A stretch of 35,245 nt of DNA from a virus. The DNA lies in the IMG/VR virus record IMGVR_UViG_3300010885_023942, positions 1-35,245 of that record; one strand, given 5' to 3'. This document shows, one piece after another, positions 1-35,245 of this stretch. A program made the translations under genes and the position numbers. The notes under the pieces are model-generated. The model saw only the letters and a program-made list of their open reading frames with translations, was not told the DNA's origin and ran no database searches. Each line of letters starts with the position of its first letter. Positions within the stretch are counted from its first letter, which is position 1.

Positions 1-51
1 GTCGTCGTCGGTTTTGAATGCCGGCCCTGGAAGATGGAGGCGCAGTCGTGA
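1..51 (+). CDS. C-terminal end of a gene cut by the left edge
   Basis: The frame that begins with base 1 is open and ends with TGA at 49-51, encoding a protein-like tail (VVVGFECRPWKMEAQS). Its stop overlaps the GTG start of the next gene as GTGA, the same coupling used by the following small genes, which is why I take this frame as real. If the ends of the window are joined, the frame continues back without a stop to an ATG at 35132 and would make a 54-residue protein. The function is unknown. Confidence 0.4.
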   Translation, partial: VVVGFECRPWKMEAQS

Positions 52-386
52 GCCGAGACCCGCTTACAATCACCGCGCGCGAGATGATCGATGCGGCCGA
101 GCAGGAGCGCGATCTAGCTCTAGGTCAGTTGCGCCTCATCCAAGGCGATCTGGCAACGGCTCAGGCGCAGGTTGCTGCATTGATAGCAGAGCTTAAGCCA
201 TCTAGCGCCGGCGGCCCCCTTAAGCTTGAACCAGAAACGCAGCGCAGGCAATTTTCAGAGCGTGTTGTCGACTACATTTGGCGAAGCATCATGAACGCCA
301 AATACGACGATGACGGTTTTGACGACGTGAAGGGCCGCGTCACGGACTGGCTGGAATATCGGCTCGAACACTGGAGCAAGTCGTGA
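48..386 (+). CDS. Small hypothetical phage protein with coiled-coil N-terminal half
   Basis: The GTG at 48 is chosen because it has a GGAGG-like ribosome site about seven bases upstream and overlaps the preceding stop as GTGA; an in-frame ATG at 18 has no such support. The 112-residue product is mostly helical. Its N-terminal half (ITAREMIDAAEQERDLALGQ onward) resembles a short coiled coil, and its C-terminal half is acidic with a WLEYRLEHW motif near the end. I do not recognise a family. It lies at the head of a chain of tiny overlapping genes upstream of the NusG-like gene, a position typical of early rightward accessory genes of temperate phages. Confidence 0.65.
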   Translation: MSRDPLTITAREMIDAAEQERDLALGQLRLIQGDLATAQAQVAALIAELKPSSAGGPLKLEPETQRRQFSERVVDYIWRSIMNAKYDDDGFDDVKGRVTDWLEYRLEHWSKS

Positions 387-550
387 CCAGCATCCCCGTG
401 AAGGGCCTCAAGCTCGGCAAGGACGGAAAAACGTTGATGAAGCGTCCGCCCCGCATTCTTCCCGCGCTCGCCGCAGGAAAAAGACACAAGGCAGACAGAC
501 ACGAGAAGCAACTCCGAGAGAACGCAGCCAAGGCAAGGGGGAAGGGATGA
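383..550 (+). CDS. 55-residue basic hypothetical protein
   Basis: Starts with a GTG that overlaps the stop of the previous gene (GTGA at 383-386) and ends in an ATGA overlap with the next gene, so it sits in a translationally coupled chain. The product is very basic (many Lys and Arg, including KRPPRILPALAAGKRHK) and has a charged helical C-terminus. A small nucleic-acid-binding role is possible but not shown. It is too short for most gene finders; the two-sided coupling and the absence of a better frame are the main support. Confidence 0.55.
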   Translation: MTSIPVKGLKLGKDGKTLMKRPPRILPALAAGKRHKADRHEKQLRENAAKARGKG

Positions 551-693
551 AGTTTGAGCGTCGAAAACTCACGGGCGACGGCTGGAAATGGAGGTTTGCA
601 CTCATCCCGATCTGTACGGCCGAGCATTGGGTTTGGCTTGGCTGGTATCGGTACAGATTTTGCGGCGATTGCTACGAGGTTGAAATCCCATGA
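547..693 (+). CDS. 48-residue Trp/Tyr/Cys-rich hypothetical protein
   Basis: ATG at 547 overlaps the previous stop (ATGA), and its own stop overlaps the next start (ATGA at 690-693). The product is unusually aromatic: it contains WKWRF, HWVWLGWYRYRF and CGDCYE. The CxxC together with another Cys could bind metal or form a small fold, but no family is recognised. It is supported by coupling on both sides and by the lack of any competing frame. Confidence 0.5.
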   Translation: MKFERRKLTGDGWKWRFALIPICTAEHWVWLGWYRYRFCGDCYEVEIP

Positions 694-914
694 CCCGAGC
701 CGAGGCCCGCGAACGCGCCGAGTTCTGGCGCAGGATGGAACGAAAAGACTGCCCGATAGATCCAGACCTTGTGATCGCGTTGCTCGATGGAGCCCTGCAC
801 AATGACGGCAACGCTGAACCTCTACTGGACGCCACCGCAGCGCGAGCAGAAGGCCGCAAAGGAAATCAGGCAGGCCGGACACAAGGCCTACGTGCCTCGC
901 CAGCGCCGCGCTAA
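690..914 (+). CDS. Small hypothetical protein overlapping the NusG-like gene
   Basis: Starts by ATGA overlap with the preceding gene. The first 45 residues look like a genuine helical protein (MTRAEARERAEFWRRMERKD...DPDLVIALLDGAL). The last third runs out of frame over the start of the NusG-like gene and has the Arg/Gly/Ala-rich composition of a shadow frame. Either the gene really overlaps its neighbour by about 110 bases or a sequence difference has extended it. Function unknown. Confidence 0.45.
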   Translation: MTRAEARERAEFWRRMERKDCPIDPDLVIALLDGALHNDGNAEPLLDATAARAEGRKGNQAGRTQGLRASPAPR

Positions 915-1323
915 CGGCAAGGGGTATGAGCCCACCGCCCGTGGCTATATCGCCGCCGACGCCAAGCCTACGCGCATCGGAGGCAAGTTTGAGCCGGTGA
1001 GGAACGACATGGGCGACATCATCGGGCTACGAGAGGATGCGCAGTCGATCATCGAGGCGACCCACGTCGGCCGCTGCATTGGTCCGGTAGACCGTTCCGA
1101 GCTGCGTCGCCTCTACATTCGCACGGCCAAGACGCAGAGGAAGCACGCATTTGCCCCTGGTGATGCCGTCAGCGTCAAGCGGGGACGTGATGTGGACCTC
1201 GCCGCCACCGTCGTCGAGGTCATCCGCTCGGGCTGGTATCTCGTCCGCGTGAGCATGTTCGGCAAAAGCCACGAGATAAAGATAAAGGAATCCGATCTCG
1301 CCCGCCTGCATCCAGGCAGTTGA
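802..1323 (+). CDS. NusG-like protein with KOW domain, candidate phage antiterminator
   Basis: The 173-residue product has the NusG plan. A short N-terminal domain begins with a beta strand and the phrase WTPPQREQKAAKEIRQAGHK followed by AYVP, matching the 'peptide then helix then Y/F-V-P' opening of NusG N-terminal domains. A C-terminal KOW domain spans about residues 117-168 (FAPGDAVSVKRG, then VVEVI, LVRVSMFGK and ESDLARL). NusG proteins bind the clamp of RNA polymerase, and specialised paralogues such as RfaH prevent termination. The ATG at 802 is preferred over one at 787 because GGAG lies nine bases upstream. It precedes a terminator-like hairpin and the late genes, so late antitermination is a natural role, but this is inference. 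It may instead modulate host NusG. Confidence 0.8.
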   Translation: MTATLNLYWTPPQREQKAAKEIRQAGHKAYVPRQRRANGKGYEPTARGYIAADAKPTRIGGKFEPVRNDMGDIIGLREDAQSIIEATHVGRCIGPVDRSELRRLYIRTAKTQRKHAFAPGDAVSVKRGRDVDLAATVVEVIRSGWYLVRVSMFGKSHEIKIKESDLARLHPGS

Positions 1324-1632
1324 CGAACGGCGCGAATAAGGTTACGGCGCATAGGTAGGATGATAGCCAACATTCCAGCCGGCGGTCTGCGTGGAAGCCG
1401 AGCTTGAGGCTACCCTGGGGAACCAAGCATTTCCCGCGACATCCAGGTTGCGCCCAGAAAACTAACGGCCCCGCAACGCTGAACGAGCGCGGGGCCTGTT
1501 TGAATCTCACGGCGGCCCGGTACTGACGCAACGATCCGCGCCGCTTGTACTCGCCGACACGAGACCAGAGCCGGAAACTCTCAGTCAACTGGCGCCGACC
1601 GTGAGACTATCGCACCCGATGACGGCAGATTG
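1324..1632. other. Gene-poor stretch between the antiterminator and the next coupled gene set
   Basis: About 310 bases hold no convincing reading frame on either strand. A TTGACG hexamer at 1320-1325, the same -35 box as in the immunity promoters, is followed 17 bases later only by a poor -10 (TACGGC), so a promoter is possible but weak. A strong terminator-like hairpin lies at 1467-1500. Short complementary arms TCTCACGG (1506-1513) and its reverse complement near 1598-1605 enclose the remainder. The stretch is a plausible place for a site recognised by the NusG-like protein just upstream. Confidence 0.4.
1467..1503 (+). terminator. Terminator-like hairpin after the NusG-like gene
   Basis: A perfect eight-base stem (GGCCCCGC at 1467-1474 pairing with GCGGGGCC at 1489-1496) with a 14-base loop is followed by TGTTT. 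It lies about 145 bases past the NusG-like stop and upstream of the next genes, the layout expected of a terminator that an antiterminator would bypass. On the minus strand the stem is followed by a T-containing run too, so it may act both ways. Confidence 0.55.
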
Positions 1633-1809
1633 ATGGCTGACGTTTTCCCGCTGATCCCCAACGACCTGATTGACGATCCTATGGCTGATCTAGCGATTGA
1701 AGCTCAAGCTGCTCTCGTGACCGCCGCCCGCCTGTTCCTGCTTCTGGTCCTAGTTGTGTTCGTCATTTCCGCCGCTCACGAAGCAACCGATCGGATTTCC
1801 CGCTTATGA
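1633..1809 (+). CDS. 58-residue membrane protein
   Basis: The product is acidic at its N-terminus (MADVFPLIPNDLIDDPMADL) and has one strongly hydrophobic segment at about residues 34-47 (LFLLLVLVVFVIS), so it is a single-pass membrane protein. Its stop overlaps the ATG of the next membrane mini-protein. No family is recognised; small coupled membrane proteins of this sort in phages include holin-like, superinfection-exclusion and host-takeover factors, and nothing here separates these. Confidence 0.55.
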   Translation: MADVFPLIPNDLIDDPMADLAIEAQAALVTAARLFLLLVLVVFVISAAHEATDRISRL

Positions 1810-1889
1810 CCGGCATTTACGTCTCTGGCGCCCTGATGGCCTTCGCTATGGCGATATTCCTGATAATTGGAATGCACCTCATCCCGTGA
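1806..1889 (+). CDS. 27-residue hydrophobic mini-protein
   Basis: Starts at an ATGA overlap and ends in a GTGA overlap with the next gene. Almost all of it is a membrane helix (GALMAFAMAIFLIIGMHLI). The coupling on both sides is the only evidence that it is translated beyond its composition. It could be a membrane-active peptide, or simply a leader that carries ribosomes to the next start. Confidence 0.4.
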   Translation: MTGIYVSGALMAFAMAIFLIIGMHLIP

Positions 1890-2071
1890 CCGACGACATC
1901 GACCCTATCCCCCTGATCGAAGCCGCCGCCGCTCTCATCCGAGCCGCCGGTATCCCGTACCTTGAAGCCTCATCGCAGGTCCGCGAGATCTTCGCCCAAG
2001 CCTGGGATGAGGCCGCAGCGTTCGAGCAGATCATCGCCGACCTCGATCCTCCAACCCTGTCCGTCCATTAG
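1886..2071 (+). CDS. 61-residue acidic helical hypothetical protein
   Basis: The GTG at 1886 overlaps the previous stop (GTGA) and is chosen over upstream in-frame starts, which would run through the two membrane mini-genes in another frame. The product (MTDDIDPIPLIEAAAALIRA...) is acidic and helical, with an EIFAQAWDEAAAFEQIIADL helix. No family is recognised. Confidence 0.55.
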   Translation: MTDDIDPIPLIEAAAALIRAAGIPYLEASSQVREIFAQAWDEAAAFEQIIADLDPPTLSVH

Positions 2072-2108
2072 TCCGCGTCTCCGATCCGCCCCCATAAGGA
2101 GACACCCT

Positions 2109-3104
2109 ATGAGCCTAAAAACATCACTCGCCGGCATCGGCCGCGCCTTCGACAAGCCAGAGCAGTGGTTCCTCCGAGGCGTCATGGCCGCTAGCGCCAT
2201 CGCTGTCGTCTACTACGCAGGCGACAAGGCCAAAGACACGCCAACCATGGCGATTTACATCTTGCTCGGCCTCGCCGTCGTCGGATTTCACGTGTCAGGA
2301 GCAAAGAAGCTCTGCAAGTCCTGGTTCGAGCGCCGTCCCGTGGCCCTCGTTGGTTGGCTTCTCGTCATCGGCTTCTGCGCCGCATGGGAGGGCAATAGCC
2401 AGCTGACCATTGCCAGCCAGAACCAGGGCAACCTGTCCACCATCCAGCGGACTGCGTTCGTGAAGTCCGAGACTGCAGAGCAGGAAGTCAACCGCATCGC
2501 CGGTCAGCTCCTCACTAAGCAGAACGAAGCCGCCTGGAAAACCGACGTTGGCCCGATCGGCAGCATTCAAGCCAAGATCGACGCCGCAAAGGCCGATCGC
2601 CGCTTTGAAGCAACCGATGGTTGCACCGTCGACATCAAGGGCAAGAAGCTCACTGAGTTCTGCAACGGCTACCGCCAAGCTACTGCCGATAAGGCTATGG
2701 CCGCGCGCCGCATGGTGCTGGATGAGGAGATCAAATCCCTCAACGACAAGCTGGCCGATGCCCGCAAGACCCGCACAAACGGCCCCTCCCTTGCCAACGC
2801 CGGACGCATGGACTTCTCCGCCCTTAAGAAGCTCACCAGCATGAGCGATGAAGACCTTGAGATCGGCCAATCTGTCATGCTCTGGCTGATGATGTCCGCG
2901 CTCCTCACCATTGCCGGTATCCTCGTGAAGTCGGAAGAGTACGAAGGCAAGCCCCGCAAGCCCTGGTTCAGCTTCAAGTTCGCCAGCCTCGCCGCTCGTC
3001 TCCGCAAGGCTTGGGACGGCACCGACCACACCATCGTCAACAACTACACAGCCCACTCTGTCCGCACCAATAACGGATGGGGCATCGCCAAGGTGGCGCA
3101 GTAA
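2109..3104 (+). CDS. Four-helix membrane protein with cytoplasmic or periplasmic coiled coil
   Basis: AAGGAG lies seven bases upstream of the ATG at 2109. The 331-residue product has three hydrophobic helices near the N-terminus (about residues 21-37, 47-63 and 78-93), a long charged helical middle with two Cys (172 and 185), and a fourth membrane helix at about 256-273 followed by a basic C-terminal tail. The middle region (SETAEQEVNRIAGQLLTKQN, then DEEIKSLNDKLADARK) is a likely coiled coil. I do not recognise a family. Lying just upstream of the packaging genes, it could be a host-membrane or exclusion function, or a virion membrane-interacting protein. Confidence 0.7.
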   Translation: MSLKTSLAGIGRAFDKPEQWFLRGVMAASAIAVVYYAGDKAKDTPTMAIYILLGLAVVGFHVSGAKKLCKSWFERRPVALVGWLLVIGFCAAWEGNSQLTIASQNQGNLSTIQRTAFVKSETAEQEVNRIAGQLLTKQNEAAWKTDVGPIGSIQAKIDAAKADRRFEATDGCTVDIKGKKLTEFCNGYRQATADKAMAARRMVLDEEIKSLNDKLADARKTRTNGPSLANAGRMDFSALKKLTSMSDEDLEIGQSVMLWLMMSALLTIAGILVKSEEYEGKPRKPWFSFKFASLAARLRKAWDGTDHTIVNNYTAHSVRTNNGWGIAKVAQ

Positions 3105-3476
3105 ATGGCACGGCTGCTGATCGCCTACACGCCGAACGGTATCAGGGTGCTCCGCAACGTCAGAACAGACGATACAAGCGATCCCCTGATTCTGCTCGAC
3201 GAAGGCGAGACTAAGGTCGTCACCATCGACATGACGGCATATCTCGACAGTGGCGAGACGATCAGCAGCGTTACCAGCACACAGCAGAGCGTCACGGCAT
3301 CGGTTAGCACGGCGACGCCTATCATCACCATCACGCTATCCGGTGCCACCTCCTACGCAGACGGCACCGTGACGTTCGTCATCACGCTATCCTCAGGCGA
3401 GATCATCCGGCAGCAAATCCACGTGCGCCGCCCCAACAAGTACGGATTGGAGCAGTTCCGCCGTGACTACGCCTAA
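3105..3476 (+). CDS. Beta-rich, Ig-like small phage protein
   Basis: The ATG follows the previous stop directly, so translation is probably coupled. The 123-residue product is rich in Thr, Ser, Val and Ile in alternating strands (VTSTQQSVTASVSTATPIIT, then DGTVTFVITLSSGEIIRQQI), the pattern of a small Ig-like sandwich like those found on phage head-decoration or tail proteins. It ends in a basic C-terminus, and its 3' end overlaps the next gene by 14 bases. A virion accessory role is inferred. Confidence 0.65.
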   Translation: MARLLIAYTPNGIRVLRNVRTDDTSDPLILLDEGETKVVTIDMTAYLDSGETISSVTSTQQSVTASVSTATPIITITLSGATSYADGTVTFVITLSSGEIIRQQIHVRRPNKYGLEQFRRDYA

Positions 3477-3750
3477 TCTCTGCAAGAACTGCGCACACGC
3501 GGCCAAAGCCGGCGCTTGGTATTGCCGCAAGGCCATCGACGTCGTGACTGGTGACGGCATCGAGTGCCACATCGTCCGTAACGACGACACCAAATGCGGC
3601 CCAGACGGTCAGTGGTACGAGAAGCGCTTTGACCCAACCGACAGCGTCACGTACACAGCCAAGCCGTCCGCCATCGAGACCCCCAAGGCCACCATCCGCA
3701 AGGAGAGTGATCGGCCATGGGAAGCGGGCGATTACATGGATAAAGGGTAA
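3463..3750 (+). CDS. Small Cys-rich, probably zinc-binding hypothetical protein
   Basis: Begins with GTG inside the end of the previous gene. Near the N-terminus it has CKNCAHAAKAGAWYC, followed by two more Cys (in GIECHIV and DTKCGPDGQWYE), a spacing that could coordinate zinc. Similar short CxxC proteins are common just upstream of terminase genes in phages; some are annotated as zinc-ribbon proteins without known function. The C-terminal third is polar and probably disordered. Confidence 0.6.
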   Translation: MTTPNLCKNCAHAAKAGAWYCRKAIDVVTGDGIECHIVRNDDTKCGPDGQWYEKRFDPTDSVTYTAKPSAIETPKATIRKESDRPWEAGDYMDKG

Positions 3751-3761
3751 ATTATTCCGCA

Positions 3762-3817
3762 AAGTGTCGCGTATACCCGGCCTGACACTTGATTGTGTGG
3801 AATATATTTCTAGAAAT
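3762..3817. promoter_or_regulatory. AT-rich control segment before the terminase genes, with palindrome
   Basis: Two inverted repeats lie in this short gap: AAGTGTC (3762-3768) with GACACTT (3784-3790), and the perfect 12-base palindrome ATTTCTAGAAAT (3806-3817). The segment is far more AT-rich than its surroundings. Possible roles are a promoter or operator for the late genes, or a packaging recognition site, since pac and cos sites often lie beside the small terminase gene. No clear -35/-10 pair is seen. Confidence 0.4.
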
Positions 3818-3836
3818 CTATCAAAGGAAATCAAAA

Positions 3837-4193
3837 TTGGCGCGTGGCGGTAAGCGCGAAGGTGCAGGCCGCAAGGCTGGCAGCCAAACCAAGCGCACAC
3901 AGGAGATTGTTAAGAAGGCGTCTGCCGATGGCATCACTCCTCTCGAGGTGATGCTGACTGCGATGCGGATGGCATGGGACGCTCAAAAGATCGATGAAGC
4001 CGTTGCCGTTGCTCGTGACGCCGCACCCTACATGCACCCGCGCCTCGCCTCTTCAACCGTGAAGATCAATGATAAGCGCAGCGTATCAGACCTCGACACC
4101 GCCGAACTCGTCGCAGCCCTTCACGCGGAAGGCGATGCTGACGGAATTGCTTCGCAGGAAGCGGGCTACCGAAAGCCTGATCCCCTTCACTGA
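3837..4193 (+). CDS. Terminase small subunit-like DNA-packaging protein
   Basis: The TTG at 3837 is chosen: AAAGGA lies about eight bases upstream and the protein then opens with MARGGKREGAGRKAGSQTKR, the typical opening of this small-terminase-like group. The 118-residue product has a basic DNA-binding N-terminus, then a helix-rich core (ADGITPLEVMLTAMRMAWD, then AVAVARDAAPYMHPRL). Its 3' end overlaps the large terminase start by 59 bases in another frame. The role would be recognising phage DNA and loading the large subunit. Assignment rests on sequence character plus position. Confidence 0.7.
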   Translation: MARGGKREGAGRKAGSQTKRTQEIVKKASADGITPLEVMLTAMRMAWDAQKIDEAVAVARDAAPYMHPRLASSTVKINDKRSVSDLDTAELVAALHAEGDADGIASQEAGYRKPDPLH

Positions 4194-5547
4194 GTTCACG
4201 CTGCCCCAATACAAGCCGGCAGCGCATCATGTGCTTATCGCCGAGAAGCTTGAAGCTCTGGAGCGCGGCGAAATCGATCGGCTGATGATCAACATGCCGC
4301 CTCGACACGGCAAATCAGAACTGGCTTCACGGCGTTTTCCCGCGTGGTTCCTCGGCCGCAACCCTGGCAAGAGCGTGATCGCAGCAAGCTACAATTCCGA
4401 CCTCGCGACAGATTTTGGACGGCAGGTGCGCAACATCGTTGCCGCGCCAGAATATGGGCGTCTGTTCGACGTCGCATTGTCTGACGATAGCCGCGCGGCC
4501 AACCGGTGGAACACGGCGGACGGCGGCACCTACGTCGCGGCAGGCGTGGGCACGGCCATCACCGGCCGTGGCGCGGACATTCTATTGATTGACGATCCGT
4601 TGAAAGACCGCGAGGAAGCCGACAGCGAAGTGCAGCGCCAGAAGATATGGGACTGGTACACATCGACGGCTTACACGCGGTTGGCCCCTGGTGGACGCGT
4701 CATCGTCATCCAGACGCGGTGGCATGAAGACGACCTGACCGGCAAGTTGCTGGAGGAGCAAGGCCGAGGCGGCGATAAGTGGGACATCCTTGAGCTGCCC
4801 GCGATCGGTCGCGATGGTCACGCGCTCTGGCCGGACTTCTACCCGCTGTCGACATTGGAGCGCATTAGATCGGTGCTGCCGACGCGAGATTGGGCAGCAC
4901 TCTATCAGCAGCGGCCCGCGCCGGACGAGGGCGCATACTACAAGCGCGATTGGTTCCGCTACTATGACGACAAGCCCCGCCATCTGCGCATCTATGGAAC
5001 GTCAGACTACGCAGTCACAGAAGGCGACGGGGATTACACGGTGCATCTGGTGGCCGGCGTCGATCCCGACGACAATATTTACATACTCGACGTGTGGCGC
5101 GCTCAGTCCGCATCCGACGTGTGGATTTCCGAGCTGCTCAATCTCATCAGGACGCACAAGCCGCTGATGTGGATCGAGGAGCAAGGGCAGATCATCAAGT
5201 CGATCGGGCCGTTTCTCGATAAGCGCATGCGTGAGGACCGCGTCTATTGCCGCCGTGAGCAGGTGGCGTCGGCCGCGGACAAGCCGACGCGGTCGCGCTC
5301 GATCCAGGCCCGCACGGCCATGGGCAAGGTCTATCTGCCCCGCAAGGCCGCATGGCTCGACGCATTCACGTCAGAGCTACTGGTGTTCCCCGCCGGCAAA
5401 CACGACGACCAAGTCGACGCCTTGGGACTGATCGGCCGCATGCTGGACGAAATGGTTTCCGCATCCGTGCCCAAGTTTGAGCCGCGTCGCGCGACGTCCG
5501 ACTATCGCAGCACACGAGAGGAGGGCGAATCGTGGAGAACGGCTTGA
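4135..5547 (+). CDS. terL: Terminase large subunit
   Basis: This is the packaging motor: an ATPase that pumps DNA through the portal, joined to a nuclease that cuts the concatemer. With the start at 4135 (470 residues), a Walker A-type loop lies at PPRHGKSE (55-62), Walker B at LLIDDP (150-155) and a coupling motif at IQTRWHEDD (192-200). The nuclease domain shows GTSDYAV (first Asp at 291) and HDDQVDALG (about 423-431), the acidic residues of the RNase H-like fold. Length is normal for the family. GGAAGG lies just before this ATG; an in-frame ATG at 4069 would overlap the small subunit further and is less likely. Confidence 0.95.
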   Translation: MLTELLRRKRATESLIPFTEFTLPQYKPAAHHVLIAEKLEALERGEIDRLMINMPPRHGKSELASRRFPAWFLGRNPGKSVIAASYNSDLATDFGRQVRNIVAAPEYGRLFDVALSDDSRAANRWNTADGGTYVAAGVGTAITGRGADILLIDDPLKDREEADSEVQRQKIWDWYTSTAYTRLAPGGRVIVIQTRWHEDDLTGKLLEEQGRGGDKWDILELPAIGRDGHALWPDFYPLSTLERIRSVLPTRDWAALYQQRPAPDEGAYYKRDWFRYYDDKPRHLRIYGTSDYAVTEGDGDYTVHLVAGVDPDDNIYILDVWRAQSASDVWISELLNLIRTHKPLMWIEEQGQIIKSIGPFLDKRMREDRVYCRREQVASAADKPTRSRSIQARTAMGKVYLPRKAAWLDAFTSELLVFPAGKHDDQVDALGLIGRMLDEMVSASVPKFEPRRATSDYRSTREEGESWRTA

Positions 5548-7628
5548 CGCTTCCCCAGCCCCCTCAGACCACCGCTGCACCCGGGCCCGCAAAGCCTAAG
5601 TACGACCTCGGGGCCAAGCGCCGGAAGTTCCGAGCGTTCGAGAGCAACAAAGACCGCGAGCTTAAGGAAAGCCAGGAGCACCGCCGCTACTACCACGCGA
5701 AGCAGTGGACGGAAGAGCAGGTTGCTACGCTCAAGAAGCGGAAACAGCCGGTCATCACCGACAACCGCGTTGCGCGAAAGATAGACTTTCTCGTCGGTGT
5801 CGAGCAGCGTATGCGGCGCGATCCGAAGGCGTACCCGCGCACGCCGAAGCACGACCAGGATGCCGATGCGGCGACGGCGGCCGTTCGGTTCGTCTGCGAC
5901 GTCAACCGTTGGGAAAAATCCGCGTCCGACGTCGCCCATGACGGCATGGTGTCCAACTGCGGCGTCGTCTGGATCGGTGTCGAGGCGCGCGAGGTCAAGA
6001 TCCGCCAAGTTGACGTGTCGCGGTTCTTCTACGATCCGCGCTCGATCAAGGCCGACTTCTCCGACGCGCGCTTCATGGGCGTGCATCTGTGGATGGACAT
6101 CGAGGAAGCAATCGAGCAGTGGCCCGGCAAAGAAGCCGAGCTGCGGGCAATGATCGATAACGATACCGGCGAGACGTCACTGTTGCGCGCCGATGTCGAT
6201 CAAAACGAGCAATGGGCCGACTTTGAGCATGAGCGCGTGCGTGTGCTGGAGTTCTGGGAGCGGACCCGCGACGGCTGGACTTACTGCTTTTTCTCGGGAG
6301 ACATCGACCTGGACAGCGGCCCCAGCCCTTACGTGGATGAGAAGGGGCGCCCGGATACGCCTTATGTCGGCTGGTCCTCTTACGTCGACGAGAAGGGTGA
6401 CAGGTACGGCATCATCCGCAACCTGAAATCGATGCAGGACGAGATCAACCACCGCCGGTCCAAATTCCTGCACATGATCAACGTCCGCCAGATCCACGTC
6501 CGAACCGGCGTGGTCGAGGACGTCGACAAGCTCCGCCAGCAACTCACGCGCCCCGATGGCGTGATCGAGCACAACGGCGAATGGGGCAAAGACATCGGCA
6601 TGATTGACCAGTCGGACCAGGTCAAAGGTCAGGCCGAGTTGCTGGTGGAAGCGCAGACCGCGCTCGAAAACCTCGGTCCCAATCCGGGCTTGATCGGAAG
6701 AGGCGGGGGCGTTGCCGACCAGTCCGGCCGCGCGATCCTGGCACAGCGCGACAGCGGGATGACCGAGCTGAGCCCCGTGTTCGAACGCATGCGAGATTGG
6801 AAGCTCCGGTGCTATCGCGCCATGTGGGCACGCATTCGTCAAGCCTGGACGGGCGAACGCTGGATCAGGGTCACGGACGACAAGCGGTCCATGCAGTACG
6901 TCGGCGTCAACGCCATCAAGACGGATCCGGAAACGGGCCAGCTCGTCCCTCAGAATTTTGTGGCCGAGATCGACGTCGACATCATCATGGACGAAGGCCC
7001 CGACACGGTCGTGATGAAAGAGGAGCTGCTTCAGACGATGTCGCAGCTCGGCGAGGCCGCAGCCGGCCCCATGGGCAAGATCATGATCGAGCTGAGCAAC
7101 GTTCCCGACAAGGAAGCTCTGCTCAAGATGCTCGATGATGCCTCCGCCCCGCCACCTCAAATGGTCGCGATGCAGGAGCGCATGGGGCAGCTCGAAGCCA
7201 TGCTCAAGGCGGCTCAGATCGACGAGAAGATCGCGGCCATCGAGAACAAGCGCGCCGACACCATCGCCAAGCTATCCGGCGCCATGACGCCGCAACAGCA
7301 ACAGACCGACGAGTTCGGCCGTCCGATGGGTCCGGCTCCGGCCGATCCCGGTGCAGGCCTGATGAACGGCCTCAACGCTCTGTCGATGTTCCCCTTGCAG
7401 TACGGCCAGCCGACCATCGAGCAGCAGACCGAGATGATGGGGCAACAGCAGCCGCCACCGCCGCCCGGCATGGATGGCCAGCAGCCACCGCAAGGCGCCC
7501 CACCGCCCGGTGGCATGCAGCAAGATCCGACGCAACCGCCCATGGACGAGACGATGATGTCTCCAGACGGCGGAATGCCCATCGACGCATCGGCTTTCGA
7601 GCCGAGCGCGCCCCAGCTAGGATCATGA
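5532..7628 (+). CDS. Portal protein, P22-like
   Basis: The product (698 residues) begins at a GTG with GAGG upstream and overlaps the terminase by 16 bases. It has the P22-type portal character: an N-terminal region with YYHAKQWTEEQVATLKKRKQ, then DNRVARKIDFLVGVEQRMR, a clip/wing region with SRFFYDPRS, and a central LGPNPGLIGRGGGVADQSGR followed by an AILAQRDSGMTEL helix. The last 170 residues form a Gln/Pro/Met-rich tail that includes PPPPPG runs; in P22 the portal C-terminus forms a barrel into the capsid, but this tail looks disordered instead. It forms the DNA entry ring at one capsid vertex. Confidence 0.92.
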   Translation: MENGLTLPQPPQTTAAPGPAKPKYDLGAKRRKFRAFESNKDRELKESQEHRRYYHAKQWTEEQVATLKKRKQPVITDNRVARKIDFLVGVEQRMRRDPKAYPRTPKHDQDADAATAAVRFVCDVNRWEKSASDVAHDGMVSNCGVVWIGVEAREVKIRQVDVSRFFYDPRSIKADFSDARFMGVHLWMDIEEAIEQWPGKEAELRAMIDNDTGETSLLRADVDQNEQWADFEHERVRVLEFWERTRDGWTYCFFSGDIDLDSGPSPYVDEKGRPDTPYVGWSSYVDEKGDRYGIIRNLKSMQDEINHRRSKFLHMINVRQIHVRTGVVEDVDKLRQQLTRPDGVIEHNGEWGKDIGMIDQSDQVKGQAELLVEAQTALENLGPNPGLIGRGGGVADQSGRAILAQRDSGMTELSPVFERMRDWKLRCYRAMWARIRQAWTGERWIRVTDDKRSMQYVGVNAIKTDPETGQLVPQNFVAEIDVDIIMDEGPDTVVMKEELLQTMSQLGEAAAGPMGKIMIELSNVPDKEALLKMLDDASAPPPQMVAMQERMGQLEAMLKAAQIDEKIAAIENKRADTIAKLSGAMTPQQQQTDEFGRPMGPAPADPGAGLMNGLNALSMFPLQYGQPTIEQQTEMMGQQQPPPPPGMDGQQPPQGAPPPGGMQQDPTQPPMDETMMSPDGGMPIDASAFEPSAPQLGS

Positions 7629-7631
7629 TCC

Positions 7632-7889
7632 ATGGCCGACACGCAGTCCATGCCAGCCGAGCCGAAGATGGAGATGGAGATGGAACCGGCCGAGCCCAGA
7701 ATGAGCGTGACCGAGGCGATGGACGTGCTCGATGAGTTCCACATTCGCCGTGGGGACATGCAGCGGGTCTATACCGCGCTCGAAACCATGTTGGAGCCGG
7801 CCGAAGATACCGCGCCGGAGGAAGCAGACAGCGAAGCGGGCGACGGTGAAATGATGTCGTCTGTCTTCGCTCGTAACAAAGCCGCGTGA
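7632..7889 (+). CDS. Small acidic hypothetical protein in the head operon
   Basis: The 85-residue product starts four bases after the portal stop. It is highly acidic and Met-rich (MEMEMEPAEPRM), with one amphipathic helix (VTEAMDVLDEFHIRRGDMQR) and an acidic linker before a short basic end. No family is recognised. Position between portal and scaffold suggests a head-assembly accessory. Confidence 0.6.
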   Translation: MADTQSMPAEPKMEMEMEPAEPRMSVTEAMDVLDEFHIRRGDMQRVYTALETMLEPAEDTAPEEADSEAGDGEMMSSVFARNKAA

Positions 7890-8021
7890 GTAGCGTGACG
7901 TGCGTGGACCCGCCGGCCTAAGCGGCGTTTCGGCCCGTGAGACCGTCATTCTCACGACACCGGCTCATCAGACCGCATCTGATGCTTTCGTGACCAGCTA
8001 CGTCAAAGCGGATTGACCCAC
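7890..8021 (+). other. Short intergenic region with hairpin
   Basis: There is no gene here. It contains a perfect seven-base hairpin, CGTGAGA (7936-7942) with TCTCACG (7950-7956), loop of seven. No T-run follows, so an RNA-processing or mRNA-stability role before the strongly expressed scaffold and capsid genes is more likely than termination. Confidence 0.35.
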
Positions 8022-8852
8022 ATGGCAGACACCGTGACCGAAGACCTGCAACTCGACGACGTTTACGCCTCGGATACGGCACCGACCGACGCTCAACCGG
8101 CAACGGATGGGCAGACGCCGGTGCGCGACGAGGCCGGACGGTTCGCCGCGAAGCAGGAAGCAGCACCCGAGGCCAAGGCGCCAACGCCGCAGCCGGAAGT
8201 GCAGCCCGAGCCCGAGGTCGCAACGCGTCATGTGCCACTCAAAGAGCTGCAATCCGAGCGCACCAAGCGTCAGGAAGAGGCTCGCTTGCGCGCCGAGGCC
8301 GAGGCGCGCGCATCTGTCTATGAAAAACAGGTGCAGGCCCTCTTGTCTCAGTCGCGTCCACCGGCCGTACAGCCGGCACCCATCCAGCCGCCCGATCCCT
8401 ACACCGATCCCGAGGGCTTTACGCAGTTCCACGTGAACCGCGTGCAAGCCAGGATGGAAGATCGGTTGCTCCACATCTCGGAGTCGAATGCCCGCCGTGC
8501 CCACGGTGACGCGATCGTCAACGAGGCTCTGGAGATGGCTCGAAATGCTGGCGATCCGTCCTACTTCAACCGGTTCCCCGATCCGTGGGGCGCTCTGGTG
8601 GAGTGGGGCAAGCGCCAGAAGTCTTTGGCCAAGATCGGGCCTGATACTGACGCCTACGAGAAGCAGGTCGAGGAGCGGGCAACCGCGAAAATCCTCGCCG
8701 ATCTCAAGGCCGGAAAGATCAAGCTGGACGGCACCACTGTGCAGCCGACGCGGTTCCCCGGAACGCTTGCCGATCAGACGTCGGCCGGCGGATCGCAGAC
8801 CGCACATCTCTCCGATGAGGCGATCATGGCCGGCGCTTACCGCCGAGCCTAG
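8022..8852 (+). CDS. Capsid scaffolding-like protein
   Basis: The 276-residue product sits directly upstream of the major capsid gene, the usual place for a scaffold. Its composition fits: a disordered N-terminus rich in Pro, Glu and Ala, a VPLKELQSERTKRQEEARLR coiled coil at about residues 70-90, a helical middle, and a basic segment near the C-terminus (DLKAGKIKLDGTT). Scaffolds of this type template procapsid assembly and bind capsid protein through a helical C-terminus. ATG 8022 is preferred over an in-frame TTG at 8013; neither has a strong ribosome site. Confidence 0.7.
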   Translation: MADTVTEDLQLDDVYASDTAPTDAQPATDGQTPVRDEAGRFAAKQEAAPEAKAPTPQPEVQPEPEVATRHVPLKELQSERTKRQEEARLRAEAEARASVYEKQVQALLSQSRPPAVQPAPIQPPDPYTDPEGFTQFHVNRVQARMEDRLLHISESNARRAHGDAIVNEALEMARNAGDPSYFNRFPDPWGALVEWGKRQKSLAKIGPDTDAYEKQVEERATAKILADLKAGKIKLDGTTVQPTRFPGTLADQTSAGGSQTAHLSDEAIMAGAYRRA

Positions 8853-8904
8853 CGTACCGCGTCCGCCTCGATCCTGAAAACCGTCACGATCGAGAACAAT
8901 CACC

Positions 8905-10020
8905 ATGGCAAACACCGCGACGCTTTCCGGCTTGGATCTGACCAAGTGGCGGAAAGACTTCATCAACGAATACGTGCGCGACAGCGGTTTTAAACCGTAT
9001 ATGGGCACGTCGGAAATGGACATCATCCACGTCGTCAACGACCTGCAGACGGACGGCGTCACGATCCGCATCCCGCTGCTGGCTCGTCTTAAGGGCGGTG
9101 GCGTCGAAGGCGACACCCTCCTGTCTGGTCAGGAAGAGATGCTTGACCAGTACTATCAGGATCTCACTTGGAAGTTCCGCCGGCACGCCGTCGCCGCGAC
9201 CAAGAACCAGAAGAAGCGCTCGGCCGTCGATTTCATGGCGCAGGCTCGCCCGCGCCTCAAGGAGTGGTCGTCGGAGCTGATCAAGTTCCTGGTCATCGAC
9301 GCCTTCCACAAGATGAGCGACGGAACGAACTTCGCCGACGCCAGCGCCGGCACCCGTAACACGTGGGTCGTGAACAACTCCGACCGCGTGTTGTTCGGCA
9401 ATGCGATCGCCAACTATTCGGCGACGCATCTGACCGCGCTCGGCAACGTCGACAGCACCAACGACAAGCTGACGGCTGCCAATGGCTCGCTCGCGAAGTT
9501 CATCGCGCGGCAGGCCGACCCTCATATTCGTCCGTTTAAGACGGGTGCCCAGGGCCGCGAATTTTATGTCATGTTCTGCCATCCGCTCTGCTTCCGCGAC
9601 CTAAAAGCGGATACGACGATGGTCAGCGCTAACCGTGACGCCCGCGCTCGTGAGGGTGGCGGCATGGACAGCAACCCGATCTTTCAGGACGGCGACCTGA
9701 TCTACGACGGCATCATCTTCCGCGAGATCCCCGAGTTCTACACGAACCGCACGGGCACCGGCCGCAACACCAACACGCATCTTGCGGGCGTCGGCGCTTC
9801 TTCCATTGACGTGGGTGTCAACTTCCTGTGCGGAACGCAGGCGCTCGGCTACGTCAACAAGCAGGCCGCCATACCGACCAAGAAGAATGAGGACGACTAC
9901 GGCTTCGTTGACGGCGTCGGCATCGAGTTCGCAATGGGCCTCGACAAGCTGCGTTGGAACAACGGCTCCGGGACTAACAAGGATCTCGGCATCGTCACCT
10001 GCTACTTCTCTGCTGCGTGA
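8905..10020 (+). CDS. Major capsid protein, N4-gp56 family
   Basis: This 371-residue protein is the head shell subunit. The opening (TLSGLDLTKWRKDFINEYVR, then YMGTSEMDIIHVVNDLQTDG), the DTLLSGQEEMLDQYYQDLTW segment with FRRHAVAATKNQKKR, and a conserved middle (GREFYVMFCHPLCFRDLK) and end (GFVDGVGIEFAMGLDKLRW) match the N4-gp56-type capsid group with the HK97 fold. Length is normal. No maturation-protease gene is seen nearby, consistent with scaffold-only maturation as in P22 and N4-like phages. Confidence 0.9.
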   Translation: MANTATLSGLDLTKWRKDFINEYVRDSGFKPYMGTSEMDIIHVVNDLQTDGVTIRIPLLARLKGGGVEGDTLLSGQEEMLDQYYQDLTWKFRRHAVAATKNQKKRSAVDFMAQARPRLKEWSSELIKFLVIDAFHKMSDGTNFADASAGTRNTWVVNNSDRVLFGNAIANYSATHLTALGNVDSTNDKLTAANGSLAKFIARQADPHIRPFKTGAQGREFYVMFCHPLCFRDLKADTTMVSANRDARAREGGGMDSNPIFQDGDLIYDGIIFREIPEFYTNRTGTGRNTNTHLAGVGASSIDVGVNFLCGTQALGYVNKQAAIPTKKNEDDYGFVDGVGIEFAMGLDKLRWNNGSGTNKDLGIVTCYFSAA

Positions 10021-10038
10021 TAAGAGGGACAACTAACT

Positions 10039-10503
10039 ATGGCTGCATACGAAACGTCAAAGTCCGCTCTATCAGGCACCTCCATTGGTGCTGGATGGGC
10101 GCGGCAGGTGATTGAGGACGTCGCAATCATCGCCATTACAACGGCGATGATCGACAATACCAACGACAGTGTCGGACTTTTGTATATTCCGGCCGGCGCT
10201 GTACTATTGGGCTCGACATTGTCGAGCACCGACCTAGATACCAACGTTTCGCCGACGATCACCTGGAACGTAGGCGACAGCGGGTCAAATACGCGGATCT
10301 TCTCTGCGTCGACCGTGAGCCAAGCTGGTACGCTGTCGGCTGCTGTCGCACAGGGAAGCCACCTTTACAAGTTTACGACTCGCACGCAGCTGCGTGCCTA
10401 TGTGAACGCAGTGGCCGCAACTGGTGCGGCCGGTACGCTGTACTTCAGCGTCCGCTATTTTGTCGATCCCGACTTCTCGACCACGGCGCTCGTCGCCGCG
10501 TGA
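10039..10503 (+). CDS. Probable head decoration protein
   Basis: The 154-residue product lies 18 bases after the capsid gene. It is beta-rich with few charged residues (Ala, Thr, Ser, Val), with segments such as DSVGLLYIPAGAVLLGSTL and TLYFSVRYFVDPDF. Proteins of this size and character following capsid genes are commonly capsid decoration or stabilisation proteins. No specific family is claimed. It is followed by a strong hairpin. Confidence 0.6.
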   Translation: MAAYETSKSALSGTSIGAGWARQVIEDVAIIAITTAMIDNTNDSVGLLYIPAGAVLLGSTLSSTDLDTNVSPTITWNVGDSGSNTRIFSASTVSQAGTLSAAVAQGSHLYKFTTRTQLRAYVNAVAATGAAGTLYFSVRYFVDPDFSTTALVAA

Positions 10504-10511
10504 TGACGCAC

Positions 10512-10538
10512 GGGGCGGGCTCATCACCCGCCCCACTT
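10512..10538 (+). terminator. Terminator or attenuator hairpin after the capsid genes
   Basis: A perfect eight-base stem, GGGGCGGG (10512-10519) and CCCGCCCC (10527-10534), with a seven-base loop is followed by ACTTT. It lies 8 bases after the decoration gene stop and 17 bases before the next gene. It probably reduces read-through into the tail genes so that head proteins are made in excess; the short U-run suggests partial termination. Confidence 0.65.
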
Positions 10539-10551
10539 TCCAGGAGATCCC

Positions 10552-10839
10552 ATGAAGATCAAATACATCGGCCGTGAATACACTGAGGTTTTTGGCCTCG
10601 CCTTCAAGCCCGGCGAGACGCTGGACGTCACCGACGCGTTTGCAATCGAGAAGCTCCGATTCAATCCTCAGTTCGAGGCTGCTGACGCCAAGGACAAGCC
10701 GAAGGATGGCGACAAGCCAAAGGCGATCGTGCCCGGCGACGAGATGAAACGGGTCGTGGAACAGAACATGCTTGAGCGCATGGCCGAGACCAACAAGGCT
10801 ATCCTGACCGACATCGACCGCAAGAAGCGCGAGGGATAA
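10552..10839 (+). CDS. Small head-tail region hypothetical protein
   Basis: AGGAG lies upstream of the ATG at 10552. The 95-residue product starts with a small beta unit (MKIKYIGREYTEVFGLAFKP) resembling the short domains found in phage connector-region proteins, then a Lys/Asp-rich linker and a charged C-terminal helix. Similar short genes are often found between capsid and connector genes. Function unknown. Confidence 0.65.
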   Translation: MKIKYIGREYTEVFGLAFKPGETLDVTDAFAIEKLRFNPQFEAADAKDKPKDGDKPKAIVPGDEMKRVVEQNMLERMAETNKAILTDIDRKKREG

Positions 10840-10842
10840 GCC

Positions 10843-11190
10843 ATGACGGCGCGCACGATCGTCGATCTGACGGCGGCTGTCATGCTGGACTTGGCCCTGA
10901 TTAACGCCAACGAAACCCCGTCGGCGACCGACCACGCCTTCATTGCTGCCAGCTACGCCGAGGCACTGGAGGAACTGCGCGACGATGGGTTGTGCTGGTG
11001 GGATGCTAACGCCATCCCTCTAGCGGTCTTTCCAGCGGTCGTCAGCTTTATGTCCATATCGGTATCTGAAGCTTTCGGAAAACCGCGCCAAGTGCCGGTA
11101 GATGTAGAGCTTGAGGCCGCGCGCAAGCGCATTCGTCGTCGGATTGCAAAGCCGACGACGGGTGAGCAAACCTCGTTTTCGGACTACTGA
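10843..11190 (+). CDS. Head-tail connector (head completion) candidate
   Basis: The 115-residue helical product has a pattern like gp4-type or gp6-type head completion proteins: a first helix (TIVDLTAAVMLDLALINANE), a helix-turn (AFIAASYAEALEELRDDGLC), a hydrophobic helix, and a polar tail ending in TSFSDY. Such proteins form the ring between the portal and the tail. Its stop overlaps the ATG of the gp10-like gene (TGATG), which in P22-like phages follows the adaptor. Assignment is mostly positional. Confidence 0.55.
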   Translation: MTARTIVDLTAAVMLDLALINANETPSATDHAFIAASYAEALEELRDDGLCWWDANAIPLAVFPAVVSFMSISVSEAFGKPRQVPVDVELEAARKRIRRRIAKPTTGEQTSFSDY

Positions 11191-12590
11191 TGGCCATTCT
11201 CCCGATCACGCTCGGCACCCAATCCAATCCAGGACGGTTCTCGACCGCTGGCTCTGCGCGTCTGACGAACCTCATGATTGAGCAGTCCGGTCAAGAGGGG
11301 AAGGCATTAACGGTGCTCTATCCGGTGCCTGGGCTGGCGAGTTTTTCGACGCTGACCGGGGGCGGCGGTGTCCGCGCCATGCTGGCAACCGACAACTGGC
11401 TGTATGTCGTCGCCGGGCGGCTGCTGTTTCGGGTCGATGCAAGCGGAGCATCAACTCTGATCGGCGGTATTCCGACCGATGGGCTGGTGACTATGGGCCG
11501 CAACCGGGCCAACCCGACACAGATAGGCATTAGCTCGGACGGCCTGTTTTGGGTTGTAGTTGATGCCACGCTGACACCAAACGCCGACACCGATCTTCCG
11601 CCGTCATCGTCGCTTGCTGTGCTGGATGGCTATGGCATTCTGCCAGGCTATGGATCGGTCTTCCACATCTCGGACGCGGACGATTTTACCGCATTTGATC
11701 CGCTCGACTTTGCTTCAGCCGAAAGCAGCCCAGACGCCACAATGCGCGTCGCAGTCCGTGAATCAGAAGTCGTGTTCTTCGGCACGGAATCAACGGAGTG
11801 GTGGCAGAACAGCGGGGGGACATTCCCGTTCAGTCGGGTGCAAACGGCCCGCATCGGGTGCCTGTCTGCCGCTTCTGTTGCCACCGTTGACCGTACTCTG
11901 GCATGGGTCGCGCAGGATGGGACTGTGCGTCTCATGGAAGGCTACAGCGGCAAGGTCATCAGCAACCACGCCGTTGACAGGTTCGTGGCTGACGAGACGA
12001 CCAAATCGGAACTGACGGCAACTTCATGGGCGCAGGACGGCCACACGTTCTATTGCCTGTCTGGCACCAATGAAACGTGGGTCTACGACATCGCAACCGG
12101 ACTTTGGCACAACCGTGAAAGCTATGGATATAGCCGCTGGCGCTGCAGCTACGTTGTCCAGTTCGCCGGCAAGACGATCGCGGGCGATGCTTCCACCGGC
12201 ATCCTTTATCAGATGCATCGCGACTACGCCGACGAAGCCGGCGAGCCGCTGATCTGCGAGAGCATCACACCGCCCAATCACGCCGCACCCGAGCGTCTGC
12301 AGGTCAATGCGCTGCACCTTGACGTGATTACCGGCCAAGGAATCGTTCCCGGCGACGACAGCACGACAGAGCCGCAAATCATGGTGCAGGGATCACGGGA
12401 TGGCGGCGCCACGTTCGGGACTGAACGCTGGATCTCAATGGGGCACCGTGGCGAGCGGGTCAAACGCATCGTTCTGCGCCGCTGGGGCGTCTACGGCGTT
12501 CAGGGCGTGACATGGCGCGTGCGGTCGTCGGCTGCGGTCGCGCGTGGGTTTCTGAGTGCGCACATGGATGCACAGAAGCTCAGGGCATGA
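11190..12590 (+). CDS. P22 gp10-like packaged-DNA stabilisation protein (tail hub)
   Basis: The 466-residue product has the gp10-like beta-propeller plan: an opening on obtaining a protein name list (ARLTNLMIEQ) and PVPGL, repeated short strands, and FGTESTEWWQNSGGTFPFSR followed by GCLSAASVATVDRTLAWVAQ, a section that closely parallels the P22 family. In P22 this protein plugs below the portal after packaging and gives the base on which the needle and spikes sit. Length is normal for the family (about 470). The start is coupled by TGATG overlap. Confidence 0.85.
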   Translation: MAILPITLGTQSNPGRFSTAGSARLTNLMIEQSGQEGKALTVLYPVPGLASFSTLTGGGGVRAMLATDNWLYVVAGRLLFRVDASGASTLIGGIPTDGLVTMGRNRANPTQIGISSDGLFWVVVDATLTPNADTDLPPSSSLAVLDGYGILPGYGSVFHISDADDFTAFDPLDFASAESSPDATMRVAVRESEVVFFGTESTEWWQNSGGTFPFSRVQTARIGCLSAASVATVDRTLAWVAQDGTVRLMEGYSGKVISNHAVDRFVADETTKSELTATSWAQDGHTFYCLSGTNETWVYDIATGLWHNRESYGYSRWRCSYVVQFAGKTIAGDASTGILYQMHRDYADEAGEPLICESITPPNHAAPERLQVNALHLDVITGQGIVPGDDSTTEPQIMVQGSRDGGATFGTERWISMGHRGERVKRIVLRRWGVYGVQGVTWRVRSSAAVARGFLSAHMDAQKLRA

Positions 12591-12724
12591 ACCCCGAACT
12601 GTACCGTGTTTTAACGCGGATCGCGACCAAGGCAGGACAGTCAATACCTCGCGTTGATACGCCGCTGACCGACACAGCATGGGTGCGGTTCTTTTCCGCC
12701 GTGCGCGATTACATGGGGGCCTGA
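12587..12724 (+). CDS. 45-residue hypothetical protein
   Basis: Starts at an ATGA overlap with the gp10-like gene. The product opens MNPELYRVLTRIATKAGQSI and is a plausible small helical protein. An upstream in-frame start exists, but it would run through gp10 in another frame. It ends one base before the next gene. No family recognised; it may be a tail or ejection accessory. Confidence 0.55.
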   Translation: MNPELYRVLTRIATKAGQSIPRVDTPLTDTAWVRFFSAVRDYMGA

Positions 12725-12725
12725 G

Positions 12726-13469
12726 ATGGGTTTTTTCGGCGATCTGTTTGGCGGTTCATCCGGCAAGAAAGCGGCCAACGCGGGCGCCGAGGCTGCCAGT
12801 GCCTACACCAACAGCGGGTATAACTCCTATCGAGACAATGCTACGAAGGGCTACGGCCAGTCCGATAGCATTCTGTCCGGCTATGAGCAGCCGGGAAAAC
12901 AGGCCTACAGCCAGTATGCCGACAGCATCGGCGCCAACGGGGCGCAGGGCTACCAGAACGCGCTGAGCAACTTCAATGCTGACCCGTTCCGGCAGGGTCA
13001 GGACGACGCCACCGCGCGAGCTGTCCGCGATACGTACCGCCGCTACAACGGCCAGGGTATGGGGAACAGCGGCACGGCTGGTGCTGCGGTTGGACGGGTT
13101 GGAAGCGACATCTACGGGAGCCAAGTGGCTGACTACCGCAACCGGCTGATGGGCCTCGGCCAGCAAGGCGCGCAATTCGGCCAACAGCGGGCACAGAACG
13201 CCATCGGCCAAGGCGAAGCCATCGGCGGGAGCTACATCGGCCAGAACAACCAGCTCGCCGGCATTGAACAGCAGCGCCAACAGAACATTTATCAGGCGCA
13301 ACAGGGCGGGATGAACAACATACTGAAGGGGCTTGGCTTCGTTGGTAGCGCGGCCATGTCCGGGTTTGCGCCGGGGGCTGGGGGTCAGACTACGTTCGGC
13401 AACATGCGTAATGCCCTGTTCCGCCCATCCGGTCAGAGCGGATGGAACACAACGACGACGTGGGGTTGA
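12726..13469 (+). CDS. Internal (ejection) protein, Gly/Gln/Asn-rich, P22 gp7-like position
   Basis: The 247-residue product opens with a hydrophobic, glycine-containing stretch (MGFFGDLFGGSSGKKAANAG) typical of phage DNA-injection proteins. It then has long Gln/Ala/Gly-rich helical segments (GQQGAQFGQQRAQNAIGQGE and further). A hydrophobic segment with Gly and Ala lies near the C-terminus, followed by NMRNALFRPS. Such proteins are packed in the capsid and ejected ahead of the DNA to form a channel. It is the first of five genes sharing the R-N-A-L motif. Confidence 0.65.
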   Translation: MGFFGDLFGGSSGKKAANAGAEAASAYTNSGYNSYRDNATKGYGQSDSILSGYEQPGKQAYSQYADSIGANGAQGYQNALSNFNADPFRQGQDDATARAVRDTYRRYNGQGMGNSGTAGAAVGRVGSDIYGSQVADYRNRLMGLGQQGAQFGQQRAQNAIGQGEAIGGSYIGQNNQLAGIEQQRQQNIYQAQQGGMNNILKGLGFVGSAAMSGFAPGAGGQTTFGNMRNALFRPSGQSGWNTTTTWG

Positions 13470-13472
13470 TCC

Positions 13473-15077
13473 ATGGCCATGCAGCGCAACGCCCTGATGC
13501 CGATGGAACTCGGCCCGGCCGCCGACGTCGGCAACTTCACCAACCCTCTGATGCAGGGCCTGCAGACCTATCGACAGGGCATGCAATCCCAGTTCGAGGG
13601 GGACCGCGCGCTGGCGTCGGAGCGCATGAACCAGCGCAAGCTCGGGATGCAGATCGACGAGCATGAGTACACCAAGCGCAAGCGGACGATAGAGGATGTC
13701 GGCAATATCGCCACGGCCGCTGATGCAGAGCAAGACCCTGCGAAGCGGGCACAGATTTACCAAGTCGCGCTTTCGCATCACCCCGACTTCAACAGCCTTC
13801 CTCCCATGTATCGTGATCCGGCGATTGGACCTCGACTCCTGATGGCCGAGGCTGGAAAGGCGAAGAACAAGCTAGACGACGATTATAAGCAATCGCAGAT
13901 CGGCCTCAACAAAGCGCATACGAACTTTTACAACAGCCGCGCCACTGCTCTGACGGCGCCGCAGCCTGCGGCACCTCAAGCGGCACCTGTCGCCGATCCG
14001 TTGCAGGGTGCTGGCCTCGACGATGAAGGCAATATCGTCACCAGTGGCCAGCGTCCGGCATCACCTTACGCAGAGCCGACTGGAGAGACGTGGCAGATTG
14101 CACCGCAGCAGGGCAAGACGCCACAGAGAATGAACCTCGGCGGCCCGCGCGACGACATTGACCGTTCAATGCGTCTCGACGAAGGCCGCCCGCAGGGGCC
14201 TGCGGGCGTTCGGATGGCGCAGGCTGCACCGGCCCCATGGCGTCCAGAGCCGTCACAGACCGATCAAGCCGCCGCGCGCATGTTCGGTCCTACGGGCGTC
14301 ACCTCTCCAGAAGTTCCTGGGATCGTTACTGATGCCGGCCGAAATAGAAGGGTCGATGTTCCGGCTACGCGCGAAGCGCAAGGCCAGCGTGCCTATGACA
14401 AGGCAACGCCAGAACAACAACAGCGGTTGATGCGTCTCCGCCAGGATCAGCAACTGTGGAGCGCGGCGCTCGGTACTCCGCGTGCTGGCTATTACTATGG
14501 TCCAGATGGCCGGGAATTGCCCAAGACGGACCGAAACTACAAGGGCGACAAGGAGACCCAAGCCCAAGTTTTGATGAATATGCAGAAGATCGATCAGGCA
14601 ACGAAAAAATTGCTTGAGCCTGGGATTGCTGGAGCCGTCACCCCGGGTGGGGTCGGGGATTACTTCACACGTTCTATCGCTGGGCAGGCCAACGTCGGCG
14701 AGACAGGTCAATCTTTTGCCGACTTGAAGCAGGCAGCCTTAGGCATTGCTTACGCGCTGTCTGGCAAGCAAGTCGCCGTCGCCGAGATGAAAAATTTTAT
14801 TGATTCTTACGGACCGCAGCCGTGGGATACCGAGTGGCGCATCAAGGCAAAATCTGCGCGGATGAAAGAGTTCTACGGGGCTCTTTTGTCGGCCGTGCGC
14901 GGCGGCGAGGACTACGACAAGGCGTTCTCGAGGGCCATGGCAACGATGGGCGTCAAAAACCCGGACGGAACGTCTGTTGGTGGTCCGGCTGGGTCCGATG
15001 CAGGCAAACCGCCAGCTCCCGACCTTTCGAAAGTCCCCACCGATGAATTGTTGCGTCGTCTGCAAGGCGGGCGCTGA
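13473..15077 (+). CDS. Internal/ejection protein candidate
   Basis: The 534-residue product begins with QRNALMPMELGPAADVG, the motif shared across this cluster. The N-terminal 150 residues form a charged helical domain that resembles structural internal proteins (YTKRKRTIEDVGNIATAADA). A Pro/Gln/Ala-rich linker follows, with a helical C-terminal domain (TKKLLEPGIAGAVTPGGVGD, then LKQAALGIAYALSGKQVAVA). It is placed as the second ejection-type gene, and its stop overlaps the next ATG (TGATG). No catalytic motif was seen. Confidence 0.6.
   Translation: MAMQRNALMPMELGPAADVGNFTNPLMQGLQTYRQGMQSQFEGDRALASERMNQRKLGMQIDEHEYTKRKRTIEDVGNIATAADAEQDPAKRAQIYQVALSHHPDFNSLPPMYRDPAIGPRLLMAEAGKAKNKLDDDYKQSQIGLNKAHTNFYNSRATALTAPQPAAPQAAPVADPLQGAGLDDEGNIVTSGQRPASPYAEPTGETWQIAPQQGKTPQRMNLGGPRDDIDRSMRLDEGRPQGPAGVRMAQAAPAPWRPEPSQTDQAAARMFGPTGVTSPEVPGIVTDAGRNRRVDVPATREAQGQRAYDKATPEQQQRLMRLRQDQQLWSAALGTPRAGYYYGPDGRELPKTDRNYKGDKETQAQVLMNMQKIDQATKKLLEPGIAGAVTPGGVGDYFTRSIAGQANVGETGQSFADLKQAALGIAYALSGKQVAVAEMKNFIDSYGPQPWDTEWRIKAKSARMKEFYGALLSAVRGGEDYDKAFSRAMATMGVKNPDGTSVGGPAGSDAGKPPAPDLSKVPTDELLRRLQGGR
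13481..13502 (+). repeat. Copy 1 of a perfect 22-base direct repeat coding QRNALMP
   Basis: Identical to 18590-18611, about 5.1 kb downstream, and lies at the start of the 534-residue gene. Both copies are in the coding frame. Other RNAL sites in the cluster use different synonymous codons, so the peptide rather than the DNA appears to be kept. Confidence 0.85.
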
Positions 15078-17857
15078 TGGCCGACCAATCCACCATAGAC
15101 GTGTACGCCGAATTGCACCGCCGCAACGCGGTGCCGGCCGAGCATAAGCCGGTCGTGGACGAGCTGGTGCGGCGTGGCGTGATCGGCGGGCAAAAGAAGG
15201 TCTATGGACCCGGCGACAAGCTCGACGACGGGACAGTGCTCGACGACCAAGGGCTTGAGCGTGGGACGGTCCTGCCGATTGCGCGCGACCCGAACACGAA
15301 CAGCCTGAGCTTGGCTGTTCCCGGCTTTATCTATCAGCCGTTCAGCGCATTCAAGAAATCGGCCGAGACGGGCACCATCAGCCCCGGCGACGCGCTCGGG
15401 ATTGCCGGCATGGGCATCACCGGCACCAATTTCATGCCTAAGCCGGTGCCCTACACGCCGGCCGTATCCGCTCGCAGGCAGAATGCGCTCTCCCGCGCGT
15501 CGGAGTTCGAGGACGCTGGTGTTCCGGCTTTTGCGCCGGCTCTGGTCGACAACATGCCGGGCGCCGAGACGGTGATGGGCGGACTGTTCGGTGGTCCGCT
15601 GCGTAACCGGGCTCAGTTGTCCATTCAAGGCGTAGAGCGCGGGGTGCAGGACACCCTAGCGCCCACCGGGGCCGCGCGTTCGGTCAACGAGATCGGAAAC
15701 GAGGTGAAGGGCGATTTGCGCCGGTCCATCGTCGACCGCTCGCGCACGGCTGATGAAATCGACAATATGACCAGGTTCGATCTGCAAGACATTTCAGGTG
15801 TCGGCCCAGGACCGAACGCGCCACGCAATGCCCCGCCGGTGCCGCGCGTTCAGCCGGAACCTTGGAACCCGCAGCGGCGTGCGATTACCGAGGCCGACGT
15901 CGATGCGGCGATGCAGAGCCCGCCACGCCTGCCGACGCCGGTTCCTCGGCAGGTGATGCTCGAAGACGTGATCTTGCCGCCGCAGATGGAACGCGCTGTG
16001 CAGGACGCCGGCGCAAGCCGTGCCGCGGCCGAACAGTTTTTGACGGGCAACGCCGAGAAGCATCAATCGCTTCAGGCGCGTATGCAGCAGCTCAGTGAGG
16101 CAGAAAAAAACCTTCCTGAAGTGCCGCGCCCTCGCCCTGTCGGCAAGCAATTCACGTCACCGCAGGAAGCAGCCCAGCAGGCAGCGGCCGAACAGGCCTA
16201 CAACGCCACGCTACCGCAGCGCCAAGCACTCGCCCGCACGCGCGCACAGCTTGAACAGGAGTATGCCCCGTTCGGCAAAGCCGAGCGAGCCTTGGCCGAT
16301 GCGGAGAACGCCCAACAGCAGGCTAATGCCTACCGGCATGCAAACCTCACCCGCGCACAGCAGGCCGAGGCTGAACGGGTTTCGAGCGAGGCACAGGATA
16401 ACTATCAACTTCGCATGTCGAATGCGCGGGATGAGGCTCGCCAGCGTGCCCAGCGTGTCGCCGATGCCGAGCATTTGGCCAACGTCAACGACCCGACGCG
16501 CCGGATTGCCTTTGAAGCGCAAGCCCGCAATCGCGCTCGCTCCGAGACCGATCGGGCACAGTATGCCGCTGATCAGACCTATCGTGCGGATCTGGAAAGG
16601 CGACAGGCGCAGGCCATCCCGCAGCGCGTCGGCGGCAACAGCCGTGAGAGCTATAACACCGAGTTCGATGCTGGATATTCAGCAGCGCGCGCGAATACGC
16701 CGCCGATGCAGATGAACCCGCTTGGCCGCCCAAGCGATGCCGGAATGACTGAGACTGCGCGTCTCTTGGATTCGGTCGCAACGGATTATCGCAAGCAAGG
16801 TTTGCTGCCAGGATATAGATCCGGCGCCGTCTTTGATGAAACGGGTCGCGTTAGCGCAGATATTCTACGGATCGTCGATAGTCTGGCCGGCCCTGGTGTA
16901 GCCGAACGCATTCGCGCAATCTCTGATATGCGACCGCGCGGAGCAACACAGCTCGGCATCGAAGGTCTCGACCAGATCCGCACAGCGATAGGCCAAGCCC
17001 TGTCTGATGCCAAACAGAAGCCGATCGGTGGCCTGACGCAAGGCGAGGGTGCATCACAGCGCGCGCGCGCGGCGTTCCTCTCTCGGTTGTACGATGCATT
17101 GGGGCGTGACGTCGATCAAGCCGTCGCCCGCGTTCCGGGTGGCGAGCTCGCAGCCGCACAGCGCACCGTGTTGCGGGACAGCTATCGCGACTTCATGACC
17201 GATATTCGCGCGCCGCTGTCGAAGGTGTTTGGTGAAAAGACCACACCAGAGCAGGCCGTCAAGCTGCTGACCGACGCCGCGCGCGGCGGGGATCGCGGCA
17301 ACATCAACCTCCTCGACGCATATTTCCGTGTTGCACGTGAAAAGGGAGACGTTGTCAGGGCTTCCGGCGCCATTCTGACAGAGATGGCACAGGGCGGGCT
17401 CGAAGGCTTCCTCGCGTCCTACCGTGGCATGCCGCCGGAAGTGCGCGCGATGATGAGCCAAGGCGAGATGCGGCCGGTCTTCGCGCGCTTGGATCAGTTG
17501 GCGCGCGTCGGCGGCTATCTTGAAAGATACGTGCCGCTGGCTCGGCCTGATCAGTCGGTGGCCGATGTCGCTCGGCGTGTCGCCAGCGGTAACAATGCGC
17601 TCATGGGGCTGATCACCTACCTTCATGCGCCTTCGGCCATCGTCTACGCCGTTGGACAGGCTGGCGCCGCTCGTACCATGGCCAGCCCGGCCTTCCAGCG
17701 CTGGCTCACCCGTGTGCCGGTGACGCGGACGCCAGCGGATCGCCGAGCCCACATCAATGCCCTCGTGCGCATTCTCGGGGCTCAGTCCGGGATAAGCGAG
17801 GACGCCGCTAAAGAGGTCAAGCGCATGCTGAACGAAGATAACAGGGGGAAGACATGA
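15077..17857 (+). CDS. Large internal/ejection protein with long coiled coil
   Basis: At 926 residues this is the largest gene of the ejection cluster. An N-terminal domain (to about 250) has RRNAVP near residue 16 and RRQNAL near residue 134. A very long Ala/Gln/Arg/Glu-rich coiled coil runs from about 320 to 530. A C-terminal domain of about 350 residues is helical (VDSLAGPGVAERIRAISDMR and later DYFR-like helices), with a semi-hydrophobic segment (ALMGLITYLHAPSAIVYAVG) near the end. The size, position and coiled coil fit a P22 gp16-like protein that crosses the envelope during DNA entry. Family identity is inferred. Confidence 0.65.
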   Translation: MADQSTIDVYAELHRRNAVPAEHKPVVDELVRRGVIGGQKKVYGPGDKLDDGTVLDDQGLERGTVLPIARDPNTNSLSLAVPGFIYQPFSAFKKSAETGTISPGDALGIAGMGITGTNFMPKPVPYTPAVSARRQNALSRASEFEDAGVPAFAPALVDNMPGAETVMGGLFGGPLRNRAQLSIQGVERGVQDTLAPTGAARSVNEIGNEVKGDLRRSIVDRSRTADEIDNMTRFDLQDISGVGPGPNAPRNAPPVPRVQPEPWNPQRRAITEADVDAAMQSPPRLPTPVPRQVMLEDVILPPQMERAVQDAGASRAAAEQFLTGNAEKHQSLQARMQQLSEAEKNLPEVPRPRPVGKQFTSPQEAAQQAAAEQAYNATLPQRQALARTRAQLEQEYAPFGKAERALADAENAQQQANAYRHANLTRAQQAEAERVSSEAQDNYQLRMSNARDEARQRAQRVADAEHLANVNDPTRRIAFEAQARNRARSETDRAQYAADQTYRADLERRQAQAIPQRVGGNSRESYNTEFDAGYSAARANTPPMQMNPLGRPSDAGMTETARLLDSVATDYRKQGLLPGYRSGAVFDETGRVSADILRIVDSLAGPGVAERIRAISDMRPRGATQLGIEGLDQIRTAIGQALSDAKQKPIGGLTQGEGASQRARAAFLSRLYDALGRDVDQAVARVPGGELAAAQRTVLRDSYRDFMTDIRAPLSKVFGEKTTPEQAVKLLTDAARGGDRGNINLLDAYFRVAREKGDVVRASGAILTEMAQGGLEGFLASYRGMPPEVRAMMSQGEMRPVFARLDQLARVGGYLERYVPLARPDQSVADVARRVASGNNALMGLITYLHAPSAIVYAVGQAGAARTMASPAFQRWLTRVPVTRTPADRRAHINALVRILGAQSGISEDAAKEVKRMLNEDNRGKT

Positions 17858-18378
17858 GAATGCCCTTTCGCAACGCGCTTGTCCCCAAGATGTACGAGGA
17901 CGATGACCCGTCCGAGATCCCGCCGGAGGGCGCGACGGACGAGATGGGTCCGCCCGACCAGTATCAGCCGCAAGACTTGATGGACAATCGCAATGCGCTG
18001 GCGCCGCGCATGCAACGGGTCGGGTTCGGCGGTGATGCCAGAGGGCAGCGTGCTCTGCGCTCGAACAATACGTTCGAAATCGAGCAATATCTTCGAGAGT
18101 TGGCGCAGTCGCCGCAAGGCGCGACCGATGCCGGTATCGCTGACATTCGAATGATGGCTCGCCAGTATGGCGTGCGCACGCCATATGACCGCGCATTCAA
18201 CGATCCTCCGACCAGTCAGAACCCGATGATGGGACCGAGCGGAAAGCCGCGTCCTCTGATGCGAGACCCGGACAGTTGGGACATCGGATCTGACGGTCGT
18301 GACCGTTTCGGGCAGGATCGATACCAATACGAGCACGGATACGACAATCTGTATATGAACCCACCGCAGCGTCGCTGA
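17854..18378 (+). CDS. Hypothetical virion-cluster protein with two RNAL motifs
   Basis: Starts at an ATGA overlap. The 174-residue product carries RNALVP at its N-terminus and RNALAP near residue 46. It is rich in Asp, Pro, Met and Arg and probably disordered (DDDPSEIPPEGATDEMGPPD), with one helical segment (EIEQYLRELAQSPQGATDAG) and a Tyr-rich C-terminus. No family is recognised. Its stop overlaps the next ATG. The repeated motif suggests it is a partner, or an internal cargo protein, of the ejection set. Confidence 0.55.
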   Translation: MRMPFRNALVPKMYEDDDPSEIPPEGATDEMGPPDQYQPQDLMDNRNALAPRMQRVGFGGDARGQRALRSNNTFEIEQYLRELAQSPQGATDAGIADIRMMARQYGVRTPYDRAFNDPPTSQNPMMGPSGKPRPLMRDPDSWDIGSDGRDRFGQDRYQYEHGYDNLYMNPPQRR

Positions 18379-19016
18379 TGTCGCGCAACGCTCTGGCGCA
18401 ACGACGCGCGCCGACGCCTTACGACCAACAGCTTGCGTTGTTCGGAGGCGAGAAAGCACAGGGCGCCGACCTCGCCGCGTTGGAGCGTGCCAAGGCGCTG
18501 CAGAAGAACGGCCAAGACCCGTGGTCAGAGGGATGGTTTCAGGACCCGACAGGCTGGTCGTTCGAGATCGACGATAGCGGCTATGCGGAGCAGCGCAACG
18601 CCCTGATGCCGGTTCAGGGGCGGGCGATCACGCGCCCTTACGGCCAGACCTACACTCACCCAGAGCTTGAGCAGCGCTACCCCGATTTCATGGCGCGCTC
18701 GCGCGTGACCGTCGATCCCGATCTTGCCCGGCGTGAGGATGTCGACGGGATGGTGACGGAAGGCAATCGGGTGTGGATCGACCCTCTGCTCTCGCCCGAC
18801 AACCGTCTCTCTACGGGTCTCCACGAGACGCAGCACGCCCTCGACAACTACGAGGGACGCCGCCGGTTCAATGCGCCGGATTACCTCAAGGACCCGCGCG
18901 AGCAGCGCGCGTTCAACGTCGAATATCGCCGCGGTCTGACGCCAGAGCAGCGGCGCCAGATGTCACCGGTGCAGACGCTTCCGGCGGCGCTGAAATCCTA
19001 TGCGGACAAGGACTAG
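18378..19016 (+). CDS. Putative zinc metallopeptidase (HExxH) of the ejection cluster
   Basis: The 212-residue product contains LHETQHALDNYEG with the zincin signature H149-E150-x-x-H153. A downstream KDPREQRAFNVEYR provides a likely third ligand, Glu175, 22 residues on. The segment GWFQDPTGWSFEIDDSGY (about 52-69) and the HPELEQRYPD stretch before the active site match a domain order seen in peptidase modules of large polyvalent phage and plasmid proteins. RNAL motifs lie at residues 3-6 and 73-76. It is short and stands alone here, rather than being part of a giant protein. Possible roles are processing of internal proteins or attack on host envelope proteins during entry; neither is shown. 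Confidence 0.65.
   Translation: MSRNALAQRRAPTPYDQQLALFGGEKAQGADLAALERAKALQKNGQDPWSEGWFQDPTGWSFEIDDSGYAEQRNALMPVQGRAITRPYGQTYTHPELEQRYPDFMARSRVTVDPDLARREDVDGMVTEGNRVWIDPLLSPDNRLSTGLHETQHALDNYEGRRRFNAPDYLKDPREQRAFNVEYRRGLTPEQRRQMSPVQTLPAALKSYADKD
18590..18611 (+). repeat. Copy 2 of the 22-base direct repeat coding QRNALMP
   Basis: Identical to 13481-13502 and in frame within the metallopeptidase gene, at residues 72-78. It sits between the GWFQDPTGW segment and the peptidase domain, so it marks a domain boundary rather than a protein end. Confidence 0.85.
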
Positions 19017-19225
19017 CCGCAAATGAACGTCCACTGGCAGACGCGGCCCGACGCGTCGCACTGACACGGGCCGATCCTGCAGCCGATCGGCGCGATGGGC
19101 GGAATCCCGCAGAAGGCCGCCTTTGTAATCTGAGACTGGATCGGCACCTTCGCCGGCTTCACCGATCCCGCGTTCGCCGTCCCAAGGCAGGCCATCATGA
19201 TCCCTGCCGCCAGTGCGTAGCGCAT
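19013..19225 (-). CDS. Secreted Cys-rich small protein, moron-like
   Basis: This is the only convincing minus-strand gene inside the late region. The start at 19225 has GGGAG upstream. The 70-residue product has a clear signal peptide (MRYALAAGIMMACLGTANA, cut after residue 19), then a mature part with six Cys in the pattern FCG...GCR..PCQC...VCQW..IC, suggesting three disulfides in the periplasm or outside the cell. It overlaps the metallopeptidase stop by four bases, converging on it, and its upstream region lies in the ribosome-site region of the tail fibre. A lysogenic conversion or exclusion role is inferred from the independent orientation; the family is not identified. Confidence 0.7.
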   Translation of the reverse strand: MRYALAAGIMMACLGTANAGSVKPAKVPIQSQITKAAFCGIPPIAPIGCRIGPCQCDASGRVCQWTFICG

Positions 19226-19286
19226 GCTCCGTTCTCCCTCTGTGTCCTCTCTCGACCCTAATCTCCACGAGGAGAAAGGCAAGTTT

Positions 19287-22200
19287 ATGCTGGATTCAAC
19301 CACAGTCTTCGATCCCGGCTTCCGCGTCACGGATGCGAACGGCGATCCCGTGTCGGGGGCCAAGCTCAAGTTCTACAATTCCGGCACCAGCACGCCAAAG
19401 ACGGTCTACGCCGACAGCGCGTTGACGGTCTCGCTCGGCTCAACCGTGACCTGCGATAGCGGCGGGTATCCCACGTCTGACGGGTCGACCAAGGTTTTGA
19501 TCTGGACCGGAACCGCAAGCTATAAAATCGTCGTCACCGACGCCTCTGACGCGACGATTGCCACGCACGACGGCATCACGGGCGCGATCTCTTCGGCCTC
19601 GCTCGGCGGCGGCATGACGGAATGGGAAACCCCGGTTTCCTCGCTCGCCACCGATACCGTGCTTACAACAACCAGCTACGGCAAGCTGATTCAGGCCGAT
19701 CCGACCGGCGGCGCATTCACGGTGACTATCCCGAGCGCTGTGACGGCGGGCGACGGTGCCCGCATCGGCGTCCGCCACAACGGAACCGCAAATCAGGTCA
19801 AGATCGCCACGCAGGGCGGGCAAACCATTAAATTGCCGGGCAACGCGACCTCAAGCGGCTACGCGCTGACAGGTCGCGGTCACAGCGTATGGGTCGTCTC
19901 GGACGGTGCGAACTGGTCACTTGACCTGGAAACCAGGCCCATCGGAACGCGCCTGATAACGATCACCTCACGCGAGACGGCGGCGCCGGCATCGCCTACG
20001 CCGGGTGCTCGCTACATCGTTGACGGCACGCCTACGGGAACTTGGCTCGCGCTCGGGTTCACGACGCAGGACATTGCCGAGGCGGACGGTCAGGGCAGCT
20101 GGATAAGGTATAGCCCGACAACGAATTGCGGATGGCTAGCCTACAGTGTTTCGGACAGCGCGTTTTATGCGTTCAAGGCGTCAGCCTGGGTTGTTCAGTC
20201 TGGCATGTCTGCACCCAGCTCGTCCGCAATCAAGGTCGCAGTCTTTGAGGACCAGAAAGCTAACGGCACAGCTGGCGGCACAGCAACGAGCGGATCTAAA
20301 TTTGTCCGCACGCTCAACACGTCGGTGAGCAATACGCTGACCAGCGCCAGCCTTGCCAGCAACCAAATCACGCTTGGGGCCGCAACCTATCTTGCCGTCT
20401 GCGAAGCCACGTTCTCCAGCACCAACGAAACACAGTTGTTTTTTGAAAGCACGGACGGGACGACGGTGTTGCTTGCGGGCAATTCCTGCGTTGTTTCGTC
20501 GGTGGGACAAGACAACCAAAATATAACGCTGGTCGGAACCTTCACGCTGGCCTCGTCCAAAGTGCTCGAGCTGAAAGGCCAGGTGCAGACCACGGCAGCG
20601 ACCACCGGTCTGGGCGTCGCGACCGGGTTCAGCGCGGGCGTCGAAAAATACGCCCGCGTTACGCTGATCGAACTGACGGCGTTGCAGGGTCCGCAGGGTG
20701 CGACCGGAGCAACAGGTTCCACGGGTACGGCCGGAGTTGATGGCGCAGACGCGGGGCTGTCATTCACCTACAATTCGAGCACGTCGGCGGCTGATCCCGG
20801 CACCGGCAAGGTGGCGTTCAACTCCGGCACGTTCGCCTCGATCACGTCGGTTTACATCTCGGAGACCGATGCCAGCGCCAACGGCCTAGCATCTGAGATC
20901 CAGTCTTGGGACGATCCAACCTCCACCATCAAGACCCGACTGCGATTCCAGAAGGGCGGCGACCCGACCAAGGTGCTGGTGCTCGACGTGTCGGGATCGA
21001 TCACCGACAACGGAACGTGGGGCACGATCCCCGTCACGTATGTTCGGCATACCGGAAGCTTCACCAATCTTGACGGCCTGAAGCTGTCGCCTGCAATCAA
21101 GGGCGACAAGGGCGACGCCGGCGCGACGGGTTCGACAGGATCAACCGGCAGTACGGGTGCCACCGGCGCCACGGGTCCGAACACGGGCCTAGACTACCAG
21201 TGGAACACAGCAACTAGCGGCGATCCCGGCACCGGCAAGTTGCTCGTCAATAACGCGACGCCAGCCAGCGCGACGCAACTCAACATATCGGAAAGCAACC
21301 AGCAGAGCGCGAGCCAGTCTGCCTATATTGCGACATGGGACGACGGAACCACGGCCAGCAACAAGGGCATTGTCCGCATTGTTGACGTGTCGGCACCGGG
21401 AACAAATTTTCTCGAGTACCGGATCACCGGCGCACTGACGGACGTTGGCGCCTACGATACGTTTCCTGTGACCTACGTTGGCGGCGCCGGCACCATAGCA
21501 AACGCTGCGATCGTTGCGGTGATGTTCTTCGCGACCGGCGACAAGGGAACGGACGGCGCGGGCTCGGGTGATGTCGTCGGCCCGGCGGCTTCGGTGGACA
21601 GCGAGTTGGCGCTGTTCAGCTCAACCACCGGCAAGCTATTGAAGCGGGCCACGCTGACGGGCCTTGTTAAAGCGGCCTCGGGCGTCGCGTCTGCTGCAAC
21701 CGCAGGAACGGACTATGTCGTCCCCGGCGGCGCGCTTGGCACGCCCTCCAGCGGCACGCTGACCAACACGACAGGATTGCCGATCAGCACGGGTGTTTCC
21801 GGCCTCGGCACGGGCGTTGCCACGGCTCTCGCAGTCAACGTCGGGTCTGCCGGCGCGTTTGTCACGTTCAACGGCGCTGTCGGTACGCCATCGTCGATCA
21901 CGTTGACGAATGGCACCGGCCTTCCAATCAGCGGCATCACCGGGCTCGGGACGGGTGTCGGAACCGCCCTGGCAATCGCAGTCGGATCGGCCGGCGCATT
22001 CGTGACCTTCAACGGGGCGGGCGGCACACCGTCTTCGATCACGCTGACCAACGGCACAAGCTTACCTGTGTCTGGCATCACCGCATCGACATCGACCGCG
22101 CTCGGCGTGGGGTCGGTCGAGCTCGGCCACGCCACCGACACGACGCTTTCGCGCTCGGCTGCGGGAGAGCTGGCCGTTGAAGGGACGTTGGTCAAGAAAG

Positions 22201-22718
22201 TCGGCACGGAGACCATCTACGTCCCCGCCGCAGCCATGACGGCTCGCACCACCAACGGTGCAGCTGCCGGAACGGCTGAGACGACCACCAATAAAATTAT
22301 GCTGTCTACGCTGGACTTCGACACCACGACGCAGGAGTTCGCGCAGTTTGCGGTGAGGATGCCAAAGAGCTGGAACCTCGGCACGGTAACGGCAACGTTT
22401 ACGTGGAGCCATGCGGCAACGGCGACGAATTTCGGTGTCGTGTGGGCACTAGAAGCGGTCGCGATATCCGATCAGGACGCGGGCGATGCTGCAGTCGGAA
22501 CCGCCCAGCAAATCGCCGATACCGGCGGAACGACGAACACGCTGTATGTGACCTCGGCAACATCAGCCATCACCATCGCAGGCACACCAGCGGCGCAAGA
22601 TTGGGTCGTCTTCCAGGTTAAGAGGGTTCCAGCCGACGCGTCGGACACTATGGCCATTGATGCCCGACTGCACGGCGTCACTGTCAATTTCACCACCAAC
22701 GCGAGCACCGACGCATGA
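19287..22718 (+). CDS. Tail fibre protein with collagen-like and beta repeats
   Basis: The ATG at 19287 is chosen because AAAGG lies seven bases upstream and the protein then opens LDSTTVFDPGFRVTDANGDP, a typical fibre N-terminal domain with KLKFYNSGTSTPKTVYAD. The 1,143-residue product contains three collagen-like Gly-X-Y runs (coded near 20686-20745, 21098-21183 and 21538-21560). These separate beta domains related to each other (GLSFTYNSSTSAADPGTGK and GLDYQWNTATSGDPGTGK). Three repeats of GTPSS-TLTN-GLPIS type (21733-22080) precede a C-terminal beta domain. It probably trimerises and carries host recognition. An in-frame ATG at 19224 would overlap the minus-strand gene start. Confidence 0.88.
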   Translation: MLDSTTVFDPGFRVTDANGDPVSGAKLKFYNSGTSTPKTVYADSALTVSLGSTVTCDSGGYPTSDGSTKVLIWTGTASYKIVVTDASDATIATHDGITGAISSASLGGGMTEWETPVSSLATDTVLTTTSYGKLIQADPTGGAFTVTIPSAVTAGDGARIGVRHNGTANQVKIATQGGQTIKLPGNATSSGYALTGRGHSVWVVSDGANWSLDLETRPIGTRLITITSRETAAPASPTPGARYIVDGTPTGTWLALGFTTQDIAEADGQGSWIRYSPTTNCGWLAYSVSDSAFYAFKASAWVVQSGMSAPSSSAIKVAVFEDQKANGTAGGTATSGSKFVRTLNTSVSNTLTSASLASNQITLGAATYLAVCEATFSSTNETQLFFESTDGTTVLLAGNSCVVSSVGQDNQNITLVGTFTLASSKVLELKGQVQTTAATTGLGVATGFSAGVEKYARVTLIELTALQGPQGATGATGSTGTAGVDGADAGLSFTYNSSTSAADPGTGKVAFNSGTFASITSVYISETDASANGLASEIQSWDDPTSTIKTRLRFQKGGDPTKVLVLDVSGSITDNGTWGTIPVTYVRHTGSFTNLDGLKLSPAIKGDKGDAGATGSTGSTGSTGATGATGPNTGLDYQWNTATSGDPGTGKLLVNNATPASATQLNISESNQQSASQSAYIATWDDGTTASNKGIVRIVDVSAPGTNFLEYRITGALTDVGAYDTFPVTYVGGAGTIANAAIVAVMFFATGDKGTDGAGSGDVVGPAASVDSELALFSSTTGKLLKRATLTGLVKAASGVASAATAGTDYVVPGGALGTPSSGTLTNTTGLPISTGVSGLGTGVATALAVNVGSAGAFVTFNGAVGTPSSITLTNGTGLPISGITGLGTGVGTALAIAVGSAGAFVTFNGAGGTPSSITLTNGTSLPVSGITASTSTALGVGSVELGHATDTTLSRSAAGELAVEGTLVKKVGTETIYVPAAAMTARTTNGAAAGTAETTTNKIMLSTLDFDTTTQEFAQFAVRMPKSWNLGTVTATFTWSHAATATNFGVVWALEAVAISDQDAGDAAVGTAQQIADTGGTTNTLYVTSATSAITIAGTPAAQDWVVFQVKRVPADASDTMAIDARLHGVTVNFTTNASTDA

Positions 22719-23581
22719 GCCTAGCTGTCAATCAACTCATCGGTTTCGGGGCTAAACGCGCGGCGGCGGCGGGTGGCGTGTCATACGTGATTTTTCTTAC
22801 ATCAGGCACGTCGTGGACAGTCCCTAGCGATTGGAACAACGCCAACAACTCAGTTGTATGCATCGGCGGCGGCGGTGGCGGGTCAGGATCATCATCGACA
22901 TTTGGCGAAGGGACGGGCGGCGGCGGCGGCGAATGGGTATCGTCATCCAACCTGACGCTCACGCCGGGTGGATCTGTGTCCTATACGATAGGCGCTGGCG
23001 GGAGCGGTGCCACCTCCGCCGCCAACAACACGGGCGGCACGGGCGGCGACACCACCTTCAACTCGTCCGCGATCATCGCCAAGGGCGGCACGGGTGGCCG
23101 CAACGCAACGCCAAGCGCGATTGGTGGTGCCGGTGGCACGGGTGGCACGGGAACCACCAAAAACGCGGGCGGCACGGGAGGCGGCGCACCTAACATATGG
23201 TGCGGTGGTGCCGGTGGTGGCGCAGGCGGATCGACGGCGGCGGGCTCGACTGGAGGCACCGGCAACGACGTCGTTGGCGGCACGGGTGGAACCGGCGGCA
23301 CGGTGTCGGGTGGAGCCGGCGGTTCCGGCGGATCAAGCGGAACCCCAACTGGCAGCACGGGCAGTGCAGGCACGCTCTATACGTCTAGTCCTGGCGGCGC
23401 AACGGCGGGGTCTGGTGGTGGCGGAGGCGGTGGATACGGCGTCTCAGGCAGCGCAGGTGCTGGCGGTGTTGGAGGGCTGTACGGCGGCGGTGGCGGAGGT
23501 GGCGGCACAAATACGGCTGGCAATAGCAACAACGGCGCGGCGGGTGCGCAAGGCATCATTATCATCCAGTACACATCGTGA
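22715..23581 (+). CDS. Polyglycine-rich tail adhesin
   Basis: Starts at an ATGA overlap with the fibre gene. The 288-residue protein has a short N-terminal beta part (YVIFLTSGTSWTVPSDWNNA) and then more than 200 residues dominated by Gly with Ser, Thr and Ala (GGGGGGSG, GGTGGTGG, GGAGGSGGSSG), ending in a hydrophobic GIIIIQYT strand. Phage glycine-rich domains of this kind form packed polyglycine-II helices that display variable loops for receptor binding, as in the tip adhesins of some T4-like phages. Here it would cap or accompany the fibre. Many in-frame GGC/GGT repeats make recombinational variation plausible. Confidence 0.75.
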   Translation: MSLAVNQLIGFGAKRAAAAGGVSYVIFLTSGTSWTVPSDWNNANNSVVCIGGGGGGSGSSSTFGEGTGGGGGEWVSSSNLTLTPGGSVSYTIGAGGSGATSAANNTGGTGGDTTFNSSAIIAKGGTGGRNATPSAIGGAGGTGGTGTTKNAGGTGGGAPNIWCGGAGGGAGGSTAAGSTGGTGNDVVGGTGGTGGTVSGGAGGSGGSSGTPTGSTGSAGTLYTSSPGGATAGSGGGGGGGYGVSGSAGAGGVGGLYGGGGGGGGTNTAGNSNNGAAGAQGIIIIQYTS

Positions 23582-23588
23582 GAACGCC

Positions 23589-23705
23589 ATGACGGATGAG
23601 CAACGCATTGCCGCGCTCGAAGCCGAGGTCAAGGCCCTGCGCGCAGCCATCAATGAACTTCGGATTCAGATCGCGTCAGGTCATCCGCGCCCGTGGGGGC
23701 CATAG
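23589..23705 (+). CDS. 38-residue coiled-coil mini-protein
   Basis: ATG at 23589 lies seven bases after the adhesin stop. The product (MTDEQRIAALEAEVKALRAA...) has Ile/Leu heptads spaced as in a short leucine zipper, then a Pro/Trp-rich tail. It is similar in style to SlyX-like mini coiled coils often found beside phage fibre genes. The function is unknown; it could be a trimerisation or assembly helper. Confidence 0.6.
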   Translation: MTDEQRIAALEAEVKALRAAINELRIQIASGHPRPWGP

Positions 23706-23714
23706 GAGAAAAAG

Positions 23715-24278
23715 ATGAGCGTCGCACGAATTGAAGACGGCGAGATTGCAGAGACGCGCAATCTTGCCATGCTTGACATTCCCGAGCACAAGCGATCCGC
23801 GTGGCGGCCGATTGAGGGTGATCTGCCTCACCCAAGCCCGTATTTTTACGAGGTGATCGGCCCCGTCTATCAGATTGAGGCTAACCGCGTCTTGCGGGTG
23901 TGGACGGTGACGCCACGCGATCTTTTGACGGTCAAGGCCGAGACTAAGGCCCGCATTAGCAGCGAAGCCGAGGCCAACCGCCATCGCTACATCACGCCCG
24001 GATCTGGCAAAGCGATGTCGTATCAGCAGGTTGCGCAAGAGGCGATCCGCTACGGCGCCACGGGTGGCGCGGGTGCCTATCCGTTCTTGCAAGCGCGCGT
24101 GGCCTCCGGCCGGTATCCGGATCTGGCCACAGCAGCAGCGGCCACACAACAGATAGAGACGCAGTGGGCGGCGATCGGATCGGCTATAGACCAAGTTGAG
24201 GACGCCGCTAAGATCGCGGTCGACGCTGCGACGACGGTTGAGCAGGTGCAGGCGGCAGCGGTGGTGACGTGGCCATGA
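23715..24278 (+). CDS. Tail fibre assembly-like / fibre-associated protein
   Basis: AGGAGAAAAAG precedes the ATG. The 187-residue product begins with a beta domain (IEDGEIAETRNLAMLDIPEH, then YFYEVIGPVYQIEANRVLRV) and continues with a helical C-terminal part (VKAETKARISSEAEANRHRY, then AQEAIRYGATG). The overall plan, a domain that reads like a substrate-binding beta unit plus helices that start TVKAE-KARI, resembles fibre-assembly chaperones and the related proteins following fibre genes. Position supports this; catalytic features are not expected. Confidence 0.6.
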   Translation: MSVARIEDGEIAETRNLAMLDIPEHKRSAWRPIEGDLPHPSPYFYEVIGPVYQIEANRVLRVWTVTPRDLLTVKAETKARISSEAEANRHRYITPGSGKAMSYQQVAQEAIRYGATGGAGAYPFLQARVASGRYPDLATAAAATQQIETQWAAIGSAIDQVEDAAKIAVDAATTVEQVQAAAVVTWP

Positions 24279-25003
24279 TACCCGCCAGCATCCGCAACAA
24301 CAACCCCGGCGCGCAAGAGCCGGGGCAGAGTTCGAAAAAGTTCGGGAGCACGTCGTTTGAGACGCTGCGCTGGCAGGGTCCGGACGGCAAGCCCAAAACC
24401 AACCGCATTGCCACGTTCCCGACGCCGCAGCACGGCGCCGCGGCGATGTTCGATCTGCTCGAGCGCAAGTACACGGGCAAGCTGCTGAAAGACGGGATCG
24501 CCACCTGGTGCGGGTCGTACTGGTCCGGCGAGTATGCGGCGAGCGTCGAGAAGTCGTGCGGGATCTCTGGCGGACAGATCCTCACGAAAGAGCTGGTGAG
24601 ATCCGCCGAGCACGCGATTCCGCTGGCGATGGCGATGGCCAAGGTCGAGGCTGGCCGAGATTTCCCAATGGATAAGGACGGCTGGGACGACGCGCACCGG
24701 ATGGCGTTTTCTGAGCAACTTGCACCAGCGCCGTCCGCAGAGAATGACGTGCCGTTCCAGAAGCCGGAGGGGCGGCTGCGGGAGGTCATTGCTTCCTACA
24801 CGAAGATCGGTGCTGGAATTTCCGTGCCGGCTGTACCGGCCGCCTACACGACCAGCGTGGCCAATGCGCAGAGCTGGCAGGGCGTGGGGGATCAGATCGC
24901 GGGAATGGTCAAGTGGGCCGTGTCGTCGCCGCTGGCTTTAGGCATTCTGGTCGCCACTGCCGCGCTACTGGCTCTGCCGAAGCTGCTGGGAGGCAAATCA
25001 TGA
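24275..25003 (+). CDS. Endolysin-like muramidase/transglycosylase with C-terminal membrane anchor
   Basis: ATG at 24275 overlaps the preceding stop (ATGA). The 242-residue product opens MIPASIRNNNPGAQEPG, the R-N-N-N-P-G opening of a lysozyme-like group of phage peptidoglycan hydrolases, followed by GTSFETL-type substrate residues, FPTPQHGAAAMFDLLERKYT and a conserved TWCGSYWSGEYAASVE segment. Near the C-terminus a hydrophobic helix (SSPLALGILVATAALLALPK) would anchor it in the inner membrane. It starts the lysis cassette. The catalytic Glu cannot be fixed by eye; E17 is a candidate. Confidence 0.65.
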   Translation: MIPASIRNNNPGAQEPGQSSKKFGSTSFETLRWQGPDGKPKTNRIATFPTPQHGAAAMFDLLERKYTGKLLKDGIATWCGSYWSGEYAASVEKSCGISGGQILTKELVRSAEHAIPLAMAMAKVEAGRDFPMDKDGWDDAHRMAFSEQLAPAPSAENDVPFQKPEGRLREVIASYTKIGAGISVPAVPAAYTTSVANAQSWQGVGDQIAGMVKWAVSSPLALGILVATAALLALPKLLGGKS

Positions 25004-25230
25004 TCTGGCTGGCTCAGTTCGCGGCAACTCTTGGAGGCCGCCTGTCGATCGTTGGCGGGGCCGTAGCGGCCCTGTTCACAGCGTACCAGTTGACCAAGCA
25101 TCAGGGCGTGAAGCAAGAACGCGTGCGCGTCGAGATCCAAGGGAAAAAGGTCGATGCGCAAGCTGGTTCCAAGCGCGCTGCTGCTGAGCGCGACCCTGAC
25201 GGGGTGCTCAAGCGATATTTCCGCGATTAA
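25000..25230 (+). CDS. Inner-membrane spanin (Rz-like)
   Basis: ATG overlaps the endolysin stop. The 76-residue product has an N-terminal membrane helix (SIVGGAVAALFTAYQL) and a charged helical periplasmic part ending in DPDGVLKRYFRD, a tail conserved in small i-spanin-like proteins of alphaproteobacterial phages. Paired with the lipoprotein encoded partly within it, it would fuse inner and outer membranes at the last step of lysis. It is short for an Rz, so the coiled coil is limited. Confidence 0.7.
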   Translation: MIWLAQFAATLGGRLSIVGGAVAALFTAYQLTKHQGVKQERVRVEIQGKKVDAQAGSKRAAAERDPDGVLKRYFRD

Positions 25231-25408
25231 GGGCGGTCCGATCTGCAACAACCTGCAGCCGGTGACGGTGTCTCGCAAGGACGTTCTGACGGATCGAACC
25301 AAGCAGTCGATTGCCGGCACGAATGCCGTGATCGAGACGTGGTGCGGTGAACGCCCCATCGTGAAAGAGGCTCCGGCCAAGGTCGCCAGCGCAGAAGCCG
25401 TGAAGTGA
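25154..25408 (+). CDS. Outer-membrane spanin lipoprotein (Rz1-like)
   Basis: The start lies inside the i-spanin gene in another frame, with 77 bases shared, as in Rz/Rz1 pairs; AAGG precedes the ATG. The 84-residue product has a lipoprotein signal (MRKLVPSALLLSATLTGC) with the lipidated Cys at 18, a mature part with a SRKDVLTDRTKQSIAGTNA segment and a WCGERP motif near the end, which resembles the DVLTD-type o-spanins of this group. It would sit in the outer membrane and bind the i-spanin across the periplasm. Confidence 0.72.
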   Translation: MRKLVPSALLLSATLTGCSSDISAIKGGPICNNLQPVTVSRKDVLTDRTKQSIAGTNAVIETWCGERPIVKEAPAKVASAEAVK

Positions 25409-25488
25409 TTTCATCCTTACGCGTTGCGTACCGCCCCGAACAGAATTATGCAAACAACGAGTTTTAGAGATGGCCGCAACACTCACTG

Positions 25489-25755
25489 ATGAGACCATTA
25501 CGCATGCCGTGGAACACATTCGGCAACGCAATGCTGGATATTCGCGAGATGCTCGGGCGCATCGAGGAGCGGCTGACCCACAACACGGACCGCCTAGACA
25601 ACATCGAGCAGCGGCTCCACAAAGTGGAGATCCGCGAACCTTTCAAACCGACCGATCTGCTGCCGTGGTTGTACGGGTTGCTGATCTTGGGCTCAGTCCT
25701 GCTCGGCAAAATGTCCGTCCTCGACGCGCTCGGCCTCATCAGGTCGCAACATTAG
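25489..25755 (+). CDS. XhlA-like lysis protein (coiled coil plus tail anchor)
   Basis: The product (88 residues from ATG 25489; later in-frame ATGs at 25504 and 25531 are also possible, none with a strong ribosome site) contains an N-terminal coiled coil (IEERLTHNTDRLDNIEQRLH) with KVE, then a proline-bounded membrane helix (LLPWLYGLLILGSVLLG) and a short tail. This is the plan of XhlA-type proteins that work with phage holins. It lies after the spanins and may be the holin partner or the holin itself; no other multi-pass holin was found in the cassette. Confidence 0.65.
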   Translation: MRPLRMPWNTFGNAMLDIREMLGRIEERLTHNTDRLDNIEQRLHKVEIREPFKPTDLLPWLYGLLILGSVLLGKMSVLDALGLIRSQH

Positions 25756-25824
25756 GGTGGGTCTGGACTGGGATTTGCTGCGTGACGGCCGGCGTGCTGC
25801 TGGTGATTTGAGACCGGCCTCTGA

Positions 25825-26214
25825 TTGCGTTACGATTGGTTTACGGACAAGTACAACTTCGGCGTCAGTTTCGCCAGTTGGTTTGCGGCCGACTGGACTA
25901 ACGATTTCGGAGCCAACCTTTTCACGATCGAGGCGAGGTCTCAGGACGAGGTGGCGCCGGGTCAAACGTCGATCTGGCCAAACGGCATTCGCAAGTGGCG
26001 AGTCGCAAGCACTGATTACAGCGATTACGACCATGCGACAGCAATTGCCAATGCCAGCCTGATCTCCGCTGCTCCTGACCTTGCCGACGCGCTGGAGAAG
26101 CTGATCACCATCGATGCCAACCTCACCGGACAGCAGCGCCAAGACGCCATGGAGGATCTGATCATCGTAGCCCGTGCAGCGCTGGCGAAAGCAAGGGGAA
26201 CGCCATCGAGCTAA
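25825..26214 (+). CDS. Hypothetical protein with AAPDLxxAL-type C-terminus
   Basis: The frame is open from just after a TGA at 25822; the only early start is TTG 25825. The N-terminal half is aromatic (MRYDWFTDKYNFGVSFASWF). The C-terminal half (ATAIANASLISAAPDLADAL, then a helix to the end) matches a motif very common in small phage proteins of unknown role, usually found in early gene clusters. It is the last plus-strand gene before the strand switch and does not look like a lysis protein. Confidence 0.6.
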   Translation: MRYDWFTDKYNFGVSFASWFAADWTNDFGANLFTIEARSQDEVAPGQTSIWPNGIRKWRVASTDYSDYDHATAIANASLISAAPDLADALEKLITIDANLTGQQRQDAMEDLIIVARAALAKARGTPSS

Positions 26215-26224
26215 GCCACGGCTC

Positions 26225-26434
26225 CTATTCTGCCAATAGCATCATCTTGGCTCGCTCCAGAGCGAGCAGGTTCTCAGCCACTTCCGAGTGTGACCCGCTA
26301 AACCATAGTTGGCCGTCACCGAGAACGCCGACCACAAGCACGCGCTCAATGCCTTGTCCCTTCGCCGCATCAAGGATCGCGTCCGGCGCGTGCGGAGCTT
26401 TCGTGATGCCGCCGATGTTGACCACCTCGCCCAT
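26225..26434 (-). CDS. Small hypothetical phage protein
   Basis: GGGAG lies upstream of the ATG at 26434. The 69-residue product is a compact alpha/beta unit (MGEVVNIGGITKAPHAPDAI, then RVLVVGVLGDGQLWFSGSHS) ending in the helix ENLLALERAKMMLL, a phrase found in many small early phage proteins of unknown function. It is the last gene of the leftward operon. A perfect hairpin (GCTCGCT, CCAG loop, AGCGAGC at 26250-26267) lies within its 3' part and could help end leftward transcripts or block read-through from the lysis genes. Confidence 0.7.
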   Translation of the reverse strand: MGEVVNIGGITKAPHAPDAILDAAKGQGIERVLVVGVLGDGQLWFSGSHSEVAENLLALERAKMMLLAE

Positions 26435-26445
26435 GATTTGCTCCC

Positions 26446-26736
26446 TCAGTGCGCGGGCCAGCGGACGTGCGCTGGCATTGGTGGCACGATGATGTCGTCG
26501 TTGTCGCTCGCATTGAGGCTGGCTGACATTGCCCAGACCTCAGCTTGCTGACACTGCTCGTCGGACCATGACGCGATTGCAGTCTCGTCGGCATGCGCCG
26601 CCGTCATCAGTATCCGCATGAATGTTACCTCGTTGTCGCGCTTCCAATCCGGGCCGATCCGGATGTGACCAGCGTCCTCGACGAACTGTTGAGGATCTGC
26701 AATGGCGGGGCCGTACTCGGCCAGTGCATCCTGCAT
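26446..26736 (-). CDS. Small acidic hypothetical protein
   Basis: The start at 26736 has GGGAGC upstream and is much better than an in-frame ATG at 26904. The 96-residue acidic product is helical (EMQ... MQDALAEYGPAIADPQQFVE, then ADETAIASWSDEQCQQAEVW) and ends in a Pro-rich tail. It lies 11 bases upstream of the next gene in the operon. No family is recognised. Confidence 0.65.
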   Translation of the reverse strand: MQDALAEYGPAIADPQQFVEDAGHIRIGPDWKRDNEVTFMRILMTAAHADETAIASWSDEQCQQAEVWAMSASLNASDNDDIIVPPMPAHVRWPAH

Positions 26737-26833
26737 TTCTATTGCTCCCTGGTTGCCATTATTCGCCGTAAGCGCACTACGTGATTTTGAGTTGAACGGC
26801 CAGGATCGCTGGTGAACAGAAAGGGCCCGTGGC

Positions 26834-27121
26834 ATGAGCATCGAGCGCGTTGCAGACCTGACCGACCAGCAGTGCCGCGAGATCGCGGGCGCGGCAGAAA
26901 CCAATCACATCTGGATCAATGCGTTCTCGCTGATCAATCCGAGCGACGACATGGTGATGAGCATCGGTCGAACTGTCGCCGACATGCTGCGCCAGAAGGA
27001 CAACCTGCTTCCGGCTCGCGCCGATCACGGCTGCGAAGGCCCCGGCGTCCATCCGTTCTCGCTCACGTCTCCCTCCTCTGTATGGTGGCCAAAACCTCTG
27101 GCGGCATGCCCAGCGTCTTGA
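26834..27121 (+). CDS. Possible plus-strand gene inside the leftward operon
   Basis: ATG at 26834 has AAAGGG eight bases upstream. The first 65 residues are protein-like (MSIERVADLTDQQCREIAGA, then NHIWINAFSLINPSDDMVMS), but the last 30 (SPSSVWWPKPLAACPAS) look like a shadow over the opposite coiled-coil gene, with 59 bases shared. A competing minus-strand frame over the same DNA is less protein-like but has a GGAGG site. I keep this gene at low confidence; one of the two strands must be coding, or the segment is spacer. Confidence 0.35.
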   Translation: MSIERVADLTDQQCREIAGAAETNHIWINAFSLINPSDDMVMSIGRTVADMLRQKDNLLPARADHGCEGPGVHPFSLTSPSSVWWPKPLAACPAS

Positions 27122-27341
27122 CCGCTTCGGCAAGCTCGAGCTGATGCTGGCGCAGTGTCTCGCGCGCCCGTCCCAGCTCGCACTCGAGATCCACGACGCG
27201 GTTGGATGACCTCACCATCTCGTCGACCTTGGCCCCGATCAGCTCGCCGGCGCTGCGGTGGATGACGACGGGAGGTCCGGTGTCGGGAACCTGTGCGAGG
27301 TCTACGGCGCGAAGGTGCGCGCGGCTGCGGAGCCAGGCCAT
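27063..27341 (-). CDS. Small coiled-coil hypothetical protein
   Basis: The start at 27341 overlaps the HNH stop as TAATG, with GGAGG just upstream, so coupling decides against an earlier ATG at 27353. The 92-residue product has a short N-terminal domain (MAWLRSRAHLRAVDLAQVPD) and a C-terminal coiled coil (VVDLECELGRARETLRQHQL). Function unknown; expressed with the HNH gene. Confidence 0.65.
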   Translation of the reverse strand: MAWLRSRAHLRAVDLAQVPDTGPPVVIHRSAGELIGAKVDEMVRSSNRVVDLECELGRARETLRQHQLELAEAVKTLGMPPEVLATIQRRET

Positions 27342-27658
27342 TAGCGCCTCCATCCCTTGGACTGCCGAAACCGCTTGGGAACCGTGTGCTTTGTCGCCAT
27401 CCGCCGACCGTGGCCCGCCGTAGCGTGATCGTCAGCCGTCTTGGGCTTGTGGCACCAGTCGCAGCAAACCATCAGAACTGCGTCGTCGTCGGTGCCGCCG
27501 TTCTCCAGCGCGAGCGGGTGCTCTATGTCCCAGTCGTCGGAAGGTCCTAGCTTGCGCTGGCAGATATAGCAGCGCCCGCCGCGCTCCTGGAAAATGCGAG
27601 CCCGCCGCTGCGGCGTCATCGATCCCCGCTTGGCGTGCTGGAAGCTGGTGCCGGTCAT
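27341..27658 (-). CDS. HNH endonuclease
   Basis: ATG 27658 (GGAGG upstream, ATGA overlap with the preceding gene) gives 105 residues. The HNH core is clear: C30-x-x-C33 (RCYICQRKL), DIEHPLALENGG with His47 as the likely catalytic residue, then a CDWCHK motif (Cys66, Cys69) and a DDHA helix. The paired CxxC motifs bind a structural zinc. In many phages a small HNH protein sits by the terminase and assists packaging; here it is in the leftward recombination operon, so a role in DNA processing, packaging in trans, or competition is possible. Confidence 0.82.
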   Translation of the reverse strand: MTGTSFQHAKRGSMTPQRRARIFQERGGRCYICQRKLGPSDDWDIEHPLALENGGTDDDAVLMVCCDWCHKPKTADDHATAGHGRRMATKHTVPKRFRQSKGWRR

Positions 27659-28044
27659 GGGTCTTTCCTCCCCATCTCCCGCTCTTTCCGGGATCCGGCC
27701 TGCTGCATCACCCATTCCTGAAACCTCATCTCGATCCACTTGACCTTGGCGCGTGCCATGTCGGCGTCCTCTGTCGCAGCGACAACGGATCGAATGTATT
27801 GCTGCCATTCCGGAGATGACCTGACGGCAATCTCGGCACGCGACACGGCCAAATCGTTATGATGCGACATCATCAGCGCGAACTTGGACGGCTTCAGATC
27901 CTCGGCCAGCTTCGCGACCGACTTCGCTTTGACGTAGGCTTTCGAGGCAATACGATACTGCTCAGACAACGGCTGTTGATCCTCAGGGATCTCGCGGAAT
28001 GCTGATCCGTTCTTCTCGATCGCCTGCTGACTGATGCTACTCAT
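27655..28044 (-). CDS. Conserved phage helical protein of the recombination operon
   Basis: GAGGATCG precedes the ATG. The 129-residue product is helical and charged: RIASKAYVKAKSVAKLAEDL, then LMMSHHNDLAVSRAEIAVRS, a SPEWQQYI element, and a C-terminal helix (VKWIEMRFQEWVMQQAGSRK). This order (a KA-rich helix, K(P)S, then LAVSRAE, EWQ and an RFQEW helix) recurs in small phage proteins found beside RecT-type recombinases. A DNA recombination accessory role is inferred from context. Confidence 0.7.
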   Translation of the reverse strand: MSSISQQAIEKNGSAFREIPEDQQPLSEQYRIASKAYVKAKSVAKLAEDLKPSKFALMMSHHNDLAVSRAEIAVRSSPEWQQYIRSVVAATEDADMARAKVKWIEMRFQEWVMQQAGSRKEREMGRKDP

Positions 28045-28246
28045 GATCGATCCTCAACGCCGCTGCTGCGAGCTGGTAGACCTTCCTCGCCTCGTTCCGG
28101 TCCTTGGCCTCGGCGAACGAGACCGCTGCCTTGCGTAAGGTCGGGAGCGCTCTGGCGAGGGCGTGCTTGTGCGTCCAGTCCGGAGTGTCCTCCAGTTGCG
28201 CCAGTGCCGCCGTCAGAAGGTCTTTGACCGTTGCCGGTTGTCCCAT
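28037..28246 (-). CDS. Small helical hypothetical protein
   Basis: ATG at 28246 has GAGAGGAC upstream and is preferred over an in-frame TTG at 28261. The 69-residue product is a clean helical protein (MGQPATVKDLLTAALAQLED, then KHALARALPTLRKAAVSFAE). It is wholly overlapped in another frame by the 28041-28415 reading frame, and its stop overlaps the next start by eight bases. This frame reads as the real one in the shared segment. Confidence 0.65.
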   Translation of the reverse strand: MGQPATVKDLLTAALAQLEDTPDWTHKHALARALPTLRKAAVSFAEAKDRNEARKVYQLAAAALRIDHE

Positions 28247-28415
28247 GGTCCGTCCTCTCAATCCTGTCGATCAGCTCAATGTGGTCGATGACCGTCTCTA
28301 ACCGCATGTTCGGACGGAACGCGGCTCTCAGATGGTTCAGTCGGTCGACGATCAAAACCGCCGGCATGCCGAGCAAGTAGTGATGCCGAATGAAACTCGC
28401 CTCAAATACGGTCAT
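28041..28415 (-). CDS. Hypothetical protein whose 3' half overlaps another gene out of frame
   Basis: ATG at 28415 has GGAAAGG upstream and overlaps the previous stop (ATGA). The first 57 residues are protein-like (MTVFEASFIRHHYLLGMPAV, then FRPNMRLETVIDHIELIDRI). After about residue 57 the frame enters the 28037-28246 gene in another frame and turns into Gly/Arg/Ser-rich shadow sequence. Its stop still makes an ATGA with the gene at 28044. Either the two proteins truly share DNA or an indel has removed an earlier stop. Confidence 0.5.
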   Translation of the reverse strand: MTVFEASFIRHHYLLGMPAVLIVDRLNHLRAAFRPNMRLETVIDHIELIDRIERTDHGTTGNGQRPSDGGTGATGGHSGLDAQARPRQSAPDLTQGSGLVRRGQGPERGEEGLPARSSGVEDRS

Positions 28416-28627
28416 GCTACCTTTCCGTGCCGCCGGTGCCACAGACGCCAGCCCCGTTGCCAGTCGACCGTCTGCTTGTGGTCGTACGTCGTGCCGCGCT
28501 CGGCCGCGTTGTAACCCTGCCGTAGCGGCCAATAGTCGGCCTCCATCATCTCGGCAAAGCGCAACATGGCCAGACGCTCAACCCGCCGATTGTCTATGAC
28601 CTGAGCACGAATGGGTGCTGTACGCAT
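28412..28627 (-). CDS. RMF-like small basic protein
   Basis: GGAGTAAGC precedes ATG 28627. The 71-residue basic product ends RQGYNAAERGTTYDHK, then VDWQRGWRLWHRR. The spacing of a G-Y-x-A segment followed by W-x-x-G-W resembles ribosome modulation factor, which has RGYQAG then WLGGW and dimerises ribosomes. The match is short, by eye, and there is an added N-terminal helix of about 35 residues (VERLAMLRFAEMMEADYWPL). Possible roles are ribosome binding or something unrelated. Confidence 0.55.
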   Translation of the reverse strand: MRTAPIRAQVIDNRRVERLAMLRFAEMMEADYWPLRQGYNAAERGTTYDHKQTVDWQRGWRLWHRRHGKVA

Positions 28628-28632
28628 CACGC

Positions 28633-29499
28633 TTACTCCGCTGCCTGGGCTGATAACTCCGCATGCTTGGCATCAAACTCCGGCGCAATCGCTTCCCAAT
28701 CCGCATCCGGATAGGCTTCGCGAAGGTGGTTCAGCATCTCGACGTTGACGGCCGATGCGATGGCGGCTTTCGCCTCGCTGGTGTCGTCGGTCTCCGGATC
28801 GGCCTGGGGCGCCGTGTCGGGAATATCTGGCAGCTCCAGCGCCGGAGCCTTGGCGGGCGTCACGTCGCGCATATCGCTGATGGCCTGAATGTCCTCGGCC
28901 TCATCGCGGATCTGGATGCCCTTGAGTGCATCGGCGCCGCCGTCCTTACCCGCAAATCCCAGAGCGCGAGCTTTCAACATCCGCTTTGGGAAGCGGAACC
29001 ATGCGCTGTCGTTGGGCTTCGTCTTGCCGTAGGCCGTTTTGGTGGGTGCCTGATCCCAGAGACCGGCCTTTTTCGCGTCGGCGACGGAATAGCTGCCCTC
29101 GATCTTCTCTCCACCGGGGCGTGTCAGCTCGCAATGCGCGGTCCAGTCGTCGGACATTTCCTTTCCGGTAAACCATTCCCGGATCTTGAAGCCGCGTGCC
29201 CACAGAATGCCGGGAACGGCCTCGCTGTGTGCCGTGATCCGGCCGTTGATCATGGCCAACAATTGAATGGACTGCATGGGCGGAACGCCAATCTCCATGC
29301 CCTGCATGATGATCATGGTACCGCGCGCCAGCGTCGCGTCGGCATCCTCGGTCTGCGCTGTGTCGCCGTAGCCAGTCTTGAGCGGCTTCAACATGCCGGA
29401 CTTGTAGGCCATCGTGGCCAGCCGATAGACATCCTCGATTGACTGCGGAACGATGGGGTTCAGCGCGCCGCCAGCTCGAAGGGGGGCAACGTTGCTCAT
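28633..29499 (-). CDS. recT: RecT-family single-strand annealing protein
   Basis: The 288-residue product has the RecT core: IEDVYRLATMAYKSGML, an ATLARGTMIIMQGMEIGVPP motif with MQSIQLLAMINGR, a strand pair around GYSVADAKKAGLW, then WFRFPKRMLKARALGFAGKD and GGADALKGI. These proteins coat and anneal single strands during phage recombination, often with an exonuclease. No exonuclease gene is evident nearby. The C-terminal 90 residues are a Pro/Asp linker plus a helical tail. The TGATG-like junction with the upstream gene at 29499 couples the two. Confidence 0.88.
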   Translation of the reverse strand: MSNVAPLRAGGALNPIVPQSIEDVYRLATMAYKSGMLKPLKTGYGDTAQTEDADATLARGTMIIMQGMEIGVPPMQSIQLLAMINGRITAHSEAVPGILWARGFKIREWFTGKEMSDDWTAHCELTRPGGEKIEGSYSVADAKKAGLWDQAPTKTAYGKTKPNDSAWFRFPKRMLKARALGFAGKDGGADALKGIQIRDEAEDIQAISDMRDVTPAKAPALELPDIPDTAPQADPETDDTSEAKAAIASAVNVEMLNHLREAYPDADWEAIAPEFDAKHAELSAQAAE

Positions 29500-30485
29500 C
29501 AGACAGCCACCTTCTCTTCGAAGCTACGGACACCCGGCACCGTGGCCCCGGCGCGAGCTTGTGCAAACGCCACCTTCTCCACAGCAGCAATCACGTCAGC
29601 ATGGTCTTTGACGGCTGCGAGCGCTGCGGCGTAGTCGGTCAGCTCGTACTTGGTCAGCGTGCGCAGACTGGCTTTCTTGCCCCGCTGTCCGCCGGCCTGA
29701 ATGTGAACCGTGGCCGGCGCAACGAACACGGGCGCCTCGACGACGGGTGGCGGCGGGGGCGGCTCATTGGCCCGTTCGGCAGCAGCCTTGGCCATCGCTT
29801 CTGCATGGGCCTTGGCGGCTTCCTCTTGCTGCCGGCGGTGCTCGGCCATCCGCTTTTCATTCTCGACGCGGGCGGCTTCGGCAGCGGCCTTGCGCGCCTT
29901 TTCATCCTCAGCGGCTAGGTAGGCACTGAGCTTGCCACGGATCGTGTCCGCGTCGGCCTTGGCGCCATCGACGAGCGGCTTCCATTCGGCGTTGATCGCC
30001 TTCTGTGCGTCGAGATGAGGGCGCACCCGTGTATCGCGCTCCGCGTCGGCCTTCTTGCTCAGCTCCAACAGCCGGGCACGGTGGTTCGCGGCCATGTCGG
30101 CCGTGACCTTGTCGGCGATCGGCGTCTTGGCAAGCCAGCCCATGGCCTGCGACCGCGCATCGGCGATTTCCTCGGCCAGCGACAGATCACCCGAGTTGTG
30201 CCCGATCGCCACGTCGCCCGGCCAAGCGCCCGTCTCGAACGCCTGCTTAGCGGCTTCCTTCGGAACGGGGTTCTTGGCGCACCACGTCCACACGCCGAGT
30301 GGATCGACCATATCGCCAGCCACGCGGCACACGAGGTGCCCGTCTTTGCGCCAGATCGCAACCGGCTGATATGGGCCATCCTTGCCCTTGCGCATTTTGT
30401 AATAACCGGAATGCGGAATGTCGGCATGCAATGCCACGTCATTGCCCGCGAGCGCATCGCGCCAGTTCTGAAATTCGTCAGTCAT
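29499..30485 (-). CDS. RecT-partner coiled-coil protein
   Basis: GAGGGTGTGCA precedes ATG 30485. The 328-residue product has three parts: an N-terminal domain of about 95 residues (GYYKMRKGKDGPYQPVAIWR, then WTWCAKNPVPKEAAKQAFET), a long charged coiled coil (about 100-230, KARKAAAEAARVENEKRMAE) with an EPPPPPPVVEAP linker, and a C-terminal domain ending TVPGVRSFEEKVAV. A C-terminal domain with this kind of ending follows or precedes RecT genes in many alphaproteobacterial phages. A single-strand DNA or recombination-mediator role is inferred; no enzyme motif is visible. Confidence 0.75.
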   Translation of the reverse strand: MTDEFQNWRDALAGNDVALHADIPHSGYYKMRKGKDGPYQPVAIWRKDGHLVCRVAGDMVDPLGVWTWCAKNPVPKEAAKQAFETGAWPGDVAIGHNSGDLSLAEEIADARSQAMGWLAKTPIADKVTADMAANHRARLLELSKKADAERDTRVRPHLDAQKAINAEWKPLVDGAKADADTIRGKLSAYLAAEDEKARKAAAEAARVENEKRMAEHRRQQEEAAKAHAEAMAKAAAERANEPPPPPPVVEAPVFVAPATVHIQAGGQRGKKASLRTLTKYELTDYAAALAAVKDHADVIAAVEKVAFAQARAGATVPGVRSFEEKVAV

Positions 30486-30714
30486 TGCACACCCTCGGAT
30501 TGTCGATCACGTCCATCTCGGCTATAATCAGTCTGCGGGCTTCATCTGGATCATCGCCGTGCAACGCGCTTAGCTTTCGGTACGCCAGCGCCACCGTCTG
30601 CAGGCAAACTGACCTCTGCATCGGCACGCTGGCGATCTCCGCCAAGCTGTCGCCAGGTGTTCGGATCGCCGGCCTCTTGGCCCGCAGCGTCGGAAACGGT
30701 GTAGGGTCGCTCAT
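30478..30714 (-). CDS. Small hypothetical protein of the early operon
   Basis: ATG 30714 overlaps the preceding stop (ATGA). The 78-residue product has a Pro-rich N-terminus and a helical C-terminus (VALAYRKLSALHGDDPDEAR then LIIAEMDVIDNP). Its stop overlaps the next gene by eight bases. The frame looks genuine; a second reading frame from 30826 crosses it out of frame. Confidence 0.65.
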   Translation of the reverse strand: MSDPTPFPTLRAKRPAIRTPGDSLAEIASVPMQRSVCLQTVALAYRKLSALHGDDPDEARRLIIAEMDVIDNPRVCND

Positions 30715-30826
30715 CCCTGACCTCCGCTGCCGGATCTATTCCCTCGACGATCAGCGCCAGCATGCCCCCGATCAGGATAGCCAGAAGCAGGGCGAGGATT
30801 CCAAGAGCTAGAGCGGACCACTCCAT
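30551..30826 (-). CDS. Possible small membrane protein in an overlapping frame
   Basis: ATG 30826 with GAGAG upstream gives 91 residues that begin MEWSALALGILALLLAILIG, a strong membrane helix continuing to about residue 30, then a polar tail. The frame lies inside the 30711-30920 gene and crosses the 30478-30714 gene, so at least part of one product is not real. It is kept because the helix is uninterrupted and its ribosome site is reasonable. The role is unknown. Confidence 0.4.
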   Translation of the reverse strand: MEWSALALGILALLLAILIGGMLALIVEGIDPAAEVRDERPYTVSDAAGQEAGDPNTWRQLGGDRQRADAEVSLPADGGAGVPKAKRVARR

Positions 30827-30920
30827 CCGAGATACTCTCCGCAAACTGGCGAACCATCCACGCCGCGAGCGGCTCGCGGCACTTGCAGTTGATGAGGTCA
30901 TGGTCTGGGCAGCGCTCCAT
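30711..30920 (-). CDS. Small Cys/His hypothetical protein
   Basis: The start overlaps the preceding stop (TGATG at 30918-30922), and the stop overlaps the next start (ATGA), so this frame is coupled on both sides. The N-terminal 33 residues are protein-like (MERCPDHDLINCKCREPLAA) with three Cys and a His that could bind metal. The second half is Gly/Arg/Ser-rich and lies over the membrane-protein frame 30551-30826. Confidence 0.5.
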   Translation of the reverse strand: MERCPDHDLINCKCREPLAAWMVRQFAESISDGVVRSSSWNPRPASGYPDRGHAGADRRGNRSGSGGQG

Positions 30921-31246
30921 CAGGAACCGCCTTTCTTGCGGGCGGCGAGCATCTCGTCGGCGACCTCATAGGAAATCACCGAGATATTGCCTTGTGGGGC
31001 AATGCCGCTGGCAATCATCCCCTGCAGCGCCGCCGCCGCGAAATAGTCGCGGATGCTGAGACCTTGGCCGATAAGCTCAATGCTGACTGGCTGAGCATCT
31101 ATCGGAAGGATAGAGCCCGGCGTGTTAAGCAGTGCGGCGTCGATCTGCATCGGCGTTGCGCGGAACATCGGCGGCAACGCAGGTTGCGGGAATGCAGGCC
31201 CGCCGTCGTCGATCTTGTCAGCCATCACAGCACTTTTGCGCTCCAT
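30920..31246 (-). CDS. Phage protein of the SxRDYFAAAALQG type
   Basis: The start at 31246 follows GAGGAG and overlaps the previous stop (TGATG). The 108-residue product carries DDGGPAFPQPA, then GLSIRDYFAAAALQGMIASG and a YEVADEMLAARKK helix, a combination widespread in small early genes of temperate phages whose role is unknown. Low-complexity Pro follows the first motif. Confidence 0.75.
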   Translation of the reverse strand: MERKSAVMADKIDDGGPAFPQPALPPMFRATPMQIDAALLNTPGSILPIDAQPVSIELIGQGLSIRDYFAAAALQGMIASGIAPQGNISVISYEVADEMLAARKKGGS

Positions 31247-31530
31247 CAAACCAGCTCCTCTTTCCGCAGCCTGTGCTCGTCGGCGAAGGACGGGGAACGC
31301 TTTGACGCTTCGAAGTCGGCCTCGTCCTCGAGCAGCGCCTCGTATTCCGTATTCGCGCCGTTGATCGCGTTTGCGTAGATCTGGGCCAAGTCGAAATCCA
31401 TGAACATGACCACGGTCGCCGGCCACGTCTTGCCGACGCTCAGCCGCAGCCACGATCCGCCATCATCCTTGTAAGCCTCGGCCGTGACGACATCAGCGCC
31501 GTGAATGTTGACGTGCGGAATGCTTGCCAT
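31246..31530 (-). CDS. Small hypothetical protein, first gene of the rec operon
   Basis: ATG 31530 has GGAGACGGGACC upstream, while an in-frame ATG at 31722 would run through the leader hairpins. The 94-residue product has a beta N-terminal half (MASIPHVNIHGADVVTAEAY, then LRLSVGKTWPATVVMFMDFD) and a charged helix at the end. It opens the leftward operon after a structured leader at 31557-31631. No family recognised. Confidence 0.65.
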   Translation of the reverse strand: MASIPHVNIHGADVVTAEAYKDDGGSWLRLSVGKTWPATVVMFMDFDLAQIYANAINGANTEYEALLEDEADFEASKRSPSFADEHRLRKEELV

Positions 31531-31556
31531 GGTCCCGTCTCCAGAAAGGTTGCGCC

Positions 31557-31631
31557 GGGGGTCGGATACATCCCCGCAGACTCTCCGACCCCCGACTGTG
31601 ACCGGCTCCCTAGAACCCCCTGGAGAACCGG
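31557..31631 (-). promoter_or_regulatory. Leader with two hairpins before the rec operon
   Basis: A perfect ten-base inverted repeat, GGGGGTCGGA (31557-31566) and TCCGACCCCC (31584-31593), is joined by a 17-base loop that itself contains CCCC able to pair with the first arm. A second imperfect hairpin (CCGGCTCC with GGAG-AA-CCGG) occupies about 31602-31631. They lie 27 bases or more upstream of the first start. No T-run follows either, so attenuation, protein binding or mRNA protection are all possible. Confidence 0.5.
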
Positions 31632-31660
31632 TTGTCTCGGCGTGCCCGCTGCCGAAAAAT

Positions 31661-31847
31661 GTGTTTGCAATCCGCCCCAATGTTTCCAATGCGTTCCAGG
31701 GCCGTTGCAAACTTGAATCCATTGCACTACAGGCACTTACTCAAATTTCGGCTGCTTGGTAGACAGCGAGTCTGCGACTAGAATTAACCGTATTTGCTGG
31801 GTTTCTTTCATTCTGAACGCGGAGTGTTTGCAATCGTGTTTGCAATC
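31661..31847. repeat. Copies of a 12-base repeat beside integrase, candidate attP arm sites
   Basis: GTGTTTGCAATC occurs at 31661-31672 and twice in perfect tandem at 31824-31847, and an inverted partial copy (TTGCAAAC) lies near 31706-31713. The spaced direct and inverted copies flank about 150 bases of AT-richer, gene-free DNA next to int, as arm-type integrase sites flank an attP core. The tandem pair also codes IANTIANT at the end of the 31808-32032 gene. No att core can be fixed without a host junction. Confidence 0.4.
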
Positions 31848-32032
31848 TCCGTTCGTTCTTCGGTCCCGTATTCGATTGCATGGATGCGCGCGTATTCGTC
31901 CGCCAGCTCATTGATCCAATCCTGCAGGGTGTCGAGGCGGATCGTGTTGTTGGCCAATTCCCAATCGTCTCTGAACCGCACGTCTCCCTCGCCGGCAGCG
32001 GCGCTGTAGCGTAGATCGCCGTAGCGTTTCAT
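31808..32032 (-). CDS. Small acidic hypothetical protein downstream of integrase
   Basis: ATG 32032 (GGGGAG upstream) overlaps the int stop (ATGA at 32029-32032). The 74-residue acidic product (MKRYGDLRYSAAAGEGDVRF, then TLQDWINELADEYARIHAIE) is helical and ends with a perfect tandem IANTIANT repeat that coincides with the 12-base DNA repeat. No family recognised. Confidence 0.65.
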   Translation of the reverse strand: MKRYGDLRYSAAAGEGDVRFRDDWELANNTIRLDTLQDWINELADEYARIHAIEYGTEERTEIANTIANTPRSE

Positions 32033-33039
32033 CTCCCCGCCTCCCATTTGAGTACGGCGCTTGCCGCAAGCCTTTGCTGATTGACGGCTCGTGCGTAGTG
32101 TTCGACCATCTGCAGCGTCTGGCCGGTGATCGCAGAGACTTCCGCCGTGCTGGCCCCCGCCTCGAGCAGGAACACCACCGCCGACTTCCTGAGCCCGTGG
32201 AACACGAGGCCCTTGATGCAGTCCGGCCGCTGGTCCTGCCACGTCGCCCGGAAGCCCGCTTTCGTCCATGGTCGACCTGACGAGTTGGTCAGGATCGTCA
32301 CCGCAACCTTGGGAATGGCGTCAAGCACGGCGCGGAGTTCGCGGTGAAGCGGGATCAGAAGGTGCTTGCCCGTCTTTTCCTGCTTCACCGCGACAGCGCC
32401 CCCGCTGATCGCGTCCCACCGCATAGCCAGCACATCGCCCTGCCGCTGGCCCGTGTAGAGCGCGATTTCCATGGCCTGCCGAAGGTCAGGCCGAAGATCG
32501 GTGCGTGCCGCCTCGATGGCAGTCCACGACCATGGTTGATAGGCCTCGCCACCGCGCAGCATCTTGACTTCGCGGCAGGGATTGTCCCGCCGCCATCCCC
32601 GCGGCACCGACCAACCCAGCATGCTCGACAAGCAGCGCATCAGGTTGTTGGCAGCGGCCGGCGTTCCGGCGTAGGTGTCGCGCAGCGCAATGACATGCTT
32701 GGGCTCGATACCTTTGACTTGTAGCCGCCCCCAAGCGGTATCGACGCGACTGCAATAGCGGCTCCATTCTGTCTGCGTCTTGGCTCCGAGCGCGGCCCAT
32801 TCCGGGCTTGCCTGCCATGTCTCGATGAGTGCCGTCATGGTGTCCGTCAGCTTGCGTTCGGTGGGGAGTTGCATGAGCCTTGCGTACTCTGACCAGAACC
32901 TCGGATCGTCCGGGTCCGGGAGCCGCAGGCGTTCACTCGCTTGCTCGGTCCCGCGATGGCGCTGCAGGTAGGTGTAGGACTTGCCCAGCCGGTTTTTGAC
33001 GCTGAACACGTGCGGCGGCAGCTTGCGCGACGGCGACAT
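32029..33039 (-). CDS. int: Tyrosine site-specific integrase
   Basis: The 336-residue product opens [20 protein letters not shown], the typical start of a phage integrase group with a small arm-binding domain. It has a core-binding region and a catalytic domain with Arg199 (YTGQRQGDVLAMRW), Lys222 (QEKTGKHLLIPL), HGLRK (His281, Arg284), GQTLQMVEHYAR with Tyr315 as nucleophile. At the position usually held by the second His (as in TGH) there is Gln307. It would integrate the phage at attP, likely the repeat-bearing gap just downstream. Its start overlaps the excisionase-like gene by 107 bases. Confidence 0.92.
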   Translation of the reverse strand: MSPSRKLPPHVFSVKNRLGKSYTYLQRHRGTEQASERLRLPDPDDPRFWSEYARLMQLPTERKLTDTMTALIETWQASPEWAALGAKTQTEWSRYCSRVDTAWGRLQVKGIEPKHVIALRDTYAGTPAAANNLMRCLSSMLGWSVPRGWRRDNPCREVKMLRGGEAYQPWSWTAIEAARTDLRPDLRQAMEIALYTGQRQGDVLAMRWDAISGGAVAVKQEKTGKHLLIPLHRELRAVLDAIPKVAVTILTNSSGRPWTKAGFRATWQDQRPDCIKGLVFHGLRKSAVVFLLEAGASTAEVSAITGQTLQMVEHYARAVNQQRLAASAVLKWEAGR

Positions 33040-33253
33040 GGGCTACTCCTGCAAGGTACGGGTCTTGCTGCTCGTCGGTGGTTTGAACGGCCGACACCAT
33101 GCCCCGCAGCCTCGCGTCGACATCGTCCCAGCGCCAGCGCTTGGCCTCGCCGATGGTTACCGGGTCGGGGAGGATGCCGCGCCGCACGAGATGATCAATC
33201 GCGCCTTCTGCGAGATCGAGCTTGTCGGCGAGAGACTTGCGGGAAAGGTACAT
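32933..33253 (-). CDS. AlpA/MerR-like excisionase or integrase regulator
   Basis: The 106-residue product begins [20 protein letters not shown], then [20 protein letters not shown] with [12 protein letters not shown]. This is the winged helix-turn-helix of AlpA-like proteins, which act as phage excisionases or activators of integrase. The remaining 50 residues overlap the start of int out of frame and have a shadow-like Ala/Arg/Gln composition, so the functional protein may be just the first 60 residues. It lies ten bases after the repeat-protein gene. Confidence 0.75.
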
Positions 33254-33263
33254 GGGGCACCTG

Positions 33264-33947
33264 CTATTCAGTCGCCGCGATCATTTTCTCAACGAGTCCG
33301 ACTGCGGACTGCTGAAGATGAGACGTTGTCGATTTAAGAGCGGCCCTGCCGGCGGCCCTGGCGGCGTCCCAGGCGGCGTCCCAGGCGGCGGCCCCGGCGG
33401 CGTCCCTGGCGGCGTCCCAGGCGGCGTCCATGGCGGCGTCCCTGGCGGCGTTCCTGGCGGCGGCCCAGGCGGCGTCCATGGCGGCGTCCATGGCGGCGCT
33501 TGCATCACGCCGCACAGCCATCAGCGTCGGCATCAGAGATGGGCATTGAGCAAAGTCTGTGATCTCTGGCAGCGCTTCGAGCAAAGCGGCCTGCGTTTCC
33601 AGTTTCGCCAACCGCAGCCATGCCGGCGTGTACACGCGGATCAGCCAATCTGCGGCCATGGTCGCGCGGCGCTGTTCGAGTGCCCTCGATCCCCGCGTAT
33701 TGATCAGCTTGGGGATCAGGGGCAGCAGCAGCAGCGTCCGATCTGAATCCGGTAGCCCATCGTTCCAGGAGCGCATGAAGGCTGCGATGACCGGGCACGC
33801 GCACTGCGGATGATCGCTCCAAGGCTCGCCGGCGATGTAGGCAACAGCTTCCATGGCGCAGAGACCATCGTTGAATGATTTATGCGCGCCGTGCTTGAGC
33901 GCCGTTATCTCGGCGAGCCTTTCGGGAATGATCGTTGCCGTTTGCAT
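33264..33947 (-). CDS. Ala/Trp-Asp repeat protein, first gene of the leftward immunity operon
   Basis: ATG 33947 follows AGGAGG at four bases; an in-frame GTG at 33971 lies upstream. The 227-residue product has a conserved N-terminal part ([20 protein letters not shown], then [12 protein letters not shown]) that resembles a widespread family of unknown function in phages and bacteria. A tail of [15 protein letters not shown]-type repeats follows (about residues 148-203), encoded by short GC-rich tandem repeats at 33339-33506. It is the first gene under the leftward operator/promoter, so it is an immediate early gene. Confidence 0.7.
33339..33506. repeat. GC-rich tandem repeats coding DAAW/DAAM/DAAR units
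   Basis: On the plus strand the block reads as many copies of GGCGGCGTCC(A/C) and close variants of 9 to 12 bases. In the minus-strand gene they encode alternating DAAM, DAAW and DAAR units that would form an amphipathic helical rod. Copy number could change by slippage. Confidence 0.75.
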
Positions 33948-34045
33948 GCTGCCTCCTGAAATCCTGATCACCGAGGCAGCGGGCTAGGGAGAAGGGCTAG
34001 CCTGTCTGAGGAAGGGGTGTCCGTGCCGCCCCGGTGATGACTGTG

Positions 34046-34075
34046 AAGCTACTTTACAAATCGTGAAGTCGTCAA
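34046..34075 (-). promoter_or_regulatory. Leftward promoter PL (putative)
   Basis: On the minus strand TTGACG (34075-34070) is followed 17 to 18 bases later by a weak -10 (GTAGCT or TAGCTT). The spacer is filled by operator site 34052-34068. The first gene starts 100 bases further on (33947). It is designed like the rightward promoter: the same -35 hexamer with an operator directly after it. Confidence 0.55.
34052..34068. promoter_or_regulatory. Operator-like site 1 (within PL)
   Basis: CTTTACAAATCGTGAAG is a near-perfect 17-base dyad of CTTTAC and CTTCAC half-sites around a five-base centre. It shares TTACA-NNN-CGTGAA with sites at 34084-34100 (minus orientation) and 34586-34602. It lies between the -35 and -10 of PL, so repressor binding would block RNA polymerase. 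Confidence 0.65.
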
Positions 34076-34083
34076 CAAGGAAA

Positions 34084-34100
34084 ATTCACGAAGTGTAAGT
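34084..34100. promoter_or_regulatory. Operator-like site 2 (upstream of PL)
   Basis: Read on the minus strand it is ACTTACACTTCGTGAAT, again TTACA-NNN-CGTGAA. Its centre is 32 bases, about three helical turns, from site 1, allowing cooperative binding on one face of the DNA. Confidence 0.6.
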
Positions 34101-34126
34101 TCGATACGCAAGCCGTTGTCCCGGCA

Positions 34127-34142
34127 AGCAAAAAATTTTGCT
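34127..34142. repeat. AT-rich inverted repeat between the repressor and PL
   Basis: AGCAAAA (34127-34133) and TTTTGCT (34136-34142) pair around two A bases. It lies downstream of the repressor stop; on the minus strand a run of six T falls inside it, so it may be a weak terminator for the repressor transcript. Confidence 0.35.
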
Positions 34143-34215
34143 CTCCCTGTGGAAAACTCTAGCGTGTGCGGAGCCTGCCCGTTAACGTTGAGGGCGAGCG
34201 TGATTGGGGAAGTCT

Positions 34216-34515
34216 CTAGGGGGCGGAACCGTTGTGTGCGTCGAGGCCGCGTATAAGTTCCCACGTCTGGTGTCGCAGGCCCGCCGGGTCGCCGCGATAG
34301 ATCCAGTCCAGAGTTATATCGTAGGCGTCGCACAACTTGTGCGCATGGCCCACGCTGATCACCCGTTTCCCGCGCTCGTACTGGTTGTACGCGCTGGTGT
34401 TGATCGCCGCTTTTTCTGCGAAGGCCTGTTGCTGAACGCCCCACACTCTGCGTGTGAGCTGCAACCGATAGCCTATGCCATCGGCCGAACGGTCGTGAAG
34501 AAGCTCGTTCGCCAT
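34216..34515 (-). CDS. XRE-family repressor (CI-like)
   Basis: The 99-residue product is a single helix-turn-helix domain: DGIGYRLQLTRRVWGVQQQA, then INTSAYNQYERGKRVISVGH and a DAYDITLDWIYRGDP segment typical of short phage/plasmid XRE regulators. There is no C-terminal self-cleavage domain, so induction is unlikely to follow the RecA-cleaved lambda path unless another factor helps. It is divergent from the Cro-like gene and lies between two operator-bearing promoters. GAGG is close before the ATG. Confidence 0.88.
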   Translation of the reverse strand: MANELLHDRSADGIGYRLQLTRRVWGVQQQAFAEKAAINTSAYNQYERGKRVISVGHAHKLCDAYDITLDWIYRGDPAGLRHQTWELIRGLDAHNGSAP

Positions 34516-34577
34516 ACCTCAGCTTTTCGCACGTCGAACTTTCAAACGCTATCATCAACATGCTGTGGACCTCCGTG

Positions 34578-34606
34578 TTGACGCAGCTTACAAAACGTGA
34601 AATGAT
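34578..34606 (+). promoter_or_regulatory. Rightward promoter PR (putative)
   Basis: TTGACG (34578-34583) and AATGAT (34601-34606) are 17 bases apart, with operator site 34586-34602 filling the spacer. The expected start point, about seven bases after the -10, falls on or next to the ATG at 34613, so the Cro-like message may have little or no leader. Confidence 0.6.
34586..34602. promoter_or_regulatory. Operator-like site 3 (within PR)
   Basis: GCTTACAAAACGTGAAA has the same TTACA-NNN-CGTGAA pattern as sites 1 and 2. It overlaps the PR spacer and the edge of its -10, so the repressor or Cro-like protein would shut off rightward transcription here. Confidence 0.65.
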
Positions 34607-34612
34607 TTGGCT

Positions 34613-34915
34613 ATGATGAAAGTGAAGCTCGTTCGCAACATCGATGACTTTGTGAAGGCCATGGGCGGCACGGGAGCGTGTGCGCGATGGCTGGAGGTCG
34701 GTGACGCCTACGTCAGCAACATGCTGGCGCGCGGCTACCTACCCGGCGGGTTTCACATGCAAGCCATGCTCGAAATGAAGCGGCGCGGGATCAAGGTCGA
34801 TCCGGCGTTCTTCGAGCTAAAGGGCGATGACGCCGAGCTTTTCAAGAAATTGGAGGTTCGCACTCGCCGCCCTTTGGCCCGCCGCCGAAGGACTGAGCAA
34901 AGGCCGGCAGCATAG
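34613..34915 (+). CDS. Cro-like regulator (carph-isopro type)
   Basis: The 100-residue product begins MMKVKLVRNIDDFVKAMGGT, then GACARWLEVGDAYVSNMLAR with GYLPGGFHMQ. The order, a GGT-A-A-L turn then SNM-RG-(I/L)P-G, matches short Cro-like regulators of alphaproteobacterial phages. A C-terminal basic tail (RTRRPLARRRRTEQRPAA) follows. It is the first gene of the rightward transcript and opposes the repressor at the shared operators. ATG 34613 or 34616 are both possible; no ribosome site is seen. Confidence 0.8.
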   Translation: MMKVKLVRNIDDFVKAMGGTGACARWLEVGDAYVSNMLARGYLPGGFHMQAMLEMKRRGIKVDPAFFELKGDDAELFKKLEVRTRRPLARRRRTEQRPAA

Positions 34916-35131
34916 CAATTCAGTTCACCGAACCCGGGGAATCACCGGGCGAGGCGTGGCGTCCGACTAAGCAAGAGAGGGGTGATCGGTTACCGGGTTC
35001 GGCCCCTTTCGGGGGGGACCATAGCTACCGCAAATCATCCCGACCACGCCGCCTTTGTACCCCGTAGCGTTCCGTGCGTGTTACCCGGCCTCGCTGCCGG
35101 CGGATGATATGCGTCCGGTCCTCCAGGTGAA
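34916..35131. other. Gene-free segment right of cro
   Basis: No convincing gene is present on either strand. A 42-residue plus frame from GTG 34983 and an Arg-rich minus frame that is open to the edge (35025-35245) both look like shadows of GC-rich structured DNA. The structured element 34925-35020 occupies the left half. Confidence 0.45.
34925..35020 (+). ncRNA. Structured RNA element candidate after the Cro-like gene
   Basis: CCGAACCCGG (34928-34937) pairs with CCGGGTTCGG (34993-35002), and nested inside ATCACC (34941-34946) pairs with GGTGAT (34981-34986), closing a loop of 34 bases. Directly after the outer stem CCCC-TTTC-GGGG (35003-35014) forms a third hairpin that could stack on it. 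The element lies in the leader or gap between cro and whatever follows rightward. A terminator, a nut-like site, or a small RNA are all possible. Confidence 0.4.
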
Positions 35132-35245
35132 ATGCCCGCCTGTCCGGATGACGGGAGGCCTCCTGCTCCGCGCGCATCCGCCGACACCGGAGCCGATCCA
35201 AGTGCACGCGTTCAACTCGAGCCTTCAGAATGGTCAGCCAGCGAA
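35132..35245 (+). CDS. Possible N-terminal part of a gene cut by the right edge
   Basis: ATG 35132 opens a frame of exactly 38 codons to the last base, ending QLEPSEWSASE. If base 35245 is joined to base 1 the frame continues VVVGFECRPWKMEAQS and stops in a GTGA overlap with the next gene. The N-terminal part is Pro/Ala/Asp-rich and weak on its own, so confidence is low. Confidence 0.3.
   Translation, partial: MPACPDDGRPPAPRASADTGADPSARVQLEPSEWSASE

Follow-up and report, generated by a model that had tools for sequence, protein, structure and literature searches.

In phage T4, the capsid targeting sequence (CTS) is a short peptide carried by different internal proteins (IPI-III and Alt), which are packaged and then delivered to the host (PMC9026906). 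Phage P22 recruits its ejection proteins into the procapsid, a step that one model assigns to the N-terminal parts of gp7 and gp20 (PMC8402733), so that the need for such a tag exists. The portions of the P22 literature covered here contain no recruitment peptide shared by gp7, gp20 and gp16, and among open-licence papers in PMC, none describes such a tag in its title or the opening of its abstract. How podoviruses choose the proteins destined for the head and the host is not well known. The locus described below, when compared with its relatives, suggests that in a group of short-tailed phages, the same tiny peptide occurs on different, probably packed and injected proteins, where it might act as an address label for cargo.

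The window (the whole stretch analysed, 35,245 nucleotides of IMG/VR virus record IMGVR_UViG_3300010885_023942) contains a P22-type head cluster in which the gene for head closure protein Hc3 (11190–12590; phrog_578, E 3.9e-91) is followed by a module of five adjoining internal-protein genes. These encode a gp7-like ejection protein of 247 aa (12726–13469), a gp20-like ejection protein of 534 aa (13473–15077), a gp16-like long internal protein of 926 aa (15077–17857), which is counted as the third ejection protein solely from its position, a 174-aa protein (17854–18378) and a 212-aa polyvalent-type effector (18378–19016), with the polyvalent-associated domain LPD23 at residues 22–68 (PF18838, E 7.7e-9) and HExxH at residue 149 (HETQH). 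All features given here lie on the plus strand. The ejection-protein assignments draw on relatives: 1 of 6 members of the gp7-like family matches phrog_598 (“DNA ejection”) and 2 of 10 members of the gp20-like family match phrog_2534 (“released from the phage upon host infection”). The window proteins themselves match no ejection or DNA-transfer family among the PHROG profiles; the gp7-like member matches no PHROG, the 247-, 534- and 174-aa proteins have no match in PHROG, Pfam or NCBIfam, and the gp16-like protein has no PHROG match and just two NCBIfam matches, both below the cut-off. The 534-aa protein also found no tblastn match in the phage collection at E<=1e-5, and of the homologue searches, some returned only the near-copy of the window itself and others no further phage.

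Four of the five module genes carry the string RNAL, in six copies whose positions agree with those given by an earlier, sequence-only reading. The gp7-like protein has one in its C-terminal part (13407–13418, residue 228 of 247, as RNALFRP) and the gp20-like protein one at its N-terminus (13485–13496, residue 5 of 534); the 174-aa protein has two, at its N-terminus (17869–17880, residue 6, RNALVP) and at residue 46 (17989–18000, RNALAP), and the 212-aa effector two, at its N-terminus (18384–18395, residue 3) and between LPD23 and the HExxH part (18594–18605, residue 73). No further ORF among the 216 complete six-frame ORFs of at least 60 aa in the window contains RNAL. As had been observed, proline mostly follows the leucine within three residues (5 of 6 copies, the exception being that at 18384), and a 22-nt stretch encoding QRNALMP is repeated exactly at 13481–13502 and 18590–18611. 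This pair alone is identical in DNA; the six copies show five synonymous spellings, again in line with the sequence-only reading. In the five genes (2093 aa), 0.068 copies of RNAL would be expected against the 6 observed, and any 4-mer reached a count of 6 in only 2 of 1000 within-protein shuffles. The looser forms reported for the 926-aa protein are both present (RRNAVP at residue 15, RRQNAL at 133), but RRNAVP was left out of the tags because the N-terminus around it appears, by eye, to be family-conserved (VNRNSVPPEH in the related phage L052). Further looser sites, absent from the earlier reading, are NRLM at 13140–13151 (residue 139 of the gp7-like protein, common to its homologues), NPLM at 13542–13553, where the first predicted helix of the gp20-like protein begins, and NALM at 17594–17605 (residue 840 of the gp16-like protein). 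Several of the gp7 and gp20 sites are conserved across their families and could have a structural role. Two structure predictions were poor (mean pLDDT 52.5 and 56.9), with the AF2 model of the gp20-like protein of low confidence and its residues 1–23 below pLDDT 50; since both models are poor and the second (mean pLDDT 56.9) found no Foldseek match in BFVD at E<=0.001, disorder at the tags is only weakly supported by their low confidence.

Comparison with relatives shows RNAL to be one form of a broader motif, N-[R/L/A/P]-L-M, and the consensus R-N-A-L-x-P proposed earlier, while built on a real string, is better written in this form. Among all X.YZ patterns with at least 6 occurrences across 34 module proteins from 8 phages, N.LM ranked top with 41 occurrences against 1.59 expected (log10 p 41.9, with homologous sites left unmerged and the phages mostly chosen after the motif had already been seen in them), and the second-ranked pattern reached a log10 p of only 6.2. 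Across complete ORFs of 15 phages, N.LM or RNAL occurs in 37 of 66 module ORFs versus 2 of 150 others; ORFs open at a contig end (e.g., those for the gp16-like protein of L008 and the gp20-like protein of L043) were left out of the ORF and site counts, and the module sets of L029, L008 and L024 retained some spurious overlapping ORFs. L123, L125 and MW202785 joined the set afterwards, picked by homology instead of by motif. Merging sites by flank similarity gave 45 module clusters versus 2 others, an upper figure, as evident homologues such as MADNLLMPEG of L006 and L029 stayed separate; the stricter tallies made for this reason gave 12 of 23 module families versus 2 of 65 others, and 20 versus 2 family-by-region combinations. 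RNAL itself is raised in modules beyond the window (8 versus 0.79 expected) and absent from the 150 non-module ORFs of the 15 phages (0.76 expected). Weighing against a tag, N.LM is also raised in 11 other phages (8 versus 1.67), and among other LPD23/ART effectors both N.LM (18 versus 5.34) and RNAL (6 versus 1.59) are in excess. The widened form [ND]xLM is raised outside modules as well (15 versus 7.55). An unbiased scan for exact 4-mers at protein ends offers weak support, with 4 of 118 loci at p<=0.01 where about 1.2 were expected and the window at 0.025; in L006 alone, NLLM and GAGR tie as the top 4-mer, with a count of at least 4 in 38 of 500 shuffles.

Such an excess could be structural or inherited, N-x-L-M marking helix starts in helical proteins and spreading by homology and short DNA duplications. 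The predicted helix that begins at NPLM of the gp20-like protein, the conservation of NRLM within the gp7-like family and the one exact DNA repeat are all what would be expected in that case. Yet the excess persists when counted by family, other X.LM patterns are not comparably raised (the next, Q.LM, 5 versus 2.6), the multiple DNA spellings of RNAL speak against duplication, homologous C-termini carry different tags, and the proline in RNALMP, RNALVP and RNALAP would be unsuited to a helix. We regard this explanation as improbable, the least likely of the alternatives considered here.

Spelling tends to agree within one phage, the forms being RNAL, NLLM, NPLM, NRLL and PDLM, and the tag is borne by effectors unrelated to the ejection proteins. 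Effectors begin with MADRNALF in L123, MDRNALM in L041 and MADNLLM in L006, and one of L125 has NLLM near its C-terminus; in L024, MPDLM occurs on the gp20-like protein and on two LPD23 effectors, which are related to each other and both have RDLMS at the C-terminus. Homologous ART C-termini differ between phages (NLLMQGY in L006, RDLMSN in L024, NPLMRGY in L041). The exact string RNAL is lacking in L006, the closest capsid relative, which does not refute the tag, since NLLM sits at comparable places there. In 9 phages, again mostly chosen after the motif had been seen and including L024 (spelling PDLM), which was left out of the X.YZ ranking, effector ends fit the ejection-protein ends of their own phage more closely than those of the remaining phages (permutation p 0.012); the own phage came out on top in 2 of 9, in part owing to spellings common to several phages. 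The two ends of one effector are likewise alike beyond chance (5 versus 0.79 at a score of at least 19, permutation p 0.013) among 63 effector ORFs, the number left after de-duplicating the 73, out of 87, that were complete at both ends. Within-phage matching thus reaches only p of about 0.01. The N-terminus of the gp20-like protein of L123 matches that of the window at 102 of 111 nt, which is read from the sequences as a recent exchange, and is therefore not independent evidence of conservation. The enrichment in relatives, together with the tags on unrelated effectors, lends support to two earlier suggestions, namely that the peptide is under selection and that it serves as a cargo tag or an assembly contact.

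A third earlier suggestion was a cleavage site for the HExxH protein. More broadly, the motif might be a proteolytic processing site, at which this or a different phage protease would cut, either while the virion assembles or once the proteins are injected. Zincin domains have been proposed to process polyvalent proteins (PMC5512222), some giant polyvalent proteins at other loci carry repeated motifs (e.g., RFSK), and one tag in the window separates LPD23 from the HExxH part. As a general explanation, however, cleavage by HExxH proteins is not supported, because the tag-bearing module proteins of three phages (L041, L123 and L125) have no HExxH. Tags are found at the N-termini of many proteins, and also at C-termini and in the interior between domains; 15 of the 62 module sites lie within 12 residues of a protein end (6.7% expected), several only a few residues away, and cutting there would free little. 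We consider processing quite unlikely.

We lean towards RNAL/N-x-L-M being a docking tag for the loading or ejection of virion cargo, a reading that seems to us somewhat probable. The motif would be a short linear tag with the core N-[R/L/A/P]-L-M, RNAL(M)xP being the main spelling of the window phage, and would mark proteins carried within the virion. Both the gp7-like and the gp20-like ejection protein bear it, and effectors encoded by adjoining genes would have gained it at free termini or in linkers between domains. One shared partner, part of the procapsid or of the ejection apparatus, may bind the tag, so that effectors would enter and exit the particle together with the ejection proteins; as the partner changes by lineage, spelling would come to differ between lineages.

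A candidate partner may lie in the Hc3–gp7 block, since in the few phages compared, spelling appears to go with Hc3 and the gp7-like protein more closely than with coat, portal or scaffold. With L041 set aside, the four same-spelling pairs among five phages are 77–96% identical in Hc3 and 64–86% in the gp7-like protein, and different-spelling pairs at most 63% and 54%, respectively; L041 has both RNAL and NPLM, with an Hc3 just 41–42% like that of other RNAL phages. The major capsid protein (MCP) and portal are disfavoured as receptor, being 87% and 81% identical in L006 despite another spelling (neither has a match in the L123 record, at 27 kb possibly a fragment), as is the scaffold-like protein of the window, without a match in L123, which has the same spelling. 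The gp16-like protein is disfavoured too, at 49% identity between L029 and L123, which differ in spelling; the gp20-like protein is 67% identical between these two. For the tail fibre, identity between the window and L123 reaches 89%, but this protein does not otherwise separate spellings. Any one of the P22 ejection proteins assembles in the absence of the other two, and scaffold is needed (PMC8402733); each thus has its own site, which speaks against gp7 as the common receptor. The tag could instead act during or after ejection, binding a channel or host envelope factor and ordering the passage of effectors, and not be an assembly signal. Ejection proteins and effectors sharing one tag would suit this, as would lineage-specific spelling, expected of co-evolving partners, but the spelling follows Hc3 and the gp7-like protein, which are phage proteins, and we find this alternative unlikely. 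Loading and ejection timing would look alike in sequence.

More tentatively, and with rather less conviction than for the docking tag itself, we propose an exchangeable peptide address code, in which a lineage tag of 4–6 residues at an end or linker would direct loading and injection, the code would drift with the ejection machinery, and new effectors would be recruited by gaining the tag, not by fusion to a structural protein. Other phages with polyvalent effectors may use other codes (GLL, NRLAP). If true, a sequence-readable tag would make injected effectors predictable from genomes, provide a recruitment signal for P22-type ejection proteins, and offer a possible cargo-loading tag for laboratory phages.

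Among known systems, PLxRFG (NCBIfam NF032893, tail-700) bears a short-motif name and occurs on a polyvalent protein, but was dropped as an analogue: it is a domain of 681 positions that matches H66 gp60 over a single stretch, is no repeated tag, and has no match in the five module proteins of the window at E<=1. Several effectors share the LPD23, zincin and ART-PolyVal domains of phage polyvalent proteins; here these domains lie on short, separate, tagged proteins, whereas H66 gp60 is one giant chain of 3787 aa. The T4 CTS is likewise a short peptide common to different internal proteins, a status that is probable for the proteins here. However, it is an N-terminal propeptide of 10–19 residues that is cut off, whereas the present motif spans about 4–6 residues, occurs also at C-termini and linkers, belongs to P22-type podoviruses and has lineage spellings; the resemblance to the CTS is one of logic. 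The likeness to P22 gp7, gp20 and gp16 lies in gene position after Hc3 and in the PHROG names of relatives, and VSN-002 and DSL-LC05 have matching annotations at the same place. Compared with P22, the new element is the effectors of adjoining genes that carry the same peptide.

The window, a 35.2-kb virus record, carries a P22-type head cluster with genes for a terminase (4069-5547), a P22 portal (5532-7628), a scaffold-like protein assigned from its position (8013-8852), a coat protein (8905-10020) and Hc3 (11190-12590). Between Hc3 and the tail fibre lies a module of five genes, encoding proteins of 247 (gp7-like), 534 (gp20-like), 926 (gp16-like), 174 and 212 aa. The last has an LPD23 match (E 7.7e-9) and HETQH, both elements of phage polyvalent effectors. 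In a profile search, the proteins in the window's ejection slots matched no ejection PHROG. Among relatives, 2 of 10 gp20-like proteins matched phrog_2534 ("released from the phage upon host infection") and 1 of 6 gp7-like proteins matched phrog_598 ("DNA ejection"), while in VSN-002 and DSL-LC05 the gene at the same position is annotated as DNA transfer protein, followed in VSN-002 by a P22-type translocase. From these relatives, the window's proteins are inferred to reside in the virion.

The sequence-only reading had described RNAL as common to these genes. All six strings are present (13407-13418, 13485-13496, 17869-17880, 17989-18000, 18384-18395 and 18594-18605), in four of the five module proteins, with 0.068 expected by chance in the five; RNAL is absent from every other of the 216 six-frame ORFs of at least 60 aa in the window. 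The six copies have five DNA spellings, bearing out the use of different synonymous codons, and the exact 22-nt repeat, also confirmed, explains one pair only. Contig IMGVR_UViG_3300009163_000200, identical letter for letter at 13407-13500 and 17860-18620, is probably the same virus assembled twice, and is therefore not independent of the window.

Relatives were collected from IMG/VR by coat, effector and gp20-like queries, and MW202785 from a phage collection; they are denoted by L numbers. In L006, nearest to the window by coat (87%), RNAL was not found; there NLLM and GAGR head the recurring 4-mers of the corresponding block (four copies each in three proteins), a count matched in 38 of 500 shuffles and thus not significant alone. 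NLLM recurs in L029 and L125. In L024, MPDLM opens two LPD23 effectors, related to each other, as well as the gp20-like protein, and RDLMS lies at the C-termini of both effectors; L041 uses RNAL and NPLM, L048 NRLL and L123 RNAL. In L123 and L125, obtained through gp20-like homology after the tag idea had been formed, the effectors carry MADRNALF at the N-terminus (432 aa) and NLLM close to the C-terminus (442 aa), respectively.

In a set of 66 module ORFs and 150 others from 15 phages, the enrichment anticipated for RNAL was found, with 14 in modules versus 0.86 expected (8 versus 0.79 without the window) and 0 versus 0.76 in other ORFs. For the core NxLM (N.LM), modules hold 54 versus 2.75 expected and other ORFs 2 versus 2.61; widening the first position to D costs specificity ([ND]xLM, 15 versus 7.55 expected in other ORFs). 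N.LM or RNAL occurs in 12 of 23 module families versus 2 of 65 others, and grouping by flank similarity leaves at most 45 module clusters versus 2 elsewhere. In 34 module proteins of eight phages, N.LM is far ahead of all other X.YZ patterns (41 versus 1.59 expected); its second residue in module proteins is most often R, L, A or P. Of 62 sites in modules, 15 are no more than 12 aa from a protein end (6.7% expected). The excess is milder in 56 other LPD23/ART effectors (N.LM, 18 versus 5.34 expected; RNAL, 6 versus 1.59) than in the seven module effectors (11 versus 0.23). Since 11 other INPHARED phages with related Hc3, two of whose long proteins are cut by region limits, yielded only 8 versus 1.67, strong N.LM use is limited, among the phages examined, to the window's group. 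Three of these eight lie at gp7-like C-termini. The gp7-like proteins at L179:11897-12583, L183:11541-12314 and L178:11913-12740 carry N-Y-L-M or N-W-L-M near the C-terminus; the motif may have originated at this site.

Spelling tends to agree within a phage. Effector ends resemble ejection-protein ends of their own phage (mean 19.3) more than those of others (16.9; permutation p 0.012, nine phages), with the own phage ranked top in two of nine. In a motif-blind comparison of 63 effectors, the two ends of one protein were alike above chance (5 versus 0.79 at score >=19; permutation p of the mean 0.013), the five being L053 (EEDP), L108 (RLAP), L070 and L036 (GLL) and L006 (NLLM); an unbiased scan of protein ends gave a weak signal, with 4 of 118 loci at p<=0.01. 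No single case is clearer than the homologous ART C-terminus, ending NLLMQGY in L006, RDLMSN in L024 and NPLMRGY in L041. The L066 effector terminates in RRGLLD and the protein after it in RPKGLLDQ. GLL motifs lie at effector ends in L066:409-1602 (the adjacent protein, 1617-2141, ends GLLDQ), L070, L053 and L036; over the effectors tested, GLL numbers 88 versus 47 expected.

As to a possible binding partner, the window and L123 share a spelling and have similar Hc3 (96%) and gp7-like (77%) proteins, but for the portal, coat and scaffold-like proteins of the window no match was found in L123; the window and L006 differ in spelling despite similar portal (81%) and coat (87%), as do L029 and L123 despite similar gp20-like (67%) and gp16-like (49%) proteins. 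In the few phages compared, spelling thus tracks the Hc3-gp7 block, although the fit of L041 is loose (Hc3 41-42%). In P22, scaffold helps to bring in the ejection proteins, each entering without needing the others, and the authors' model attributes recruitment to N-terminal portions of gp7 and gp20 (PMC8402733). By analogy, this mutual independence disfavours gp7 as a common receptor.

Other motifs recur in long proteins. Within the first 75 residues of gp16-like proteins, a hexapeptide peculiar to the phage often occurs twice (DPWAEF, GPWEVF/GPWQVF, NPFAQF, KPWEEF, YSDELF), as in L026:6759-9131, L125:11299-13548, L014:16683-18299, L024:17401-19692, L177:13969-15924, L167:12074-14152 and L174:4539-15902, among others. 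Shuffle p was <=0.015 in 13 of 19 tested, a group that does not include the 926-aa protein of the window. At least one of the 13 is of low complexity, and the 19 include some chosen because the repeat had already been spotted by eye. The hexapeptide may be a second docking tag. Giant polyvalent ORFs of around 10 kb (L058, L051, L047) contain internal repeats (six copies of RFSK, four of PMFA and three of FSMI), possibly processing or docking sites. The L174 protein bears the NCBI name PLxRFG domain-containing protein, which denotes a 681-position domain (NF032893, tail-700) rather than a short repeated motif.

Of the roles proposed in the sequence-only reading (cargo tag, assembly contact or HExxH cleavage site), cleavage is unlikely as a general one because three tag-bearing modules lack HExxH and many sites lie close to an end. 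A helix start would explain some gp7 and gp20 sites but hardly accounts for RNALxP or the terminal tags. A docking tag would fit. In open-licence PMC literature, judged by title or abstract start, we found no description of such a tag. The nearest known principle is the T4 capsid targeting sequence (PMC9026906), from which this putative tag differs in placement; we regard it as akin in principle, without assigning it as a member.

Follow-up and report, generated by a model that had tools for sequence, protein, structure and literature searches.

In phages lambda, P22 and 434, the immunity region places the repressor gene between the diverging promoters PL and PR, and cro is the first gene of the PR transcript. 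The leaderless message of lambda is that of cI made from PRM. Among alphaproteobacteria, Rhizobium phage 16-3 is a temperate phage with repressor operators, as in the case described below, its C repressor being larger and its operators of a different type. Single small helix-turn-helix (HTH) domains that read short dyads near a promoter are also found in the controller (C) proteins of restriction-modification systems, such as C.AhdI, C.BclI and C.Csp231I, and small XRE regulators occur in alphaproteobacteria and their phages, as with the Caulobacter and phiCbK factors RtrA/B, CdxA/B and TgrL (PMC10688885), for which the accessible part of the source reports many host genes as targets and neither a Cro partner nor a PL/PR layout. 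A search of the open-licence literature for the carph-isopro domain or for repressor-Cro-operator coevolution returned nothing equivalent to what we describe.

Here we analyse a stretch of 35,245 nucleotides (the window), which corresponds to positions 1 to 35,245 of the IMG/VR virus record IMGVR_UViG_3300010885_023942. We read its right-hand part as the immunity region of a temperate tailed phage, where a small repressor bound at three operators, O1-O3, would shut PL and PR and a Cro-like antagonist would read the same sites, and we put the probability of this reading at roughly 0.88. As in lambda, P22 and 434, the repressor gene, rep, lies between diverging promoters and a cro-like gene comes first under PR; as in lambda, PL leads to xis/int and recombination genes, in lambda's own leftward order. 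The operators overlap the core promoters in the lambda-type manner, O1 and O3 lying between -35 and -10 boxes, the repressor and the Cro-like protein apparently read common operators, and the HTH fold of rep matches those of P22 c2 and 434 Cro. The repressor differs from that of lambda in having 99 residues and no self-cleaving C-terminal domain, PL carries two operators and PR one where lambda has three and three, the PL operators of this type stand 31 bp apart on either side of the -35 box with letters unrelated to lambda's, and it is cro, the reverse of the lambda case, that is probably leaderless. Since we looked for three operators per promoter and a cleavable repressor and found neither, the system is not lambda-type in the strict sense; judged from its layout and its relatives, it is a compact and widespread variant of the lambda-type switch that probably works like CI/Cro. 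The nearest solved structures to rep, by both sequence and fold, are those of the C proteins, from which it differs in its pairing with a divergent Cro-like gene and in its company: the neighbours of rep that were examined are phage genes, and no restriction-modification genes were noticed among them.

Operators, promoters and genes of the window

The initial annotation had placed three matching sites in this region, and all of its coordinates are correct (Table 1). The 35,245-base record holds exactly three copies of the shared motif TTACANNNCGTGAA (TTACA-NNN-CGTGAA), all of them within the immunity region, with no further match at one mismatch and next-best matches, at two mismatches, at chance level over the whole record; the rest of the genome is thus not equally rich in the pattern. 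Among 2000 dinucleotide-preserving shuffles, 3 yielded as many copies with all 11 letters in common inside the 642-base immunity region, a null that leaves the conservation in relatives out of account. Each operator combines a TTCACG half with a poorer TTTACA or CTTACA half, and the 17-base dyad symmetry ascribed to all three sites holds for O1, a good dyad alone with 12 of 16 arm positions self-complementary, but not for O2 (8/16) and O3 (6/16), which individually are weak palindromes. The TTGACG box said to stand immediately before the operator in both promoters is found there, and O1 and O2 are indeed 32 bases, or about three turns, apart from centre to centre. A promoter for rep itself was not found.

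Table 1. Coordinates of operators, promoter elements, genes and leader in the window
Feature	Position	Strand	Sequence	Remarks
O1	34052-34068	+	CTTTACAAATCGTGAAG	PL-proximal operator, between PL -35 and -10; place conserved in 57 loci
O2	34084-34100	read on -	ACTTACACTTCGTGAAT	PL-distal operator, just upstream of PL -35
O3	34586-34602	+	GCTTACAAAACGTGAAA	PR operator, between PR -35 and -10; counterpart in 54/57 loci
PL -35	34070-34075	-	TTGACG	One base before O1
PL -10	34046-34051	-	TAGCTT	Putative; family tendency T-A-n-n-n-T directly after operator
PR -35	34578-34583	+	TTGACG	Two bases before O3
PR -10	34601-34606	+	AATGAT	Putative; 17-nt spacer
rep	34216..34515	-		99-aa HTH (XRE/HTH_3) repressor without C-terminal peptidase domain; Pfam HTH_3 1.7e-9; PHROG repressor families
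cro-like gene	34613..34915	+		100 aa; window protein below every family cut-off
First PL gene	33264..33947	-		227 aa, unknown function; PHROG 8332/3416
Excisionase-like gene	32933-33253	-		PL operon (32029..33253); weak match
Tyrosine integrase	32029-33039	-		PL operon (32029..33253)
Exonuclease-like gene	29499-30485	-		Further down the leftward genes (28633..30485)
RecT-like annealing protein gene	28633-29499	-		Further down the leftward genes
PL transcript leader	33948..34040	-	ATCACCGGGGCGGC / GCTGCCTCGGTGAT	Long stem

With 38 bits, rep scores above the gathering cut-off of Pfam HTH_3 (23), and with 36 bits it stays below the curated cut-off of 80 for the RstR family (NF041951). Its AlphaFold model (pLDDT 91) is all-helical, a five-helix HTH with the recognition helix at residues 40-47 being followed by one C-terminal helix, and structure comparison gives P22 c2, 434 Cro and C.AhdI as the closest folds. 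A self-cleaving S24 C-terminal domain was not found in its 99 residues, which have HTH matches only. Homologues of the Cro-like protein match the YdaS, P22_Cro and carph-isopro models; those of the related loci L008 and L004 pass NF046037 (carph-isopro), and that of L008 passes YdaS as well. L008 also shares the exonuclease-like and RecT-like proteins, both at about 78% identity.

Two further repeats were seen in the window. Repeated GGCGGCGTCC-like units lie at 33340-33500 on the minus strand, within the 227-aa gene downstream of PL, and nested inverted repeats, CGAACCCGG/CCGGGTTCG and ATCACC/GGTGAT, occupy positions 34921-35030 behind cro; the latter look similar to the PL leader motif and may act as a terminator or as a processing signal.

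Layout of related loci

Relatives were obtained by tblastn, through the RecT gene and with small profiles; direct searches of viral contigs with the repressor or the Cro-like protein of the window gave no relative, a DNA search of phage records gave none, and a plasmid search gave distant XRE genes only. In every one of the first loci, read by eye, two dyads flank the -35 box of a promoter that lies downstream of rep, in letters specific to each phage. A fixed search, written after this by-eye set, was then applied to further loci with spacings left open from 20 to 60. With these 41 spacings tried, the best dyad pair fell at a spacing of 30-33 in 30 of the first 45 loci, and in 50 held-out loci, which had not been used to see the pattern, 26.6 best pairs fell at 30-33 against 4.9 expected. 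About half of the held-out loci reached the minimum p of a 60-shuffle null, and most of the distant XRE genes failed.

The resulting set comprises 57 loci where PL carries two operators 30-33 bp apart (30 bp in 16, 31 in 28, 32 in 11 and 33 in 2; mean 31.0, mode 31), with the -35 box between them. A TTG[ACT] -35 box begins 6-8 nt before the start of the proximal 17-mer in 54 of them, the bases next to the proximal operator tend toward a -10 box of the form T-A-n-n-n-T, and most loci have T-rich DNA after the distal operator. On the far side of rep, the rep-cro gap holds a site matching the PL operators of the same phage in 54 of the 57, a place that the operator models of other phages fit equally well only 6% of the time, and in nearly all relatives a TTG box stands 1-3 nt before this PR operator. 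A divergent Cro-like gene is present in 56 loci. The claim of two promoters of identical design, with the -35 box of PL and that of PR each directly followed by an operator, thereby extends to relatives with other letters.

Operator letters differ widely between phages and are consistent within each. Identity of letters was considered as a test of relatives and rejected, as TTACANNNCGTGAA occurred in no other locus fetched at that stage; it is the layout and not the letters that is conserved, and the proposed scan of relatives for the same pattern succeeds as architecture but not as identical letters. At least 56 other phages or prophages share this arrangement of three sites, with the operators and both proteins altered in concert. 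Spontaneous production as siphophages is reported for two family members, OP596612 and OP596613 (PMC10127595), which shows that phages with such an immunity region are temperate and functional.

Individual members show features of their own. EBPR podovirus 2 (L006) has an extra operator-like site, ATCCACAGATGATGGAT, at 1540-1560, about 290 nt upstream of the repressor start and inside its cro-like gene. Another member, with TTCAAG operators, lies in a record titled as a Deltaproteobacteria MAG (L011), so the switch may extend beyond alphaproteobacteria or the contig may be misbinned. The PL leader of the window can form a 14-bp stem between ATCACCGGGGCGGC and GCTGCCTCGGTGAT that adjoins the Shine-Dalgarno sequence, or alternatively pair GCTGCCTC with GAGGCAGC, the latter containing the Shine-Dalgarno; a comparable stem in other letters is present in L008, L033, L036, L040 and L004. 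The folding z-score of the window leader is only -1.0, and an Rfam search gave no match. A universal 5' hairpin, which seemed general by eye, was rejected as a family-wide trait because strong folding (z < -2) was found in 39% of loci only, against 14% of control stretches.

Covariation of operator bases with repressor and Cro-like protein

The operators were located without any protein information, and their similarity tracks that of the repressors (Mantel r 0.37 for the HTH part, p 0.001, 57 loci), a correlation that shared descent alone could explain. As some loci are closely related to each other, individual columns were tested on 50 non-redundant loci obtained with a 75% identity cut. Of all repressor columns, residue 51 accounts best for operator base -3 (z 11.4, against 4.0 for the next column): in 31 of 31 non-redundant loci with Arg or Lys at this residue, C is the majority base at -3, while the small residues Gly, Ala and Ser mostly accompany A, as does Phe in 2 of 3 loci, and Asn, Gln and Thr are found with mixed T/C. 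These side-chain groups were chosen after seeing the data, and the classes other than Arg/Lys are small and mixed. Base -5 is G in the three loci where residue 45 is Arg or Lys, and base -4 is A throughout.

Joint changes of base -3 and residue 51 were counted in independent pairs on trees built without the HTH columns and came to 8:0 and 9:0, with 2 unchanged in each case. In a formal pair test the supported branches were too few to decide, and it was replaced by pairs on the best tree; because short proteins give weak trees, the counts refer to the best trees whether their branches are supported or not. In leave-one-out prediction, residue 51 gives the correct base in 51 of 57 loci and in 16 of the 18 with a base other than C, against 38 and 6 from the nearest relative. 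By eye, we align residue 51 with Asn55 of lambda CI, which reads operator position 6, presumably at the same distance from the operator centre as base -3 of O1-O3.

The Cro-like protein gives signals as well, with z of 7.7 and 8.8, the strongest columns being located within its recognition helix and immediately behind it: column 33 (R40 in the window) tracks base -3 (pairs 7:0), and column 29 (N36 in the window) tracks base -5 (pairs 5:0). R51 of rep is thus predicted to read operator base -3, and N36 and R40 of the Cro-like protein are predicted to read bases -5 and -3, respectively. The covariation of operator letters with the DNA-reading residues of both proteins lends support to the idea that the sites define a repressor specificity, and it makes it very probable that repressor and Cro-like protein read the same sites, as lambda CI and Cro do. 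To judge from these columns, sequence alone reveals part of the protein-to-DNA code.

Proposed working of the switch and its significance

We propose that the 99-residue repressor occupies O1, O2 and O3 as a dimer. Because O1 and O3 fill the -35/-10 spacers of PL and PR, bound repressor would exclude RNA polymerase from both early promoters, silencing the leftward int/xis/recombination genes under PL and cro to the right under PR. On the same face of the DNA, some three helical turns further upstream than O1 and beyond the -35 box, comes O2, so two dimers probably act jointly at PL, where O2 would strengthen repression; we infer this joint action from the spacing, as neither the family matches nor the AlphaFold model of rep makes a C-terminal oligomerization domain visible. 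Should repression fail, PR would make the Cro-like protein, which would bind the same sites and most likely antagonize or reset repression. Its message is probably translated leaderless, given that the cro ATG follows the PR -10 by 7 nt in the window (34601-34615) and that the distance is kept in the family, with 46 of 57 loci placing the ATG 9-12 nt past the operator. As the repressor is devoid of the self-cleaving domain of CI, RecA-dependent induction in the manner of lambda is not expected.

The constant spacing at PL bears on how O2 acts. It is possible, if rather doubtful, that the pair of sites about 31 bp apart represents two independent operators, with O2 blocking an upstream contact of RNA polymerase through its alpha-subunit and an UP element: the T-rich stretch beyond the distal operator could be UP-like, and a repressor with no visible oligomerization domain favours independence. 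Steric blocking alone, however, needs no helical phase, and the spacing is held in phase at 30-33 bp, although a fixed promoter register could account for part of this constancy. We consider it unlikely that only one phage protein, Rep or the Cro-like protein, reads O1-O3 while the covariation of the other hitch-hikes on shared descent. The two genes are adjacent and co-inherited, so that each may borrow the other's signal, and at matching positions the Cro signals are about as strong as the Rep signals; on a joint tree, however, both proteins change one-way with the operator (9:0 and 7:0), and the best column in each lies at or just after the recognition helix, in favour of a common set of sites.

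Slightly less likely still, in our view, is that rep is an early regulator of one operon and no lysogeny repressor, immunity being set elsewhere. Small XRE proteins have many roles, no lysogen is known for the window phage, and a metagenomic virus record may be incomplete, but the position of rep between PL with int/xis/recombination genes and PR with cro is the lambda layout, and genes related to rep are found in demonstrated temperate phages (PMC10127595). As to a chance likeness of three A+T-rich promoter-region words, the weak dyad symmetry of two of the sites gives it hardly any credit against the rarity of the arrangement in shuffles and its recurrence in relatives with different letters, and the held-out loci have already refuted it.

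Returning to the two-protein immunity switch, we think on balance that the loci probably represent a large undescribed family of minimal phage switches where Rep residue 51 and Cro residue 40 read the same base and specificity shifts in step. An old question of lambdoid immunity is how two proteins that share one operator set can change specificity without breaking the switch, and in this family repressor, Cro and operators come as matched natural sets, at least 57 in number, whose fixed layout makes them recognizable in metagenomes with no need of experiments. The covariation yields predictions from residue to base, and hence of which phages should share immunity, and the family could serve as a source of small orthogonal repressor-promoter pairs. 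If our proposal is true, the immunity groups of unseen phages would be predictable from protein sequence alone.
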